In this document: one piece after another, positions 1 to 64,000 of the stretch
Numbering within the stretch: position 1 is the first letter of the stretch
How the letters are laid out: each line of letters begins with the position of its first letter
NCBI RefSeq assembly: GCF_029194005.1
Contig: NZ_JARFVA010000001.1
Span: 372,001-436,000, forward strand
Direction: 5' to 3'
Source: Flagellimonas okinawensis
GTDB taxonomy: Bacteria > Bacteroidota > Bacteroidia > Flavobacteriales > Flavobacteriaceae
DNA length: 64,000 bases
Translations under genes and position numbers: made by a program
The notes under the pieces: generated by a model
What the model was told of the DNA's origin: nothing
Database searches by the model: none
What the model saw: the letters and a program-made list of their open reading frames with translations, nothing else

Positions 1-835
<835 letters not shown>

Positions 836-852
836 TTATCTCGCTCTTAAAA

Positions 853-905
853 TGTCAATGATTATGCCATGGGCTAGAATATGACAAGGTGTCAGATTAT
901 TGTCA
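853..905. promoter_or_regulatory. Cluster of TGTCA/TGACA pentamers upstream of dnaK
   Basis: TGTCA occurs at 853-857, 890-894 and 901-905, and its complement TGACA at 882-886. The middle two form the inverted repeat TGACA-AGG-TGTCA (882-894). The cluster lies 50-105 bp upstream of the dnaK start, on the dnaK promoter side of the divergent gap. It may be an operator or upstream element for heat-shock expression. This is inference from position; I know no named regulator with this site. Confidence 0.35.
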
Positions 906-1005
906 AATCTCAATAAAATCCAGAAAAAATTACCATAACCCTAATCCATATTAAAAAAGGATCTTGGATATTTAAATATTCGCATTTTTATCCCGTTTAG
1001 CTTCC

Positions 1006-1013
1006 TATATTTG
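1006..1013 (+). promoter_or_regulatory. TAnnTTTG promoter box of the serine dehydratase gene
   Basis: TATATTTG is an exact match to the Bacteroidota -7 element and ends 18 nt before the ATG at 1032. The upstream -33 position is only CATT, a weak match to TTTG. The expected transcript start is near 1018-1019, giving a leader of about 13 nt. Confidence 0.6.
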
Positions 1014-1031
1014 ACATTGTAAATTGAGTTT

Positions 1032-2456
1032 ATGGAGTGTATTAGTGTGTTTGATATGCTAAAAATAGGTGTTGGGCCTTCTAGCTCTCACACCTTGGGG
1101 CCCTGGCGCGCTGCCGAACGTTGGATCGCTGAACTGGAAGAACAACATGTTTTTGAAAATGTCCGGTCCATAAAGGCATATTTATATGGGTCGCTTTGCT
1201 TAACCGGTAAAGGACACGCAACGGACATTGCAGTTGTAATGGGTTTGTTAGGTACCGACCCAGAGACAGTAGATATTGACAGTATCTCAGGAAGTATTGA
1301 CAGGATAAAGACTGATAACACACTCCTGTTTGGCGGTAAAAGAGAAATTCCATTCAATTTTCTCGACGATATACTTTTTAAAAAAGAGTTTCTTCCTTTT
1401 CATGCCAACGGTATACGCTTCGAAGCTGAATTGGACAACGGAAAAACCTTGGAAGAGACCTATTATTCCATTGGAGGTGGTTTTGTGGTAAAAGAAGAAC
1501 GCATACACGCCAAGGAAAACAAAGAAACATTCAAAACCTTTCCGCACCCGGTAAAAACTGGGGACGAATTGCTACAACACTGCAATGCGCAAAATAAATC
1601 CATCTCACAAATTGTGATGGAAAACGAGCTTTCACTTAGAACCGAATCCGAAATTGACGAAGGTATTGCCCGTATCTGGAACACCATGTTGGAATGTATG
1701 TACGTTGGTTGCCATACCGAAGGTAAACTCCCTGGAGGTTTAAACGTAAAGCGTCGTGCATACGAAATGCATCAAAAATTAAAGGGAAATGCTCCCTACT
1801 CCAATCCCCAGGAATGGCTTGAAAGCATCAGGGAAACCGAGGTCAGGTTCCGTCAGATCATAAAATGGGTAAGTTGTTTTGCGCTCAGCGTAAACGAAGT
1901 GAACGCTTCATTGGGTCGAGTAGTTACCGCTCCTACCAATGGAAGTGCAGGAGTCATCCCCGCCGTGTTGATGTACTACATGGTGATTGAAAACCACGAT
2001 GCTAATTTTGATGATGTGAAACAATTTCTGCTTGTGGCCAGTGAAGTGGGAAGCATCTTTAAAAAAGGGGCCACTATATCTGCTGCCATGGGCGGTTGCC
2101 AAGCAGAAATCGGCGTATCATCTGCCATGGCTGCAGCTGGATTGACAGAACTCATGGGCGGCTCGCCGGAGCAAGTTTTGATTGCTGCAGAAATCGCCAT
2201 GGAACACCATTTGGGACTTACTTGTGATCCCATAGGTGGTCTGGTACAGGTGCCCTGTATTGAGCGCAATGCAATGGGAGCCATTAAGGCCATAAATGCC
2301 GCAGAGCTTGCATTGGACACCGACCCTAAGGACTGCAAGGTTCCGCTGGACAAAGTAGTAAACACCATGTGGGAAACTGCTAAAGATATGAACTCCAAAT
2401 ACAAGGAAACTTCAGAAGGAGGACTTGCCGTAGGTGTATTTTTAAGCGATTGTTAA
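1032..2456 (+). CDS. sdaA: L-serine ammonia-lyase, single-chain iron-sulfur type
   Basis: Deaminates L-serine to pyruvate and ammonia in the cytosol using a [4Fe-4S] cluster instead of PLP. The 474-residue length fits the fused beta-plus-alpha chain of bacterial SdaA. The N-terminal beta domain begins with the conserved SSSHTLGP turn (about residues 17-24). The C-terminal alpha domain has [20 protein letters not shown] and the cluster-region cysteines in GGCQAEIG and in [18 protein letters not shown] perfect TAnnTTTG box supports the ATG at 1032. It is monocistronic and ends convergently with the next gene: the two stop codons overlap in TTAA at 2453-2456. Confidence 0.96.
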
Positions 2457-2932
2457 TCCCTACAACCTTCCTTCCCCCTAGTATCTATTAAATAGATGAT
2501 TTTCCATTCACCATCAAAATTGATGAGCTGGAAGGAATTGATGCCGCAATGGCTAAATTCTCCATTCAACCAAAACTCATAACCTACCCAGGCATTTGCC
2601 ATCGTCCTATCTACCTGAATGGAGAATGAGGTGAGTTTTTCCTCAAACTTTGTGGTTTCCGGAATACCAACAATGGACTTTAAGAACCCTGAAAATTCCT
2701 CCGTTTTAAAAAGCGTCTTTCCTTCCTTGCTCCTGCCCGTGGTCTGCAATACTATCTCATCTGCTACGGTACTTTTGATAATTGTGGAGTCTTGCTTATG
2801 GAAACCCTCAAAAAAAGTTTTTACAACCTTTTTCACCTCCATTTCTGCCTCCTCGGTTGAAGGGTTTGGGCCTTGTGCATGTGCCAAGGATCCCATTACT
2901 AAAAAAACAAGGCAATTAAACAGATTTCTCAT
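2453..2932 (-). CDS. Secreted NTF2/SnoaL-like protein
   Basis: A predicted exported protein of 159 residues. I place the start at 2932, so that MRNLFNCLVFLVMGSLAHAQ forms a clean signal peptide; an upstream in-frame Met at 2968 would bury it. After the signal come an amphipathic helix (EEAEMEVKKVVKTFFEGFHKQD) and alternating strands ending in LINFDGEWKIIYLIDTRG, the pattern of the NTF2-like cone fold (SnoaL/DUF4440-type). Such proteins may be enzymes or binding modules, and nothing here fixes a substrate. It ends against sdaA with overlapping stop codons. Fold assignment is moderate; function is unknown. Confidence 0.75.
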   Translation of the reverse strand: MRNLFNCLVFLVMGSLAHAQGPNPSTEEAEMEVKKVVKTFFEGFHKQDSTIIKSTVADEIVLQTTGRSKEGKTLFKTEEFSGFLKSIVGIPETTKFEEKLTSFSIQVDRTMANAWVGYEFWLNGEFSHCGINSFQLINFDGEWKIIYLIDTRGKEGCRD

Positions 2933-3001
2933 TTGATAAGTTTTTTGATTGAAGCCTAAATTAAACAAATCTGCTTACTTTTAGCATCAAATTAAAATAC
3001 A

Positions 3002-3820
3002 ATGTCTACAGCCAAAAAAGAATACAAAAGGGTCACGGTAAAATCGTTGGTGGAAATGAAAAAACATGGTGAAAAAATCAGCATGTTGACCGCTTATGAT
3101 TATTCCATGGCCAAAATCGTGGACGGTGCCAATGTGGATGCTATTTTGGTCGGTGATTCCGCCAGTAATGTAATGGCCGGCCACGAGACCACACTGCCCA
3201 TTACGTTAGATCAAATGATTTACCATGCAAGTTCGGTGGTAAGAGCAGCCAAAAGAGCTTTGGTTGTTGTAGACATTCCTTTTGGCAGTTACCAAGGTGA
3301 TTCCAAAGAAGCTTTGCGCTCGGCTATTCGGATAATGAAGGAAAGTGGTGCGCATGCGGTAAAAGTTGAAGGTGGTGAAGAAATTAAAATTTCCATAAGC
3401 CGAATTTTGGAAGCTGGGATTCCAGTGATGGGACATTTGGGACTAACCCCACAATCCATTTATAAGTTTGGCACCTATACTGTTAGAGCCAAAGAAGAAG
3501 AGGAAGCAGACAAACTAAAATCCGATGCCAAATTACTGGAGGAATTGGGCTGTTTCGCCATTGTTTTGGAAAAAATTCCAGCTAAACTGGCCAAAGAAGT
3601 TGCGGAAAGCGTTTCCATCCCTGTTATTGGTATTGGGGCCGGCGGACATGTGGACGGACAAGTTCTGGTAGTGCATGATATGTTGGGAATGACGCACGAG
3701 TTTCATCCAAGGTTTTTGAGGAGATATCTGAACCTTTATGATGAAATGAGCAATGCCATTTCCCAATATGTGGATGATGTAAAAAGCAAGGATTTTCCGA
3801 GTGACGAAGAGTCTTATTAG
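3002..3820 (+). CDS. panB: 3-methyl-2-oxobutanoate hydroxymethyltransferase
   Basis: First committed step of pantothenate (CoA precursor) synthesis: it transfers a hydroxymethyl group from 5,10-methylene-tetrahydrofolate to 2-oxoisovalerate to give ketopantoate. The 272-residue length is typical. Family landmarks are [40 protein letters not shown] (metal/substrate loop), the VKVEGGEE lysine region, GHLGLTPQS and [21 protein letters not shown] near the C-terminus. No panC or panD is adjacent. The stop codon runs into an 8-bp-period GATT array. CoaBC and CoaE, later steps of the same pathway, occur further right in the window but not in an operon with it. Confidence 0.97.
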
Positions 3821-3856
3821 ATGATTGGATTATTAGATTATTCGATTGTTGGGTTC
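3817..3856. repeat. Short 8-bp-period GATT-type tandem array
   Basis: Five consecutive 8-mers, TTAGATGA, TTGGATTA, TTAGATTA, TTCGATTG and TTGGGTTC, start inside the panB stop codon region and run into the intergenic space. The loose consensus is TTNGATTA. A related, more decayed stretch is seen near 60091-60120 after the metallophosphatase gene. Confidence 0.6.
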
Positions 3857-3878
3857 TGTTGTTTCTGATTTGAATTCT

Positions 3879-3886
3879 TATTTTTG
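3879..3886 (+). promoter_or_regulatory. TAnnTTTG promoter box before the four-helix-bundle/rluA pair
   Basis: TATTTTTG is an exact -7 match, 32 nt before the ATG at 3919. No good TTTG lies at the expected -33 spacing, so strength is uncertain. It would drive both the small four-helix gene and the overlapping pseudouridine synthase. Confidence 0.5.
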
Positions 3887-3918
3887 AACCTCAACCTCCA
3901 AACTGAAAATAAATTGAA

Positions 3919-4269
3919 ATGCATCGATTTAAAGATTTGGAAATATGGAGGTTAAGTAGAAATTTTTGTTCTGACATTTATGAAACCACATCATCATTCC
4001 CTGAAAGCGAAAGGTTTGGCCTTACCAATCAACTAAGAAGAGCTTCGGTATCAGTTCCATCTAATATTGCAGAAGGTTGCTCTAGAAAATCCAATAGAGA
4101 TTTTTCAAGATTTTTAGAAATTGCCATGGGTTCTATGTATGAAATTGAGACGCAATTATTAATTTCCAATGATTTGAACTTCATTCAAACGAAAAAGCTG
4201 AACTCACTTTTACAAAAACTGGATTCAATTATTAAAATGACCTCAAAATTCAAATCGACCCTAAAGTGA
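3919..4269 (+). CDS. Four helix bundle protein (S23 / 23S rRNA intervening-sequence type)
   Basis: A 116-residue, all-helical cytosolic protein of the family once called S23 protein because members are encoded in intervening sequences of some 23S rRNAs. Family signatures are the opening FKDLEIWRLSRNF, SFPESERFGLTNQLRRASVSVPSNIAEGCSR (helix 2 and turn) and FLEIAMGSMYEIETQL (helix 3). Many Bacteroidota carry such genes scattered between housekeeping genes, and their role is unknown. It overlaps the next start (GTGA, 4266-4269), so the two are cotranscribed, and it follows a small tandem array. Whether the link to an rRNA-modifying enzyme matters is open. Confidence 0.85.
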   Translation: MHRFKDLEIWRLSRNFCSDIYETTSSFPESERFGLTNQLRRASVSVPSNIAEGCSRKSNRDFSRFLEIAMGSMYEIETQLLISNDLNFIQTKKLNSLLQKLDSIIKMTSKFKSTLK

Positions 4270-4991
4270 AATCCAAAAATCCAAAAATCGAAGAGTCAGG
4301 TAGGTCCACTCCTTCCAATCTTCAAGTCCTTTTTGAAGACAATCACCTAATCGTGGTAAATAAGCGCGTGGGTGACATTGTTCAGGGGGATAAAACTGGT
4401 GATGCTCCCTTAAGCGAAGTTGTTAAGCAATATCTAAAAAATAAATACAATAAACCAGGCAATGTTTATTTGGGCGTGGTGCATCGATTAGATCGTCCCA
4501 CATCGGGCATTGTACTCTTTTCCAAAACATCCAAGGCCTTGCCTCGTCTCAATAAAATGTTTGCTCAAGGAGAGACCAAAAAAATGTATTGGGCAGTCGT
4601 TAAAAATGCCCCTCCACAAGAAAGTGGGTCGTTAACCCATTGGTTGGTGCGCAACCCTAAGCAAAATAAGTCGTATGCTCACAACAAGGAAGTGCCTGAT
4701 AGCAAAAAGGCCGAGTTGGATTATAAAATCATAAAGAAGCTCGACAACTATTTTTTGTTGGAAATTGATTTGAAAACGGGAAGACATCATCAAATAAGAG
4801 CACAACTCACAGCCATAGGATGCACTATAAAGGGAGATTTAAAATATGGTGCCGACCGAAGCAACAAGGATGGCGGAATTCATCTACACGCAAGGAGCTT
4901 GGCTATAGTACACCCTGTACAAAAAGAGCCTGTAGCCTTTTTGGCCCCACCACCAAACGACCCTATTTGGAACGCCTGTCTTAACGAGTAA
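4266..4991 (+). CDS. RluA-family 23S rRNA/tRNA pseudouridine synthase
   Basis: Isomerises uridine to pseudouridine in structured RNA. The 241-residue protein has the RluA catalytic motif GVVHRLDRPTSGIVLFSK, whose Asp is the nucleophile, followed by the RluA-type KTGRHHQIRAQL motif and an INKR-like opening (HLIVVNKRVGDIVQGD). No S4 domain precedes it, as in the short RluA/RluC-like proteins. The start is GTG at 4266, overlapping the previous stop as GTGA; no in-frame ATG lies before the conserved core. The 3' end overlaps the convergent neighbour by 11 bp. The exact RNA target cannot be read from sequence. Confidence 0.9.
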   Translation: MKSKNPKIEESGRSTPSNLQVLFEDNHLIVVNKRVGDIVQGDKTGDAPLSEVVKQYLKNKYNKPGNVYLGVVHRLDRPTSGIVLFSKTSKALPRLNKMFAQGETKKMYWAVVKNAPPQESGSLTHWLVRNPKQNKSYAHNKEVPDSKKAELDYKIIKKLDNYFLLEIDLKTGRHHQIRAQLTAIGCTIKGDLKYGADRSNKDGGIHLHARSLAIVHPVQKEPVAFLAPPPNDPIWNACLNE

Positions 4992-6525
4992 GTGCCAAGG
5001 CCTTTTCCCTAATAATTTCGGAAACAGGTTTGTTCTGCAAATGACTTTCCAACCACGAAAGGATGTCCAAATACAAGAATGCCCGTTTTTCATAGGGGTG
5101 GTTCTCATATTTTTTCAATTCGTTATACAACTTTTGGAACTCTCCTTTTAAATCTGTTGGATATATGTCACCAAGGTTTCTCAGGAACTTGATCATTTCC
5201 TTTTGCACCTCATGTAAATCGTTCATTTTCAGTAAGAACTTGTAGGTGCTTTTAAGCTGCACTTCCAAATGATAATCCATACCTGCTTCGTAATGCGCCA
5301 CAAGACTCAATACCCTTGCAAAACACATCAAATCTTCGCGCATCTTCAACTTTTTATTGGAAATGATTTTCTTGAGGTACGCAATACAGTTTTTGTTGTC
5401 ACCATTCCCGAAATATAGGCAGGCAATTTTATAGTAAAGCAGCATTATGTGGTGTTCATCAATCTGTTGTCGATGTTTTTTTATGCCATATTCAATTATG
5501 TTCACCAAGTAAATTCCTTTATCAAAAGTCCCCTCAAGAAAGTGAAGATTCAGCTTATTTGTATTGATGTACAAAAAGGCAAGCGAGCTAATGTTATCAT
5601 TTTTAGGGAACTTTGGATCTTGTACCTGCTCCTCCAAGCGCTCCAAGGTTTCCCTAAACTGGGAAGCATACTTCACAAAGAAGAGTGATTCCAACAAATA
5701 ATGGTTCCCTTTTAAAAAGAACACGGGGTTCAAAGGAATCATATGTTCATGCTCGTAAAATAGATCAACCCATTTACTTGCGTATTTATAGGCTGACAAA
5801 AAGTCTTGAATCAGAAGACTATACCATAAATGAGCCTTGTACAACCAAAGTTTTTCACGGAAACCCAACTTTTCAATTTCATATTTGGGCAAATGTTCCT
5901 CAAAATAACTTTTTACTTTTTGGAGGTCCTCATCACTTCTCACATAACCTACTTTCAGCATCATCCCATACAATTGCAGCGATAGATTTGAAAGTTTGCT
6001 GGTAATCACATTTTGCTCCGAAAGTTCTTTGGCTTCAACAGCAAGTTCATCGGCCCTATCCGGAATACTGCGTGTAATGTATTGGGTTTCTATAACCTTC
6101 TCCAGTTCAACAATTTCATATGCCACATTCTTCTCCTCGTTCTCAATCGCAAAGCTTTTAGCTTTTTCCAAAATCTTTAAGCTCTGCTTATATAGCCCTT
6201 TCTGATAAAGAATCGTAGCAAAATCCAATTGTTCCCTTATCTGAATACGTACATTCTGGTTGACTGGATTAAGTCTAAGACTTACCAGGATTTGCTTGTA
6301 TAAATGCGCTTTAAGGTTGGATAGTTGTGATTTTTTAACAATGCCACTGTCCAAAATCTGCTTTTCGTCATACTTCCGCATCTTATCCAAAAGATTGAAA
6401 AGTGCCAAAAATTTTGCATCGGTGTTTACGCCTAATCGACCAACATACAGCTTAAATTGGCGCTTTTCCGATTTGGAAAGCGATTTCACCAATACAAACA
6501 AAGCATCCTTATGGGCATTTGTCAT
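4981..6525 (-). CDS. Uncharacterised helical repeat protein (TPR-like), 514 residues
   Basis: I do not recognise a named family. The protein has no signal peptide or membrane segment, so it is probably cytosolic. It is almost wholly helical, with TPR-like helical pairs such as ATILYQKGLYKQSLKILEKA and KIACLYFGNGDNKNCIAYLK. The opening MTNAHKDALFVLVKSLSKSEKRQF is basic and amphipathic. A role as a scaffold or regulator is possible but not shown. It diverges from leuA across 146 bp that contain a small palindrome, and its 3' end overlaps the RluA-type gene by 11 bp. Confidence 0.8.
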   Translation of the reverse strand: MTNAHKDALFVLVKSLSKSEKRQFKLYVGRLGVNTDAKFLALFNLLDKMRKYDEKQILDSGIVKKSQLSNLKAHLYKQILVSLRLNPVNQNVRIQIREQLDFATILYQKGLYKQSLKILEKAKSFAIENEEKNVAYEIVELEKVIETQYITRSIPDRADELAVEAKELSEQNVITSKLSNLSLQLYGMMLKVGYVRSDEDLQKVKSYFEEHLPKYEIEKLGFREKLWLYKAHLWYSLLIQDFLSAYKYASKWVDLFYEHEHMIPLNPVFFLKGNHYLLESLFFVKYASQFRETLERLEEQVQDPKFPKNDNISSLAFLYINTNKLNLHFLEGTFDKGIYLVNIIEYGIKKHRQQIDEHHIMLLYYKIACLYFGNGDNKNCIAYLKKIISNKKLKMREDLMCFARVLSLVAHYEAGMDYHLEVQLKSTYKFLLKMNDLHEVQKEMIKFLRNLGDIYPTDLKGEFQKLYNELKKYENHPYEKRAFLYLDILSWLESHLQNKPVSEIIREKALALTR

Positions 6526-6586
6526 CGTAAAAAATATTGTTTAACCAATTGTATTTCAGTTATTTATATCTATCAAAAAGCAATTA

Positions 6587-6600
6587 AACGTTGTAACGTT
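6587..6600. promoter_or_regulatory. AACGTT-GT-AACGTT palindromic pair upstream of leuA
   Basis: Two copies of the self-complementary hexamer AACGTT are separated by two bases, in the gap between the divergent unknown gene and leuA. It lies about 38 bp upstream of a near-consensus -7 box TATTTTCG (6638-6645; TTTC at 6615-6618 is at the right -33 spacing). It may be an operator for leucine control, by position only. Confidence 0.35.
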
Positions 6601-6671
6601 CTTTCAGTTGCTTTTCGCCTTCTACCTGACTTCCCTATTTTCGTAAGTCATAGAAAAAACAGGTTGAAATA

Positions 6672-7844
6672 ATGGGTAAAGATAAGGTAGAAATTTTTGA
6701 CACAACACTGAGAGATGGAGAACAAGTACCAGGTTGCAAACTGGATACTGAACAAAAATTGATTATCGCCGAGCGATTGGATGAACTTGGAGTTGATGTG
6801 ATCGAGGCAGGGTTCCCCATATCTAGCCCAGGTGATTTCAAATCGGTGAACGAAATTGCAAAGTTGGTCAAAAATGCAAGGGTCTGCGGACTGACCCGCG
6901 CAGTTAAAAAGGACATTGAAGTGGCTGCCGAAGCCATAAAAGATGCCAAAAGACCAAGAATACACACTGGAATCGGAACTTCCGAATCACACATAAAGTA
7001 TAAATTCAACTCTACTCAAGATAAAATTATTGAACGTGCCGTAGATGCTGTGGCCTACGCTAAAACTTTTGTTGAGGACGTAGAGTTCTATGCAGAGGAC
7101 GCTGGCCGAACCGATAATGAATTCTTGGCCCGAATCTGTGAGGCTGCCATAAAAGCAGGAGCCACTGTTCTAAATATACCGGACACTACCGGATATTGCC
7201 TCCCTGAAGAATATGGCGCAAAAATGAAATACTTAAAAGAGAACGTAAAAGGCATTGAGAAAGCCATCCTTTCTTGCCACTGCCATAACGACTTAGGATT
7301 GGCCACTGCTAACTCCATTGCCGGGGTAGTTAACGGGGCTAGGCAAATCGAATGTACCATTAATGGTATTGGGGAGCGTGCTGGTAACACTTCTTTGGAG
7401 GAAGTTGTGATGATTATGAGACAGCATCCTTACTTGAACCTAGATACGGATATCAACAGTAAATTACTTTGGGATACAAGCACCATGGTTTCCCAAAAAA
7501 TGGGAATGCCAGTGCAACCCAATAAAGCCATTGTAGGTTCCAATGCATTTGCACACAGCTCAGGAATCCATCAAGATGGGGTTATAAAACAACGGGAAAC
7601 TTACGAAATCATTGACCCTAAAGATGTTGGTGTAAGTGAATCATCCATTGTACTCACAGCTCGAAGCGGCCGTGCAGCATTGGCTTATCGAGCCAAAAAT
7701 GTTGGGTACGAGCTTACCAAACTTCAATTGGATGTGGTTTACCAAAACTTTTTGAAGTATGCCGATGTTAAAAAGGAAATTCTAGATGAGGATATTCACG
7801 AGATTGTGGAAACCAGCAACATCGGAATAAAAAATATGGCCTAA
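6672..7844 (+). CDS. leuA: 2-isopropylmalate synthase, short form without the C-terminal regulatory domain
   Basis: Condenses acetyl-CoA with 2-oxoisovalerate, the first committed step of leucine synthesis. The TIM-barrel catalytic region is complete: [14 protein letters not shown] at the N-terminus, GTSESH, the metal-binding [18 protein letters not shown], and the subdomain motif [13 protein letters not shown]. At 390 residues it lacks the ~120-residue C-terminal LeuA dimer domain that senses leucine in the ~510-residue enzymes. The next gene is leuB, 14 bp downstream, which favours this role over homocitrate or citramalate synthase. leuC and leuD are not in the window. Confidence 0.92.
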
Positions 7845-7858
7845 ACACAGGTTACTGT

Positions 7859-8977
7859 ATGTCACTAAAAATTGCATTGCTTCCTGGAGATGGAATCGGT
7901 CCCGAAGTATTGGCCCAGGCGGTTAAATGCTTAGAGGCCGTAGAAGAAACCTTTAATCAGCATTTTATTTTTAAGGAAGCCCCTGTAGGTGCCATCGCAA
8001 TTGATAAAAAAGGTAAACCCTTGCCCGATGCCACTTTAAAATTGTGCAAGGAGTCAGATGCTGTGCTTTTTGGAGCCATTGGTGACCCAAAATACGACAA
8101 CGACCCAGAGGCAAAAGTAAGACCGGAACAAGGTTTATTGCAATTACGAAAGGAACTTGGCCTTTTTGCCAATATTAGACCCATTCTATCCCATCCTACG
8201 CTATTGGACAAATCTCCTTTAAAAAAGAAGGTGGTCAATGGAACCGACTTTGTTATTTATAGGGAATTAACGGGTGGAATCTATTTTGGAGAGAAAAAAC
8301 TAAACGAAGAAGGCACCAAAGCTTCGGACCTTTGTGAATATACCGAAGAAGAAATAAGCCGAATTGCGCACCTTGCCTTTAAAGCGGCCAAAGGACGAAA
8401 AAAGAAGCTTACCCTTATAGATAAGGCCAATGTGCTTGAATCTTCCAGGCTTTGGAGAAAAGTAGTTGCCAAAATCGGAGAAAGCTATCCTGAAATTACT
8501 TTGGACTTTATGTTCGTGGACAATGCGGCCATGCAAATCATATTGAACCCAAAACAGTTTGATGTTATCCTAACGGAAAACATGTTCGGCGATATAATTT
8601 CTGATGAAGGCAGTGTAATCGGTGGTTCCATTGGATTATTGGCGTCTGCTTCGGTAGGCGAAGAGAATGCTTTGTTCGAGCCAATTCATGGGTCCTACCC
8701 GCAAGCCAAGGGCAAAGATATTGCAAACCCCATTGCATCCATACTGTCCGCCGCCATGTTATTGGAGCATTTTGGGCTTATGGAAGAAGCTTGGGCCGTA
8801 AAAAAAGCTGTGGACAAATCATTGAAGAAAGGAATTGTTACTCCAGATTTAAAAGCAAACAGCCAATACGGGACCAATCAAGTTGGTGATTTTATTGCCC
8901 ATAACATCGTGGACATCGAAGATGATTTTTTAATGAACGGGGAAAACATCGACCTGGGGAAATCCACTATTATTTAA
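7859..8977 (+). CDS. leuB: 3-isopropylmalate dehydrogenase
   Basis: NAD-dependent oxidation and decarboxylation of 3-isopropylmalate to 2-oxoisocaproate in leucine synthesis. The 372-residue sequence opens IALLPGDGIGPEV, has FGAIGDPKYD, LRKELGLFANIRP (substrate Arg cluster), REL-TGGIYFG, DKANVLESSRLWR, and the metal-binding Asp cluster around LTENMFGDIISDEGSVIGGS, then EPIHGSYPQAKGKDIANP for NAD binding. It is the second gene of the leuA-leuB pair. It converges on the next gene with only 3 bp between the stop codons. Confidence 0.96.
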   Translation: MSLKIALLPGDGIGPEVLAQAVKCLEAVEETFNQHFIFKEAPVGAIAIDKKGKPLPDATLKLCKESDAVLFGAIGDPKYDNDPEAKVRPEQGLLQLRKELGLFANIRPILSHPTLLDKSPLKKKVVNGTDFVIYRELTGGIYFGEKKLNEEGTKASDLCEYTEEEISRIAHLAFKAAKGRKKKLTLIDKANVLESSRLWRKVVAKIGESYPEITLDFMFVDNAAMQIILNPKQFDVILTENMFGDIISDEGSVIGGSIGLLASASVGEENALFEPIHGSYPQAKGKDIANPIASILSAAMLLEHFGLMEEAWAVKKAVDKSLKKGIVTPDLKANSQYGTNQVGDFIAHNIVDIEDDFLMNGENIDLGKSTII

Positions 8978-8980
8978 AAA

Positions 8981-10237
8981 CTAGCTCTCTACAGCCTTAT
9001 CTACAGTTTCTTCTGTTGAGGTCAATTCCTCAATAGTAGCATTAAATTCTTTTTTGAATTCGATAAACTTTTCACCTGTAGCAGGTCCATTAAAACCGGT
9101 GTGAATTTTTTTCACCTCCCCTTCCCTATCTATATAAATGGTCGTAGGGTACGAAAGAATGTGATTTAACATCGGGAGTTTTTCGTTGGCCTTCTGCTTG
9201 TTGGAAGTGCCGTATTGTGCCAATAGTATGGGGTAAGGCACTTCTTCTCGCTCCTTTAACCTATTGATCCCCTCAAAGGCCTTCTCTTCGGTTTTGGCAT
9301 ATTCAAACGCCAGCCCCACAAATTGAAGGTCCAAATCAGGATTATTTTTAATAAAATCTACGTAAAACCGTGTCTCATCCAAGCAATTGGTACACCAGGT
9401 TCCCATAATCTGAACCAATACTGGCTTACCTTGAAACATAGGATCTTCCAAGTTTACCATTTCGCCCTCAGGATTGGGGAAAGTAAAATCAAACTTATCA
9501 TAGCCTTCTCGCAAATAGGTTAGTTCATTCGAATCGGGCAGTTCAAATGCCTCGTTCCTTGCTGCCATAAATTCTTGAACAGTGTGTTTACCAGAGTAAA
9601 ATTTACCATCAAGAGTGCTATCGGTCACTTTGGCCAAGAATAAAAACACATGGGAACCATCAAAAGCGGATAGTTTCATGCTGTCGCCCGTAACAACTCC
9701 ATCCAAATATCTATAATCGCCTGTTTTGGTCCTGAAAGTTCCTTTTACCTTATTCCCATCCTGCATAAAAATTCCTTTTGCAGGATATTCGTTTTCTGTA
9801 TTTACATTAAAATAAGTCTCCCAAATACCAGAAAGGTTTACGGTTGCATCACTTTCAACTTTAAACCTATCTTGTTTACCATGGGTTGCCCTAAAAGGCA
9901 CCCGCCTTTCCTTACTTTCTTCAATAAACTCCCCATTGATTTCATTTGCCGTATAGGTTCCTGAAATATGACCTTCGAATATGGGCATTCTTATATTGAT
10001 GGAATCTCCATCAAAAGTGAATTCGTCTATTACGACCACTTCTTCACCATTGTAAGCCTTCATAACATACCCTCCTTCGGCATCTTGAGAAAGTGTAAAC
10101 TCGAAAGGTAATTTCTGTGACTCGGACACTTCTATTTGAGCCAGCCAATCACCGGTCATCAATTGCGTTTTTTCTTCATTCTTGCAAGAGGCCAAGCAGA
10201 CACAAAGGCCCAATATTGCCATCGCTATCTTGTTCAT
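8981..10237 (-). CDS. Thioredoxin-fold (TlpA/ResA-like) lipoprotein with CXXC
   Basis: An envelope-anchored thiol-disulfide protein of 418 residues. Starting at the ATG at 10237 gives MNKIAMAILGLCVCLASCKN, a lipoprotein signal with the lipid-accepting Cys in ASC; the longer frame from 10288 would bury it. Residues ~25-245 form a beta-rich N-terminal half with repeated GxY/GxF strands. The C-terminal ~150 residues are TlpA-like with QIMGTWCTNCLDETRFY, a WCxxC redox site, and a cis-Pro region in SYPTTIYID. Likely roles are cytochrome maturation or periplasmic thiol repair, but no partner gene is adjacent. Confidence 0.88.
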   Translation of the reverse strand: MNKIAMAILGLCVCLASCKNEEKTQLMTGDWLAQIEVSESQKLPFEFTLSQDAEGGYVMKAYNGEEVVVIDEFTFDGDSINIRMPIFEGHISGTYTANEINGEFIEESKERRVPFRATHGKQDRFKVESDATVNLSGIWETYFNVNTENEYPAKGIFMQDGNKVKGTFRTKTGDYRYLDGVVTGDSMKLSAFDGSHVFLFLAKVTDSTLDGKFYSGKHTVQEFMAARNEAFELPDSNELTYLREGYDKFDFTFPNPEGEMVNLEDPMFQGKPVLVQIMGTWCTNCLDETRFYVDFIKNNPDLDLQFVGLAFEYAKTEEKAFEGINRLKEREEVPYPILLAQYGTSNKQKANEKLPMLNHILSYPTTIYIDREGEVKKIHTGFNGPATGEKFIEFKKEFNATIEELTSTEETVDKAVES

Positions 10238-10339
10238 ATAATGAAAGATTTTACCTAAATGTAGGAAATACATTTTAAAACTTACCACTACCTCCGTTTT
10301 ATGGTTACTATTATCGTTGAATCTGTTCCCCTATTGTTA

Positions 10340-10347
10340 TATATTTG
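10340..10347 (+). promoter_or_regulatory. pheT promoter
   Basis: TATATTTG matches the -7 consensus exactly, and TTGA at 10317-10320 lies at the expected -33 spacing (19 bp). The box ends 19 nt before the pheT ATG. Confidence 0.65.
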
Positions 10348-10366
10348 TGCCCTCTAAAAACGGGGT

Positions 10367-12778
10367 ATGAAGATTTCTTATAACTGGTTGAAGCAATTTT
10401 TACAAATTGATTGGAACGCTCAAAAAACAGGCGAACTTTTAACAGATTTGGGTCTGGAAGTTGAGGGTATCTCACAATTTGAATCAGTTAAGGGTGGTTT
10501 AAAAGGTATCGTTGTGGGCCATGTACTTACTTGTGATAAACACCCAAACGCCGATAGACTAAAATTAACTACAGTTGATATTGGACAGGAAGCTCCCGTT
10601 CAGATTGTTTGCGGAGCCCCGAACGTTGCAGCTGGGCAAAAAGTTCCGGTGGCGACTGTAGGAACCACGCTTTATACCAAAGAAGGTGAGGCTTGGGTAA
10701 TCAAAAAAGGGAAAATCCGGGGCGAAGTGAGCCAAGGTATGATTTGTGCCGAGGACGAAATCGGTCTAGGAGAAAGTCATGATGGGATTATGGTCCTTAA
10801 TGAGGAGTTGGTTCCCGGAACTCCATGCTCCAAAGTATTCGATATTGAAGATGACGAAGTATTCGAAATAGGGCTTACCCCTAACCGAGCGGATGCCATG
10901 AGCCATTTTGGTGTTGCACGCGATCTTAAGGCCGGATTGGAGCAAAAAGAAATACAGAAGGAACTTGTAACCCCGTCCGTAAGTAATTTTTCCATTGACA
11001 ATCGCTCACTAAAGATTGATGTGGAGGTTAAGGAAAGTGACCTTGCACCGAGATATTGCGGAGTTACCATAAGTAATCTTGTGGTTCAAGATTCACCGGA
11101 TTGGTTAAAAAATAGATTGAAAGCCATTGGTTTGGCTCCGATCAACAATGTGGTAGACGTTACCAACTACGTACTCCACGAATTGGGGCAACCACTACAT
11201 GCTTTCGATGCCTCCAAAATAAAGGGCAATAAAGTAGAGGTTAAAACTTTGCCCGCCGGCACCAAATTTGTCACTTTGGATGAAGTAGAACGGGAACTAC
11301 ATGAGGACGACCTTATGATTTGTGATGCTGAAAAGCCCATGTGTATTGCTGGTGTTTTTGGTGGACTTCATTCCGGTGTTACCGAACATACTACTTCCAT
11401 ATTTTTGGAGAGTGCCTACTTTGACCCTGTTTCCATAAGAAAAACAGCTAAAAGACATGGATTGAACACAGATGCTTCTTTTAGGTTTGAGAGAGGCATT
11501 GATATTAATATGACCAAATATGCCCTTAAAAGGGCAGCTTTGCTGATCAGGGAAATAGCCGGTGGCTACATCACTTCGGAAATTGCCGATCTATTCCCGA
11601 AAAAACCACAGGAGAGCCAAGTATTTTTGACCTTCAACAAAATCAACTCGTTGATTGGACAAGAGATTCCAAGAGATACCATTAAGTCTATTCTTTCCTC
11701 ATTGGAAATAAGAATCAATAACGTGACCGAATCCGGACTTGGTTTAACCATTCCCACCTACAGAGTAGATGTTACCAGGGAAGTTGATGTGATCGAGGAA
11801 ATTTTACGGGTTTTCGGATATAACAATATCGATTTCAAGGAAAAGCTAAATGCATCCATTGCCAAAACTTCTCGTTTCGAAAATTATAGGATTCAAGATA
11901 TAGTGGGCACTATGCTTGCTTCCAAAGGTTTTTTTGAAATCATGACCAACAGTTTGGTCTCTTCGGACGTTACACCAGATGCCGATAGTTCCGTACAAAT
12001 GTTGAACCCGCTGAGCTCAGATCTTTCTGTTCTTAGGACTTCCATGCTTAATTCCGGTTTACAAACCGTAAGCTACAACCACAACAGGCAAAAAACAGAC
12101 CTAAAGCTTTTTGAATTTGGTAAGACCTACCACAAAGTGGATGGTCAATATCAGGAAAAGCAACATTTAGCTCTATTTATTTCTGGAGACCGAAAGCAAA
12201 ACAGTTGGGCGGTAGCCTCCAAGAAAACTGAATTTTTCTATTTAAAGGGTATTGTTGACAATGTTTTTGAGCGTTTGGGGCTAAGAGACATCAATACGGC
12301 GCCTTTGTCAGATTCAAATTTTGCTGAAGGCATTTCTTATACAAAGGACAATACTGTGCTAGTTTCCCTTGGCCTTGTGAGCAAGTCTGCCCTAAAACAA
12401 GTAGACATTAAACAGGAGGTGTTTTATGCAGATTTAAACTGGGATGCCATCTTGGAATGCATAAGTACGCAAAATGTAGCCTTCAAGGAAATTCCGAAAT
12501 TCCCGGAAGTAACCCGCGATTTCGCCTTGCTTTTGGATGATTCTGTATCTTTCCAAAAAGTATATGACATTGCTTGGAACACCGAAAAGAAATTACTTAA
12601 AAAAGTGAACCTTTTTGATGTGTATACCGGAGATAATCTACCTGAAGGCAAAAAGTCCTACGCGGTAAGCTTTACGTTAATGGATGAAAAGAAAACATTG
12701 ACGGACAAGCAAATCGATAAAATAATGGGTAAGCTATTGTCTGAATATCAAAAGGAACTAGGAGCCGAACTTCGCTAA
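10367..12778 (+). CDS. pheT: Phenylalanine-tRNA ligase, beta subunit
   Basis: Beta chain of the (alpha-beta)2 enzyme that charges tRNA-Phe. The 803-residue length is standard. Domains in order: an N-terminal MKISYNWLKQFL segment with an EMAP-like tRNA-binding domain (VVGHVLTCDKHPNADRLKLTTVD, about 45-150), the B3/B4 editing domain (NNVVDVTNYVLHELGQPLHAFD, about 215-390), B5 (about 405-475), the catalytic-like core with RFERGIDINM before it, and a C-terminal FDX-ACB anticodon-binding domain (FPEVTRDFALLLDDSVSF onward). pheS is not adjacent, as is common in Bacteroidota. It has its own promoter. Confidence 0.98.
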   Translation: MKISYNWLKQFLQIDWNAQKTGELLTDLGLEVEGISQFESVKGGLKGIVVGHVLTCDKHPNADRLKLTTVDIGQEAPVQIVCGAPNVAAGQKVPVATVGTTLYTKEGEAWVIKKGKIRGEVSQGMICAEDEIGLGESHDGIMVLNEELVPGTPCSKVFDIEDDEVFEIGLTPNRADAMSHFGVARDLKAGLEQKEIQKELVTPSVSNFSIDNRSLKIDVEVKESDLAPRYCGVTISNLVVQDSPDWLKNRLKAIGLAPINNVVDVTNYVLHELGQPLHAFDASKIKGNKVEVKTLPAGTKFVTLDEVERELHEDDLMICDAEKPMCIAGVFGGLHSGVTEHTTSIFLESAYFDPVSIRKTAKRHGLNTDASFRFERGIDINMTKYALKRAALLIREIAGGYITSEIADLFPKKPQESQVFLTFNKINSLIGQEIPRDTIKSILSSLEIRINNVTESGLGLTIPTYRVDVTREVDVIEEILRVFGYNNIDFKEKLNASIAKTSRFENYRIQDIVGTMLASKGFFEIMTNSLVSSDVTPDADSSVQMLNPLSSDLSVLRTSMLNSGLQTVSYNHNRQKTDLKLFEFGKTYHKVDGQYQEKQHLALFISGDRKQNSWAVASKKTEFFYLKGIVDNVFERLGLRDINTAPLSDSNFAEGISYTKDNTVLVSLGLVSKSALKQVDIKQEVFYADLNWDAILECISTQNVAFKEIPKFPEVTRDFALLLDDSVSFQKVYDIAWNTEKKLLKKVNLFDVYTGDNLPEGKKSYAVSFTLMDEKKTLTDKQIDKIMGKLLSEYQKELGAELR

Positions 12779-13309
12779 TTACATTTGGGCCGGTAAAATA
12801 ACGCTGTCTATTTCGTGAACCACACCTTCATTTTCCAAATTAAGGTCGGCCGTGGTGATTCTTGCTGTGTTTCCAACAGGATCGGTTAGTACAATATCGT
12901 AACCATCTAAATGCACAGTCAGTTTTTTACCTTGGATGGTGGTGAAGCTTGCTTTACCATTGCCATTACCAATTGCACGGAGCATGCGAGAAGCTGTCAA
13001 GTGTCCTGCAACGATATGATAAGAAAGCAAGGTCTTCAATTCTCTTTTGTCCTCTGCATTCATCAATTCGGTAATCTTATTATTCGAGAACTTTTCAAAA
13101 GCCGCATCGGAAGGTGCAAATATGGTGAAAGGTCCAGATTTTTGAAGCAAAGTACCCAGTTCCGTAGCGTTTACGGCACTTAAAAGTATTTTATGGTTAT
13201 CCAATTTACTGGCGTAGGACAATGCACTTGTTGTATTGTTCTGTGCGGTTAAACCAACTGAAAAAATAAAAGAAAGACAAAGCAAGAATTTGGCTGCGGG
13301 GGTATTCAT
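12779..13309 (-). CDS. Secreted fasciclin (FAS1) domain protein
   Basis: A single FAS1 domain of about 140 residues behind a signal peptide. The ATG at 13309 gives MNTPAAKFLLCLSFIFSVGLTAQ, a convincing secretion signal. The FAS1 landmarks are the H1 motif GPFTIFAPSDAAFEKF, then LLSYHIVAGHLTAS (the YH motif), and the H2-region strand NEGVVHEIDSVILP at the end. Such proteins mediate adhesion or matrix contacts at the cell surface; the ligand is unknown. A perfect promoter box sits just upstream. Its stop directly abuts the pheT stop. Confidence 0.92.
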   Translation of the reverse strand: MNTPAAKFLLCLSFIFSVGLTAQNNTTSALSYASKLDNHKILLSAVNATELGTLLQKSGPFTIFAPSDAAFEKFSNNKITELMNAEDKRELKTLLSYHIVAGHLTASRMLRAIGNGNGKASFTTIQGKKLTVHLDGYDIVLTDPVGNTARITTADLNLENEGVVHEIDSVILPAQM

Positions 13310-13318
13310 GTGGTCGGT

Positions 13319-13326
13319 CAAATTTA
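13319..13326 (-). promoter_or_regulatory. TAnnTTTG promoter box of the fasciclin gene
   Basis: On the minus strand the sequence reads TAAATTTG, an exact -7 match, ending 9 nt before the ATG at 13309. This predicts a 3-4 nt leader. The -33 match is weak. Confidence 0.6.
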
Positions 13327-13457
13327 TAGGGCTTATGCTTTTTAGTATGGTTATACGATTAACTACCAAAAACTTCGATAAGATACATCTTTTTTAATGA
13401 CATACAGGCTGTTTTTCTTATCGCTATTTTCATTTAACATAACCTTAACATATCGTT

Positions 13458-13477
13458 TTTATGACAAAAGTCATAAA
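13458..13477. promoter_or_regulatory. Inverted repeat TTTATGAC-AAAA-GTCATAAA, candidate operator
   Basis: A perfect 8-bp inverted repeat with a 4-nt centre, just upstream of the TAAATTTG box (13494) that faces right. It overlaps the -33 region of that promoter and lies in the gap shared with the divergent fasciclin gene, a usual site for a dimeric regulator. No candidate regulator gene is adjacent. Confidence 0.45.
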
Positions 13478-13493
13478 CGAAAATTCAAATCAT

Positions 13494-13501
13494 TAAATTT
13501 G
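13494..13501 (+). promoter_or_regulatory. TAnnTTTG promoter box of the membrane protein gene
   Basis: TAAATTTG is an exact -7 match, 21 nt before the ATG at 13523. It lies inside the longer open frame that starts at 13397 and so supports the shorter start. Confidence 0.55.
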
Positions 13502-13522
13502 AGTGTATTACTAAAAAATAGC

Positions 13523-15897
<2,375 letters not shown>

Positions 15898-16005
15898 CTA
15901 AATAGGATTCGTAATTCTAATTTAAATGCGCATATTTAAACGATAGAAAAACACCGTTTAACAACATTTAACTAGCCATTAACAAGTTTAGCTTTAAGGG
16001 TTGCT

Positions 16006-16013
16006 TATTTTTG
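16006..16013 (+). promoter_or_regulatory. TAnnTTTG promoter box of the thioredoxin-fold lipoprotein gene
   Basis: TATTTTTG is an exact -7 match, ending 8 nt before the ATG at 16022. It excludes the TTG-initiated extension that would begin at 16001. Confidence 0.6.
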
Positions 16014-16021
16014 ATAGTCAA

Positions 16022-17428
16022 ATGAATCGTTCCCTATATATGGTAAGATTTTTACTCAGCCTCACCTTAACTTCACTCATTGTTTCGTGCTCTGGTACTC
16101 CAGAAGACAGTACGGCAGTTTATTTCGGTGGGGAAATTGTTAACCCTACAAGTGAGTATGTGGTGCTTTACCACAACGATTCCTATGTGGATTCTGTTAA
16201 ATTGGACGACAGCAATCACTTTGCATTTAATTTGAATGGGATAGATGATGGGCTTTATCATTTTGATCATTCTCCCGAGTTACAATATGTTTACCTTTCC
16301 AAAGGTGACAGCCTTTTGGCACGTTTGAACACTGTTGAGTTCGACGAATCACTGGTTTACTCTGGAAAAGGAAGCGAAATCAACAACTTTTTGATAGAGA
16401 TTTTCTTGACCAATGAAAAAGAGGAATCGTTGATAAAGGAATATTACAATCTCACCCCAGAGAATTTTAGCAAGAAAATCGATTCTCTTCACGAAGAAAA
16501 AGTAGCTCTTTTAAAAGAACTGAACATAGATAATCAGTTTAAGCCAAAGGCTCTTGCCATGGCTCAGGCTTCCATTGATTATAATTCATACATTAATAAA
16601 GAAAAATATCCTTTCTACCATAAAAAAGAAACCGGTGAAGAAACTATACACGAACTTGGGGAAGAGTTTTATGGATACCGAAAAAACATAGATCTCAATA
16701 ATAAGGACCTAACCTTTTTTAGGCCTTACTTTGATTTTATGAAATGGCATTTTGGCAACATGTCCTACATGACATGCCTTGAAAATTGTTCCACCGACAA
16801 ACAACCTGTTAGTGATCGTTTGCATTTCAACAAACACAAGCTTACACTGGTCGACAGCATTGTAAAACAAACAAAGCTCAGGGATATTTTGTTCCGAAAC
16901 GTGGCTATGGACTATTTGCTCAGGGAGCACACGCCCAGCGAAGAAGCTACTGTATTCATTGAAAAGTTTAAAACCCTTTCCACAAATCAGGAACACCAGG
17001 AGGAAATAGACCTGCTTTACAACGGAATCAAAAACTTGCAGCCAAACACTACCATACCAAATATTGGGGTGAGAAATTTTGAAAACAACGAGGTTTCCTT
17101 AAAGGATTTGGCAAACAACAAGAAAAATACCGTGTTTTATTTTTGGACGGCAGACCAAAAAAGACACTTTAGAAATGTTAACCAGCACATTACCTCACTC
17201 GAAGAAAAATACCCACATTACAACTTTATTGGTATAAACCTCAGGACCAATTTTACTCAGTGGAAAGAACTTATGGATGAGTATAAATTGGACAAGAACA
17301 AGCAATTCTTTGGGGAGAACTTTAAAGAACTGCAAATGGCCATGATTATCGACGGGCTCAATAAGTGCATCATTGCCAAGGACACCGTTGTGGTAGACGG
17401 TTTTGCCAACCTTTACACATCCTTATAA
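16022..17428 (+). CDS. Thioredoxin-fold lipoprotein lacking the CXXC motif
   Basis: A 468-residue lipoprotein: the signal MNRSLYMVRFLLSLTLTSLIVSC ends in a lipobox Cys. The N-terminal ~100 residues are beta-rich (GGEIVNPTSEYVVLYHND, then VKLDDSNHFAFNLNG), like the DUF4369-type domain that precedes many Bacteroidota TlpA proteins. A helical middle follows. The last ~130 residues have TlpA-like order (VSLKDLANNKKNTVFYFWTA..., then YNFIGINLR), but the active-site position reads YFWTADQKRHF where WCxxC is expected. It is therefore probably not a redox enzyme; a binding or structural role is more likely. A promoter box 8 nt upstream fixes the start. Confidence 0.8.
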   Translation: MNRSLYMVRFLLSLTLTSLIVSCSGTPEDSTAVYFGGEIVNPTSEYVVLYHNDSYVDSVKLDDSNHFAFNLNGIDDGLYHFDHSPELQYVYLSKGDSLLARLNTVEFDESLVYSGKGSEINNFLIEIFLTNEKEESLIKEYYNLTPENFSKKIDSLHEEKVALLKELNIDNQFKPKALAMAQASIDYNSYINKEKYPFYHKKETGEETIHELGEEFYGYRKNIDLNNKDLTFFRPYFDFMKWHFGNMSYMTCLENCSTDKQPVSDRLHFNKHKLTLVDSIVKQTKLRDILFRNVAMDYLLREHTPSEEATVFIEKFKTLSTNQEHQEEIDLLYNGIKNLQPNTTIPNIGVRNFENNEVSLKDLANNKKNTVFYFWTADQKRHFRNVNQHITSLEEKYPHYNFIGINLRTNFTQWKELMDEYKLDKNKQFFGENFKELQMAMIIDGLNKCIIAKDTVVVDGFANLYTSL

Positions 17429-17430
17429 AA

Positions 17431-17459
17431 AAAGAAGCCCCGAATTTTCATTCAGGGCT
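17431..17459. terminator. Hairpin terminator between convergent genes
   Basis: AGCCC (17436-17440) pairs with GGGCT (17455-17459), with an inner GAA/TTC pairing. Read on the minus strand the stem is followed by CTTCTTTTTTT, so it terminates the transaldolase transcript. The plus-strand gene ends just before it at 17428. Confidence 0.75.
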
Positions 17460-17484
17460 CTCAAAGTTTTATCCAGAATCTTTA

Positions 17485-18141
17485 TTAGGAATTTCCCTTT
17501 TTATAATCTTCCAAGAATTTGGCCAAACCAATATCTGTTAATGGGTGCTTCAACAATCCATCAATAGAAGAAAGAGGACCGGTCATAACATCGGCACCAA
17601 GTTTTGCACAATCAATTACGTGCATCGTGTGTCTTATGGAAGCTGCCAATATCTGGGTGTCAAAATCATAATTGTCATATATCAAACGGATTTCCGCGAT
17701 TAGATTAAGTCCATCCGTAGAAATATCGTCCAACCTGCCCAAAAAAGGAGAAACATACGTAGCTCCTGCTTTTGCGGCCAATAATGCTTGCCCTGGAGAA
17801 AACACCAAGGTGCAATTGGTACGTATACCATTATCGGAAAAATATTTCAATGCTTTTACACCGTCTTTGATCATGGGGACCTTAACAACGATTTGTTCGT
17901 GCAATTCGGCCAGCTCCTCGCCTTCCTTCACCATTTCGCTAAACTCTGTAGCCACTACTTCAGCGGAAACATCGCCATCTACAATGTTACAGATATCCAC
18001 ATAATGCTTTAAAATATTATCCTTTCCCGTAATTCCCTCTTTCGCCATTAGGGAAGGGTTGGTGGTAACTCCATCCAAAACACCAAGTTCTTGGGCTTCC
18101 TTAATTTGATCAAGGTTGGCAGTATCAATAAAAAACTTCAT
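17485..18141 (-). CDS. tal: Transaldolase, small TalC/fructose-6-phosphate aldolase-like type
   Basis: Transfers dihydroxyacetone units in the non-oxidative pentose phosphate pathway. The 218-residue single-domain barrel belongs to the short TalC/MipB/FSA group. It opens [16 protein letters not shown], has [14 protein letters not shown], the Schiff-base lysine in [28 protein letters not shown] with [12 protein letters not shown], and [10 protein letters not shown] near the C-terminus. Most Bacteroidota proteins of this length act as transaldolases; an FSA-type aldolase activity cannot be excluded from sequence. A hairpin terminator follows at 17431-17459. Confidence 0.94.
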
Positions 18142-18180
18142 TTCTAAGTATTTATAATTTGTTCACTAATACTTGTAAAA

Positions 18181-18990
18181 TTACAACTTATAATGGTTGA
18201 GCAGTAATTTTTCATAGACTTTGTCCGGCAACACATTCTTTAGCTTCAATGAGAACTTTTGCATAAATGCCCCCACAGGGTTGTGTACGTTGGGATTCTT
18301 TTGATTGATGATTTTAAACACAGCCTCAGCCACTTGAATTGGATCTCCCCCACTATCTACATCATCATTGATAGCCTTTAGTGTTTGTGAATATTTTTCT
18401 TGATAGGCAGACCCCTCAATAACTGGAGAATGATACCTGCCCGATGCTATATTGGTTGCAAAATCCCCTGGTGCCACATTGGTAATGGTAACACCAAAAT
18501 CTTTGGTTTCCATCCGTAAGGCCTCCGTAATGAGCCCTAACGCACCCTTTGTAGCGGAATAGAACCCGCGATAGGGCAATCCCATATAACCAGCTATGGA
18601 TGTTATATTAATAATGGCTCCCCCACCCTGCTTGCGCATTTGTGGCAGCACGGCCTTCATTACGTGCACAGGTCCGTGGAAATTGGTATCGAACACATGA
18701 AGGATTTCCTCGTGCGGTGTTTCCTCGATAGGACCCGTGATTCCCACACCCGCATTGTTGATCAATACATCTAACCTGTTTTCCTTGGAAATTACATGGG
18801 AAACGGCATTTTCAATGCTGTTCACATCCTTTACATCCAACTGTACAAGTTCAAATTCCTTAAAATCGGGGTAATTATTTGGATTGCGGGTAGTACCATA
18901 AACAGTAAATCCTTTTTGCGTTAAGTACGTTCCAATAGATTTACCAATACCTGAAGAACCACCGGTGATCAGTACAACTTTTTTATCCAT
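18181..18990 (-). CDS. Short-chain dehydrogenase/reductase (SDR family)
   Basis: A classical NAD(P)-dependent oxidoreductase of 269 residues. From the ATG at 18990 it begins MDKKVVLITGGSSGIGKSIG, with the TGxxxGxG cofactor loop. It also has LVQLDVKDV, INNAGVGITG (NNAG motif), the catalytic Ser in INITSIAGYMG and the YSATK active site (YxxxK). The TTRNP after the second strand (YGTTRNP) suggests NADP preference. Substrate is unknown. The start is close behind the SRP RNA gene, whose U-tract ends about 20 bp upstream, so read-through could feed this gene. Confidence 0.9.
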   Translation of the reverse strand: MDKKVVLITGGSSGIGKSIGTYLTQKGFTVYGTTRNPNNYPDFKEFELVQLDVKDVNSIENAVSHVISKENRLDVLINNAGVGITGPIEETPHEEILHVFDTNFHGPVHVMKAVLPQMRKQGGGAIINITSIAGYMGLPYRGFYSATKGALGLITEALRMETKDFGVTITNVAPGDFATNIASGRYHSPVIEGSAYQEKYSQTLKAINDDVDSGGDPIQVAEAVFKIINQKNPNVHNPVGAFMQKFSLKLKNVLPDKVYEKLLLNHYKL

Positions 18991-19011
18991 GATCATCTGA
19001 TTTTTGGGTAC

Positions 19012-19113
19012 AAAAAAAGGCAAGCTACCTACATCGCACCGCTACGACCACATACCCTTGCTGCGTTCCCGCCCTGGGGGATTCTGCAGGAGCTGGTCGT
19101 GTAGGACTTGCCG
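19012..19113 (-). ncRNA. ffs: Signal recognition particle RNA, small bacterial type, with U-tract terminator
   Basis: Read on the minus strand, a ~95-nt RNA begins GGCAAGTCCTACACGACC and ends GGTCGTAGCG...TGTAGGTAGCTTGCC, so GGCAAG/CTTGCC, CCTACA/TGTAGG and CGACC/GGTCG pair in order to form one long rod. The apex holds GGGCGGGAACGCAGCAAGGG, the conserved Ffh-binding domain with the symmetric internal loop and a GGAA-type tetraloop. A run of seven T follows the 3' end (19012-19018). The RNA pairs with Ffh and FtsY to target nascent membrane proteins. The mature RNA spans about 19019-19112. Confidence 0.95.
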
Positions 19114-19117
19114 AGTG

Positions 19118-19148
19118 CAAATATACGACCTTTTAAATTTGTGGCAAT
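19118..19148 (-). promoter_or_regulatory. SRP RNA promoter
   Basis: On the minus strand: ATTG (19145-19148), a 19-bp spacer, then TATATTTG (19118-19125). The -7 box is exact and the -33 box has one mismatch. The RNA begins 5-6 nt after the box, which gives a calibration of box-to-start distance for this genome. Confidence 0.8.
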
Positions 19149-19169
19149 CCCAATTCATTCTTAATTTCG
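19138..19169 (+). promoter_or_regulatory. Promoter of the glutaminyl cyclase gene, interlocked with the SRP promoter
   Basis: TTTG (19138-19141), a 20-bp spacer, then TAATTTCG (19162-19169, one mismatch to TAnnTTTG). The -33 box lies inside the spacer of the opposing SRP promoter, so the two overlap face to face. Confidence 0.5.
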
Positions 19170-19211
19170 GTGTTTTACGATTAACAATTTATGATACAAG
19201 CAATAAGAACA

Positions 19212-20255
19212 ATGGGCAAACTTTTTACCATAACAGGGGCATTGCTCTTCTTTTTGGCCTGTGGCGATAATAGCGACCCTGCCAAAAATTTTTCCATTCA
19301 ATTGGAAAACAAAGCAATACAACAAAATCAACAACTTGGTGTGGCCTTAAAGAACAAAAAGGATGTCCAAATATCGGACCTGCACTATTATATTGATGGG
19401 GAAGAGATGCCCGTTGAAAATGGCAAATTAACCTTGAACTTACCCACGTTGGGCAACAAGACCTTGATCGCCAAATTTAAAATTGAAGAGCAGACGGTTG
19501 AAGTTGAAAAGGACTTTAGATTACTTTCTGCCAAAGCACCCGAGGTATACACCTATGAAATTGTAAACAGCTATCCGCATGATACCGGGGCATACACACA
19601 AGGTTTGGAGTTCCATAACGGCACCTTATACGAGAGCACAGGCAAGAAAGGTGCTTCCACTGTTCGTAAAGTAAATTTTGAGACCGGTGAGGTGATTCAA
19701 AAAATTGAAATGGATGCATCCGTATTTGGGGAGGGCATTACCATTATGAAAGATAAACTATATCAACTGACATGGCAGAGCGGAATGGGGTATGTTTACG
19801 ATATATCCAATCTCGAAAAAATTAAAAACTTTACCTATGGTAAAAGTCGTGAAGGATGGGGGTTGTGCAACGATGGCCAAAAAATATACAAAAGCGATGG
19901 CACCGAGAAAATATGGATTCTGGACCCGGAAACCTTGGAGGAACAAGCTTATATAGAAACGGTGACCAACAAATCCATATTTAACAAGGCCAACGAACTG
20001 GAATATGTGAATGGTAAGATTTATGCCAATGTTTATCAAAAGGAAAGCATGATGATCATTGATGCCACTTCTGGAGCCATTGAAGGTGTCATTAATTTTG
20101 GTGGACTCAAAAGCAAAATAACAAAAGGTCCTGAATGGGACGAGGGCAACTCGGTATTGAACGGGGTAGCTTTTCATCCAGAAAGAGAGACCTTTTTTAT
20201 CACTGGTAAAAACTGGAATAAATTATTCGAAGTCAAAATCAGTAAAAAACAATAA
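19212..20255 (+). CDS. Glutaminyl-peptide cyclotransferase (plant/bacterial beta-propeller type), lipoprotein
   Basis: Converts N-terminal glutamine of peptides to pyroglutamate in the periplasm or at the surface. From the ATG at 19212 the signal is MGKLFTITGALLFFLAC with a lipobox Cys; an ATG at 19191 is also possible. After a ~100-residue Ig-like part, the C-terminal ~250 residues match the Glu_cyclase_2 propeller: SYPHDTGAYTQGLEFHNG, LYESTGKKGASTVRKV, FGEGITIMKDKLYQLTW, GREGWGLC-like DG repeats and NELEYVNGKIYANVYQ, ending in LNGVAFHPE. The next gene starts in its stop codon (TAATG). Confidence 0.9.
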   Translation: MGKLFTITGALLFFLACGDNSDPAKNFSIQLENKAIQQNQQLGVALKNKKDVQISDLHYYIDGEEMPVENGKLTLNLPTLGNKTLIAKFKIEEQTVEVEKDFRLLSAKAPEVYTYEIVNSYPHDTGAYTQGLEFHNGTLYESTGKKGASTVRKVNFETGEVIQKIEMDASVFGEGITIMKDKLYQLTWQSGMGYVYDISNLEKIKNFTYGKSREGWGLCNDGQKIYKSDGTEKIWILDPETLEEQAYIETVTNKSIFNKANELEYVNGKIYANVYQKESMMIIDATSGAIEGVINFGGLKSKITKGPEWDEGNSVLNGVAFHPERETFFITGKNWNKLFEVKISKKQ

Positions 20256-20647
20256 TGAAAATTTACTCGGAGACTTTTGATGTAATCCCCTCGGACCTGG
20301 ATGAACTGAACCATGTAAATAATATTAGGTATGTAGAGTGGATACAGGATATTTCCAAAAAACATTGGACCCATGTTACCACGGATAAGATACAAGAATC
20401 CATGGTCTGGGTAGTTAGAAATCATAATATCACATACCACAAATCGGCGATATTGGGTAATACGATTTTAATAAACACTTTTATCCAAAGCAACAAGGGG
20501 CCTATCTCCACCCGTGTGGTGGAAATTAAAAACAAAGACACCAACGAATTACTGGTAAAGGGTATTACCGAATGGTGTCTTTTGGATGCCCAAACATTTC
20601 GTCCCAAAAGGGTCCCAGAAGAGGTGCAAACTCTTTTTATGAACTAA
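20255..20647 (+). CDS. Acyl-CoA/acyl-ACP thioesterase, single hot-dog domain
   Basis: A 130-residue 4HBT-type protein that hydrolyses acyl thioesters in the cytosol. The conserved opening of the catalytic helix, SDLDELNHVNNIRYVEW, places the Asp and the HVNN loop as in YbgC/FatA-like hot-dog enzymes. Strands VWVVRNHNITYHKSAILGN, ISTRVVEIKN and GITEWCLLDA complete the fold. Its start overlaps the preceding stop (TAATG), so it is translated with the cyclase gene. Whether it acts in lipid synthesis or CoA recycling is not shown. Confidence 0.88.
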   Translation: MKIYSETFDVIPSDLDELNHVNNIRYVEWIQDISKKHWTHVTTDKIQESMVWVVRNHNITYHKSAILGNTILINTFIQSNKGPISTRVVEIKNKDTNELLVKGITEWCLLDAQTFRPKRVPEEVQTLFMN

Positions 20648-21023
20648 ATAGTTCCAAAAACAGCAACTAAAATGCTGTATTTCATCGAAATAAGCTCAAA
20701 AACCCTATAATCCGACCTTTAAAATTTTGAAGCGGGCATAACAAATTGTAATATAGTAGTGAACCAAACACGAACTAAACCTATTTGTTGAACCTGCTAA
20801 ACACAAACTTTACCCCTTTTTACCCTTCAAATTTTCCAAAATTCAGCTCCAAAAAATCGAACTAAAAATCGGTGTGCTAATTACAGTTAATCCGATTTTA
20901 ACGATTTTTTATGGAAAAGTGTAGGAAAATAGCCCGATTTAGGGAGAAACCCATAGTTTTTTTAAGGGAAAACTGTAATGAGTTTTTTTTGTGCGTTAGT
21001 AACTTGCAATCAGCAAATTGCAC
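20648..21023. other. A+T-rich intergenic region with a nested palindrome
   Basis: No convincing ORF, tRNA or known RNA in 376 bp. Its main structure is a nested inverted repeat at 20851-20910: the outer arms AAAAAATCG and CGATTTTTT (9 bp) enclose the inner arms AAAATCGG (20865-20872) and CCGATTTT (20892-20899). It could be a terminator (U-rich 3' arm) or a regulatory hairpin. A TAACTTGC at 21000-21007 is a possible imperfect -7 box for the LytTR gene. Confidence 0.5.
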
Positions 21024-21758
21024 ATGGAATACACCTACAACATAATTGACTCGGATGCCTCTTCGAAGCTTCAATTGCAGCTTTATTTGGAAGAGTATGA
21101 TGATTTGGTGTGTGCCGAGGTAGATACGAACGCTTCAGCCGGATTGAATTCCATATTAAAATACAACCCGGACCTCGTACTTATTAATCTGGGAGAAGAC
21201 GGTATGGACTATTTTCAAATGGTTACCGAACTTAACCAATACATGCAGACCCTACCACTTATAGTAGGTTATGCGAAGACAAAGAAGTACGCCTACAATG
21301 CAATTAAAAGTGGATTTTTTGATTATTGGATATTGCCCCACAACGAGTTCGATATCCGTAAGACCATTTTACGTTTAAGAAAACTTCACCCAAAACAAGA
21401 TACCCCTTCCACCATCTGCCTTAAATCATATAAAGATTACAGGTATTTGGACACCAATAATATACTTTATTTAAAGTCCGACAATAACACAACAGATTTC
21501 TTTATGAAAGATGGAAGTGTTATCAGCGCCTTCAAAACTTTGAAATCTTTTGAGGAAAAATTGCCCAAGGATTTTATTCGGGTCCACCAGAGTTATATTA
21601 TAAACAGTAGGTATGTGTCACGTATCAACTATGGCAAATCCATTTGCAGTCTCAACCACGGTAAAGAGGAAGACCTCCCCTTCTCCAAAACCTATAAAGA
21701 TAAGGTAGACCAGTTAAAGCAAATGCTCTCCAAAACGGCCACAAAAGCCCTTAATTAG
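21024..21758 (+). CDS. LytTR-type DNA-binding regulator with a degenerate receiver domain
   Basis: A 244-residue transcription factor. I use the ATG at 21024, not the TTG two codons upstream. Residues 1-120 have receiver topology (IIDSDASSKLQLQLYLEEY, then PDLVLINLGEDGMD). The phospho-acceptor Asp is replaced by Asn55, and the conserved Lys by Leu104 in FFDYWILPHN, so classical phosphorylation is unlikely. Residues ~135-240 are a LytTR DNA-binding domain: NNILYLKSDNNTTDFFMKDG, LKSFEEKLPKDFIRVHQSYIIN and YVSRINYG. It is followed by a 21-bp-period direct repeat and a small lipoprotein gene, likely targets. Confidence 0.9.
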   Translation: MEYTYNIIDSDASSKLQLQLYLEEYDDLVCAEVDTNASAGLNSILKYNPDLVLINLGEDGMDYFQMVTELNQYMQTLPLIVGYAKTKKYAYNAIKSGFFDYWILPHNEFDIRKTILRLRKLHPKQDTPSTICLKSYKDYRYLDTNNILYLKSDNNTTDFFMKDGSVISAFKTLKSFEEKLPKDFIRVHQSYIINSRYVSRINYGKSICSLNHGKEEDLPFSKTYKDKVDQLKQMLSKTATKALN

Positions 21759-21762
21759 CAAA

Positions 21763-21814
21763 ATTCTTGCAGATTATCGAAGAATTCTAGCAGATTGTCT
21801 AGGAATACTACGCC
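21763..21814. promoter_or_regulatory. 21-bp-period direct repeat, candidate LytTR binding array
   Basis: ATTCTTGCAG (21763), ATTCTAGCAG (21784) and ATACTACGCC (21805) are in exact 21-bp phase. The first two 21-bp units (21769-21789 and 21790-21810) agree at 17 of 21 positions. LytTR regulators usually bind direct repeats with a 21-22-bp period, two helical turns apart, so position and spacing fit. The sequence differs from the motif known for Firmicutes LytTR proteins. It ends 36 bp upstream of a TACTTTAG -7-like box (21851-21858). Confidence 0.55.
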
Positions 21815-21896
21815 CTTTCCAAAAGTACCTCCCTTGCTCTAAATGCCACATACTTTAGCAGCATAAACTTAATACTTACACGAAAAACCTATTATT

Positions 21897-22070
21897 ATGA
21901 AAAAAGTACTTAGCATTTTAGCCATGGCATTATTGACTGTAGGATTCTACTCTTGCGAAACTGAAACTGACGTTCAAGATACAGAAGCCATGTTCGAGCA
22001 ACTTACTATTGATCAAAACGCTACCGATGACGACGAGATTAATCCTGATGATCGAGGTGACAACGAATAA
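21897..22070 (+). CDS. Small acidic lipoprotein, 57 residues
   Basis: Too short for ordinary ORF calling but well supported. ATG at 21897, TAA at 22068-22070. MKKVLSILAMALLTVGFYSC is a textbook signal with a lipid-accepting Cys20. The predicted mature peptide has 38 residues, with 15 Asp/Glu and one Arg, and the C-terminal tail reads DDDEINPDDRGDNE. No family is known to me. It lies directly after the LytTR repeat array and before a strong terminator, so it is probably the regulator's target. A surface-exposed or released signalling peptide, or a small inhibitory lipoprotein for the kinase downstream, are both conjectures. Confidence 0.7.
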   Translation: MKKVLSILAMALLTVGFYSCETETDVQDTEAMFEQLTIDQNATDDDEINPDDRGDNE

Positions 22071-22076
22071 TTAACA

Positions 22077-22301
22077 ATGATTGCTGTATTAACCACAACC
22101 AATTTATTTCGCTATTCTATTACTCTATCTATCTTGCTTATAATGTTATTTTTCTTAGAAGATAAATCTATAACATTGGATAAAAAAGATATTGGTGATA
22201 CATATAAAAAGAAAACGTTGATGAGTGATGTTCGAATAGGTATTTCAAAAAACAATATCTTACGATTACAACGAAGCAACGAGGACAACCGCCAGTTATA
22301 G
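22077..22301 (+). CDS. Possible small single-pass membrane protein, 74 residues
   Basis: It starts 6 nt after the stop of the small lipoprotein and ends just before a strong terminator, so it shares the transcript. The N-terminal SITLSILLIMLFFLED is a plausible membrane helix, followed by a basic tail (DTYKKKTLMSDVRIG and ILRLQRSNEDNRQL). No family recognised. It may be real or a chance frame; position in the transcription unit favours a real gene, the lack of homologous features argues caution. Confidence 0.4.
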   Translation: MIAVLTTTNLFRYSITLSILLIMLFFLEDKSITLDKKDIGDTYKKKTLMSDVRIGISKNNILRLQRSNEDNRQL

Positions 22302-22322
22302 TAGTTGTTCAAAATAGAACTA

Positions 22323-22355
22323 AGCCCCAAGCATATTATGTTTTGGGGCTTTTTT
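22323..22355 (+). terminator. Strong rho-independent terminator
   Basis: AGCCCCAA (22323-22330) pairs perfectly with TTGGGGCT (22343-22350) around a 12-nt loop, followed by five more T. It closes the small-lipoprotein transcript before the histidine kinase gene. Confidence 0.9.
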
Positions 22356-22388
22356 GTTACCTTGGATTATTAAACGAAGCCTTTTAGT

Positions 22389-24473
22389 TTGAAAAACACA
22401 ACCTTTTTAATCTTCCTACTTATTTTTTGGGGATGTTCACAACATCAACAAAAAGAGACTGTCGATAGTAATCCTGAACTCGATTCCATACAAGAATTAT
22501 TAACAATTGCCAAAAAAGCAAAAGAATTATCATCTGAAGACAGAAAAGCTTATTTAAAAGAGGCAGAAGAAAAAGCTTTGGCCTTGCCCAAAGACACTTT
22601 AAGGCTAGAAGAACTCTCTAAAATTTCTTTGGCCTACAAAAATATTAAGGATTCACTAAACTTCAGAAGGTCTAATAGGCAACTTCAAGTCTTATCAGAA
22701 GAAGTTGCGGCGAATAGGATTTCTGGGTATGCGCATTGGGACTTAGGTAGTTTTTTACAATCGCATGGGGTCATGGATAGTGCATTCTATCATTACCGTA
22801 GTGCTTTTAACCAGTTTGATAAACTTCCTGTCGATTCCACCTCCAAATCGCTAAAAGCACGTATGTTTTACAATATGTCAAGGGTGCAAGATTCTTATAA
22901 GGATTATCTGGGGGGAGAAATCAATGCTACGGCTGCCGTTGAAATATTTGATGAACTGGAAGATAATTACAGATTGTTCAATGTGTATAATATGTTAGGG
23001 GTATTGGCCAATGGAATGGGAGATAGTAAAAAATCTATCGATTTTTATAATAAAGCCATCGAATATTTAAACAAAACGGATAGGCCAGATAAAGACATTT
23101 TACTATGGAAAATTCAAAATAATATTGCGAGCAACAATATGAACGAGGGCAATTATGATGAAGCTATTAAACTATATGACCAACTTCTATTGAGCATGAG
23201 TACAGTGGTCGACCCACCTAGTACCTATGAAAAAGCCTTGGGCAGCCTCGCATATTCCTTGTTTAAAGCAAATAAAGATATCTCTCGTGCCGAAGAACTC
23301 TTAAAGCAAGCTTTTGAGCGCAATTCATTAAATGGAGATTTATATGATAGGGCCAGACTTCATAATTTCAATGCAGAACTACTTGCTGAAAAAGGCGAAA
23401 CACCAAAAGCAATCGAACAAGCAAAGTTGGCCTTTGCAATTTCACGGGAGACCTACAATAATGATAGATCTCTAGAAGCACTGAAGCTATTGACCAAACT
23501 AGACACGGCCAATGCTTCGGCGTATGCGGAAGAATACTATCTTTTGGATGAGACCATAAGCGAGGAAGAGCGTACCAAACGGGACAAATTCGCTCGTATT
23601 CGCATGGAAACCGATGATATTATCGAAGAAAACCAAATCCTTTCCAAGGAAAAGCAAGTTTGGGTGGGTACTGCCCTACTGCTAATCATTTTTGGTATGA
23701 CATTTATGGTGATTGTTTCCCTTTACGTAAGCAACAACCAATTAAAATTTAAACAGCAACAGCAGGAGAGCAATCAGGAAATCTATAATTTAATGCTGGC
23801 TCAACAGGGAAAACTGGAAGAGGGCAAGCAATTGGAACAAAAACGTATTTCCGAAGAACTGCACGATGGTATTTTGGGGGAAATGCTCGGTATACGACTC
23901 ATTTTAAGCGGATTGAACGAACGTGAGGACCCCGCTAGTATTCAGCAACGGGCAGCCCTAATAGAAAAATTACAAGAGGTGGAAGAGGAAATACGTACGA
24001 TTTCACATGAATTAAACCACGCTTCGTACGAAAAATTTCATAATTTTATTGTGTCGCTGGAAAGCATGATACACGATATTGAAAAATCCTCAGGTATGTC
24101 ATGTTCCTTCACCTACGACCACAAGGTGCCATGGGACAACCTGTTGGGCGACATTAAAATCAATGCCTACAGGATTATTCAAGAATCGTTGAAAAACTGC
24201 GTCAAACATGCGAAAAGCAAGAATGTTAGCATTTCGTTCCGATCGGTAGAAGATAAATTAAAGCTTACCATTTCCGATGATGGAGTCGGTTTTGACATCA
24301 ATCGGAAAAAGAAAGGAATCGGTTTAAGAAACATAATATCAAGAGCCAAAAAAATAAAAGGTGAATTGGATATAGACAGTAAACTAGGGCAAGGGACCAC
24401 CATTAAATTGACGATTCCAGTAAAATATGTGGATGTCCAACCCTCTAAAGAAATTGATTTTATAAATGTATAG
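22389..24473 (+). CDS. TPR-containing sensor histidine kinase of the NarX/LiaS (HisKA_3) class, lipoprotein signal
   Basis: A 694-residue kinase. The start is TTG at 22389: an in-frame stop lies six codons upstream, and MKNTTFLIFLLIFWGC gives a lipoprotein-like signal. Residues ~30-400 are TPR-type helical repeats (GDSKKSIDFYNKAIEYLNK; GNYDEAIKLYDQLLL) facing the periplasm. A membrane helix at about 425-447 (GTALLLIIFGMTFMVIVSLYV) leads to a coiled coil and the phospho-acceptor His492 in RISEELHDGILGEM. The HATPase has INAYRIIQESLKNCVKHA (N box), ISDDGVGFD (G1) and GIGLRNIISRA. The partner regulator overlaps or closely follows. Confidence 0.93.
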   Translation: MKNTTFLIFLLIFWGCSQHQQKETVDSNPELDSIQELLTIAKKAKELSSEDRKAYLKEAEEKALALPKDTLRLEELSKISLAYKNIKDSLNFRRSNRQLQVLSEEVAANRISGYAHWDLGSFLQSHGVMDSAFYHYRSAFNQFDKLPVDSTSKSLKARMFYNMSRVQDSYKDYLGGEINATAAVEIFDELEDNYRLFNVYNMLGVLANGMGDSKKSIDFYNKAIEYLNKTDRPDKDILLWKIQNNIASNNMNEGNYDEAIKLYDQLLLSMSTVVDPPSTYEKALGSLAYSLFKANKDISRAEELLKQAFERNSLNGDLYDRARLHNFNAELLAEKGETPKAIEQAKLAFAISRETYNNDRSLEALKLLTKLDTANASAYAEEYYLLDETISEEERTKRDKFARIRMETDDIIEENQILSKEKQVWVGTALLLIIFGMTFMVIVSLYVSNNQLKFKQQQQESNQEIYNLMLAQQGKLEEGKQLEQKRISEELHDGILGEMLGIRLILSGLNEREDPASIQQRAALIEKLQEVEEEIRTISHELNHASYEKFHNFIVSLESMIHDIEKSSGMSCSFTYDHKVPWDNLLGDIKINAYRIIQESLKNCVKHAKSKNVSISFRSVEDKLKLTISDDGVGFDINRKKKGIGLRNIISRAKKIKGELDIDSKLGQGTTIKLTIPVKYVDVQPSKEIDFINV

Positions 24474-24507
24474 CCCCCAAAACACAAATACAGTAATAGA
24501 ACCTACA

Positions 24508-25176
24508 ATGAAAACTCTGAGAATATTAGCCATAGACGATCATGAAATGACGATGCTCGGGTACAAATTCATACTCGAAGGCATCCAGTTCGATGGTTAT
24601 AATATTATAGTGGACACGGCAACATCCTACCATTCCGGAAAAAAATTGATTGAGGATTCCGTGAACACCTTTCAGTACGATATTTTATTCTTGGATGTAC
24701 AATTGTTCGCCCCCAACGAAGATCAGCCATACACGGGCGAAGATTTGGGCATATTGGCCCGCAAAATTGTACCGGATACCAAAATCGTTTTCATGTCCTC
24801 TTTTAGCGATAATTTCAGGATAAACAGTATCCTAAAATCAGTGGATCCAGATGGTTATTTGGTAAAGACCGATATTGATCCAAAAACTCTGGAAGATGCG
24901 GTAAAAACCATTATGCTCGACCCACCTTATTACTCATCCAAGGCATTAGGAGCCATAAGAAAGAAAATGGCTAACGATATAGAAATAGACGAAAAGGACA
25001 AGCAGATACTTTATCATCTATCCAAAGGGACAAAAAACAAGGATTTGGAGAAGTATATAAGGCTTTCCCCCTCCTCCATTGAAAACAGAAAACGACATTT
25101 AAAAACCTTGTTCGGAACAGAAAATGAAAACGATCTAGCCCTGATTTTGGCAGCAAAAAACAGAGGTTTTATTTAA
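24508..25176 (+). CDS. NarL/FixJ-family DNA-binding response regulator
   Basis: Partner of the TPR kinase, 222 residues from the ATG at 24508; an in-frame ATG at 24466 overlaps the kinase but adds 14 residues before the conserved start. The receiver has the acidic pair in LAIDDHEMTMLGY, the phospho-acceptor Asp63 in DILFLDVQLF, SSFSD and the conserved Lys in GYLVKTD. The C-terminal ~65 residues are a LuxR-type helix-turn-helix: DEKDKQILYHLSKGTKNKDLE then IRLSPSSIENRKRHLKTLF. Unlike the upstream LytTR protein, all phosphorylation residues are intact. Confidence 0.92.
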   Translation: MKTLRILAIDDHEMTMLGYKFILEGIQFDGYNIIVDTATSYHSGKKLIEDSVNTFQYDILFLDVQLFAPNEDQPYTGEDLGILARKIVPDTKIVFMSSFSDNFRINSILKSVDPDGYLVKTDIDPKTLEDAVKTIMLDPPYYSSKALGAIRKKMANDIEIDEKDKQILYHLSKGTKNKDLEKYIRLSPSSIENRKRHLKTLFGTENENDLALILAAKNRGFI

Positions 25177-25192
25177 GCAGTTTTAGAATAAC

Positions 25193-25219
25193 ATTGACAA
25201 CTTGGAACACTTTGTCAAT
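25193..25219. promoter_or_regulatory. Inverted repeat after the response regulator gene
   Basis: ATTGACAA (25193-25200) and TTGTCAAT (25212-25219) are perfect 8-bp arms around 11 bases. There is no U-run, so it may be a binding site for a dimeric regulator as easily as a weak terminator. It lies 16 bp past the regulator stop and 130 bp before the next gene. Confidence 0.4.
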
Positions 25220-25351
25220 TATTAAAAACTAAAACTAACTAAAAATCCTACAAACAAGGGAAAACCCCCAGAATTTTTAAGGATAATCTTTAATCGCGTG
25301 CAAAAGATTCATCCTAACTTTATGTTGAAAGAAAATTAGAATTCTATCAAC

Positions 25352-26014
25352 ATGTCGTTCTCCTACAATTACAACGGTAACAACAACCAATCTGGACCCA
25401 AAATATTTGAAGGCACTGAAGGATTGGATGAATTTATCAAAAACCTGGAAAGGTACTTCTTTGCAACAGCAAAACTCAGTTGCAAACAAGATGTTGTGCA
25501 CAACAAGCTGGATTTGATTGTTGAACTACATTTTAATTTTAGTATTTCTGATTGTTTACGCCATTTCAACAATGGAGATTGGGGCAGTTACAGTATTTCC
25601 CAAGAAAGTAGTATCAACATGTCGACCACTATGAGCAGAGCCCTTAAAACGCTCAATGAAAAAAGTACCTACCCTGCCGATATATTGGAAACTTCCTTGC
25701 ATTTTACGGACACATCCATAGTGATAAGTAGACTGTATGCCAACAGTATTCCCGAGCATATCGGAGAAATTATTTCCACAATAAGCAAGCATTTCGTCTA
25801 CTTTACCAAAGGGCTGACAGAGATGCCCTATGAGATTTTTGTCCCTATTTTTGAAGACAAGGAAGTGCTTGACAACCAGGAAAAATCCTGCGCAGAAACA
25901 AGTTATTACGAATACTGGGGCCTCTATTTTGACAGTAGTCAAGAACACGAAGCCCTAATCTATTCGTTGGATAAAAAGAGATTTTACGAGGAGAGCATTT
26001 TTCTCTTCGAATAA
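25352..26014 (+). CDS. Uncharacterised cytosolic protein, 220 residues
   Basis: I do not recognise a family. There is no signal peptide or membrane segment. The start MSFSYNYNGNNNQSGPKIFEGTE is polar and disordered. The rest alternates strands and helices (KLDLIVELHFNFSISDC, then SLHFTDTSIVISRLYANSIPEH and HIGEIISTISKHFVYFTKG) and ends in an acidic/aromatic tail. It lies 175 bp behind the NarL-type regulator, with an imperfect TAACTTTA box at 25315-25322, so it may be its own unit or a target of that system. Function unknown. Confidence 0.75.
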   Translation: MSFSYNYNGNNNQSGPKIFEGTEGLDEFIKNLERYFFATAKLSCKQDVVHNKLDLIVELHFNFSISDCLRHFNNGDWGSYSISQESSINMSTTMSRALKTLNEKSTYPADILETSLHFTDTSIVISRLYANSIPEHIGEIISTISKHFVYFTKGLTEMPYEIFVPIFEDKEVLDNQEKSCAETSYYEYWGLYFDSSQEHEALIYSLDKKRFYEESIFLFE

Positions 26015-26034
26015 CAATATTCCACTAGCAAATA

Positions 26035-27309
26035 CTAAGCACTGAACAAAGGTCGCGATTTCATCAAATCGTTGACCTTTTGTTTTATTTCAGCAACTTT
26101 CTTCTCGTTTTCAGCATCTGTGATGATCTCGTCGATAAAGCCAACAATGGTTTCCATATCAGCTTCTTTTAGACCTCTTGTGGTAATGGCAGAAGTACCA
26201 AAACGGATTCCCGAAGTAATAAATGGAGATTTATCATCAAATGGTACCATATTCTTGTTGGCGGTAATATCCGCTTTTACCAATACCTGTTCCGCTTCTT
26301 TACCGGATATATCCTTGTTTCTTAGGTCGATCAACATCATGTGGTTATCGGTTCCTCCAGAAATCACTTTGTAATCCTTATCCATAAAGGCTTTGGCCAT
26401 GGCTGCTGCGTTTTTCTTTACTTGAACCATGTAGTGCAAGTAATCATCGGTAAGAGCTTCGCCAAAGGCAATGGCCTTGGCAGCGATAATGTGCTCCAAA
26501 GGTCCTCCTTGGTTTCCTGGGAATACCGCCAAATCCAATAGACCCGACATTTTCCTCAAGTTTCCGTTCTTAAGTTTTATACCAAAAGGATTATCAAAAT
26601 TTTCTCCCATTAAAATAAGACCACCTCGAGGGCCACGTAGTGTTTTGTGGGTCGTAGTAGTAACAATATGGCAATGTGGTATTGGGTCGTTCAAAATACC
26701 TTTGGCGATCAAACCAGCAGGATGGGAAATATCCGCCAACAAAATAGCACCTACACTATCTGCGATTTCACGGAAACGCTCAAAATCCATATCCCTGGAA
26801 TATGCCGAGGCACCCGCTATGATCAATTTAGGTTTTTCCTTATCGGCTATTTCTTGAATCTTGTCATAGTTTAACATTCCAGTCTCCTCATCTACACCAT
26901 AAAAGACTGGATTGTACAATTTACCAGAGAAATTTACAGGCGAACCATGGGTCAAATGCCCTCCGTGGGACAAATCAAAACCCAAAATGGTATCTCCAGC
27001 GTTTAGGCAAGCATGATAAACCGATGCATTGGCCTGTGAGCCGGAATGTGGCTGAACATTAGCATAAGCCGCCCCAAACAATTCCTTTGCACGATCTATG
27101 GCCAATTGCTCCACTTGGTCCACCACTTCGCAACCACCATAATAACGTTTTCCGGGATATCCCTCTGCATATTTGTTCGTAAGTACGGAACCAGCTGCCT
27201 CCATAACTTGAGGACTTACAAAGTTCTCTGAAGCAATTAGTTCAATACCTTCTAGCTGTCTTTCCTTTTCTTGCGCTATCAGTTCAAAAATCTTGTGGTC
27301 TCGTTGCAT
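26035..27309 (-). CDS. glyA: Serine hydroxymethyltransferase
   Basis: PLP enzyme that interconverts serine plus tetrahydrofolate with glycine plus methylene-tetrahydrofolate, the main source of C1 units. From the ATG at 27309 (preferred over 27318, matching the usual MQRD opening) it has 424 residues. Landmarks are [67 protein letters not shown], and the PLP lysine in [18 protein letters not shown]. No glycine riboswitch is visible upstream. It probably has its own promoter (near-consensus box, 27335-27342). Confidence 0.98.
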
Positions 27310-27560
27310 GTTGCCCATTGTTTAATTAAGGGCGTAAAATTACGAATTGACTGGGGATTTATAAGTAAAAAAATGTGATGCCGGCTATATTTTATCAAAC
27401 AGAAATTAACAATTCTGTGAAAATCAAAATTTATGTTCCGCCCATTATTTACAAGGCTTTTTAAATAAAATATACTACCGAACATCCTTTTTCGTTTATA
27501 TGGTGAGGATTTTTGGCACAGCTATTGAATTCCATATCACAACCAATAAAATCGTTCCAT

Positions 27561-28745
27561 ATGAAAAAACTTATACTCTTAACAACAGTTTTAGTTCTTG
27601 CCGCATGTGGCGGGGTGAAAAAAACGCAAGAAGCCCTAAACACGGGCAATTACGGAACAGCAATGAACAAGGCCATTAAAAACTTGGCTGAAAACAAGAC
27701 CAAAAAAGGACATCAAGAATACATCCTTTTACTGGAAGAGGCATTTGCGAAAAATGCTGCGAGGGAACAGCAAGAAATTTCATTTCTTCAAAATGATGGC
27801 AATCCAGCCAATCTGGAGAACATCTACAACAAGTACCTGCAGTTGAAACAGATTCAACAACGAATCAGACCATTATTGCCTCTCTATATCACTGATGAAG
27901 GACGTAATGCCGAGTTCAACTTTGTAAATTACGACAACAAAATATTGAATACCAAGGATGACCTTTCTGAGCATTTGTACCAAAATGCCTCTAACTTGTT
28001 GGCGTCTGCCAAATACAAAACGGATTACAGGACGGCCTACGAGGATTTAAAATATTTACAGGAAATCAATCCGGGGTATAAGGAGACTGTTGCCAAAATG
28101 GACGAGGCCTACAATAAAGGTTTGGAATTTGTAAGAGTAGATATTGCAAACCAGACCCAACAAATAATTCCTGAGCGATTGGAGTCCGAGCTACTGGATT
28201 TTAATGCCTTTGGCATTGATAACTTTTGGTTGCAATACCATACCAATCCACTTGAGAATGTTACATATGATTACGCCATGAACCTAGATTTTATGGAAAT
28301 CAACGTGTCCCCGGAACGCATCAATGAAACCCAGGTGATTAAAGAAAGACAAATCAAAGATGGTTGGGAATACCTATTGGATCGGGATGGTAATGTGGTA
28401 AAAGATAGTTTGGGCAATAAAATAAAAGTGGATAAAATGAGGACAGTAACCTGTAAACTGTTCCAGTTCACACAAACCAAGACTGCTCAAATTGGTGCTA
28501 AGGTCAGTTTCACGGATTTGAGAAGCGGACAGGAAATCAACTCCTACCCCCTATCCAGTGAATTCTTGTTCGAACATATTTTCGCCAACTATCAAGGTGA
28601 TAAAAGAGCTTTGGAAGACGATTTAATGTTGTACCTAAATGCAAGGGAAGTTCCATTTCCGTCTAACGAACAAATGGTCTACGACGCTGGTGAAGACCTT
28701 AAATTGCGACTCAAGAGCATCGTCTCAAAATATCAGTTCAATTAA
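27561..28745 (+). CDS. Uncharacterised lipoprotein with helical N-terminal half
   Basis: A 394-residue lipoprotein: from the ATG at 27561, MKKLILLTTVLVLAAC is a clear signal with the lipobox LAAC. The frame begins earlier (27513) but that would bury the signal. Residues ~20-190 are helical and TPR-like (QEALNTGNYGTAMNKAIKNL; YEDLKYLQEINPGYKETVAKMDEAY). The rest is strand-rich with VTCKLFQFTQTKTAQIGAKV and SEFLFEHIF. It contains a DGWEYLLDRDGNVVKDSLGN turn region. Probably outer-membrane anchored; function unknown. A long perfect inverted repeat follows. Confidence 0.8.
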   Translation: MKKLILLTTVLVLAACGGVKKTQEALNTGNYGTAMNKAIKNLAENKTKKGHQEYILLLEEAFAKNAAREQQEISFLQNDGNPANLENIYNKYLQLKQIQQRIRPLLPLYITDEGRNAEFNFVNYDNKILNTKDDLSEHLYQNASNLLASAKYKTDYRTAYEDLKYLQEINPGYKETVAKMDEAYNKGLEFVRVDIANQTQQIIPERLESELLDFNAFGIDNFWLQYHTNPLENVTYDYAMNLDFMEINVSPERINETQVIKERQIKDGWEYLLDRDGNVVKDSLGNKIKVDKMRTVTCKLFQFTQTKTAQIGAKVSFTDLRSGQEINSYPLSSEFLFEHIFANYQGDKRALEDDLMLYLNAREVPFPSNEQMVYDAGEDLKLRLKSIVSKYQFN

Positions 28746-28753
28746 AAGATTGT

Positions 28754-28807
28754 GTCACATCGAGGGCAGTCGAGATATCTTAAGTTCTCGACTGCCCTCG
28801 AACTGAC
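28754..28807. repeat. Perfect 16-bp inverted repeat of the TCGAG-type dispersed family
   Basis: TCGAGGGCAGTCGAGA (28760-28775) and its exact reverse complement TCTCGACTGCCCTCGA (28786-28801) flank a 10-base loop, with outer GTCA/TGAC. It lies between convergent genes and could form a very stable hairpin, possibly acting as a bidirectional terminator or mRNA end. Related elements occur at 38741, 53394, 60152 and inside prmC. Confidence 0.85.
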
Positions 28808-28819
28808 ATATACTTCCTT

Positions 28820-29209
28820 TTATAAATACTTTGTAAAATCGGTATCCGAAATTGCACCGTGCGAAGTATGAAAAACTACCGCTCCATTTTTAACAACCAA
28901 CAACTGGGGAGATTCATGCCTAACTTCAAATTTCTCCGCAATACCATTGGAGACATCCCTATGCTGTTGTATCGTTAAAAAGTAAAGGTCTATATCCAAG
29001 TCCATATCATAAGACTCGGTAAACATGCTCAAAACCATTCTGCTGATACCGCAGGTGCTGGAATGCTTGTAAATCACCTGAGGTCTGGTGTTCGAGTTCT
29101 CAACTATTGCTTCCAATTGATCCAAAGATTCCAATTGAATCCATGGCAGTTCTTTCTTTTCCGTATTGGTTTTCTCTTTCTTTCCGAAAACGCTGTCAAA
29201 TATTCCCAT
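28820..29209 (-). CDS. ytxJ: Bacillithiol-system redox protein YtxJ (monothiol bacilliredoxin-like)
   Basis: A 129-residue cytosolic thioredoxin-fold protein of the YtxJ/DUF2847 family, thought to remove bacillithiol from oxidised proteins. The active site KHSSTCGISRMV has a single Cys in the TCxxS context. Strands PQVIYKHSS, DIDLYFLTIQQHRDVSNGIAEKF and the cis-Pro HESPQLLVVKNGAVVFHTSHGAI complete the fold. It implies that the host uses bacillithiol as its low-molecular-weight thiol, as known in many Bacteroidota. It ends about 20 bp from a long inverted repeat. The opening has a basic KKEKTNTEKKE patch. Confidence 0.92.
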   Translation of the reverse strand: MGIFDSVFGKKEKTNTEKKELPWIQLESLDQLEAIVENSNTRPQVIYKHSSTCGISRMVLSMFTESYDMDLDIDLYFLTIQQHRDVSNGIAEKFEVRHESPQLLVVKNGAVVFHTSHGAISDTDFTKYL

Positions 29210-29294
29210 AAAACAAATTTACAGGATAAGTCGGGAGAGAACAAAAAGCTTACAACTGACTAAATGTCTTGTCTTTACTGATTTTATCGGACAT

Positions 29295-29324
29295 TTTGAC
29301 TGTAGTTATGCAATGGTAGGGTTG
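29295..29324 (+). promoter_or_regulatory. Candidate clpB promoter
   Basis: TTTG (29295-29298), an 18-bp spacer, then TAGGGTTG (29317-29324, one mismatch to the -7 consensus), 27 nt before the ATG at 29352. No separate heat-shock element is obvious. Confidence 0.45.
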
Positions 29325-29351
29325 TTGACATAGTAGAGAAAAACAACGACT

Positions 29352-31952
29352 ATGAACTTTAATAATTTTACAATAAAATCACAGGAAGCCATTCAAAGGG
29401 CCCAGCAATTGGCCCAAGAATTTGGGCATCAACAAATCGAGAACGAACACTTGTTCAAGGCCATTGCCGAGGTCGATGAAAACGTGCTGCCATTTATATT
29501 AAAAAAACTGAATGTCAACACCAATCTTATCAACCAAATATTGGACAAGGAACTCCAAAGCTTTTCGAAAGTTTCGGGCGGGGAAATAATGTTGTCCAGA
29601 GAAGCTGGAAAAACCGTCAACGAAGCAAGTATTGTTGCCAAAAATATGGGCGATGAATACGTTTCCGTAGAGCACTTGTTATTGGCCATTTTCAAATCCA
29701 AGAGTAAAATCGCACAAATCTTAAAAGATCAGGGTGTGGCCGAGAAGGATTTAAAGGCAGCCATACAGGAACTACGCAAAGGTGGCAAGGTCACCTCTCA
29801 AAGTGCAGAGGAAACCTACAACTCCTTGGACAAGTATGCCAACAACCTGAACCAACTTGCCGATAGCGGTAAATTGGACCCAGTAATCGGTAGGGATGAA
29901 GAAATCCGCAGGGTGTTGCAGATCTTATCCAGACGAACCAAGAACAACCCCATGTTGGTTGGTGAGCCCGGTGTGGGTAAAACAGCCATTGCCGAAGGTT
30001 TGGCGCACCGAATCATCCAAGGAGATGTTCCCGAAAACCTTAAGGATAAAGTAATTTACTCCCTAGATATGGGTGCACTTATTGCAGGTGCAAAATATAA
30101 AGGTGAGTTCGAGGAGCGTCTTAAAGCAGTGATCAAAGAGGTAACCTCATCGGATGGGAACATTGTTCTGTTTATTGATGAGATCCATACTTTGGTGGGA
30201 GCTGGTGGTGGACAAGGCGCTATGGATGCTGCAAACATCCTTAAACCAGCCTTGGCACGTGGCGAATTAAGAGCCATCGGTGCAACCACTTTGGACGAAT
30301 ACCAAAAGTATTTTGAAAAGGATAAAGCTTTGGAACGTAGATTCCAAAAAGTTTTGGTTGATGAGCCGGATACAGAGAGTGCCATTTCCATACTTAGGGG
30401 TATAAAAGAAAAATATGAAGCGCACCACAAGGTCAGAATCAAAGATGAAGCCGTAATTGGTGCGGTAGAGCTATCACAACGCTACATTACCAATAGGTTT
30501 TTGCCCGATAAAGCGATTGACCTTATGGACGAAGCTGCATCAAAACTTAGAATGGAAATCAACTCCAAACCTGAGGAATTGGATGTGCTCGACCGTAAAA
30601 TAATGCAGTTGGAGATTGAACTGGAAGCCATCAAAAGGGAGAACGACAGTGCCAAATTAAAAACATTGAATTTGGAGCTCGCCAACCTTAAGGAGGAGCG
30701 TAATGAGATTTTTGCCAAATGGGAAAGTGAGAAAACCGTGGTGGACAATATCCAAAAAACAAAAGAGGATATTGAAAACTTTAAAGTAGAGGCTGAACGC
30801 GCCGAGCGAAACGGTGATTATGGCAAGGTGGCCGAACTGCGTTATGGGAAAATTAAAGAAGCCCAGGAAAGACTGGAGAAACTCCAAGACGAGTTGGCCG
30901 AGCAACAAACCGCAGGTACACTCATAAAAGAGGAAGTAACCTATGAGGATATTGCCGAAGTAGTTGCCAAGTGGACAGGTATTCCAGTAAACAAAATGAT
31001 GCAGAGCGAACGGGAAAAACTGTTGAAACTGGAAGATGTACTGCACAAACGTGTAGTTGGTCAGGATGAAGCCATTATCGCGGTATCCGATGCCATACGT
31101 AGAAGTAGAGCTGGATTACAAGACGCCAAAAAGCCCATTGGATCCTTCCTGTTCCTCGGTACAACCGGTGTAGGTAAAACAGAGCTGGCCAAAACTTTGG
31201 CGGCCTATCTGTTCGACGATGAAAATGCCATCACCAGGATAGATATGAGCGAGTACCAAGAACGTCACTCCGTAAGCCGATTGGTAGGTGCACCTCCAGG
31301 ATATGTAGGGTACGATGAAGGTGGACAACTTACGGAAGCCGTAAGAAGGAAACCCTATTCAGTAATCTTGTTGGACGAGATTGAAAAAGCACACCCAGAC
31401 ACCTTTAATATCCTGTTACAAGTATTGGATGAAGGTAGATTGACCGATAACAAAGGTCGTGTGGCTGATTTCAAGAACTCCATCATTATTATGACGAGTA
31501 ATATGGGAAGCCATATCATTCAAGAGAAGTTCGAGGATGCCGTAGATGTAGAGAGTGCCTCAGAAGCAGCAAGGGTCGAAGTTCTGGGATTGCTTCGTAA
31601 GACCATAAGACCTGAATTCCTGAACCGTATTGATGACATCATCATGTTTGCCCCATTGAGCAAATCGGATATCAAGGACATTGTGGGATTGCAACTGGAA
31701 AACTTAAAGAAAATGTTGGCCAAGCAAAATATTACTCTCGATGCCACACAAGAGGCCATTGCTTACTTGGCTGCAAAAGGATTCGACCCTCAATATGGAG
31801 CGCGACCCGTAAAAAGATTGATTCAGAAAGAGGTCTTGAACAACCTTTCCAAAGAATTGTTGTCTGGAAAAATAACTTCGGACAGTATAGTTCTCTTGGA
31901 TGCTTTCGATGATCAATTAGTGTTCAGAAACCAAAGTGAATTGGTGAATTAA
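29352..31952 (+). CDS. clpB: ATP-dependent disaggregase ClpB
   Basis: Hexameric AAA+ machine that pulls proteins out of aggregates together with DnaK. The 866-residue length is standard. Domains: the ClpN repeat pair (1-145; opening MNFNNFTIKSQEAIQRAQQLA), AAA-1 with Walker A GEPGVGKT (about 205) and Walker B IVLFIDEIHTLVGAG, a coiled-coil M domain (about 400-530), AAA-2 with LGTTGVGKTELAKTLA (about 600), PPGYVGYDEGGQLTEAVRRKPYSVILLDEIEKAHP pore loop and sensor region, and FDPQYGARPVKRLIQKEV at the C-terminus. The M domain separates it from ClpA/ClpC. It ends at a strong terminator. Confidence 0.98.
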   Translation: MNFNNFTIKSQEAIQRAQQLAQEFGHQQIENEHLFKAIAEVDENVLPFILKKLNVNTNLINQILDKELQSFSKVSGGEIMLSREAGKTVNEASIVAKNMGDEYVSVEHLLLAIFKSKSKIAQILKDQGVAEKDLKAAIQELRKGGKVTSQSAEETYNSLDKYANNLNQLADSGKLDPVIGRDEEIRRVLQILSRRTKNNPMLVGEPGVGKTAIAEGLAHRIIQGDVPENLKDKVIYSLDMGALIAGAKYKGEFEERLKAVIKEVTSSDGNIVLFIDEIHTLVGAGGGQGAMDAANILKPALARGELRAIGATTLDEYQKYFEKDKALERRFQKVLVDEPDTESAISILRGIKEKYEAHHKVRIKDEAVIGAVELSQRYITNRFLPDKAIDLMDEAASKLRMEINSKPEELDVLDRKIMQLEIELEAIKRENDSAKLKTLNLELANLKEERNEIFAKWESEKTVVDNIQKTKEDIENFKVEAERAERNGDYGKVAELRYGKIKEAQERLEKLQDELAEQQTAGTLIKEEVTYEDIAEVVAKWTGIPVNKMMQSEREKLLKLEDVLHKRVVGQDEAIIAVSDAIRRSRAGLQDAKKPIGSFLFLGTTGVGKTELAKTLAAYLFDDENAITRIDMSEYQERHSVSRLVGAPPGYVGYDEGGQLTEAVRRKPYSVILLDEIEKAHPDTFNILLQVLDEGRLTDNKGRVADFKNSIIIMTSNMGSHIIQEKFEDAVDVESASEAARVEVLGLLRKTIRPEFLNRIDDIIMFAPLSKSDIKDIVGLQLENLKKMLAKQNITLDATQEAIAYLAAKGFDPQYGARPVKRLIQKEVLNNLSKELLSGKITSDSIVLLDAFDDQLVFRNQSELVN

Positions 31953-31972
31953 CGCCAAATCACATGTAAAAT

Positions 31973-32005
31973 AAGCCCTTACTGTGTTAAAGTAAGGGCT
32001 TTTAC
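31973..32005 (+). terminator. clpB rho-independent terminator
   Basis: AAGCCCTTAC (31973-31982) pairs with GTAAGGGCTT (31992-32001), with a short loop and a following T-rich stretch. It lies 20 bp after the clpB stop codon. Confidence 0.88.
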
Positions 32006-32017
32006 TTTAAAAAATAC

Positions 32018-32028
32018 CATACAGTATG
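32018..32028. promoter_or_regulatory. Candidate TetR operator
   Basis: CATACAGTATG has inverted half-sites CATAC/GTATG around one base. It lies 46-56 bp upstream of the TetR-type gene and just before a near-consensus -7 box TATCTTAG (about 32038-32045). The position fits autorepression. Based on symmetry and location only. Confidence 0.45.
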
Positions 32029-32073
32029 TGATTTTTTATATCTTAGTTTCCACCATCACCAACCCTTACTACA

Positions 32074-32670
32074 ATGACCAAAAAAGCTGAAAGAACCACT
32101 GCTTATATCATTGAGACCGTTGCACCCTTATTTAATAAGCACGGCTACATCGGAACCAGTATGAGCGACCTTACGGAAGCAACCGGGCTTACCAAAGGTG
32201 CCATATATGGAAATTTCGAAAACAAGGAGGCATTGGCGCTTTCCGCATTCGAATATAACCGCAATTTACTTTTAAAAACTGTTGACAATAAATTAGAAAT
32301 TGGCGTAAATGCCATGGATAAACTATCCTCGCTTCTAAGTTTTTACAAGCAATACGATGTGTTCACCCTTCCAATTGGTGGATGCCCCCTGTTAAATGTT
32401 GGTGTAGATGCCCAAGGAAACAACAAATTGTTGGCCGCCGCGGTAAAAGAAACCATCAAGGAAATCGAGGGTAAAATTGCTTTGGTTTTGGAAAATGGAG
32501 CCAAAAAACAAGAAATAAAACTTCCAGTGCCCCCGTTACAGTTTGCAAAACAATTGTTCACCATGATTCAAGGTGCTGTAGCCATGAGCACCATGACACA
32601 AGACCGAAAATATTTGATCAACACCATCACTTATATGGAGTATTTGGTGAAGCAAGAACTTAACAAGTAA
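32074..32670 (+). CDS. TetR/AcrR-family transcriptional regulator
   Basis: A 198-residue repressor-type protein. The N-terminal helix-turn-helix is typical: IIETVAPLFNKHGYIGTSMSDLTEATGLTKGAIYGNFENKEALALSAF. The C-terminal ligand domain is of the TetR_C_33/AcrR-like kind seen in YxaF/LmrA-type regulators, with LPIGGCPLLNVGVDAQGNN; the Cys in GGCPLLN is notable. It stands alone, with its presumed operator directly upstream. Target genes and ligand are unknown; there is no efflux pump next door. It is separated from the next convergent gene by about 110 bp. Confidence 0.9.
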   Translation: MTKKAERTTAYIIETVAPLFNKHGYIGTSMSDLTEATGLTKGAIYGNFENKEALALSAFEYNRNLLLKTVDNKLEIGVNAMDKLSSLLSFYKQYDVFTLPIGGCPLLNVGVDAQGNNKLLAAAVKETIKEIEGKIALVLENGAKKQEIKLPVPPLQFAKQLFTMIQGAVAMSTMTQDRKYLINTITYMEYLVKQELNK

Positions 32671-32781
32671 GGCCAACCTTCCTTTTTTCTTCCTATAAAT
32701 CGAGGTTATACGGAGAAGTTCACATAATCAAATTTGCCACAAGATTTCTTCTTTTGTTTGAAATGATATAACTCGGTAAAC

Positions 32782-34185
32782 TCAATTAGCCTTTACACGG
32801 AAGATCCAAGTCTTGTCGTCGTATTTGCCAAAAAACTTGCTATCCCTAGCTTTCCTGGCTTCATCCATAGTATTGTAGCGCTCCAAATACACATAATTAT
32901 ATTTATTGAAGCTCCTGTAGAATGATTTTGGCTCAAGTCCTTTTTCCTGAAGTGTCTTCATAAAGTTTTCGAAGTACTTTTTGGTTCCGTATACATTGGC
33001 AATCAAATAGAAACCGGGTTCCAGTCCATCTTCACTTTCTACCTCCTCGTAGCGTTCGTTGGGCAAAACCTCTACTTTTTGATTCTGCACACGAGCAATA
33101 CTATCGCTTTTTCGTTGCAGTTCCAACTGTTCCTTAATACGCTGTACTTCTGCCAAGGAATCCCTTTCGCGTTCTGCACGCCTTCTTGCCTCGAGCTCTC
33201 TTTGTTCCTGCTCTATTCTTTGCTGTTCAATTTCTTCTTCTAAAGCTTCGTCTTCTTCAGGCTCCACTTTTTGCTTTTGCTTCGTTTTACCAAAATGATA
33301 GGATGCAACAATTTCAATAGTGGAATCTGTTTCACTTAACGAGCTGTCCGTTCCAAACTCCATTAAACCACCTATTGAAAATACATTCGAAATTGTGACC
33401 CCCAGTCCACCGGAAGGACCATAAAAACTATTATATCCCCCTTGTACCCAAAATTTAGAAGTGGACAGCAAACCGTTCAATCCAAATTGAGTGTCACCAT
33501 TAGGAACAGTTTTAACATAGGCCACGGGACGAACAAATGAGTTGCCAAAGTTTTTTGAAATGGAAACCGGAAAATCGTTGCTTACTGTCCCTGTTATACT
33601 TTGAAAACTGTCCATACTATCACCATTGCCCGAAATATTAAACCCAACGGCATTTTCAAAAGCCAATCCCGCACTAAATTCGTTGACCAATAATCGCAAT
33701 CCTGGTGAAAATTGGACCTTGAAACCTTCAAAATCTTCCAAAATTATAGGATCGGGAGCATCTCCTTGGATAAATTGCTCGTCGGCCACCGTTTGTTGAT
33801 AAACAAAAGTATTTATGCCCGCCATCAAGCGCACACCCTTATCTAGCTCAAAGGTCTGGGCAAAGGTCAAATTACCTCCTGTATAAAGAAATATACCCGT
33901 ATTATGTTGCAGAAATCCGGCTGAAGCGACCGCTGTAGAATTAATTTGATGGGTATAGTTGGCAAAAATGGTCGTTGGATCGCCATCAATGGTTTGCCAT
34001 TGCCAACGGGTCCAAACAGAAAGTGAATTGGGATTATTCCAATCCATTGCATATGTTGGATTCCATAAACTGGAATTGAATTGAGTCAATGAATGCTGTC
34101 TAAAATCTGAAGGCAAAACAGGTTCTTGTCCCCTACCTGCAAAACAAAATGCCAATACAAACAAATAAATCAAAAACTTGGGCAT
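32782..34185 (-). CDS. PorP/SprF-family type IX secretion protein fused to a SPOR domain
   Basis: An outer-membrane protein of 467 residues. MPKFLIYLFVLAFCFAGRGQEP is a signal peptide. Residues ~22-300 are a PorP/SprF barrel: FRQHSLTQFNSSLWNPTYAM, KGVRLMAGINTFVYQ, FSPGLRLLVNEFSAGLAFENAVG, and a terminal IVASYHFGK. A charged coiled segment, ~310-375, is rich in EEQRQRE repeats and likely spans to the peptidoglycan. The last ~75 residues (GFYLIANVYGTKKYFENFMKTLQEKG and YVYLERYNTMDEARKARD) resemble a SPOR-type peptidoglycan-binding fold. It may help anchor secretion or gliding machinery. No other T9SS gene is adjacent. Confidence 0.85.
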   Translation of the reverse strand: MPKFLIYLFVLAFCFAGRGQEPVLPSDFRQHSLTQFNSSLWNPTYAMDWNNPNSLSVWTRWQWQTIDGDPTTIFANYTHQINSTAVASAGFLQHNTGIFLYTGGNLTFAQTFELDKGVRLMAGINTFVYQQTVADEQFIQGDAPDPIILEDFEGFKVQFSPGLRLLVNEFSAGLAFENAVGFNISGNGDSMDSFQSITGTVSNDFPVSISKNFGNSFVRPVAYVKTVPNGDTQFGLNGLLSTSKFWVQGGYNSFYGPSGGLGVTISNVFSIGGLMEFGTDSSLSETDSTIEIVASYHFGKTKQKQKVEPEEDEALEEEIEQQRIEQEQRELEARRRAERERDSLAEVQRIKEQLELQRKSDSIARVQNQKVEVLPNERYEEVESEDGLEPGFYLIANVYGTKKYFENFMKTLQEKGLEPKSFYRSFNKYNYVYLERYNTMDEARKARDSKFFGKYDDKTWIFRVKAN

Positions 34186-34258
34186 ACGAGAAAATGAAAA
34201 TTAAACGTTACTTTTAAGCTAAATAACAAAAAAACACACGGGAACTTTAAATAGTACT

Positions 34259-34783
34259 ATGCGAACTATCAAACCTCTAATTGCCCTTGCAATTATACTC
34301 GTTGGAAGTATCGGCTGCAAAAAAGATACGAAAATTGCAGAAGACCCTGTTATCTCCACCTTTTATTTTATCAGACATGCGGAAAAAGACAGGACCGACC
34401 CTGAAAACCCAGATCCAGAACTCAACCAGGACGGACTGGACAGGGCTATTCGATGGGCAGAGGTATTCGACCCAATCCCTTTGGATATGGTTTATTCTAC
34501 CAACTATGAGCGGACGTCAATGACTGCAGCACCAACATCCATCAAAAAAGACATTGATATTAAATACTATGATCCTCGAAATTTAGATGTAGAGTCCTTT
34601 AAATTGGAAAATGAAGGTAAAAATGTACTTGTTGTAGGTCACAGCAACACTACACCAATGCTCGTGAACAAAGTTATTGGCATGGAAAAATACGAGCAAA
34701 TGGACGATACCGACAACAGCAGCCTTTTCATTGTTCAAATAATTGATGGGGTTCCCACCGATATTAGATTAAAAATGGACTAA
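34259..34783 (+). CDS. Histidine phosphatase (SixA/phosphoglycerate mutase-like) lipoprotein
   Basis: A 174-residue envelope enzyme. MRTIKPLIALAIILVGSIGC is a lipoprotein signal. The catalytic RHG-type motif appears as YFIRHAEKDR (RHAE, as in SixA-like members), with the second His in VLVVGHSNTTPML and an Arg in STNYERTSMTA. It probably dephosphorylates small molecules or phosphohistidine in the periplasm; the substrate is unknown. It ends with a stop codon overlapping that of the convergent gene (34780-34783). Confidence 0.9.
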   Translation: MRTIKPLIALAIILVGSIGCKKDTKIAEDPVISTFYFIRHAEKDRTDPENPDPELNQDGLDRAIRWAEVFDPIPLDMVYSTNYERTSMTAAPTSIKKDIDIKYYDPRNLDVESFKLENEGKNVLVVGHSNTTPMLVNKVIGMEKYEQMDDTDNSSLFIVQIIDGVPTDIRLKMD

Positions 34784-35523
34784 TTCTCTGTTACGGTAAT
34801 ATTTTCAAGCTCAATTTTGCTTAATAGTTCTAGTTCCCCTTTATCAAATAGCTGTCCTATTTCCAGAATGTCCAAACCATCCGTTTTAGGTTTATAATTC
34901 TCATAATCTACAAACCGGATACCGTTGATATAGCGTTCGTTGTAAGCCTTTCTAAACCGTTGACCACCCCCGTTTACATGAAAGTCATACGCTAGATAAT
35001 CAGGTTTAAATGATTCTATATCAAACCAATACAAATAGGTATCCTCAAAATCGTCACCTCCGCCCTGTTGGTCAAACGTTACCTTTACTTTGTAATATTC
35101 TTTGTTCTTGATGGTTTCTTTGCCTAGAAGTTCCTTGTTCACTGCGGCATCGTTTAAACCATAGGGCAAGCGTACAAAATAATGCACCGAGTTTATGGAA
35201 TTGGCATATTTGACCGCCATGGTATCATGCACCATTACCAAGGAATCGTTCATATAACGTTCAAAGTCATCAGCTCGCTTAACATCAACAATCTGGGTAG
35301 AGTCCAAATCGGAAATTCGTTTAAAAACACGCTGCCCCTCGACATTTTCAGATGTGTAAGATTTGTCCCGAAAATCAAAAGTCACTTTGTAATCGTTAAA
35401 CATTTTTCCTCCGCTATCGGCTATGGAATTATCCACGATTTCTTGCACGGTCAGTTCTTTTTTCGGTTCCTGCTTACAGCCAATGGCAAAAACAAGCATT
35501 AGGGGGATAAAAATTCTTTTCAT
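34780..35523 (-). CDS. DUF6503-like lipoprotein
   Basis: A 247-residue lipoprotein (MKRIFIPLMLVFAIGC, lipobox Cys16). The rest is strand-rich with LTVQEIVDNSIADSGGKMFNDYKVTFDFRDKSY, VHYFVRLPYGLNDAAVNKELLG, YYKVKVTFDQQGGGDDFEDTYLYWFDIESF and INGIRFVDYENY. I recall such proteins as DUF6503, sometimes mislabelled deoxyribose-phosphate aldolase; the fold resembles LolA/outer-membrane carrier-like half barrels, so lipid or lipoprotein handling is conceivable. Function is unproven. It converges on the histidine phosphatase with overlapping stops. Confidence 0.75.
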   Translation of the reverse strand: MKRIFIPLMLVFAIGCKQEPKKELTVQEIVDNSIADSGGKMFNDYKVTFDFRDKSYTSENVEGQRVFKRISDLDSTQIVDVKRADDFERYMNDSLVMVHDTMAVKYANSINSVHYFVRLPYGLNDAAVNKELLGKETIKNKEYYKVKVTFDQQGGGDDFEDTYLYWFDIESFKPDYLAYDFHVNGGGQRFRKAYNERYINGIRFVDYENYKPKTDGLDILEIGQLFDKGELELLSKIELENITVTEN

Positions 35524-35589
35524 GTGGTTGTTTTGGTACTTATTCGTAAAATCTACTATAACATTACAATTTTCTTGGCAAAGAGTTTA

Positions 35590-35597
35590 TATTTTTG
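35590..35597 (+). promoter_or_regulatory. smpB promoter box
   Basis: TATTTTTG is an exact -7 match ending only 6 nt before the smpB ATG at 35604. With the spacing calibrated on the SRP RNA gene, the transcript would start at 35602-35603, so the mRNA may be leaderless. Confidence 0.55.
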
Positions 35598-35603
35598 TGC
35601 CCA

Positions 35604-36065
35604 ATGCAGCAAAATATCAACATAAAAAATAAAAGAGCTCGATTTGATTACGAAATTTTGGACACCTATACCGCAGGTATTGTTCTGGGGGGTACCGAAA
35701 TAAAATCACTTCGACAGGGTAAAGCTTCCATTTCCCAAAGCTTTTGTGAATTTAATGACAAAGGTGAACTGTTCGTCGTCAACATGCAGATTGATGAATA
35801 CAGCCACGCAAGTCATTTTAACCATGCCCCCAAGGCCGTTCGTAAATTGTTGCTCAATAAACGGGAATTAAAGAAACTTCAAAAGGAAGTTGCAACTACT
35901 GGGCTCACTATTGTCCCGCTCAAAGTTTTTATCAACGATAGAGGTTTAGCCAAAATGAATATCGGTTTAGCAAAGGGTAAAAAGCTCTATGATAAACGGG
36001 AAACCATAAAGGATAGGGATAATAAGCGCAATCTATCCCGAATCAAAAAGAGTTTCAACAACTAG
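35604..36065 (+). CDS. smpB: SsrA-binding protein SmpB
   Basis: Partner of tmRNA in rescue of stalled ribosomes. I use the ATG at 35604 (153 residues); the frame could begin at a TTG 9 bp earlier, inside the promoter box. Landmarks are [35 protein letters not shown] at the N-terminus, [17 protein letters not shown], and the Lys/Arg-rich C-terminal tail [21 protein letters not shown] that folds in the decoding centre. Its stop overlaps that of pcm (CTAG, 36062-36065). The tmRNA gene (ssrA) itself is not in the window. Confidence 0.97.
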
Positions 36066-36703
36066 TTTTTATCCTCCAACAAGGGAACAAATCGGAACGA
36101 ACCGAACTCTTTTTTCTCAAACTCCTTTTCGGATTTACGAACGAACAAGGTCATAATTTGTTCATCCACACCAACGGGAATTACCAGCCTACCCCCTACT
36201 TTCAACTGGGATAAAAGTGGTCGTGGTACCTCAGGCGCACCAGCAGTCACGATAATTCCATCAAAAGGAGCTTCTTCGGGCAATCCTTTATAGCCATCAC
36301 CAAAAATCATTTTCTTGGGACGGTAATGCATTTTATTAAAGAACAAGCGCGTTGTCTTGAACAACTCCAACTGGCGCTCAATAGTGTAAACTTTGGCGCG
36401 TAGATGCAATAAAACCGCTGTTTGGTACCCACTACCAGTCCCTATTTCCAATATTTTGGCATTGGGCTTCACCTCCAACAATTGCGTTTGAAAAGCCACG
36501 GTATAAGGCTGTGAAATCGTCTGGTCCGCACCAATTGGAAACGCCTTGTCCTGGTATGCATGGTCTTCAAAGCTGCTATCCAAAAACAGGTGTCTTGGAA
36601 CAGTTTTAATGGCTTCGAGTACTTTTTTATCCGTAATACCCTTGGCCTCAACAATTTCGGCCAAGTTCTTGCGCATTCCCCTATGTTTGAGCGTATCCTT
36701 CAT
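36062..36703 (-). CDS. pcm: Protein-L-isoaspartate O-methyltransferase
   Basis: Repairs isoaspartyl damage in aged proteins by S-adenosylmethionine-dependent methylation. The 213-residue sequence has the PIMT motifs [27 protein letters not shown] (pre-motif), [17 protein letters not shown] (motif I, SAM binding), [10 protein letters not shown] (post-I), [26 protein letters not shown] (II) and [16 protein letters not shown] (III). The start is ATG at 36703. It converges on smpB with palindromic overlapping stop codons. Confidence 0.95.
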
Positions 36704-36795
36704 GGTGTATGGTCTGGTGGCACGAATTTAAAAAGTTCCCCAAAATTATCCCCTTAGTTCCTTTCAAAAATTTATGGAAAATGGCATCATATCCG

Positions 36796-36803
36796 TATTT
36801 TTG
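36796..36803 (+). promoter_or_regulatory. TAnnTTTG promoter box of the Gfo/Idh gene
   Basis: TATTTTTG is an exact -7 match with TATG (36773-36776) at 19-bp spacing. It overlaps the upstream ATG of the longer frame (36774) and so fixes the start at 36819, 15 nt downstream. Confidence 0.6.
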
Positions 36804-36818
36804 ACGAAAACAGGTAAT

Positions 36819-37784
36819 ATGCTTAAAGTTGGTGTCCTGGGTGCAGGACATTTAGGAAAAATACACCTAAGGCTCTTAAACCAATCGGACAAATATGAAC
36901 TGATCGGATTTTATGACCCAGATGAGATCAATGCCAAAAAAGTAGCCGCCGAATTTGGTTATACCCATTACGACAACATCAATAATTTGATAGATGCCGT
37001 GGATGTTGTGGACATTGTAACCCCTACCTTATCCCATTTTGATTGCGCCAAAAAAGCCATTGAAAAAGGTAGGCATATTTTTATTGAAAAGCCTATTACC
37101 AATACGCTTGAAGAAGCCGAAGAATTGTTGGAGCTATCCAAAAAGCACGGTGTAAAAGGGCAAGTTGGACATGTGGAGCGTTTTAATCCTGCGTTTATAG
37201 CGGTAAAAGGCAAAATCGAGAACCCCATGTTCATCGAAACCCATCGGCTGGCGGAATTTAACCCACGCGGAACCGATGTGCCCGTGGTGCTGGATTTAAT
37301 GATACACGACATTGATGCCATTTTGAGCGTTGTTCCGTCCGAAGTGGAAAAAATAAATGCCAGTGGTGTTTCTGTGATAAGTCAATCTCCAGACATTGCC
37401 AATGCGCGTATACAATTCAAGAACGGCTGTGTAGCCAACCTTACTTCTAGCCGAATCTCTTTGAAAAATATGCGCAAGTCACGCTTCTTTCAGCGCGACG
37501 CATATATTTCCGTAGACTTCTTGGAGAAGAAAGTGGAAGTGGTAAAAATGAAGGACGCTCCAGAAAACCCAGGGGATTTTGATATGATTCTTCAAAATGC
37601 GGAAGGTGACAAAAAACAAATCTATTTTGAAAACCCCGAAATAGACGTCAACAATGCCATTTTGGACGAGTTGGAAACATTTGCCGATGCCATTAATAAC
37701 GACACTACCCCAATCGTTAGTTTGGAACAAGGGACCAATGCACTAAAAGTGGCCCTTCAAATAATTGAGTCTTTTGAAAATTAA
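36819..37784 (+). CDS. Gfo/Idh/MocA-family oxidoreductase
   Basis: An NAD(P)-dependent sugar or cyclitol dehydrogenase family member, 321 residues from the ATG at 36819. It opens MLKVGVLGAGHLGKIHLRLL (Rossmann GxGxxG), has YDPDEINAKKVAAEFGYTHY, DIVTPTLSHFDCAKKAIEKGRHIFIEKPIT (the EKP motif with its catalytic Lys), and VGHVERFNPAF. The substrate cannot be told: myo-inositol, glucose-fructose and biliverdin-type members share these marks. It lies 52 bp ahead of the 3-hydroxyacyl-CoA dehydrogenase gene on the same strand, with no shared function known. Confidence 0.9.
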   Translation: MLKVGVLGAGHLGKIHLRLLNQSDKYELIGFYDPDEINAKKVAAEFGYTHYDNINNLIDAVDVVDIVTPTLSHFDCAKKAIEKGRHIFIEKPITNTLEEAEELLELSKKHGVKGQVGHVERFNPAFIAVKGKIENPMFIETHRLAEFNPRGTDVPVVLDLMIHDIDAILSVVPSEVEKINASGVSVISQSPDIANARIQFKNGCVANLTSSRISLKNMRKSRFFQRDAYISVDFLEKKVEVVKMKDAPENPGDFDMILQNAEGDKKQIYFENPEIDVNNAILDELETFADAINNDTTPIVSLEQGTNALKVALQIIESFEN

Positions 37785-37836
37785 TCGTCGTCAATCTCGG
37801 CTTTGCCCGAACTGACAACAATTTAAACAATATACT

Positions 37837-38724
37837 ATGCAACAAATCGCAGTAATAGGTGCTGGAACCATGGGTAACGGAATTGCCCATGTTTTTGCCC
37901 AAAACGGATATAAAGTCAACTTGGTGGATATTTCCCAAGCCTCTTTGGACAAAGGAATGGCTACCATTACCAAGAATTTGGACAGAATGATTGCCAAAGA
38001 AGTAATCGACGAAGCCAAAAAAGAGGCTACACTCAACAACATCACTACCTATACCAACCTAAAAGATGGTGTTTCTGATATGGACTTAGTGGTTGAAGCT
38101 GCCACAGAGAATTTGGATATCAAACTCAAGATTTTCAAGGACTTGGATGAAATCTGCAAAGCAGAGACCATTTTGGCTACCAACACCTCCTCTATTTCCA
38201 TTACGCAAATTGGTGCTGCCACCAATCGTCCAGAGAAAGTAATCGGGATGCACTTTATGAACCCCGTGCCAATCATGAAGTTGGTAGAAATCATTCGTGG
38301 ATACAGCACCTCTGATGAAATCACGGAAACCATCATGGATTTATCCAAAAAATTGGGCAAAATCCCGACCGAGGTAAACGATTACCCAGGGTTTGTGGCC
38401 AATCGCATTTTGATGCCCATGATCAACGAATCCATTGAAACCTTGTATAATGGCGTGGCTGGCGTTCAAGAAATCGATACCGTAATGAAATTGGGCATGG
38501 CGCACCCCATGGGTCCTCTTCAATTGGCGGATTTTATTGGTTTGGATGTATGCCTTTCCATTTTAAATGTGATGTACGATGGATTCAAAAATCCAAAATA
38601 CGCTCCTTGCCCCCTGCTCGTCAACATGGTAATGGCCGGTAAATTGGGCGTGAAATCGGGTGAAGGTTTTTACGATTACTCCGAATCCAGAAAAGCAGAA
38701 AACGTTTCCGCACAATTCAAATAG
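37837..38724 (+). CDS. hbd: 3-hydroxybutyryl-CoA / 3-hydroxyacyl-CoA dehydrogenase
   Basis: NAD-dependent oxidation or reduction of short-chain 3-hydroxyacyl-CoA, used in beta-oxidation or butanoate metabolism. The 295-residue sequence has the Rossmann start IAVIGAGTMGNGIAHVFAQNGY, ATNTSSISITQIGA, the catalytic His in GMHFMNPVPIMKLVEIIRG (with the Glu of the dyad), NDYPGFVANRILMPMINESIE and HPMGPLQLADFIGLDVCL. It follows the Gfo/Idh gene closely. Symbol choice (hbd or paaH) is by similarity, not pathway evidence. An inverted-repeat element follows its stop. Confidence 0.92.
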   Translation: MQQIAVIGAGTMGNGIAHVFAQNGYKVNLVDISQASLDKGMATITKNLDRMIAKEVIDEAKKEATLNNITTYTNLKDGVSDMDLVVEAATENLDIKLKIFKDLDEICKAETILATNTSSISITQIGAATNRPEKVIGMHFMNPVPIMKLVEIIRGYSTSDEITETIMDLSKKLGKIPTEVNDYPGFVANRILMPMINESIETLYNGVAGVQEIDTVMKLGMAHPMGPLQLADFIGLDVCLSILNVMYDGFKNPKYAPCPLLVNMVMAGKLGVKSGEGFYDYSESRKAENVSAQFK

Positions 38725-38740
38725 GATTCAAAGAACTTAG

Positions 38741-38824
38741 TTGTCATTCCGACAGAGCAATGCAACGAGGAATCTCTTAACTTTTAACCTATAAAGAGAT
38801 TTCTCACTATGTTCGAAATGACAA
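38741..38824. repeat. Dispersed inverted-repeat element, GTCATTCCGA type
   Basis: An ~84-bp element: TTGTCATTCCGA at the left and TTCGAAATGACAA at the right are imperfect reverse complements, and internal AATCTCTT/AAGAGATT arms (about 38770-38803) pair as well. The family resembles the GTCATTYCGA elements common between genes of flavobacteria. It may fold into a long hairpin at the end of the preceding transcript. Confidence 0.8.
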
Positions 38825-38901
38825 AGAGCACTGGGTATTTTTAAAATAAAGTAGCGATAATTAATCATAAGGGGAGTCCCTTTAAATAGAAAACGAATTT
38901 C

Positions 38902-40137
38902 ATGGCCATTGTAAAACCTTTTAAGGCCATCCGCCCTACAAAGGACAAAGCTTTTTTTGTTGCATCCCGCTCCTACGAAGAATATTCCAAAGAGGAACTG
39001 AAAGCGGTATTGCAGTACAACCCTTTTTCGTTTTTGCATATCATCAACCCAGGGTTCAAGTTCGAAAAGAACATCAAGGGAAAAGAAAGGTTTGGGTTGG
39101 TTCACAATCGGTATTTGGAGTTTTTGGAGGAGAACATCTTTCAAAAAGATGAGGAGCCCAGCTTTTACCTGTATCAAATTGAAAAAGATGATTTTAAGAG
39201 CTTGGGATTCTTTTGTGCCTGTAGTGTGGATGACTACAGGAGCAACGTCATAAAAAAACACGAGGATACCATTCAGGACCGCGAAGAGCTTTTTGCCGAT
39301 TACCTTCATACGGTAGGTTTTAATGCAGAACCGGTTTTAATGACCTATGAGGATAATGAGCTGGTCGATGAAATCTTTCAACGTAAAATTGAACGAAAGC
39401 CCAAATACGACTTCACAACAACAGACAGGGTAAACCATAAACTTTGGAAAATCTCGTATCCCGAAGGGATTGAGAAACTGGAAAAGGCTTTTGGAGACCT
39501 CAATGCACTCTATATTGCGGATGGACACCACCGTAGTGCCTCTTCTAGCCTATTAGCAGATGTAAAAAAATCGGAAAACGAGAATCATACAGGAGAAGAA
39601 GCCTACAATTATTTTATGGCTTACTTGATTCCAGAGTCCCAAATGAGAATCTCCGAGTTCAACCGAATGATCAAAGATTTGAACGGGTATTCGAAAAAAG
39701 AGTTTCTGATTCAGTTAGACGAGCATTTCAGAATAGAGAAAAGGGAAGATGGGCTTTGCAAACCATCCAAAAAACATGAGTTCAGCATGTATTTGGAAGG
39801 AGAATTCTACACACTGCATTTCAGAAAAACCAATCATGAGTTTACCGATGCCTTGAGCAAACTGGACACCCAAATCCTGTACAAGACTATTTTAGAGCCC
39901 ATTTTAGGCATCACAGACCTGAGGAATGATAAGCGGATTTGCTATGGTTATGGCAAAAACAACCTTATCCAAATGAAGGATATGGTGGATTCGGGCAGCT
40001 ATGCGGTGGGTTTTAGCCTAGTACCCACAACTGTTGAAGAAATCAAGGCAATTGCCGATGCTGGTTTGGTAATGCCACCAAAAAGCACGTATATTGAGCC
40101 TAAGCTCCGTAGCGGGCTGGCTATTTATGAATTATAG
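38902..40137 (+). CDS. DUF1015-family protein
   Basis: A 411-residue cytosolic protein of the DUF1015 family, widespread but of unknown function. Signatures are the opening VKPFKAIRPTKDKAF, the YEEYSKEELKAVLQYNPFSFLHI stretch and the highly conserved LYIADGHHRSASSSLLA, whose HH pair looks metal- or phosphate-binding. YFMAYLIPESQMRISEFNRMI and VGFSLVPTTVEEIKAIADAG follow near the C-terminus. It heads the long plus-strand run; the next gene (yggS) starts 6 bp after its stop, so they are cotranscribed. Confidence 0.9.
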   Translation: MAIVKPFKAIRPTKDKAFFVASRSYEEYSKEELKAVLQYNPFSFLHIINPGFKFEKNIKGKERFGLVHNRYLEFLEENIFQKDEEPSFYLYQIEKDDFKSLGFFCACSVDDYRSNVIKKHEDTIQDREELFADYLHTVGFNAEPVLMTYEDNELVDEIFQRKIERKPKYDFTTTDRVNHKLWKISYPEGIEKLEKAFGDLNALYIADGHHRSASSSLLADVKKSENENHTGEEAYNYFMAYLIPESQMRISEFNRMIKDLNGYSKKEFLIQLDEHFRIEKREDGLCKPSKKHEFSMYLEGEFYTLHFRKTNHEFTDALSKLDTQILYKTILEPILGITDLRNDKRICYGYGKNNLIQMKDMVDSGSYAVGFSLVPTTVEEIKAIADAGLVMPPKSTYIEPKLRSGLAIYEL

Positions 40138-40143
40138 AAAACC

Positions 40144-40803
40144 ATGTCCATAAAAGATAATCTCAATTCAATAAAATCCGACCTCCCCAAGGGAGTTACT
40201 TTGGTCGCTGTTTCCAAAACCAAGCCCAACGATGACATTCTGGAGGCGTATGAAGCTGGGCAACGCGTGTTTGGGGAAAACAAAGTGCAGGAGATGGTCC
40301 AAAAATGGCAAGACTTGCCCAAGGACATCGAATGGCATATGATAGGCCATGTACAGCGAAACAAGGTCAAATACATGGCTGAATTTGTCTCCTTGATTCA
40401 TGGAGTGGACAGTCCTCGCTTGTTGAAGGAAATCAACAAGCAGGCAAAAAAGCACGACCGTGTGATTCCGTGCTTGCTACAAATCCATATTGCCGAAGAA
40501 GATACCAAATTTGGTCTGGACAAAACAGAGCTAAACGAGCTTATCAATTCTGATGCATTCAAGGCCATGGAGCATATCAAGATTGTTGGTTTGATGGGCA
40601 TGGCGACTTTTACAGACGACAAAAAACAGGTACGTAGGGAGTTTGCCCAACTTAAATCCATGTTCGATGACCTTACGACAAAATTGAAGGATAACACCAT
40701 CCTTTCCATGGGCATGAGTGGTGATTACCAGATTGCCATTGAGGAAGGTAGCACCATGGTACGGATAGGAAGCAGTATATTTGGGTCTAGAAACTATTCA
40801 TAA
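40144..40803 (+). CDS. yggS: YggS/PROSC-family PLP homeostasis protein
   Basis: A 219-residue TIM-barrel protein that binds pyridoxal phosphate and balances free vitamin B6. Signatures are VTLVAVSKTKPNDDILEAYEAGQ (PLP Lys in SKTKP), FGENKVQEMVQKW, WHMIGHVQRNKVKYM, LLQIHIAEEDTKFGLD, IVGLMGMATF and LSMGMSGDYQIAIEEGSTMVRIGSSIFG at the phosphate site. No catalytic activity is established in the family. It lies 6 bp downstream of DUF1015 and 13 bp before the exonuclease gene, within one operon-like run. Confidence 0.95.
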   Translation: MSIKDNLNSIKSDLPKGVTLVAVSKTKPNDDILEAYEAGQRVFGENKVQEMVQKWQDLPKDIEWHMIGHVQRNKVKYMAEFVSLIHGVDSPRLLKEINKQAKKHDRVIPCLLQIHIAEEDTKFGLDKTELNELINSDAFKAMEHIKIVGLMGMATFTDDKKQVRREFAQLKSMFDDLTTKLKDNTILSMGMSGDYQIAIEEGSTMVRIGSSIFGSRNYS

Positions 40804-40816
40804 CCATTAATTTTCC

Positions 40817-42148
40817 ATGTACGCAATACTCGACATTGAAAGCACGGGAGGAAAATACAATGAGGAAGGCATTACCGAAATTGCCATCCACAGGTTTGAT
40901 GGGCATCAGGTAGTGGACAAATTCATTTGTTTGATCAACCCAGAAAAGGAAATACAACCTTTTGTGGTTAAACTTACCGGAATAAACAACAAAATGTTGC
41001 GTTCGGCCCCTAAGTTTCATGAAGTGGCCAAACGCATCGTAGAGATTACAGAAGGAGCTGTTTTGGTGGCACACAATGCCCAATTCGACTATCGAATCCT
41101 AAGGACCGAGTTTAGACGTTTGGGCTATGATTTTCAACGCAAGACACTTTGTACCGTTGACCTTTCCAAACAACTCATACCCGAAGCGGAGTCGCACAGC
41201 TTGGGGAAATTGGCGCGTTCGTTGGGTATTCCCATGAGCGATAGGCACCGAGCCAATGGAGATGCACTGGCTACCTTAAAACTCTTTAAGTTGTTGCTGG
41301 ACAAAGACTCTGACAAAAGAATCATCACGGAGGTTATCCGAGAAGAAACGCATGGGGAACTTTCCCCCAATCAACTGGACATGGTGTACAACTTACCATC
41401 GGAAACCGGTGTTTATTATATGCACGACAAGGATGGGGACATTATCTTTCTGGGTAAGACAAAGGATATAAAAAAGCGTGTAAACCAACACTTTACCAAT
41501 GTGGGGAAAATTGCCCGCAAACTTCAAAAAGAAACAAAAAGGGTTACTTTCGAAACCACTGGAAGTGAACTCATTGCCATTTTAAAGGCATATGAAGAGC
41601 AAAAGAAAAACAGACCTCGATATAATCATGTCTCCAAGAAAAAGCTGTTTACCCACACTATAGATTTCAACAAAAATGGTACCGAGCATATAATTTTGGA
41701 AGTGGAAAAAAATCGAATCTTGGAGCAGAAAAAAATGGCCTTCAACGGAACGCAGGCAGCCAAAAGTTTTTTGGAAAAATTATCTGAAGAATTTGAACTT
41801 TGCCCATCCTCATTTGGAATTGAAAACACCTGTGTTCACGATCAGGCCGAACTCATAACATCCGACTGCAACGAAAAAGTGCTTTCTGCCTTTGAAAAAT
41901 ATAGTATTCAAGACAAGAACATTGCCTTGACAGATCGCGGCAGGGCAACGGGCGAACGTAGTTTTATTTTAATAAAAAATGGTAGGCTCCAAGGGTTTGG
42001 CTATGTGGAACTCAACCATCAAATCAATAATATTCATATCTTAGAATCCATAATGACCCCGATGCGCAGTGATGAAAACACTACGTTTATTTTGGAAACC
42101 TATTTGAGAAAAAACAACAGGCTAAAAAAAATACCGTTAACTTCCTGA
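40817..42148 (+). CDS. DEDDh exonuclease fused to a GIY-YIG (UvrC/Cho-like) endonuclease domain
   Basis: A 443-residue two-nuclease protein. Residues 1-165 are a DnaQ/PolC-type 3'-5' exonuclease: YAILDIESTGG (Exo I D/E), HNAQFDYRILRTEFRRLG (Exo II), and HRANGDALATLKLF (Exo III). Residues ~195-285 are a GIY-YIG domain (GVYYMHDKDGDIIFLGKTKDIKKRVNQHF, with the catalytic Arg; later the SELIAILKAYEEQ-KKNRPRYN stretch as in UvrC). The last ~150 residues are UvrC/Cho-like but without helix-hairpin-helix. It may act in DNA repair or proofreading outside UvrABC. It overlaps nothing but lies 3 bp before the channel gene. Confidence 0.9.
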   Translation: MYAILDIESTGGKYNEEGITEIAIHRFDGHQVVDKFICLINPEKEIQPFVVKLTGINNKMLRSAPKFHEVAKRIVEITEGAVLVAHNAQFDYRILRTEFRRLGYDFQRKTLCTVDLSKQLIPEAESHSLGKLARSLGIPMSDRHRANGDALATLKLFKLLLDKDSDKRIITEVIREETHGELSPNQLDMVYNLPSETGVYYMHDKDGDIIFLGKTKDIKKRVNQHFTNVGKIARKLQKETKRVTFETTGSELIAILKAYEEQKKNRPRYNHVSKKKLFTHTIDFNKNGTEHIILEVEKNRILEQKKMAFNGTQAAKSFLEKLSEEFELCPSSFGIENTCVHDQAELITSDCNEKVLSAFEKYSIQDKNIALTDRGRATGERSFILIKNGRLQGFGYVELNHQINNIHILESIMTPMRSDENTTFILETYLRKNNRLKKIPLTS

Positions 42149-42151
42149 TCA

Positions 42152-43003
42152 TTGAAAGAACACAAACCACAACCCAAATGGAAGAATAAACTTCATGAAG
42201 TGATTTATGAAGCGGACACACCATCAGGTAAACTATTTGACATTGTTCTTTTTATTCTGATCATATTTAGTGTGGTTCTGGTAATGCTCGAGAGCATTGA
42301 TGATTTCGACCAACACTATCACGGAATATTACTTACGCTTGAATGGATTGTTACCATATTTTTCACCTTGGAGTATATTGCCCGACTGGTCAGCATCAAG
42401 AAACCATTAAAGTATGTTTTTAGTTTTTACGGAGTCATAGATTTCTTATCGACCATCCCGCTTTATTTATCCTATATTTTAGCAGGGTCCCAGGTTTTAT
42501 TGGCGGTTAGGGCATTCCGATTATTAAGAATTTTCAGAATATTAAAACTTGTAAAATTTATTGGTGAGGCATCGCAATTACAATCTGCACTAAAAGCCAG
42601 TCGTGCGAAAATTGCGGTTTTTATCTATGTTGTTTTGATATTATCCGTGATACTTGGCACCATCATGTACATTGTTGAAGGGGATGATTCAGGATTTACC
42701 AGTATTCCACGCAGTATTTATTGGACCATAGTTACCCTTACCACCGTAGGCTATGGGGACATTGCCCCACAGACCAACCTCGGACAATTTATTGCTACGG
42801 TCATTATGATCTTGGGTTACGGTATCATCGCAGTACCCACCGGAATTGTCACCGCAGAATTTGCAAAAAACAAAAGCAATGGTTCCGAAGATGGTGATGA
42901 GGAGTATTTGGTTCACGTAAATACCCAGGCGTGCCCCAGTTGTGGAATAGAAGGTCATAGAGACGATGCAACACATTGTTTTAATTGCGGACACCCTTTA
43001 TGA
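42152..43003 (+). CDS. Voltage-gated potassium channel-like ion transporter with C-terminal zinc ribbon
   Basis: A 283-residue six-helix channel. TTG at 42152 is the start: an in-frame stop lies 2 codons upstream and no ATG precedes the first helix. Helices S1-S3 begin at FDIVLFILIIFSVVLVMLES. S4 is arginine-spaced: RAFRLLRIFRILKLVKF. The pore has SIYWTIVTLTTVGYGDIAP, the K+ filter TVGYGD. The cytosolic tail (residues ~240-283) ends in CPSC...CFNC, a four-Cys zinc ribbon not usual in bacterial Kv channels. The miaA start overlaps its stop (ATGA). Confidence 0.92.
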   Translation: MKEHKPQPKWKNKLHEVIYEADTPSGKLFDIVLFILIIFSVVLVMLESIDDFDQHYHGILLTLEWIVTIFFTLEYIARLVSIKKPLKYVFSFYGVIDFLSTIPLYLSYILAGSQVLLAVRAFRLLRIFRILKLVKFIGEASQLQSALKASRAKIAVFIYVVLILSVILGTIMYIVEGDDSGFTSIPRSIYWTIVTLTTVGYGDIAPQTNLGQFIATVIMILGYGIIAVPTGIVTAEFAKNKSNGSEDGDEEYLVHVNTQACPSCGIEGHRDDATHCFNCGHPL

Positions 43004-43923
43004 GCACAAAAGTATTGCTGGCCGTAGTTGGCCCCACAGCCATTGGCAAAACCTCACTGGGCATACAATTGGCCAAACACTTTGATACAGAGATAATATC
43101 TGCCGACTCCCGACAGTTTTTTAAGGAAATGGAAATAGGTACTGCTGTGCCATCAGAAGAAGAATTGCAGCAGGCCACCCACCATTTTATTCAGCACAAA
43201 AGTATAAACGACCGGTATTCTGTCGGAGATTTTGAGAAAGATGCCATTTCCTTGTTGAGCGAACTGTTCCAAAATAAAGATATCGTTGTAATGGTCGGTG
43301 GTAGCGGACTTTACGTAGATGCTGTAATATCCGGACTTGATGAGTTTCCCGAAGTTAACCCAAAAATTAGGGAGGAACTCAATAATCAGCTAGATAGAGA
43401 AGGTATAAAAAATCTGCAAGATGAATTAATGCTCCTAGATCCCGAATATTATAACACGGTAGACCTTGAAAACCCCCACAGATTAATTCGAGCATTGGAA
43501 GTATGTAGGACTTCTGGAAAACCCTATACATCTTTCTTGAACCAACCTAAACCAAAAAGACCTTTTAAGTCACTTTACATTGGTATAGATGCCCCGAGGG
43601 AAGTTATTTATGATCGAATTAATGCCCGTGTAGACTTAATGATGGAAACCGGTCTTTTGGAAGAAGCGGAACAACTTTATGCCTATAGACACCTCAATGC
43701 TTTACAAACAGTTGGTTACAAAGAACTTTTTGAATATATTGGAGGGCATTGCTCGCTAGATTTCGCTGTTTCTGAAATTAAAAAAAATACGCGGCGCTTT
43801 GCCAAAAGGCAACTAACATGGTTGCGAAAAAACAATGACATTTTGTGGGTGCCTTTTGGCGCAAAGTCCGAAGATATACTGCAAATAGTCATGGACAGAC
43901 TAAAAACCGACCTTTATGCCTAA
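43000..43923 (+). CDS. miaA: tRNA dimethylallyltransferase
   Basis: Adds a dimethylallyl group to A37 of tRNAs reading codons that start with U. From the ATG at 43000 it has 307 residues. Landmarks are VVGPTAIGKTSLGIQLA (P-loop), ISADSRQFFKEMEIGTAVPSEEEL (substrate Asp), VMVGGSGLYVDAVISGLDEFPEVNP and DLENPHRLIRALEVCRTSGKPYTSF, and QLTWLRKNNDILW toward the C-terminus. The first 4 bp overlap the channel gene (ATGA), and the last 8 bp overlap gntK, so translation of the three is coupled. Confidence 0.97.
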   Translation: MSTKVLLAVVGPTAIGKTSLGIQLAKHFDTEIISADSRQFFKEMEIGTAVPSEEELQQATHHFIQHKSINDRYSVGDFEKDAISLLSELFQNKDIVVMVGGSGLYVDAVISGLDEFPEVNPKIREELNNQLDREGIKNLQDELMLLDPEYYNTVDLENPHRLIRALEVCRTSGKPYTSFLNQPKPKRPFKSLYIGIDAPREVIYDRINARVDLMMETGLLEEAEQLYAYRHLNALQTVGYKELFEYIGGHCSLDFAVSEIKKNTRRFAKRQLTWLRKNNDILWVPFGAKSEDILQIVMDRLKTDLYA

Positions 43924-44407
43924 CGGTAAAACTGTGATTGTGGTAATGGGAGTCAGTGGCTCCGGTAAAACAGAAATTGGAAAATTACTTTCAGAAAAAC
44001 TATCTCGCCCTTTCTACGATGGCGATGATTTTCATCCTGAGGCCAATATTCAAAAAATGAGCTCGGGCACTCCATTAAACGACGAAGACCGGAAAGAATG
44101 GTTGATTTCGTTAAACAAACTGGCATTGGAACATAGGCAAAAAGGAGCCATAATCGCTTGTTCGGCACTTAAAAAAAATTATCGCAGCCTTTTAAGGGCC
44201 GGAATGGGCAATTGTATTGCTTTTGTTTACCTGGATGGTTCTTTTGACCTTATAAAATCGAGATTGGAAAAAAGAAAAGGACACTTTATGCCCGTACACC
44301 TTTTACAATCCCAGTTTGATGCCTTGGAGCCTCCCTCAAAATCAATCTCTGTTTCCATTGATGAAACTCCCGCCAAAATCGTAAAGGAAATTCTAAAACA
44401 ACTCTAA
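43916..44407 (+). CDS. gntK: Gluconokinase
   Basis: Phosphorylates D-gluconate to 6-phosphogluconate for the pentose phosphate or Entner-Doudoroff route. The 163-residue sequence has VVMGVSGSGKTEIGKLL (P-loop), FYDGDDFHPEANIQKMSSGTPLNDEDRKEWL (gluconate-binding), ACSALKKNYRSLLRAG and FVYLDGSFDLIKSRLEKRKGHFMP, all typical of the small P-loop gluconokinases. It begins 8 bp inside miaA and lies 6 bp before the gluconate permease, so the two gnt genes form a functional pair at the end of the run. No GntR regulator is present. Confidence 0.95.
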   Translation: MPNGKTVIVVMGVSGSGKTEIGKLLSEKLSRPFYDGDDFHPEANIQKMSSGTPLNDEDRKEWLISLNKLALEHRQKGAIIACSALKKNYRSLLRAGMGNCIAFVYLDGSFDLIKSRLEKRKGHFMPVHLLQSQFDALEPPSKSISVSIDETPAKIVKEILKQL

Positions 44408-44413
44408 CCATCC

Positions 44414-45748
44414 ATGGAGGTCAATCTATTCCTAGCTGTTGCAATCGGAATCGCTATCCTTTTGTTTCTGATATTAAAACTGCGCATACACGCCTTTATA
44501 GCATTGCTTATTGGTAGTATTGCCGTGGGTCTTTTGGCAGGAATGGACGCGGCCCAAATCATTGGTACAATCCAAAAAGGAATGGGCGGCACCCTAGGGT
44601 TTGTGGCAACCGTTGTTGGTTTGGGGGCGATTTTCGGGGGAATTCTGGAAGCTTCGGGCGGAGCCAAGACCATAGCTAATTTTATGATATCCAAATTTGG
44701 ACTTGACAGGGCTCCACTGGCCATGGTCATTTCTGGATTCTTAATTGCCATTCCCGTTTTCTTTGATGTGGCTTTCATTATTCTGGTTCCCATGATCTAT
44801 GCTCTCCAGCGAAGAACTGGCAAATCCCTATTGTTGTACGCCATTCCACTTTTAGCGGGATTGGCCATAACCCACGCTTTTATCCCTCCTACTCCCGGTC
44901 CCATTGCCGTTGCTGATATTATAGGGGTTGACTTGGGCTGGGTAATACTCATGGGGTTCGTTGCGGGTGTTCCTACTGCTTTGATTGCAGGCCTTTGGTT
45001 CGGTAGGCGAATTGCAAAGAAGATTTTAGTATCCGCCCCTGAGGAGATTGAAGATGAAAACCACCCAGAGCTCCCTCCCATTGGACAAACACTTCTTATC
45101 ATTGGATTACCTATCGTTTTGATTTTATTGAATACCATCGTTGCCGCAGGCACATTTGGTATTTCAAATCCTGCCCTATTAAATATCATTGCTTTGATAG
45201 GACATCCTTTTTCCGCACTTATATTGGCCAATCTATTGGCCTGGTATTTTTTTGGACTCAAAAAAGGGTTTACCAAAGATCAACTCTTGAAGATTTCCAC
45301 TAAATCTTTGGCACCTGCAGGTACCATTATCCTCCTTACCGGTGCCGGTGGAGTGTTTAAACAGGTGCTAACGGATACGGGAGCCGGTGAATTATTGGCT
45401 ACCTCGTTGAGCAATGTCGGTATTCCTGTTTTGGCCTTCGCTTTTATTAGTGCCGCTATTGTAAGAATCGTACAAGGATCCTCCACTGTTGCTATGATCA
45501 CTGCAGCCGGACTTGTGTCCCCTTTATTGGCAAATACATCTCTTAGCCCAATCCAACTGGCCTGTATGGTAATTGCCATAGCTTCCGGTGCAAGTATTTT
45601 TTCACATGTGAACGATAGTGGTTTTTGGCTGGTAGGTCAATATTTAGGGATTACAGAGAAACAGACCTTTAGATCTTGGACGGTAATGACCACTATTTTG
45701 GCTTTTGTTGGTGTTATTACGGTATCAATCGTATATATGTTCGTATAA
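44414..45748 (+). CDS. gntP: Gluconate:H+ symporter (GntP family)
   Basis: An inner-membrane permease of 444 residues with about 12 hydrophobic segments. Family marks are RIHAFIALLIGSIAVGLLAGMDA near the N-terminus, GMGGTLGFVATVVGLGAIFGGILEASGGA, IPVFFDVAFIILVPMIYALQ, HAFIPPTPGPIAVADIIGVDLGWVI, RIVQGSSTVAMITAAGL and SGASIFSHVNDSGFWLVGQYLG. It imports gluconate for the kinase encoded just upstream. Other hydroxy acids (ketogluconate, glycerate) are possible substrates. A clear terminator follows directly after its stop. Confidence 0.94.
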   Translation: MEVNLFLAVAIGIAILLFLILKLRIHAFIALLIGSIAVGLLAGMDAAQIIGTIQKGMGGTLGFVATVVGLGAIFGGILEASGGAKTIANFMISKFGLDRAPLAMVISGFLIAIPVFFDVAFIILVPMIYALQRRTGKSLLLYAIPLLAGLAITHAFIPPTPGPIAVADIIGVDLGWVILMGFVAGVPTALIAGLWFGRRIAKKILVSAPEEIEDENHPELPPIGQTLLIIGLPIVLILLNTIVAAGTFGISNPALLNIIALIGHPFSALILANLLAWYFFGLKKGFTKDQLLKISTKSLAPAGTIILLTGAGGVFKQVLTDTGAGELLATSLSNVGIPVLAFAFISAAIVRIVQGSSTVAMITAAGLVSPLLANTSLSPIQLACMVIAIASGASIFSHVNDSGFWLVGQYLGITEKQTFRSWTVMTTILAFVGVITVSIVYMFV

Positions 45749-45750
45749 AA

Positions 45751-45773
45751 AAAGCCACCTTAACGGTGGCTTT
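45751..45773. terminator. Bidirectional hairpin terminator
   Basis: AAAGCCACC (45751-45759) pairs with GGTGGCTTT (45765-45773) around five bases. A-rich on the left and T-rich on the right, it can end both the gnt operon (plus) and the response regulator gene (minus). Confidence 0.88.
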
Positions 45774-45794
45774 GAAATTCTATATCTAATTGGA

Positions 45795-46511
45795 TTATTG
45801 TTCGTTCTCGGCTTTTACCACAAGTCTGAACCCTTCTCCATGGATGTTCAATATCTCTACCAAATCATCCTTTTTCAGGTACTTTCTGAGTTTGGCAATG
45901 TAAACATCCATACTCCTTGAGGTAAAATAATTGTCGTCTCTCCAGATTTTGGTCAAAGCCAATTCACGCGGCATCAAGTCATTTTCATGCAATGCCAACA
46001 AGCGCAACAATTCGTTCTCTTTAGGAGATAGTTTAATTGGTTCTTCTTCTTTGTACTTAAGAAAACGAAGTTTTGAGTTTAAATGGAAGTTTCCAATCTG
46101 GAACTCGAATTGTTTGCTGTCCGCCAAGGAGCTTGATGCTTTTCTTTGAAGAATGGCCTTCAATTTCATCAACAGTACTTCTGAATCAAAAGGCTTGTTC
46201 AAATAGTCGTCTGCACCGGCTTTATATCCCTTTAAAACATCCTCCTTCATGGTTTTGGCAGTCAAGAAAATGATCGGAACGTTTTCATTTTTTTCACGGA
46301 TTTCCTTAGCCAAGGTAAAACCATCTTTGTAAGGCATCATCACATCCAAAATACAGACATCATAGTTGTCCTTTTTGAATTTTTCAAAACCTTCCATTCC
46401 GTTTTTGGCCAGAACAACATCAAAGTCGTTCATATTTAAGTAATCCTTAAGGACAATCCCAAAATTGGGGTCATCCTCTACTAATAGTATCTTCTTTTTT
46501 TCTGTTTCCAT
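45795..46511 (-). CDS. rprY: OmpR-family DNA-binding response regulator, RprY-like
   Basis: A 238-residue regulator. The receiver begins KKILLVEDDPNFGIVLKDYL with the acidic pocket, has the phospho-acceptor Asp in YDVCILDVMMPYKDGF, LTA in IIFLTAKTMKEDVL, and the conserved Lys in DDYLNKPFDSEVLL. The C-terminal ~95 residues are a winged helix: IKLSPKENELLRLLALHENDLMPRELAL and RSMDVYIAKLRKYL. It is encoded 9 bp downstream of the sensor kinase and is cotranscribed with it. The pair resembles RprX/RprY of Bacteroides fragilis, linked to stress and respiration; the symbol is by resemblance. Confidence 0.9.
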   Translation of the reverse strand: METEKKKILLVEDDPNFGIVLKDYLNMNDFDVVLAKNGMEGFEKFKKDNYDVCILDVMMPYKDGFTLAKEIREKNENVPIIFLTAKTMKEDVLKGYKAGADDYLNKPFDSEVLLMKLKAILQRKASSSLADSKQFEFQIGNFHLNSKLRFLKYKEEEPIKLSPKENELLRLLALHENDLMPRELALTKIWRDDNYFTSRSMDVYIAKLRKYLKKDDLVEILNIHGEGFRLVVKAENEQ

Positions 46512-46520
46512 AGTTCGTTT

Positions 46521-48104
46521 TTAAATTAAAGGGAGTTTTATAAAGAAAGTGCTTCCTTTTCCTTTTTCACTTTCCGCATAAACTTCACCCTGATGATCGT
46601 CTATAATTCGTTTTACGTAGGCCAAGCCTAATCCATGGCCTTTAACGTTATGTATGTCGCCGGTATGTTCCCGGTAAAATTTTTCAAATACTTTTTTGAG
46701 CACTACTTTGCTCATTCCCGCACCTTGATCTTGCACTTTAATAATGATGCTGTTTTTGACCACCTCGGTGAAAACATCAATTTTTGGTGTTTCGGGAGAA
46801 TACTTCACGGCATTGTCCAAAATATTGACTATCACATTGGTCATGTGCATATCGTTGGCTAGGACATCGGAGCGTTCTGCATCCAAATGTGCGTTAACAT
46901 AACCTCCCCTATCTTGCACTATCAGTTCAATGTGCGCAATGGCGTCGGTTATTATGTCATGCATATTCACCCTATCCTTACTAATGTCCAATTGGTTTTT
47001 CTCCAATTTGGATATCCGTAGCACATTCTCAACTTGTGCATGCATACGCTTATTCTCGTCTCGAATCATTCCCAAGTAGCGCAGAACCTTTTCCTTGTCC
47101 TCTATGGACTTTGGATTACGGATAGCTTCCACAGCTAAATTGATGGTTGCAATCGGAGTCTTGAACTCGTGCGTCATATTATTGATGAAATCCGATTTAA
47201 TCTCGGAAATACGTTTTTGCTTGATCAATTGATAAATGGCACTGGAATAAGCCAGCATAATTACCAATGTAAAAACCAATGATAAAATGGCCATTCCCAT
47301 CACAGAACTAAAAATGTACCGTTTCATGCTTGGGAATGTCAGCAATAAAGAAAAGTTGGATTGACCCTCACTGTCTTTAAAAATTGGTGCCTTATACATT
47401 TTGGAACCAGAGAACTTAAATTTTCTGGAACGAACTTTTGTGGGATAACCTTGACTGTACACCCCGTACTCATAATCAATATCGATGTTCCTGTTACTCA
47501 ATTCCTGACTAAGGAGCAATTCCAATTCTTGCTTGGAAACCCTTTTATGGATGGGTTGCGTTTTGGAGTACTCCATAAACACATCCTCCCAGGCAGCTCT
47601 CTCAATCTTATCGAGCTTACCGATATTGGTCACCTTTTCTATTGGGGTCAAACTGTAACTTTTACCATCGAGCCCAAACTCTTCCTTAAAAACACTTTTT
47701 GTTCTAAGGCTGGTAAAATTTTTGAGCGTGGTGGTATCCGAACCGCCTAATTTATTATCAAAGAACGCCGAGGTTATATTGTAATCTTCTTCAAGAATTC
47801 CATGAGAATAAAAAAGGATTTCGTCGGAATTGAGATCCCTTTCCATAAACATAAACTTCTTATACTGGGCACCTTTAGGTTCGCCAATACTATCTGCAAG
47901 AGAAGCCAACTGGTCCGAGTATTCCTTCATCTCGCGCTTCTCCACCCTACTCGCAACTTTATCCAGTATGTCGGTAACTGTTCTCGAAAATTGTTCTTCC
48001 TTATCGTTTATGGATGTCTTGATCCAGTAAACCTGCACGAAAATTATCCCCAAAAGGGATAAGCTCATAAGAACAACCAGAAGAACGAATAGCTTCTTGT
48101 TCAT
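46521..48104 (-). CDS. rprX: Sensor histidine kinase, RprX-like
   Basis: A 527-residue membrane kinase. Helix one is KKLFVLLVVLMSLSLLGIIFVQVYW and helix two (about 270-295) is SSVMGMAILSLVFTLVIMLAYSSAIY. Between them is a ~230-residue periplasmic sensor domain. The cytosolic part has the HisKA site NNMTHEFKTPIATINLAVEAI with its phospho-His, and HATPase motifs NVIVNILDNAVKYSPETP, KVQDQGAGMS and GHGLGLAYVKRIIDDHQGEVY. The partner regulator follows directly. Two inverted repeats lie in the 64 bp upstream (48138-48172), possibly an autoregulatory site. Confidence 0.92.
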   Translation of the reverse strand: MNKKLFVLLVVLMSLSLLGIIFVQVYWIKTSINDKEEQFSRTVTDILDKVASRVEKREMKEYSDQLASLADSIGEPKGAQYKKFMFMERDLNSDEILFYSHGILEEDYNITSAFFDNKLGGSDTTTLKNFTSLRTKSVFKEEFGLDGKSYSLTPIEKVTNIGKLDKIERAAWEDVFMEYSKTQPIHKRVSKQELELLLSQELSNRNIDIDYEYGVYSQGYPTKVRSRKFKFSGSKMYKAPIFKDSEGQSNFSLLLTFPSMKRYIFSSVMGMAILSLVFTLVIMLAYSSAIYQLIKQKRISEIKSDFINNMTHEFKTPIATINLAVEAIRNPKSIEDKEKVLRYLGMIRDENKRMHAQVENVLRISKLEKNQLDISKDRVNMHDIITDAIAHIELIVQDRGGYVNAHLDAERSDVLANDMHMTNVIVNILDNAVKYSPETPKIDVFTEVVKNSIIIKVQDQGAGMSKVVLKKVFEKFYREHTGDIHNVKGHGLGLAYVKRIIDDHQGEVYAESEKGKGSTFFIKLPLI

Positions 48105-48137
48105 TGGTGTAAAATTAAAAATTTAACATTTAGTAGT

Positions 48138-48172
48138 TTGGTCGTTTAACCAAAACTTAACATAAATGTTAA
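48138..48172. promoter_or_regulatory. Two inverted repeats upstream of the rprXY-like operon
   Basis: TTTGGT/ACCAAA arms span 48138-48155, and TTAACAT/ATGTTAA (two-base centre) spans 48157-48172, where the right end overlaps the coaE stop region. They lie 35-70 bp upstream of the kinase start. They may serve as sites for the response regulator. Confidence 0.35.
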
Positions 48173-48762
48173 AATTTAGACGCTAATGCTAATAGTTTGA
48201 GGTGTAGCTCTTTAACCTTGTTCTTGGTTTTGTCCAAGTCCAAATTTTCCAGCAAATAATCTGCCATACCGAGTTTTTCTTCGTCTTTCAGCTGGTTTTC
48301 CAGACGATCAACAACGGCCTCTTTGTCCACACTGTCCCGCTCCACTACTCTTTGTATTCGAGTAGCAACAGGGGCAGTCACCAAAATTGTTCGATCGTAT
48401 TTGTCCTGGGATCCATTTTCAAAAATCAAGGCGGATTCTTGAATTACATATGGTGTTTTCTGTTCTTTGGCCCATTGTATAAAATGATTTCCTACAGCGG
48501 GATGCACAATACCATTTAGTTTTTGTAGCAATTCTGGGTCTTTAAAAACCTTATTAGCAATGTAAGATCTGTTTAAATATCCATTTTCATAGGCTTCATT
48601 ACCGAGCAGAGCAATTATAGCGGCAATCACCTCTTTGGAACTGGACATGAGTTTTTTGGCCTCTATATCCGAATCATAGACGGGAACGCCAAGCTCTCTG
48701 AACATTTTGGCCACAGTGCTTTTACCGCTTCCAATACCTCCTGTTAATCCTACCACCATCAT
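48169..48762 (-). CDS. coaE: Dephospho-CoA kinase
   Basis: Last step of coenzyme A synthesis: phosphorylates the 3' hydroxyl of dephospho-CoA. The 197-residue sequence opens MMVVGLTGGIGSGKSTVAKMF (P-loop), has VPVYDSDIEAKKLM (catalytic DxD region), LNRSYIANKVFKDPELLQKLNGIVHPAV and VIQESALIFENGSQDKYDRTILVTAP. The start ATG at 48762 overlaps the ybbR-like stop (ATGA); a second ATG three bases on is also possible. Together with coaBC at 54-55 kb, the window covers most of the pathway from phosphopantothenate. Confidence 0.96.
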   Translation of the reverse strand: MMVVGLTGGIGSGKSTVAKMFRELGVPVYDSDIEAKKLMSSSKEVIAAIIALLGNEAYENGYLNRSYIANKVFKDPELLQKLNGIVHPAVGNHFIQWAKEQKTPYVIQESALIFENGSQDKYDRTILVTAPVATRIQRVVERDSVDKEAVVDRLENQLKDEEKLGMADYLLENLDLDKTKNKVKELHLKLLALASKF

Positions 48763-49715
48763 TGCTGCTCCAATACAAAGTTTACCGTATTCTCTTCCAA
48801 CCTTACATCATATACCTTTTGCGGGCTCTCCGTAACCTCCAAAAACAATGTGCGGCTATCGGAGCCTTGTAATTGACCATAATCGGCCACAATTTCAAAA
48901 TCCGAAGCTGAAATCTCTTTTAACCGGTCAATAGTTGCCTTACACAGTATTGTAACTGCATTTGGAAAAGTTCGAACATGATAACCTTCCGGTATATTAA
49001 TGACCTGTATCGGTACTTCGAACACTTTTTCGGAAAATTTGGAAACCTTGCCGGCTACAGTTGCTCTACTATTGGAAAATATGCTATTATCCAATCCCTT
49101 GGGGAATACCAAAGTAACCTCATTAGAAAAATCTGAATTTACATTGGCCAATTGTAGGGGTGCTGTTTTAATAGATTCCAGTGTGTCAATTTCATTTTTT
49201 GGTCCCTTCACCTCCACGGAATCCGGCGATATTTGGAGTTTTCCGTCCAAAATATAATTTTGCTGAAGCTGAAGGTCCAAAACCGCCTTTACCGGTATTT
49301 TTTTGGAATCCACTTGATAGAGGTCCACAACGTAAGTGTTCGAGTCCAATTCCAATAAAGATATATTCTGCGATAATTGTTGATCCATCTGCCTTTTAAA
49401 GGAGTCTTCGCTTAAAAAATACCTCCCACTATTAAATTCGACCTGTGATACATCAATATCTATTCGGCTCCTAAATATTTTATAGTACAAAAACTGAAAA
49501 CCACTGGCTCTCAATTTGGCCTCGATTTGATTGTTCGCATTTTTTCCGAGCAACAAGGAGTCGGGCAGATTTCGGTAATTGACTGTAAAATATGCCCTAG
49601 ACTCGTAGGTATCGGATAAATTACTGATGAACCATGCCAAAAAAGAGCAAAGCAAGAAAAGTGAAAATACTTTTACCTTTTTTTTGTTGAGGCCGTGCAA
49701 TACCTTTTTAACCAC
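48759..49715 (-). CDS. YbbR-like domain protein, membrane-anchored
   Basis: A 318-residue single-pass protein. I set the start at the GTG at 49715, which overlaps the stop of the upstream glycosyltransferase (GTGGTTAA); the long upstream open frame to 50057 runs through that gene and is spurious. The N-terminus is MVKKVLHGLNKKKVKVFSLFLLCSFLAWFISNLSD, a basic cytosolic end then a membrane helix. YbbR repeats follow, with PDSVEVKGPKNEIDTLESIKT (PxxVxVxGP motif) as in CdaA regulator YbbR/CdaR. The neighbours are coaE and a glycosyltransferase; no diadenylate cyclase is nearby. Confidence 0.85.
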   Translation of the reverse strand: MVKKVLHGLNKKKVKVFSLFLLCSFLAWFISNLSDTYESRAYFTVNYRNLPDSLLLGKNANNQIEAKLRASGFQFLYYKIFRSRIDIDVSQVEFNSGRYFLSEDSFKRQMDQQLSQNISLLELDSNTYVVDLYQVDSKKIPVKAVLDLQLQQNYILDGKLQISPDSVEVKGPKNEIDTLESIKTAPLQLANVNSDFSNEVTLVFPKGLDNSIFSNSRATVAGKVSKFSEKVFEVPIQVINIPEGYHVRTFPNAVTILCKATIDRLKEISASDFEIVADYGQLQGSDSRTLFLEVTESPQKVYDVRLEENTVNFVLEQQ

Positions 49716-50724
49716 CTTTACTTTTCTTAAAAAATAGTTTTGGAAACAGTTCTTCTGGCTCCTTTTTACTAAAGTTAAGCAACATTGTGGACTTGAAAAA
49801 ACCAATTCCATATCCTGTAAACTGTACCAGGGCAGCATAAATGGCCAAGAAGGCGACCAACAGGTTCCTATTCTTGATAAATGCATCCAAAAACAGTACG
49901 GCAAAATAGAACACGTATAACACCAACGGAAGCCAAAGCCCGAAGATGGCAAAAACAACTGCAACACATAACCCGAACATGAACCAGGTAGGAAACCAAT
50001 AGGTGGGCTTTGCGGTTCCAGGGTGCCATTTGTTGAGTATAGGGCGCACCATCCCAAATTTGTTTACTTGAATGTAGAATTTATTCCAATCGATACGGCG
50101 TTTGTGGTAAACATAAGCTTCAGGAAACAACCTTGTTTCAAAACCAGCTTTCCATATGCGAAAAGTCAAATCCGGATCTTCTCCCGGATGAATTCTACCA
50201 AAACCGCCCGCTCTTTCAAATGCTTGTTTGGAAATACCCATATTAAAGCTTCGTGGTTGAAACTTTCCAACTGCTTTTTTACCCCCACGTATTCCACCTG
50301 TGGTAAAAAAAGAGGTCATCACGTAGTTAATTGCCTTTTGTACGATGGTGAAAGATGCATCGGCGGCATCTGGTCCACCAAAACAATGGACAAAATCCTT
50401 TTCCAGTTCCTTGTTAACTTCGGACAAGTATTGTTTTGGCAGTATACAATCTGAATCCAAAATGATATAGTAATTCCCTTTGGCATTTTGCATTCCAAAA
50501 TTTCTGGAATCGCCGGGTCCCGAGTTTTCCTTAAAATAATAGGATATGTTTAGCTTGTCCCGGAATTTCTCCACAATACCCTCCGAAGATTCCGAAGAAC
50601 CATCTTCTACGATAACCACTTCAAAATCTTTCTGGAAATCCTGTCTTTCAAGACTTTCCAAGAGCTCCCGAACCTCTTCCGGCCTGTTGTAAACCGGAAC
50701 TATTATGGATAAAACAGTATTCAT
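49708..50724 (-). CDS. Family 2 glycosyltransferase with C-terminal membrane helices
   Basis: A 338-residue GT2 enzyme. The start is the ATG at 50724 (MNTVLSIIVPVYNRPEEVRELLESL); a six-residue extension to 50742 is unlikely. It has VVIVEDGSS (nucleotide-sugar Asp), SGPGDSRNFGMQNAKGNYYIILDSDC (the DxD), GGIRGGKKAV and HPGEDPDLTFRIWKAG (catalytic ED), followed by three hydrophobic segments (WFPTWFMFGLCVAVVFAIFGLW and beyond). It likely adds a sugar to a surface glycan; the acceptor is unknown. ybbR begins within its last codons. Confidence 0.92.
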   Translation of the reverse strand: MNTVLSIIVPVYNRPEEVRELLESLERQDFQKDFEVVIVEDGSSESSEGIVEKFRDKLNISYYFKENSGPGDSRNFGMQNAKGNYYIILDSDCILPKQYLSEVNKELEKDFVHCFGGPDAADASFTIVQKAINYVMTSFFTTGGIRGGKKAVGKFQPRSFNMGISKQAFERAGGFGRIHPGEDPDLTFRIWKAGFETRLFPEAYVYHKRRIDWNKFYIQVNKFGMVRPILNKWHPGTAKPTYWFPTWFMFGLCVAVVFAIFGLWLPLVLYVFYFAVLFLDAFIKNRNLLVAFLAIYAALVQFTGYGIGFFKSTMLLNFSKKEPEELFPKLFFKKSKGG

Positions 50725-50735
50725 ATCAAATAGAA

Positions 50736-50760
50736 AAGCCATCCCAAAAAAGGATGGCTT
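50736..50760 (-). terminator. Terminator of the fabI transcript
   Basis: On the minus strand AAGCCATCC and GGATGGCTT pair over 9 bp around a short T-rich loop, followed by TTCTATTTG. It closes the fabI gene. The glycosyltransferase start (50724) is 12 bp further on. Confidence 0.75.
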
Positions 50761-50780
50761 CCCTCAATTTTTTTTAGGGT

Positions 50781-51593
50781 TTATTCCGAAAATTCATCGA
50801 TTACCTCTTGGCTTACCCCGGTATTGGAGAAACCACCGTCGTGGAACAGATTCTGCATGGTAACCTTTTTGGTCAAATCAGAGAATAAGGACACCGTATA
50901 ATTAGCACAGTCGTCTGCGGTGGCATTACCCAACGGAGACATTTTTTCTGCATAATTGATAAAACCATCAAAACCTTTCACACCTTGTCCAGCCGTGGTT
51001 GGGGTTGGTGATTGTGAAATAGTATTAACCCTTACTTTATGCTCTTTTCCAAAGAAGTAGCCAAAACTCCTGGCAACTGACTCCAAATAAGCCTTGTTGT
51101 CAGCCATATCGTTATAGTCTGGGAATGTTCTCTGGGCCGCCATATAGGTCAAGGCAACAATACTTCCCCATTCGTTCATGGCCTCTGCCTTGTAAAGCGA
51201 CTGCATTACTTTATGGAAAGAAAGTGCGGACACATCCCATCCTTTTTCGGTAAAGCTATAATTCTCGTCTGTATAATGTCTTCCTTTTCTAACGTTAACG
51301 GACATTCCTATGGAATGTAGCACAAAATCCAACTTACCACCTAAAATCTCCATGGATTTCTCCACCAAGTTTTTCAAGTCCTCTTCGTTAGTGGCATCTG
51401 CAGGAATTATTTGTGAATTGGTTTTTTCCGCTAGTTCATTGATTTGCCCCATTCGCATAGCGATAGGTGCGTTGGTCAAAACAAACTCACCACCTTCTTC
51501 GTGAACACGTTCAGCGGTTTTCCAAGCAATGGAGTTAGGGTCCAATGCGCCAAAAATGATTCCTTTTTTACCTTTTAAAAGATTGTATGCCAT
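50781..51593 (-). CDS. fabI: Enoyl-[acyl-carrier-protein] reductase (NADH), FabI type
   Basis: Final reduction step in the type II fatty-acid synthesis cycle. From the ATG at 51593 it has 270 residues. It has the FabI-type cofactor loop in GIIFGALDPNSIAWKTAERV, SIGMS-VNVRKGRHYTDENY and the active site in TYMAAQRTFPDYNDMADNKAYLE (Tyr then Lys seven residues on), plus TISQSPTPTTAGQGVKGF in the substrate loop. Such enzymes are the target of triclosan in other bacteria. A perfect TAnnTTTG box (TATCTTTG) lies at 51621-51628. Confidence 0.96.
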   Translation of the reverse strand: MAYNLLKGKKGIIFGALDPNSIAWKTAERVHEEGGEFVLTNAPIAMRMGQINELAEKTNSQIIPADATNEEDLKNLVEKSMEILGGKLDFVLHSIGMSVNVRKGRHYTDENYSFTEKGWDVSALSFHKVMQSLYKAEAMNEWGSIVALTYMAAQRTFPDYNDMADNKAYLESVARSFGYFFGKEHKVRVNTISQSPTPTTAGQGVKGFDGFINYAEKMSPLGNATADDCANYTVSLFSDLTKKVTMQNLFHDGGFSNTGVSQEVIDEFSE

Positions 51594-51620
51594 AGTTTCT
51601 TGCAATTGTTGATTGTGTGA

Positions 51621-51628
51621 CAAAGATA
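51621..51628 (-). promoter_or_regulatory. fabI promoter box
   Basis: On the minus strand the sequence reads TATCTTTG, an exact -7 match, 27 nt before the fabI ATG at 51593. The predicted leader is about 22 nt. The -33 region is not a good match. Confidence 0.6.
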
Positions 51629-51666
51629 TTTAAACTAATTGAAGTTTGGGAAGCAGCTCGATTGTT

Positions 51667-53319
51667 TTATTGCAACAACTCCTTGGCGTGCGCCAAAGCG
51701 GATTCCGACAACGTTTTACCTCCTAACATTTCAGCTAGCTCCCGCACACGTTCATCTGTGCTTAACTGCTTAATGTGTGTACTTGTACCTTCTGCCCCTT
51801 CTTCCTTGTATACCTTGAATTGGTAGCGTCCTTTTGATGCGACCTGAGGCAAGTGTGTAATGGAAAACACCTGCATGGTATTGCTCATTTGCTGCATAAT
51901 CTCTCCCATTCGGTTTGATATTTCACCGGAAACCCCTGTATCTATTTCATCAAACATCATAGTGGGCAGGTTTTCATACTCGGCCAATATTGATTTTATG
52001 GTGAGCATAATACGCGATAGTTCACCGCCCGATGCAACCTTTTTCAATTCACCATAACTGGAGCCCTTGTTTGCTGAAAACAAGAACACTAAATCATCTT
52101 TTCCGTTGGTTTTGAATGTTTTGGACAGGTTTACCTCAATTTTAAAAGTAGCCGATGGCATACCTAAGGATGATAGGTTTTTTTGAAGCCTTTCGTTTAA
52201 TGTAGGGATTACGGCCTGTCTGCCCTCACTTATTTTCTTGGCCCAAGTATCTACTTTTTTAGTGATGGTCTCAACTTCTTCCTGTTTTTCCTTGATTTTT
52301 GATTCGATATTGGCTACTTCATCCACTTTTTGTGACAACCCTTCACGAATATCGATTAATTCTTTCACCGAATCGGTTTGGTGCTTTTTCTGAAGATCGT
52401 ACAGTTGTTGTAATTGGCCATTGACCACTTCCAAACGTTCTGGATTGGCTTCAACACCTTCCTCCAATTGCTCCAATTCGGAAGCGATGTCATCAGTTTC
52501 AATCAAAACCGATTGAATCCTTTCATATAAAGACTTGTATTCAGCTCCAAAATCCGATAAACCTTGCAATGCACGTTTTAAATCTGTCAGTCTGCCCACA
52601 ATACCCAATTGCTCATCATTCAACAATTGGTGCCCTGCGGACAATTGTCCCATAATCTGCTCCACATTGCTCAACTGCTCATACTCTTCCTCCAGCTCCT
52701 CCTGCATGCCTTCTTTTAGCTTGGCATCTTCCAATTCCTTCAATAAAAAACTATTGTAGTCGTGCTCCTTATCCGCATTGGACTGAAAATCTTCCAACTT
52801 TTGCAGCTCTTTAGAGGCTATCCTTAACTTTTGGAGTTCGTGCGCGTACCCCGAAAGGTTCCCTGAGTTATCTGCCAAAGCATCGAGCACTTTCATCTGG
52901 AAATCATTGTCGGTAAGCTGCATGGTCTGGTGCTGTGAGTGCACATCCACCAATTGATCGCCCAAAGCACGCATTACATCCAAAGTAACCGGAGAGTCAT
53001 TTACAAACGCCCTGGATTTGCCGCTGGGCAAAATTTCCCTTCGAAGAATCGTGGTTTTCTCGTAATCCAAGTCGTTTTCCTCAAAAAATGGCTTGAGTTG
53101 GTATTTGGATACATCAAATTCAGCTTCGATCACACATTTTTGCTCCTTGTTCTTGAGGGACGATAAATCGGCACGCTTTCCCAAAACAAGGGAAAGACCT
53201 CCCAATAGTATGGATTTTCCTGCACCGGTTTCTCCTGTTATGGTGGTGAAGCCGTTGGAAAAAGACACACTTACATCATCAATGAGTGCATAATTTTGGA
53301 TGGATAGATTAACTAGCAA
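51667..53319 (-). CDS. recN: DNA repair protein RecN
   Basis: SMC-like ATPase in double-strand-break repair. The 550-residue protein opens MLVNLSIQNYALIDDVSVSF with the Walker A GETGAGKSILLGG, a long coiled coil (~150-370, KELQKLEDFQ and so on), and the C-terminal ABC signature GGELSRIMLTIKSILAEYENLPTMMFDEIDTGVSG. The start is TTG at 53319, which matches the usual MLxxLSIxNYALI opening. It lies 203 bp downstream of the DUF4835 gene, with a long inverted repeat between, so cotranscription is uncertain. Confidence 0.95.
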   Translation of the reverse strand: MLVNLSIQNYALIDDVSVSFSNGFTTITGETGAGKSILLGGLSLVLGKRADLSSLKNKEQKCVIEAEFDVSKYQLKPFFEENDLDYEKTTILRREILPSGKSRAFVNDSPVTLDVMRALGDQLVDVHSQHQTMQLTDNDFQMKVLDALADNSGNLSGYAHELQKLRIASKELQKLEDFQSNADKEHDYNSFLLKELEDAKLKEGMQEELEEEYEQLSNVEQIMGQLSAGHQLLNDEQLGIVGRLTDLKRALQGLSDFGAEYKSLYERIQSVLIETDDIASELEQLEEGVEANPERLEVVNGQLQQLYDLQKKHQTDSVKELIDIREGLSQKVDEVANIESKIKEKQEEVETITKKVDTWAKKISEGRQAVIPTLNERLQKNLSSLGMPSATFKIEVNLSKTFKTNGKDDLVFLFSANKGSSYGELKKVASGGELSRIMLTIKSILAEYENLPTMMFDEIDTGVSGEISNRMGEIMQQMSNTMQVFSITHLPQVASKGRYQFKVYKEEGAEGTSTHIKQLSTDERVRELAEMLGGKTLSESALAHAKELLQ

Positions 53320-53393
53320 TATCGAAGAATTTACCCGTAAAGATAAATTTCTTTATAGAACTGCACTAACCCATTTTGGATTTTGAAAAAATT

Positions 53394-53510
53394 CGTCATT
53401 TCGAGTGGATTTCACGACAATATGAGTGAAATTTGTATCGAGAAAAAGAATTTTTATCCACAAAAGTTCTCGATACGATTTTTCGTCCCTTAAAATCACT
53501 CGAACTGACG
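53394..53510. repeat. Long imperfect inverted repeat, CGTCATTTCGAGTG family
   Basis: A 117-bp hairpin-like element: left arm 53394-53445 starts CGTCATTTCGAGTG and ends TATCGAGAA; the right arm (about 53466-53510) reads TTCTCGATACG to ACTCGAACTGACG, its imperfect complement. The centre is A+T-rich. It lies between DUF4835 and recN. It resembles the elements at 28754, 38741 and 60152, so it belongs to a dispersed hairpin family. Confidence 0.85.
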
Positions 53511-53522
53511 CTTAAAACTGCG

Positions 53523-54413
53523 CTAGTAATTTATTTCATTCCATGTGCCGGAATAAAATGGAGCAACTTTGTTAAGGGTTTCCTTTAGCTTTACGATGTC
53601 TATCTTGGGACCATCGGAGAAGATATTCTGAATTTCCTCGGATTTGGCATCAAAAAAGGTCTGAATCAAGAAAGCATTGGGCCTACGACTGATAAGCGTT
53701 TCGAACAATCGAAGGCTTCCCGCAATAATTTGCTTGCCCGTACTGTTATTGTCCGCCAATATATCGAGTCCCTTTCTGTGGTAATTGTACATGGCAATCC
53801 TGTATTCCCTAAACGAATTACTCAAAAGATTGTCCACCAGTTCAAAACGGCTACGATCGCCAGTTTCCTGACTCCAACCGCTGTAACTTGAGCTTTGCGC
53901 TTGGGTTACTATATTTTGGGCCCTACGATAAAAGTCATTCCCTCCTTCCAAGGAAAAAGTATCGGCATCCAATCCTAAAATCACATAAACGTAGTACGAT
54001 ATCACCCCTACTAAATTTGAATCGAAGTTATTTGGATTAAAAACCAATGGTTGAAATTCCTGATATTGAAAATTAAAGGCGTTATCCTTATAGTTGAATA
54101 CCGGACTTTCGTAGGTAGTACTAAAAACGGGCCTAGTGGACTGAATTTGAATATTGGCCTCGAAACGGTCCGATTCGTATTGGGTTACGGTGATGAACAT
54201 CCGCGCATTGACCCGTTCATTTTCTCGGTATGTCCTGTTCGTCCATTTGGTCTTATTCACAAAATCGTTGAGCGAACGCTCCAAAGTTCTAAATATCTGC
54301 TGGTTGGTCTGCCCCACTTGGTCAGAGTTTACGGTGACCTGGCAATTCAATTCCTGTGCATGCGTGCCTAGTGCAGCAAATAAAAGAAAAACGGAAAAAA
54401 GTATGTTACGCAT
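53523..54413 (-). CDS. DUF4835 protein, probable type IX secretion accessory (PorD-like)
   Basis: A secreted protein of 296 residues; the signal is MRNILFSVFLLFAALGTHAQELNC. The body matches my memory of DUF4835: NCQVTVNSDQVGQTNQQIFRTLERSLNDFVNKTKWTNRTY, FITVTQYESDRFEANIQIQSTRPVF, FNFQYQEF, YVYVILGLDADTFS and LIQTFFDAKSEEI. Databases label some members PorD, a type IX secretion factor; I hold that label at moderate confidence. Its start overlaps coaBC by 8 bp (54406-54413), so it is translated in the bamD-rpoZ-coaBC run. Confidence 0.85.
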   Translation of the reverse strand: MRNILFSVFLLFAALGTHAQELNCQVTVNSDQVGQTNQQIFRTLERSLNDFVNKTKWTNRTYRENERVNARMFITVTQYESDRFEANIQIQSTRPVFSTTYESPVFNYKDNAFNFQYQEFQPLVFNPNNFDSNLVGVISYYVYVILGLDADTFSLEGGNDFYRRAQNIVTQAQSSSYSGWSQETGDRSRFELVDNLLSNSFREYRIAMYNYHRKGLDILADNNSTGKQIIAGSLRLFETLISRRPNAFLIQTFFDAKSEEIQNIFSDGPKIDIVKLKETLNKVAPFYSGTWNEINY

Positions 54414-55611
54414 GGATTCTGGAGATGATTTCTTCCCAAATATCGGAAGCCACTTCGGACTTCGTCTTCAAATCAAACGTTTTTATCTCCGAATTCTTAT
54501 CTATGAAAGTAATTTTATTTGTGCTTCTACCAAACCCTGCACCATCATCTTTAAGGGAGTTGAGCACAATGCCATCCAAATGCTTTCTTTTTAGTTTGCC
54601 TTTGGCATTTTCCAACTCGTTTTGGGTTTCCAATGCAAACCCTACCAAAAATTGATTCTTTTTGGCTTCACCAAGTGACCTCAAAATGTCTGGTGTTCGT
54701 TCCAGTTCAATCTTCATGTCCCCTTCTTGCTTCTTCAATTTTTCTGAAGCAATGGTCTTAGGTCGATAATCTGCAACGGCAGCTGCGCATATGGCAATAT
54801 CGATATTGGAATAATGTTCATGACAAGCTTCGTACATGTCCTGTGCAGAGGTTACACGAACCAATTGAATATTATTATGTTCGATATTTAAATGCGTAGG
54901 ACCCGACACCAAAATTACGTTTGCGCCAAGGTCAGCAGCTTTTTTGGCCAGTTCGAACCCCATTGTACCCGTGGAACGATTTCCCAGAAAACGCACTGGG
55001 TCAATAGCTTCGTGGGTGGGACCTGCCGTGATGAGCACTTTTTTTCCCGATAACGGAAGACCCTTGGCCAAATCCTCTTGTATAAATGTAACAATGTTCT
55101 CCGGTTCTGCCATACGCCCTTCGCCGTGCAATCCGCTGGCCAATTCGCCTGATTCAGCAGGAATCATGATGTTGCCAAAAGATTGAAGTTTCTCCAAAGA
55201 GCTTTTTGTGGAAGGATGCTTGTACATATCCAAATCCATGGCTGGGGCAAAATACACGGGGCATTTTGCTGACAAATAAGTCGCTAAAAGTAGATTGTCG
55301 CATGTCCCGTTTGCCATTTTGGACAGGGTATTGGCCGTAGCAGGAGCAATCAACATTACATCGGCCCAAAGTCCGAGTTCTACGTGATTGTTCCATGAAA
55401 GACTGCCATCTTCCTCATTCACAAAATCCAATAAAACTGGATTTTTAGAGAGTGTGGAAAGTGTTAGTGGAGAAACAAAAGAGCTGGCGCTCTGGGTCAT
55501 AACAACTTTGACCTGAGCGCCAGCTTTGATCAGTAAACGAACAAGAAATGTAGTCTTGTACGCGGCAATTCCCCCGGAAACTCCCAAAAGAATATTTTTA
55601 CCGCTAAGCAT
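54406..55611 (-). CDS. coaBC: Bifunctional phosphopantothenoylcysteine decarboxylase / phosphopantothenate-cysteine ligase
   Basis: Joins phosphopantothenate to cysteine, then decarboxylates the product to phosphopantetheine. The 401-residue fusion has the CoaC flavin domain first (GVSGGIAAYKTTFLVRLL, active-site His in SLSWNNHVELG, substrate loop FAPAMDLDMYKHP), then CoaB from ~185: VLITAGPTHEAIDPVRFLGNRSTGTMGFELA, AAAVADYRPK with the ligase lysine region and LVGFALETQNE. In the CoaC part the usual PAMN is PAMD. The rpoZ stop lies 3 bp upstream, DUF4835 overlaps by 8 bp downstream. Confidence 0.96.
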   Translation of the reverse strand: MLSGKNILLGVSGGIAAYKTTFLVRLLIKAGAQVKVVMTQSASSFVSPLTLSTLSKNPVLLDFVNEEDGSLSWNNHVELGLWADVMLIAPATANTLSKMANGTCDNLLLATYLSAKCPVYFAPAMDLDMYKHPSTKSSLEKLQSFGNIMIPAESGELASGLHGEGRMAEPENIVTFIQEDLAKGLPLSGKKVLITAGPTHEAIDPVRFLGNRSTGTMGFELAKKAADLGANVILVSGPTHLNIEHNNIQLVRVTSAQDMYEACHEHYSNIDIAICAAAVADYRPKTIASEKLKKQEGDMKIELERTPDILRSLGEAKKNQFLVGFALETQNELENAKGKLKRKHLDGIVLNSLKDDGAGFGRSTNKITFIDKNSEIKTFDLKTKSEVASDIWEEIISRIHA

Positions 55612-55614
55612 TTC

Positions 55615-55941
55615 TTAAGCGTCTTTCTCTGTATTCCTGTAGTAGATTTTATCTTCCAACCACTCTTGTACCGCCAAAGCGTGTGGTTTTGGCAATTTTT
55701 CGTAGAACTTGGAAACTTCGATTTGTTCCTTGTTCTCGAAAACCTCTTCCAAACTGTCGCTATAGGTAGCGAACTCTTCTAGCTTCTCCAACAATTCTTT
55801 TTTGATTTCAGAATTGATTTGGATGGCTCTTTTGGCCGTAATGGAAATGGCTTCGTAAATGTTGCCGGTTTTTTCATCGAACTCATTTCTGTTTAGAGTT
55901 ACTGTGGAAACCGGAGCCTTTGTGTTTTTCAAATCTTGCAT
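55615..55941 (-). CDS. rpoZ: RNA polymerase omega subunit, Bacteroidota type
   Basis: A 108-residue small subunit that stabilises the beta' chain of RNA polymerase. The Bacteroidota version diverges from E. coli omega, but the helical core NIYEAISITAKRAIQINSEIKKELLEKLEEFA is the equivalent of the conserved YxxxxIAxxRARQI region. The C-terminal half (LEEVFENKEQIEVSKFYEKLPKPHALAVQEWLEDKIYYR) is clade specific. Position between bamD and coaBC is the usual synteny in this phylum and supports the call. Confidence 0.88.
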   Translation of the reverse strand: MQDLKNTKAPVSTVTLNRNEFDEKTGNIYEAISITAKRAIQINSEIKKELLEKLEEFATYSDSLEEVFENKEQIEVSKFYEKLPKPHALAVQEWLEDKIYYRNTEKDA

Positions 55942-55965
55942 ATGCAGTTGTTTAAAAACTATTTT

Positions 55966-56784
55966 CTATTTGGATAAAGTAGTGTATGCGCTTAATTCCT
56001 CCCTCACTGTTTCGGCAAGTTTATCCGCATCCTTCTTAAACTTGGTCTCAGGGAAATATCGCATTAAATTGTTATATGAGTCAAGCGCGTCCTGTAAACG
56101 CTCTTGTTTCTTGTCCTCGGTACTGTTGAGTGCCAAATGTGTTGCCGCCTCAATTCGATAATATAAAGCTTCCTCTCTGTAGATGGAACCTGGATTATCT
56201 GTGATAAAATTATCAAAAGCTGTTAAAGCAGATACCAAAATTGGCAGGTTGAACTCTCCCAATTTATTGAACTGTTTGGCTATTTCAATTTGTTTCTTCT
56301 CCTTTTTACTGGTCAACTCCATGGCCATTTTGTTCGCCTCTTCAAAATATTCCGACTCGGAATAATTATTGATGAAAGTTTGCAGCTTTAAAAGAGCTTT
56401 GTCCGTTTCGGTTTGATCCAAGGAATATCTTGGAGAAAGCATGTAGTAGCTTTTCGCTCCCAAAAAACTCGCTTCTTGGATTTTATCGCTTCGGGGATAA
56501 GATTTTATAAAACGTTCGAACTGATAGCCTGCCAGGTAATAATCTTCATTTTTAAAATAGCTATCTGCAAAAAAGAACATTACACGCTCTCCTTGTGGTT
56601 TACCCACATATTTAGGGGCTATTTGCTCGTATAACCTCACAGCTCTTTTAAAATCGCCCTCGTTATACAGCTTTTCGGCCATATCGTATTTTGGCTTCAC
56701 ATCGGTTTCCTTGAGCACTTTTTGGTACTCACTACAGGAAGCGAAAAGAATTGCCATTAGGCATGTAAGAAGTATTGGCCTCAT
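55966..56784 (-). CDS. bamD: Outer membrane assembly lipoprotein BamD
   Basis: TPR lipoprotein of the BAM complex that folds beta-barrels into the outer membrane. From the ATG at 56784 it has 272 residues with the signal MRPILLTCLMAILFASC. An in-frame ATG at 56796 is possible, but the promoter box would leave it no leader. TPR pairs include YDMAEKLYNEGDFKRAVRLYEQIAPKY, YYLAGYQFERFIKSYPRSDKIQEA, the SPRYSLDQTETDKALLKLQTFINNYSESEY stretch and LDSYNNLMRYFPETKFKKDADKLA. It heads the bamD-rpoZ-coaBC-DUF4835 run. Confidence 0.95.
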   Translation of the reverse strand: MRPILLTCLMAILFASCSEYQKVLKETDVKPKYDMAEKLYNEGDFKRAVRLYEQIAPKYVGKPQGERVMFFFADSYFKNEDYYLAGYQFERFIKSYPRSDKIQEASFLGAKSYYMLSPRYSLDQTETDKALLKLQTFINNYSESEYFEEANKMAMELTSKKEKKQIEIAKQFNKLGEFNLPILVSALTAFDNFITDNPGSIYREEALYYRIEAATHLALNSTEDKKQERLQDALDSYNNLMRYFPETKFKKDADKLAETVREELSAYTTLSK

Positions 56785-56800
56785 TTTCAAAAACATTTTG

Positions 56801-56808
56801 CAAAATTA
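56801..56808 (-). promoter_or_regulatory. bamD operon promoter box
   Basis: On the minus strand: TAATTTTG, an exact -7 match, with TTTT (56828-56831) at the -33 spacing. Transcription should start at 56795-56796, favouring the ATG at 56784 with a ~12-nt leader. Confidence 0.6.
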
Positions 56809-56904
56809 GTGATATTGAATGGATATAAAAAAAGATTTTTCACCACTCAAATGTAACGGGTTAACGTGCCAATACACAAGAATATGTGCAAGTTTTAACT
56901 AATT

Positions 56905-57795
56905 TTAAACATGTGCCCTATCCAATACCTTTAGTGATGCCCCGATTTTTTCTTTCAATGTACCGGTAGCCTCCACCAATGGTAATCGCACCAAAGCGTT
57001 GGATAGACCTTTGTTTTCAAATATACTTTTTATTCCTGCGGGATTGCCTTCGGCAAAAATAAGAGACATTAATTCGGACAACTGGTGATGAATGGTATAC
57101 GCCTGTTTAACATTTCCGTTCAAACCCAATTTTATCATTTCTGAAAATTGAACCGGCAAACCTTGGCCCAAAACCGAAATAACCCCCGCTCCTCCTGCTA
57201 AAACGGTAGCAAGAGCTGTTGCATCATCTCCGGAAATCACCAAAAAGCCCTCCGGTTTGTTTTTGATAATGGCATCTAACTGGATTAAATCCCCACATGC
57301 TTCTTTAATCCCAATAATATTGGAATAGTCTTTTGCCAGACGCAAAGTGGTTTCCGGTGACATATTACTCCCTGTTCTGGACGGGACATTATATAATATA
57401 ATAGGCAACGGTGACGCCTGGGACACTACTTTAAAATGCTGGTAAATGCCCTCTTGGGTAGGCTTATTGTAATAAGGGGAAACGGATAAAATGGCATCGA
57501 ACTCAGAAAGGTCCAATACTTTTAACTCATTGGCAACTGCCATGGTATTGTTCCCGCCAACGCCAAGCACCAAAGGAAGTCTGCCTGCATTGGTCTTTAC
57601 TACGGTATCCATGACAAGCTGTTTTTCCTCTTTGGAAAGCGTAGCACTTTCTGCGGTTGTTCCCAAGACAACCAAATAATCCACACCACCTTGAATATTG
57701 TACTCGACAATTCTTTCAAGAGCATCTATATCTACCGATAAATCTTCTCTGAACGGAGTAACCAATGCCACACCAGTTCCGATAAATTGTTCCAT
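56905..57795 (-). CDS. dapA: 4-hydroxy-tetrahydrodipicolinate synthase
   Basis: First committed step of lysine and diaminopimelate synthesis: pyruvate plus aspartate semialdehyde. The 296-residue barrel opens [21 protein letters not shown], has [46 protein letters not shown], the Tyr of the proton relay in [13 protein letters not shown], the Schiff-base Lys in [10 protein letters not shown], and [23 protein letters not shown]. It lies 3 bp downstream of a small unknown gene on the same strand and is translated with it. Some homologues act on other aldehydes, but the motifs fit DapA. Confidence 0.95.
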
Positions 57796-57798
57796 TGC

Positions 57799-58332
57799 CT
57801 ATATTTCTTTTAAGACCTTTAAATATTTTTTCAACTCACTCTTGAACAATTTAAAATCGTTCATGGGTGTATTTAAAATCAAATCGTTTACCAGGGGGTC
57901 TTGTGGGCCTAACCCAACTTTAATACGAGCAGGTGTTTTTACGGATAGCAACTTCATCAACAAATTATCGTCTTCGTAATAATTGATCAGCATGTCGTAC
58001 TCCCTGCCCAAAAATTCAAGAACATAACCATTTTCGATTTGTCCCTTCCAACCAAGGTCCCTATCAGAGAACATTTGTATGGCATAGGGTGAATTTTTAT
58101 CGTATTCGCGTTTATAGCCAATGATCTTTATTGCATTTGGCCTTAGACCAAATTCATCAATAAGTTCATAAAAGGCTTCCGCTTTTTGAAAATTATCCAC
58201 GTCAACAATACAGCCGACACTGGTTATTCCTTTACCCCTGGCTACGGACTTTGGAGGTTTTTCCATTTCCTCCTTTAAATATTTAAGCCCGGATTTAACC
58301 TTAAATTTGTCTTGGAGTCCTTTCAAAAACAT
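57799..58332 (-). CDS. Conserved small protein (DUF6913-like) upstream of dapA
   Basis: A 177-residue cytosolic protein, probably the family called DUF6913 in flavobacteria; this recall is of moderate confidence. I start it at the ATG at 58332, because the longer frame to 58494 crosses a promoter box. The N-terminal MFLKGLQDKFKVKSGLKYLKEEM is basic and helical. The body is an alpha/beta fold: ITSVGCIVDVDNFQKAEAFYELIDEFGLRPNAIKIIGYKREY, then YDMLINYYEDDNLLMKLLSVKTPARIKVGLGP. It is cotranscribed with dapA (3 bp between). Function is unknown. Confidence 0.8.
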   Translation of the reverse strand: MFLKGLQDKFKVKSGLKYLKEEMEKPPKSVARGKGITSVGCIVDVDNFQKAEAFYELIDEFGLRPNAIKIIGYKREYDKNSPYAIQMFSDRDLGWKGQIENGYVLEFLGREYDMLINYYEDDNLLMKLLSVKTPARIKVGLGPQDPLVNDLILNTPMNDFKLFKSELKKYLKVLKEI

Positions 58333-58349
58333 ATTTTTGATGATTTTTA

Positions 58350-58357
58350 CAAAGGTA
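58350..58357 (-). promoter_or_regulatory. Promoter box of the dapA operon
   Basis: On the minus strand: TACCTTTG, an exact -7 match ending 17 nt before the ATG at 58332. It faces the divergent 5'-nucleotidase gene. Confidence 0.55.
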
Positions 58358-58393
58358 AATAATCTACCAAGACGACTTAACAAAGATACGCAC

Positions 58394-59161
58394 GTGAACA
58401 ATTTAAAATTTAAACAATTTGTTGTATTTACAACTTTTTGTTTTTTAATTGCCTGTAAGGACGAAACAGGGAAACTTACCGAAATCAATGGCAAGCAGAT
58501 TCCTATAGATTCTACGATTGCTGAAACGGACTCGATAGAGGCATTTGTAGAACCCTTCAGAAACCGAATAAACGAGGTGTTGGACAGCGCTTTGGCCTAT
58601 GCACCAAAGCCATTATTGCTAGATGATGGCGAGCGAAATACATCCATGGGCAATTTAATGGCCGACATGGTTTTTGAAGAAACCGCTCCCCTATTTAAAA
58701 CCCGTACCGGCAAGGATCTGGATTTTGTAGTTCTTAACTACGGAGGCGTACGTTCCATAATTTCAGAAGGCAATGTGAGCGCTCGAACCGCCTATGAGGT
58801 TATGCCTTTTGAAAATTATATCGAAGTGGTAGAGCTAAGTGGCTCGGCAACAAGACAGTTGCTGAATTTTGTCGCTAAAGCATCCCGAAGGCACCCCATT
58901 TCCGGAATACAAATAGTAACCGATAAAAATCGCTCCTTGGAATCAGTGAATATACAAGGACAACCCTTCGATGAGAGTAGAAATTATTTTGTGGCCACCT
59001 CGGATTATTTGGTAAATGGCGGTCCCAGCGTAGGCTTTTTTGACGAGATCATATCAACAACCGAAACGGATTACCTATTACGAAATGCCATTATTGACCA
59101 TTTTAAAAAAATGGATACATTAACAGCAGTGGTGGACGATCGTTTTATACAATTGAAATAA
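58394..59161 (+). CDS. 5'-nucleotidase C-terminal (substrate-binding) domain lipoprotein, separate gene
   Basis: A 255-residue lipoprotein with only the C-terminal half of a UshA-type 5'-nucleotidase. The start is GTG at 58394, which gives the signal MNNLKFKQFVVFTTFCFLIAC with a lipobox Cys. Domain marks are MGNLMADMVFEE, DFVVLNYGGVRSIISEGNVSARTAYEVMPFENY, SGSATRQLLNFVAKASRRHPISGI and FVATSDYLVNGGPSVGFF. The catalytic half is the very next gene, so together they would make the enzyme in reversed gene order. It begins 62 bp from the divergent dapA-operon gene. Confidence 0.88.
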   Translation: MNNLKFKQFVVFTTFCFLIACKDETGKLTEINGKQIPIDSTIAETDSIEAFVEPFRNRINEVLDSALAYAPKPLLLDDGERNTSMGNLMADMVFEETAPLFKTRTGKDLDFVVLNYGGVRSIISEGNVSARTAYEVMPFENYIEVVELSGSATRQLLNFVAKASRRHPISGIQIVTDKNRSLESVNIQGQPFDESRNYFVATSDYLVNGGPSVGFFDEIISTTETDYLLRNAIIDHFKKMDTLTAVVDDRFIQLK

Positions 59162-60073
59162 ATGAAAAGGAGAGATTTTATAACCCACACCACAGCAGCT
59201 TCCACTTTAATAGGTCTTGGAGGTCTAAGTTTAAGTTCTTGCTCAAGTTTGGGCAAAAAGCAGATAACCATATTGCACACCAATGACGTGCATAGCCATA
59301 TCGACACCTTCCCTTCCTCACACTCCAGGTACCCGAATTTGGGAGGAGTTGCACGTAGGGCCACATTGGTGGAGCAGATTCGTAACGAGAACCCCAACAC
59401 TTTACTTTTCGATGCCGGAGATATTTTTCAGGGCACACCGTATTTCAACTTTTATGGAGGTGAATTGGAGTTTAAGTTAATGAGCAAGCTAAAATATGAT
59501 GCCTCCACTATCGGTAATCATGATTTTGACAATGGTATCGAAGGCTTATTGGCGCAAATGCCAAATGCCACTTTCGAAATGATCAATGCCAACTATGATT
59601 TCTCAAACACCGTAATGGATGGTTATGTAAAACCGTTTAAAACTTATATGGTTGATGGCGTTAAAATCGGCGTTTATGGTCTTGGGATAGAATTGGATGG
59701 CCTGGTAACACAAAAACTATACAAAGAAACCGTCTACCTCAACCCCTATGAGATTGCACTGGATATGGAAAAAAGGTTGAAGGAAGAAGAAAAGTGTGAT
59801 TTGATCGTTTGTCTCTCCCATTTAGGGTACGATTATAAAAACCCAGAGAGACCATGCGATACTCGTTTGGCACAACAAACCTATTTTACCGATTTGATTA
59901 TTGGTGGACACACCCATACCTTTTTGGACAAACCAGATGTGCGAACCAACCAAAACGGGAATTCTGTTTTGGTCAATCAGGTTGGGTGCTATGGAATTAA
60001 TTTAGGTAGAATCGACTTTTATTTTGATGCCGATAAAAATGCGTCGGCAAAAGGAGTTAGTATAGCGGTTTAG
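59162..60073 (+). CDS. 5'-nucleotidase N-terminal metallophosphatase domain, Tat signal
   Basis: The catalytic half of a UshA-type nucleotidase, 303 residues. MKRRDFITHTTAASTLIGLGGLSLSSCSS combines a twin-arginine motif (KRRDF) with a lipobox-like SSC. The calcineurin-like site is complete: ITILHTNDVHSHID, LFDAGDIFQGT, STIGNHDFDNG, CLSHLGYD and IIGGHTHTFLD, all metal ligands present. It starts one base after the stop of the partner domain gene. Export routes differ: Tat here, Sec-type lipoprotein for the partner. Substrates may be nucleotides or sugar phosphates. Confidence 0.93.
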   Translation: MKRRDFITHTTAASTLIGLGGLSLSSCSSLGKKQITILHTNDVHSHIDTFPSSHSRYPNLGGVARRATLVEQIRNENPNTLLFDAGDIFQGTPYFNFYGGELEFKLMSKLKYDASTIGNHDFDNGIEGLLAQMPNATFEMINANYDFSNTVMDGYVKPFKTYMVDGVKIGVYGLGIELDGLVTQKLYKETVYLNPYEIALDMEKRLKEEEKCDLIVCLSHLGYDYKNPERPCDTRLAQQTYFTDLIIGGHTHTFLDKPDVRTNQNGNSVLVNQVGCYGINLGRIDFYFDADKNASAKGVSIAV

Positions 60074-60151
60074 TCTAAGGGTTCGAAAGTCGGATTGTTA
60101 GATTCTCAGAGATTGGATAAGCTGTTTTCTAAAATAATAATATCCGCTCCT

Positions 60152-60173
60152 GTCATTTCGAGCGCAGTCGAGA
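60152..60173. repeat. Single arm of the TCGAGCGCAGTCGAGA dispersed repeat
   Basis: GTCATT followed by TCGAGCGCAGTCGAGA lies in the 192-bp gap between the metallophosphatase and the next minus-strand gene. No good complementary arm follows, so it looks like a solo or decayed copy. A GATT-type 8-bp-period stretch (about 60091-60120) lies just upstream. Confidence 0.65.
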
Positions 60174-60265
60174 AATATTTCCCTTAAATGAAATACAGAC
60201 TATCTAATATTATTAGACCATCGGGGATTGAACTTGAGACTTAGTTATAGATCATTGTAAATTAA

Positions 60266-63427
<3,162 letters not shown>

Positions 63428-63428
<1 letters not shown>

Positions 63429-63913
63429 TACAACTTTTTAAGCATCCAGACCGGGCAGGAATAATGTCCCGTGTTTCCCATTGGGGCATCTATATATTCG
63501 AAACCGTTCTTTTTATACAATTTTTGGGCGGCTTCCATGTAGGGCATGGTTTCGAGGTAGCATGCTTCAAAACCAAATTCCTTTGCCTTTTGCAAACAAG
63601 CCTCGATCATTTTAGCACCAAGTCCTTTGCCCCGGGCCTCTTCCAAAAAATACATTTTTTGAAGCTCGCAGACATTGCCTTCGTAATTATCCAATTGTGC
63701 CACTCCTGCACAACCGATAACTTTACCTTCATGTTCCACTACAAAATAAGCTGCTTTGGGCACATTGTAATTAGAATACATATCATCCAAAGCCTTATCC
63801 GCATAAGCGGTGCCCACTTTGGGAACGCCCATATCCTCAAAAACCTTTCGTATAACTTGGGCCACCTGTGCGTTGTCTTCGGGGGTTATTTCACGAATCA
63901 CCGTATCTCCCAT
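63428..63913 (-). CDS. GNAT-family N-acetyltransferase
   Basis: A 161-residue acetyl-CoA-dependent acetyltransferase. The GNAT core has VVEHEGKVIGCAGVAQLDNYEGNVCELQKMYFLEEARGKGLGAKMIEACLQKAKEFGFEACYLET: the motif A pyrophosphate loop RGKGLG and the splayed strand are clear. It ends with AAQKLYKKNGFEYIDAPMGNTGHYSCPVWMLKKL, a C-terminal pattern common in flavobacterial GNATs next to prmC. Substrate unknown. The gene is divergent from ribD; its stop codon shares bases with the prmC start. Confidence 0.9.
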
Positions 63914-63932
63914 TATTGTGTTTTTATTGTTC

Positions 63933-63940
63933 TATTTTTG
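63933..63940 (+). promoter_or_regulatory. ribD promoter box
   Basis: TATTTTTG is an exact -7 match, ending 4 nt before the GTG at 63945. By the SRP calibration the transcript begins at the GTG itself. The -33 match is poor. Confidence 0.55.
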
Positions 63941-63944
63941 CGGG

Positions 63945-64000
63945 GTGAATATACATCAAAAATACATCCTTCGCTGCATAGAACTGGCCAAAAAGGGATT
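63945..64000 (+). CDS. ribD: Start of ribD (diaminohydroxyphosphoribosylaminopyrimidine deaminase/reductase); 3' part outside the window
   Basis: Only 18 codons and 2 bases are present: MNIHQKYILRCIELAKKG. This is the usual RibD opening (MxxHexYMxRCixLAxKG) in which the His is close to the deaminase zinc site. The start is GTG at 63945; an in-frame ATG does not precede it. RibD performs the second and third steps of riboflavin synthesis. Position beside GNAT and prmC fits flavobacterial synteny as I recall it. Confidence is limited by the short length. Confidence 0.75.
   Translation, partial: MNIHQKYILRCIELAKKG

Follow-up and report, generated by a model that had tools for sequence, protein, structure and literature searches.

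The window analysed here, a stretch of 64,000 nucleotides of Flagellimonas okinawensis DNA, carries genes for a LytTR-family regulator, a small secreted lipoprotein and a sensor histidine kinase with its adjoining response regulator. The LytTR gene, direct repeat, lipoprotein, small ORF, terminator, kinase, regulator and unknown gene named in the original prediction were all located in the sequence, as follows.

21024..21758, + strand: LytTR-family regulator with a pseudo-receiver, Asn55 replacing the phospho-acceptor Asp (Pfam and residue comparison)
21762..21810, + strand: putative LytTR-binding site with half-sites AATTCTTGCAGA, AATTCTAGCAGA and AATACTA at a 21-bp phase (repeat and lag analysis, no binding data)
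21851..21858, + strand: putative -7 promoter box TACTTTAG, TAnnTTTG-like (box count in gaps)
21897..22070, + strand: 57-aa secreted acidic lipoprotein, putative signal-peptide precursor with C-terminal motif ATDDDEINPDDR (ORF and conservation)
22077..22301, + strand: second small secreted ORF, seen only in the window genus, C-terminus NRQL (motif counts, tblastn)
about 22322..22355, + strand: intrinsic terminator separating the kinase from the peptide ORFs (stem-loop plus T-run)
22389..24473, + strand: sensor histidine kinase with lipobox-like N-terminus, TPR ectodomain, one TM, HisKA_3 and HATPase (Pfam, model)
24508..25176, + strand: NarL-type response regulator with canonical phospho-site residues (domain match, start inferred)
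25352..26014, + strand: unknown 220-aa protein, in place in other genera (39 of 40 fetched loci)

Gene order across flavobacteria

In all counts, "genus" means Flagellimonas/Allomuricauda, the genus of the window. The LytTR gene was detected in 111 of 397 Flavobacteriaceae genomes. Outside the genus, long loci were taken for 40 of 63 genomes of a close set, sampled at about one locus per genus (37 genera), and for 20 of 45 genomes of a distant set. The order LytTR gene, small secreted ORF, TPR-kinase was found in 67/68 genus loci, the contig of the remaining one ending first, and in 40/40 loci fetched from other genera, where the NarL regulator and the unknown gene come next in line in all but one. 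The original prediction was to be refuted if relatives keeping the LytTR and kinase genes lacked the small ORF. This was not the case: the ORF is conserved in all 68 genus genomes with the LytTR locus in hand and in every one of the 40 other-genus loci. It was found in 78 of 80 named loci; in the two exceptions the sequence stops 207 and 125 bp past the LytTR gene. The original observation holds, and comparison with relatives shows a stronger pattern than was visible from one sequence: throughout a large group of marine flavobacteria, the small secreted acidic protein stands between a DNA-binding regulator and a sensor kinase. The gene set goes beyond chance, because gene order is conserved across genera and the tandem site described below occurs without mismatch only once in the 4.02-Mb genome. 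The flanking genes match glutamine cyclotransferase, thioesterase and serine hydroxymethyltransferase, and an Rfam search of 20600-26200 gave no match.

In the distant set, the peptide was seen in 15/20 loci and was absent from L132, L137, L138, L140 and L147, among which L137 and L147 are truncated. The kinase was not seen in 4 of these 20 loci, which counts against reading the locus as a peptide-sensing module; in two of the four (L138 and L140) the sequence extends about 7.5 kb beyond the LytTR gene.

Apparent co-loss was dropped as evidence. LytTR gene and kinase are absent from two genomes, G036 and G037, the lipoprotein is absent from G036, and G037 has only a chance-level match to it. 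These absences more likely reflect assembly gaps, since in G036 only 285 bp separate the start of glyA from the module-side end of the contig, and in G037 glyA itself was not found; hence they were not counted as losses.

The regulator, its phased repeats and the small secreted proteins

The regulator meets the criterion for a LytTR transcription regulator, namely a LytTR DNA-binding domain (Pfam, 2.1e-16, 60.3 bits against a cut-off of 22.6), and its receiver domain stays below the Pfam cut-off (23.5 against 30.2 bits). Its description as a pseudo-receiver was borne out by relatives, in which Asn stands in place of the phospho-Asp at position 55 in 67/68 genus, 34/40 other-genus and 14/20 distant-set proteins; Asp is found there in none, one and two proteins of these sets, respectively.

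Just downstream of this gene, the direct repeat at 21762-21803 comprises two 21-nt copies with 81% identity, 21 bp apart, and a third half-site, AATACTA, continues in phase at 21804. For gaps of 110-180 bp between the LytTR and peptide genes (38/40 other-genus, 66/68 genus), self-match at lag 21 was 0.474 in other genera and 0.552 in the genus, and the runner-up lags reached only 0.329 and 0.393; the rest of the gap showed no peak at lag 21. In the distant set, lag 21 also came first, only weakly (0.327 against 0.307, 13 loci), so that a LytTR-type site is uncertain there. A genome scan allowing up to two mismatches gave 11 tandem-site matches against 3 for a reversed control. It was not taken to define a LytTR regulon, and only the module site is perfect. 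Weak matches mean little, because at three mismatches the window holds 4 where 1.5 are expected by chance. Known LytTR sites have a spacing similar to 21 bp (PMC6193735). The conserved phased repeats between both genes, so spaced, support the inference that the LytTR protein sets the lipoprotein level.

The -7 promoter consensus of Bacteroidota is TAnnTTTG. Of the other-genus gaps, 30/38 hold a TAnnTT[ATG]G box, which stands at offset 92 in 21 cases; 52/66 genus gaps hold one, always at offset 92. Examples from Bacteroides in PMC6193735 show TATCTTTG.

The lipoprotein of the window has the lipobox YSC and an acidic tail. Judged from substitution ratios, its ORF is under purifying selection (Ka/Ks 0.29 over the whole ORF, 1081 genus pairs within usable range), and the tail changes faster (0.69). 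It does not meet the definition of the PG1828 lipoproteins (NF050142), matching with 21.4 bits over residues 1-39 against a curated cut-off of 50. In 11/40 other-genus loci the C-terminal peptide motif is tandemly repeated, with 2 to 8 in-frame units in some genera. Synonymous-only codon positions outnumber amino-acid-variable ones in 10 of these 11 arrays, for example 10 to 1 (of 13 positions), 7 to 0 (of 13) and 9 to 2 (of 12) in L106, L130 and L129.

The multi-copy units, acidic or bearing Cys, would also suit a bacteriocin or modified-peptide (RiPP) precursor that has several cores and is served by regulators of its own, and Streptococcus mutans bacteriocins stand under LytTR regulators (PMC6193735). 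However, neither a maturase nor an immunity or transporter gene could be recognised among the module and flanking proteins, a scope limited to the locus, and we regard such a precursor as very improbable.

ExoR acts on ExoS, and NlpE on CpxA, as exported modulators of kinase ectodomains. Similarly, the lipoprotein might be an internal reporter of the envelope, a periplasmic inhibitor or activator in the TPR groove that reports lipoprotein lipidation, sorting or export without any communication between cells. The lipobox, present in 68/68 genus and 33/40 other-genus peptides, should anchor them in the membrane, and the sensor of the kinase is predicted to be periplasmic, with an N-terminus that itself looks lipidated. 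On the other hand, the 7/40 other-genus precursors without a lipobox would be soluble, and near-identical tandem units with a fast-changing tail fit a specificity signal better than a reporter of stress. We consider an envelope reporter unlikely, though not negligible.

The small membrane ORF of the original prediction is present, and it proved to be a second secreted ORF that recurs within the genus. A C-terminal motif like D-x-R-[EQK]-L was counted in 44/68 genomes under one rule and in 39/45 under a looser one; tblastn gave no hit in 60 other-genus and distant loci. A SarA-like Pfam match (7.2e-5, 23.2 bits, cut-off 27) was judged spurious, because the ORF is short and secreted. The terminator behind it folds with -18.7 kcal/mol (z = -3.14; 1/200 shuffles as good) and is absent from the list of a consensus terminator scanner. 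Terminator-like hairpins occur in 36/67 genus and 20/40 other-genus gaps between peptide and kinase, where single-base shuffles give 0.2 and 0.0.

The TPR-kinase and its covariation with the peptide

In the kinase, the TPR domain stands after a signal-like N-terminus and before HisKA_3 and HATPase in one protein. HisKA_3 is just below its cut-off (23.7 against 24 bits), and the catalytic His is found in 87/87 complete kinases. The downstream NarL regulator has D25, D77 and K134 in 89/89 complete proteins and D24 in 88/89, and the pair meets the HisKA_3/NarL two-component criterion (kinase His; receiver DD, D and K; neighbouring genes). The regulator ORF opens at 24466; since alignments with most homologues begin only at residues 10-19, the true start is probably 24508. 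The unknown protein has no Pfam or NCBIfam match, and its model (pLDDT 75.5) gave a best structural Z of 6.0, with no reliable match.

The ectodomain, with nine predicted helix pairs from aa 20 to about 420, was modelled as a TPR superhelix (pLDDT 90). Its best structural match is LGN, followed by the Rap and NprR pheromone receptors (RapI: Z 25.8, 346 aligned, 4.6 A; NprR: Z 24.2, 338 aligned, 5.9 A). The similarity of fold to these receptors is strong, and profile matches include NprR (7.8e-7) and RapF (3.5e-6), but better profile matches come from eukaryotic and designed TPR proteins. Many different proteins are bound by TPR superhelices, and this breadth, together with LGN as the top match, speaks against the peptide-sensing explanation proposed below.

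On the concave A helices, N245 (58/58), N244 (56/58) and N201 (53/58) are conserved, as are R158, R195, K293, R323 and R360 (42 to 51 of 58). The conserved acidic residues D118 and E330 lie likewise on A helices, mean conservation of A and B helices is near-equal (2.47 against 2.33 bits), and invariant residues are found also on B helices and after the TPRs; these three observations count against a groove reading.

Covariation was assessed by partial Mantel tests, which can be too liberal and are only indicative. The genus tests left out 13 of 57 named loci without a complete gene set, and the other-genus tests left out G464, with frame-shifted repeats. In the genus (n = 45), the peptide tail (last 18 residues) co-varied with the A helices (partial r 0.278, p 0.001) and not with the convex B helices (0.011, p 0.43), and the difference of 0.267 exceeded all 200 random column splits (maximum 0.238). 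Neither the signal peptide nor the first 18 mature residues showed covariation with the TPR helices in the genus, and the partial r of tail and kinase core was -0.182. With the last 12 residues instead of 18, the value for B helices was 0.078 (p 0.048). Also in the genus, the whole mature peptide co-varied with the NarL regulator (0.173, p 0.002) and LytTR (0.145, p 0.019). For the tail alone, covariation with the NarL regulator was weak (0.108, p 0.03). In 38 other-genus genomes covariation was significant neither for the A helices (0.079, p 0.18) nor for the sensor as a whole (0.025, p 0.39), and it was not significant in a pooled set of 70 (0.021, p 0.34); in the other-genus/pooled test the partial values of the unknown gene (0.235, p 0.002) and LytTR (0.195, p 0.004) exceeded that of the sensor. 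The 12-residue result, the covariation with other genes and the results outside the genus weigh against the explanation proposed below.

The original inference that the lipoprotein is a ligand or modulator of the kinase has only indirect support, from unit conservation at the amino-acid level, a superhelix similar to pheromone receptors as well as to other TPR proteins, and the tail/groove covariation of the genus, and this covariation does not reach significance in other genera. It is also conceivable that the lipoprotein binds metals or has a structural role at the surface, as an output of the module and no ligand. Its acidic DGDD-like and CxxC-type motifs could bind metals, and the LytTR-type site at its promoter would suit an output; but the covariation of tail and concave helices in the genus, and the adjacency of kinase and peptide in all 40 fetched other-genus loci, would remain unexplained, which makes this role improbable.

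A proposed peptide-sensing circuit

We lean, without great firmness, to the explanation that the LytTR protein drives a secreted peptide that binds the TPR groove of the kinase, forming a peptide-sensing two-component module in part of the Flavobacteriaceae; proof is lacking for the binding as well as for sign and targets. With a receiver that could not be phosphorylated in the usual way, the LytTR protein would bind the phased repeats and activate the lipoprotein promoter, both steps being inferred. The signal peptide would export the product, whose acidic C-terminal tail, of one unit or 2 to 8 in-frame units, may be the ligand part. From fold and covariation, the tail is inferred to sit in the concave groove of the periplasmic superhelix and to alter kinase activity, on or off being undecided; from adjacency and intact phospho-transfer residues, the kinase may signal to the NarL-type regulator. 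The peptide might be released as a signal from cell to cell, or it might be perceived in the periplasm of the cell that makes it. The outer membrane separates the sensor from the outside, and no exporter or processing enzyme was recognised within the module; both points count against this explanation.

More tentatively, and with more doubt than confidence, the locus may represent a peptide pheromone system that is widespread in a Gram-negative family, with secreted precursors of one to several near-identical units, a Rap-like TPR superhelix turned kinase ectodomain and a phosphorylation-independent LytTR protein dedicated to activating the precursor. If so, the second secreted ORF of the window genus, with its similar R-containing tail, would supply a further ligand that competes with the first or acts alongside it.

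The module resembles the RRNPPA systems (Rap, NprR) in a TPR superhelix of comparable size and shape and in a small precursor encoded nearby, secreted and with its signal towards the C-terminus. However, RRNPPA receptors are cytosolic regulators without a kinase, a criterion that the module fails, since its TPR domain is part of a histidine kinase and is predicted to lie in the periplasm. Moreover, the precursor here can be a lipoprotein and multi-copy, and the phylum differs. This resemblance concerns fold and layout and does not establish common descent.

The agr system (AgrD-AgrC-AgrA) likewise clusters a secreted peptide gene, a histidine kinase and a LytTR regulator, with LytTR-type direct repeats at the peptide promoter. 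In contrast to agr, the LytTR receiver of the module lacks the phospho-Asp, so the criterion of receiver-Asp phosphorylation is not met, and the module has a TPR sensor and a NarL-type regulator after the kinase. None of the six proteins of the module was recognised by Pfam as an AgrB-like enzyme.

ExoR-ExoS and NlpE-CpxA share with the module an exported protein acting on a kinase ectodomain. In the module the TPR part lies in the kinase, and we know of no modulators of the ExoR/NlpE type that carry tandem short units.

The LytTR Regulatory Systems HdrRM and BrsRM (PMC6193735) also have a LytTR regulator with similarly spaced direct repeats at a nearby promoter, and in them the regulator shares an operon with a membrane inhibitor. 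In our module, by contrast, the ORF after the LytTR gene encodes a secreted lipoprotein throughout the genus (68/68) and a small secreted protein in other genera (40/40), so the inhibitor-gene criterion is not met; the lipoprotein has its own promoter-like elements and is followed by a kinase-regulator pair. Among the matches listed, no description of this gene combination was found in the open-licence literature, in agreement with the original prediction, which likewise knew of none.

Peptide signalling is known mainly from Gram-positive bacteria, and to our knowledge the use of peptide signals by Bacteroidota is largely open. The locus offers a concrete candidate for a ligand and its receptor, natural variants of which exist in many flavobacterial genera, and the multi-copy precursors suggest the identity of the signal unit. 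Thus, the question becomes directly testable with synthetic peptides. Co-evolution of peptide tail and kinase groove, as inferred from sequence comparison, appears to point to an undescribed peptide-sensing circuit.

Conservation of the module

The LytTR regulator gene of the window is followed by a 138-bp gap with phased repeats, a 57-aa acidic lipoprotein (the peptide), a second small secreted ORF, a terminator, the TPR histidine kinase, the NarL-type regulator and an unknown 220-aa protein; glyA, on the opposite strand, closes the region downstream. In Flagellimonas/Allomuricauda, the LytTR gene (E 6.1e-117 or better) and the kinase (E 1e-60 or better) were each found in 69 of 71 genomes, and the lipoprotein was matched in 70 of 71, the match in G037 being at chance level. 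G036 and G037, which lack the set, probably have assembly gaps there. Wherever the LytTR locus was usable (68 genomes), the lipoprotein came after the LytTR gene, and the kinase came after the lipoprotein in 67 of these, the contig ending first in G060. In G059, the LytTR gene and lipoprotein lie on separate contigs. LytTR proteins of the 13 best named loci were 87-95% identical to that of the window, and most of these loci are named Flagellimonas/Allomuricauda; the assignment of the window to this genus is inferred from them.

Across Flavobacteriaceae, a LytTR match at 1e-40 was found in 111 of 397 genomes (75 of 237 genera) and in none of the other 286, and the matches formed two sets, one close and one distant. 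Long loci were taken from 40 close-set genomes (37 genera) and 20 distant-set genomes. All 40 close-set loci contained the small secreted ORF and the kinase; 39 also had the NarL regulator together with the unknown gene, and the remaining one was fetched only to base 4800. Of the 20 distant-set loci, 15 showed the peptide, 16 the kinase and 17 the regulator, and only two had the outer neighbours of the window. Of 80 named loci in the genome collection, 78 had the peptide; among the named genera are Muriicola, Kriegella, Maribacter, Eudoraea, Ulvibacterium, Poritiphilus and Croceitalea. A class-level sample of 345 genomes, which included some Flavobacteriaceae, yielded three matches at 1e-45, none of them outside that family.

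Some loci depart from this layout. One locus (L125, genome G102) has a tandem pair of LytTR genes, 48% and 55% identical to that of the window, before a repeat peptide. In two distant-set loci (L138, L140), a NarL-type regulator directly follows the LytTR gene, and neither a kinase nor a peptide was recognised between them or within ~7.5 kb. Between their thioesterase and LytTR genes, the other-genus loci L091, L093, L095, L100, L103, L116 and L118 carry a lipoprotein-like gene of ~500 codons (N-terminus ...CRK[DE]F); the corresponding gap in the window, ~380 bp, has no room for it.

The control region and the repeated tail

The first 62 bases past the LytTR stop codon showed a 21-base periodicity of 0.474 in other genera and 0.552 in the genus, and the next best lags in the LytTR-peptide gap reached 0.329 and 0.393. 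The genus consensus, AATTCTnnCAGA, recurs 21 bp on, and TACTA appears another 21 bp further. LytTR sites described in PMC6193735 are repeats of 9-11 bp, 11-12 bp apart, which corresponds to a phase of 20-22 bp. The perfect tandem site occurs once in the genome, at this locus. A TAnnTT[ATG]G box, mostly at offset 92, was present in 30 of 38 other-genus and 52 of 66 genus gaps. Judged from its residues, the LytTR protein is unlikely to undergo ordinary phospho-activation, because its receiver has Asn where the phospho-acceptor Asp is expected.

The predicted mature peptide in the window is CETETDVQDTEAMFEQLTIDQNATDDDEINPDDRGDNE. The peptide tail often resembles ATDGDDxxxDxR[DE], with a CDxC form in some genera and Gly-rich ends in a few. 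In the genus, the lipoprotein ORF evolves with a Ka/Ks of 0.29, indicating purifying selection, and its last 18 codons are less constrained (0.69); the pairs compared are not independent. A lipobox was found in 33 of 40 other-genus precursors and was absent from seven. In 11 of these 40 loci the tail unit forms a tandem array, with periods from 12-28 residues, and clean arrays have 2 to 8 copies. Within the arrays, codon positions with only synonymous differences outnumbered those with amino-acid differences in 10 of 11 cases; thus, the amino-acid sequence of the unit was mostly kept while its DNA drifted.

Codon positions in selected tail arrays of other genera
L106: synonymous-only 10, amino-acid-variable 1, of 13
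L130: synonymous-only 7, amino-acid-variable 0, of 13
L129: synonymous-only 9, amino-acid-variable 2, of 12
L116: synonymous-only 8, amino-acid-variable 4, of 14
L119: synonymous-only 11, amino-acid-variable 9, of 28
L128 (the exception): synonymous-only 2, amino-acid-variable 10; ~16 periods, through a frame shift

In L128 (genome G464), later units are read in another frame and the array continues past the frame shift; a decayed precursor, a slipped one or a sequencing error are alternatives.

Most genus genomes have the second small ORF 3' of the lipoprotein, with a hydrophobic or lipobox-like start and a very variable middle. Its end is of the type D-x-R-[EQK]-L in 44 of 68 genus genomes (39 of 45 under looser criteria), similar to the D-D-R of the lipoprotein. 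This ORF may encode a second ligand, a suggestion made from sequence without covariation data.

The 5' neighbours of the module are a thioesterase and the following gene:
19191-20255, glutamine cyclotransferase (PF05096, 7.4e-91), whose N-terminus is lipoprotein-like
Of the 40 loci taken from other genera, 39 gave a match to the cyclotransferase. Gln precedes [NS]ATDG in many genus peptides, and L106 units read RQS. With this enzyme encoded upstream and Gln so placed, it is conceivable that a processed tail could carry an N-terminal pyroglutamate.

The TPR sensor and its covariation with the tail

The kinase begins with a lipobox-like signal sequence (WGC, window 22389-22450), which occurs in relatives too, and the periplasmic domain may therefore be lipid-anchored in addition to spanning the membrane. 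The predicted ectodomain has nine TPR-type helix pairs (pLDDT 90), and its top structural matches are LGN (Z 28.0, 340 aligned, 6.3 A), with RapI (25.8) and NprR (24.2) behind them. This common fold by itself is no proof of peptide binding. Across other genera, mean identity to the window was 32% for the sensor compared with 65% for the dimerisation linker. Four residues of the concave A helices (W117, D118, M163, N245) do not vary among 58 sequences, and N244, N201 and Q167 hardly do. In certain other TPR proteins, ladders of Asn hold the backbone of a peptide. Mean conservation differed little between A and convex B helices, and the most conserved stretch follows the TPRs.

Pairwise distances were compared for 44 named genus loci and the window, between parts of the peptide and the sensor, kinase core, LytTR protein, NarL regulator, unknown gene and two upstream genes. 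With the others removed, the tail (last 18 residues) tracked the sensor (0.207, p 0.001) and not the kinase core (-0.182), while the signal peptide tracked an upstream gene (0.485) and not the sensor (-0.171). When the sensor was split by predicted structure, the value was 0.278 (p 0.001) for A helices and 0.011 (p 0.43) for B helices, a difference larger than in all 200 random column splits; the A-helix value stayed at least 0.226 on omission of any one genome. The highest single-repeat value was that of TPR4 (0.242). For the sensor, the value was 0.267 (p 0.002) in an earlier comparison of 32 genus genomes, which came from another collection but largely represent the same species. On the opposing side, the whole mature peptide in the genus also tracked the NarL regulator and LytTR. 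Moreover, no significant sensor signal was obtained in 38 genomes of other genera or in the pooled 70, whereas covariation with the unknown gene was significant.

A putative peptide-sensing circuit

What is established, at the level of sequence alone, is that the set and its order are conserved, that a phased site is present, that the LytTR protein has a pseudo-receiver, that tails can be multi-copy and that kinase and regulator keep their phospho-residues intact. The parts of the module are of known kinds. No description of their combination was found among the listed matches in open-licence papers; as far as could be found there, neither the combination nor the multi-copy lipoprotein precursor nor the receptor role of a TPR kinase has been described. 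In the inferred mechanism, LytTR would activate the lipoprotein gene, the lipoprotein tail would bind the TPR groove of the kinase, and this binding, with a sign not yet determined, would change signalling to the NarL regulator.
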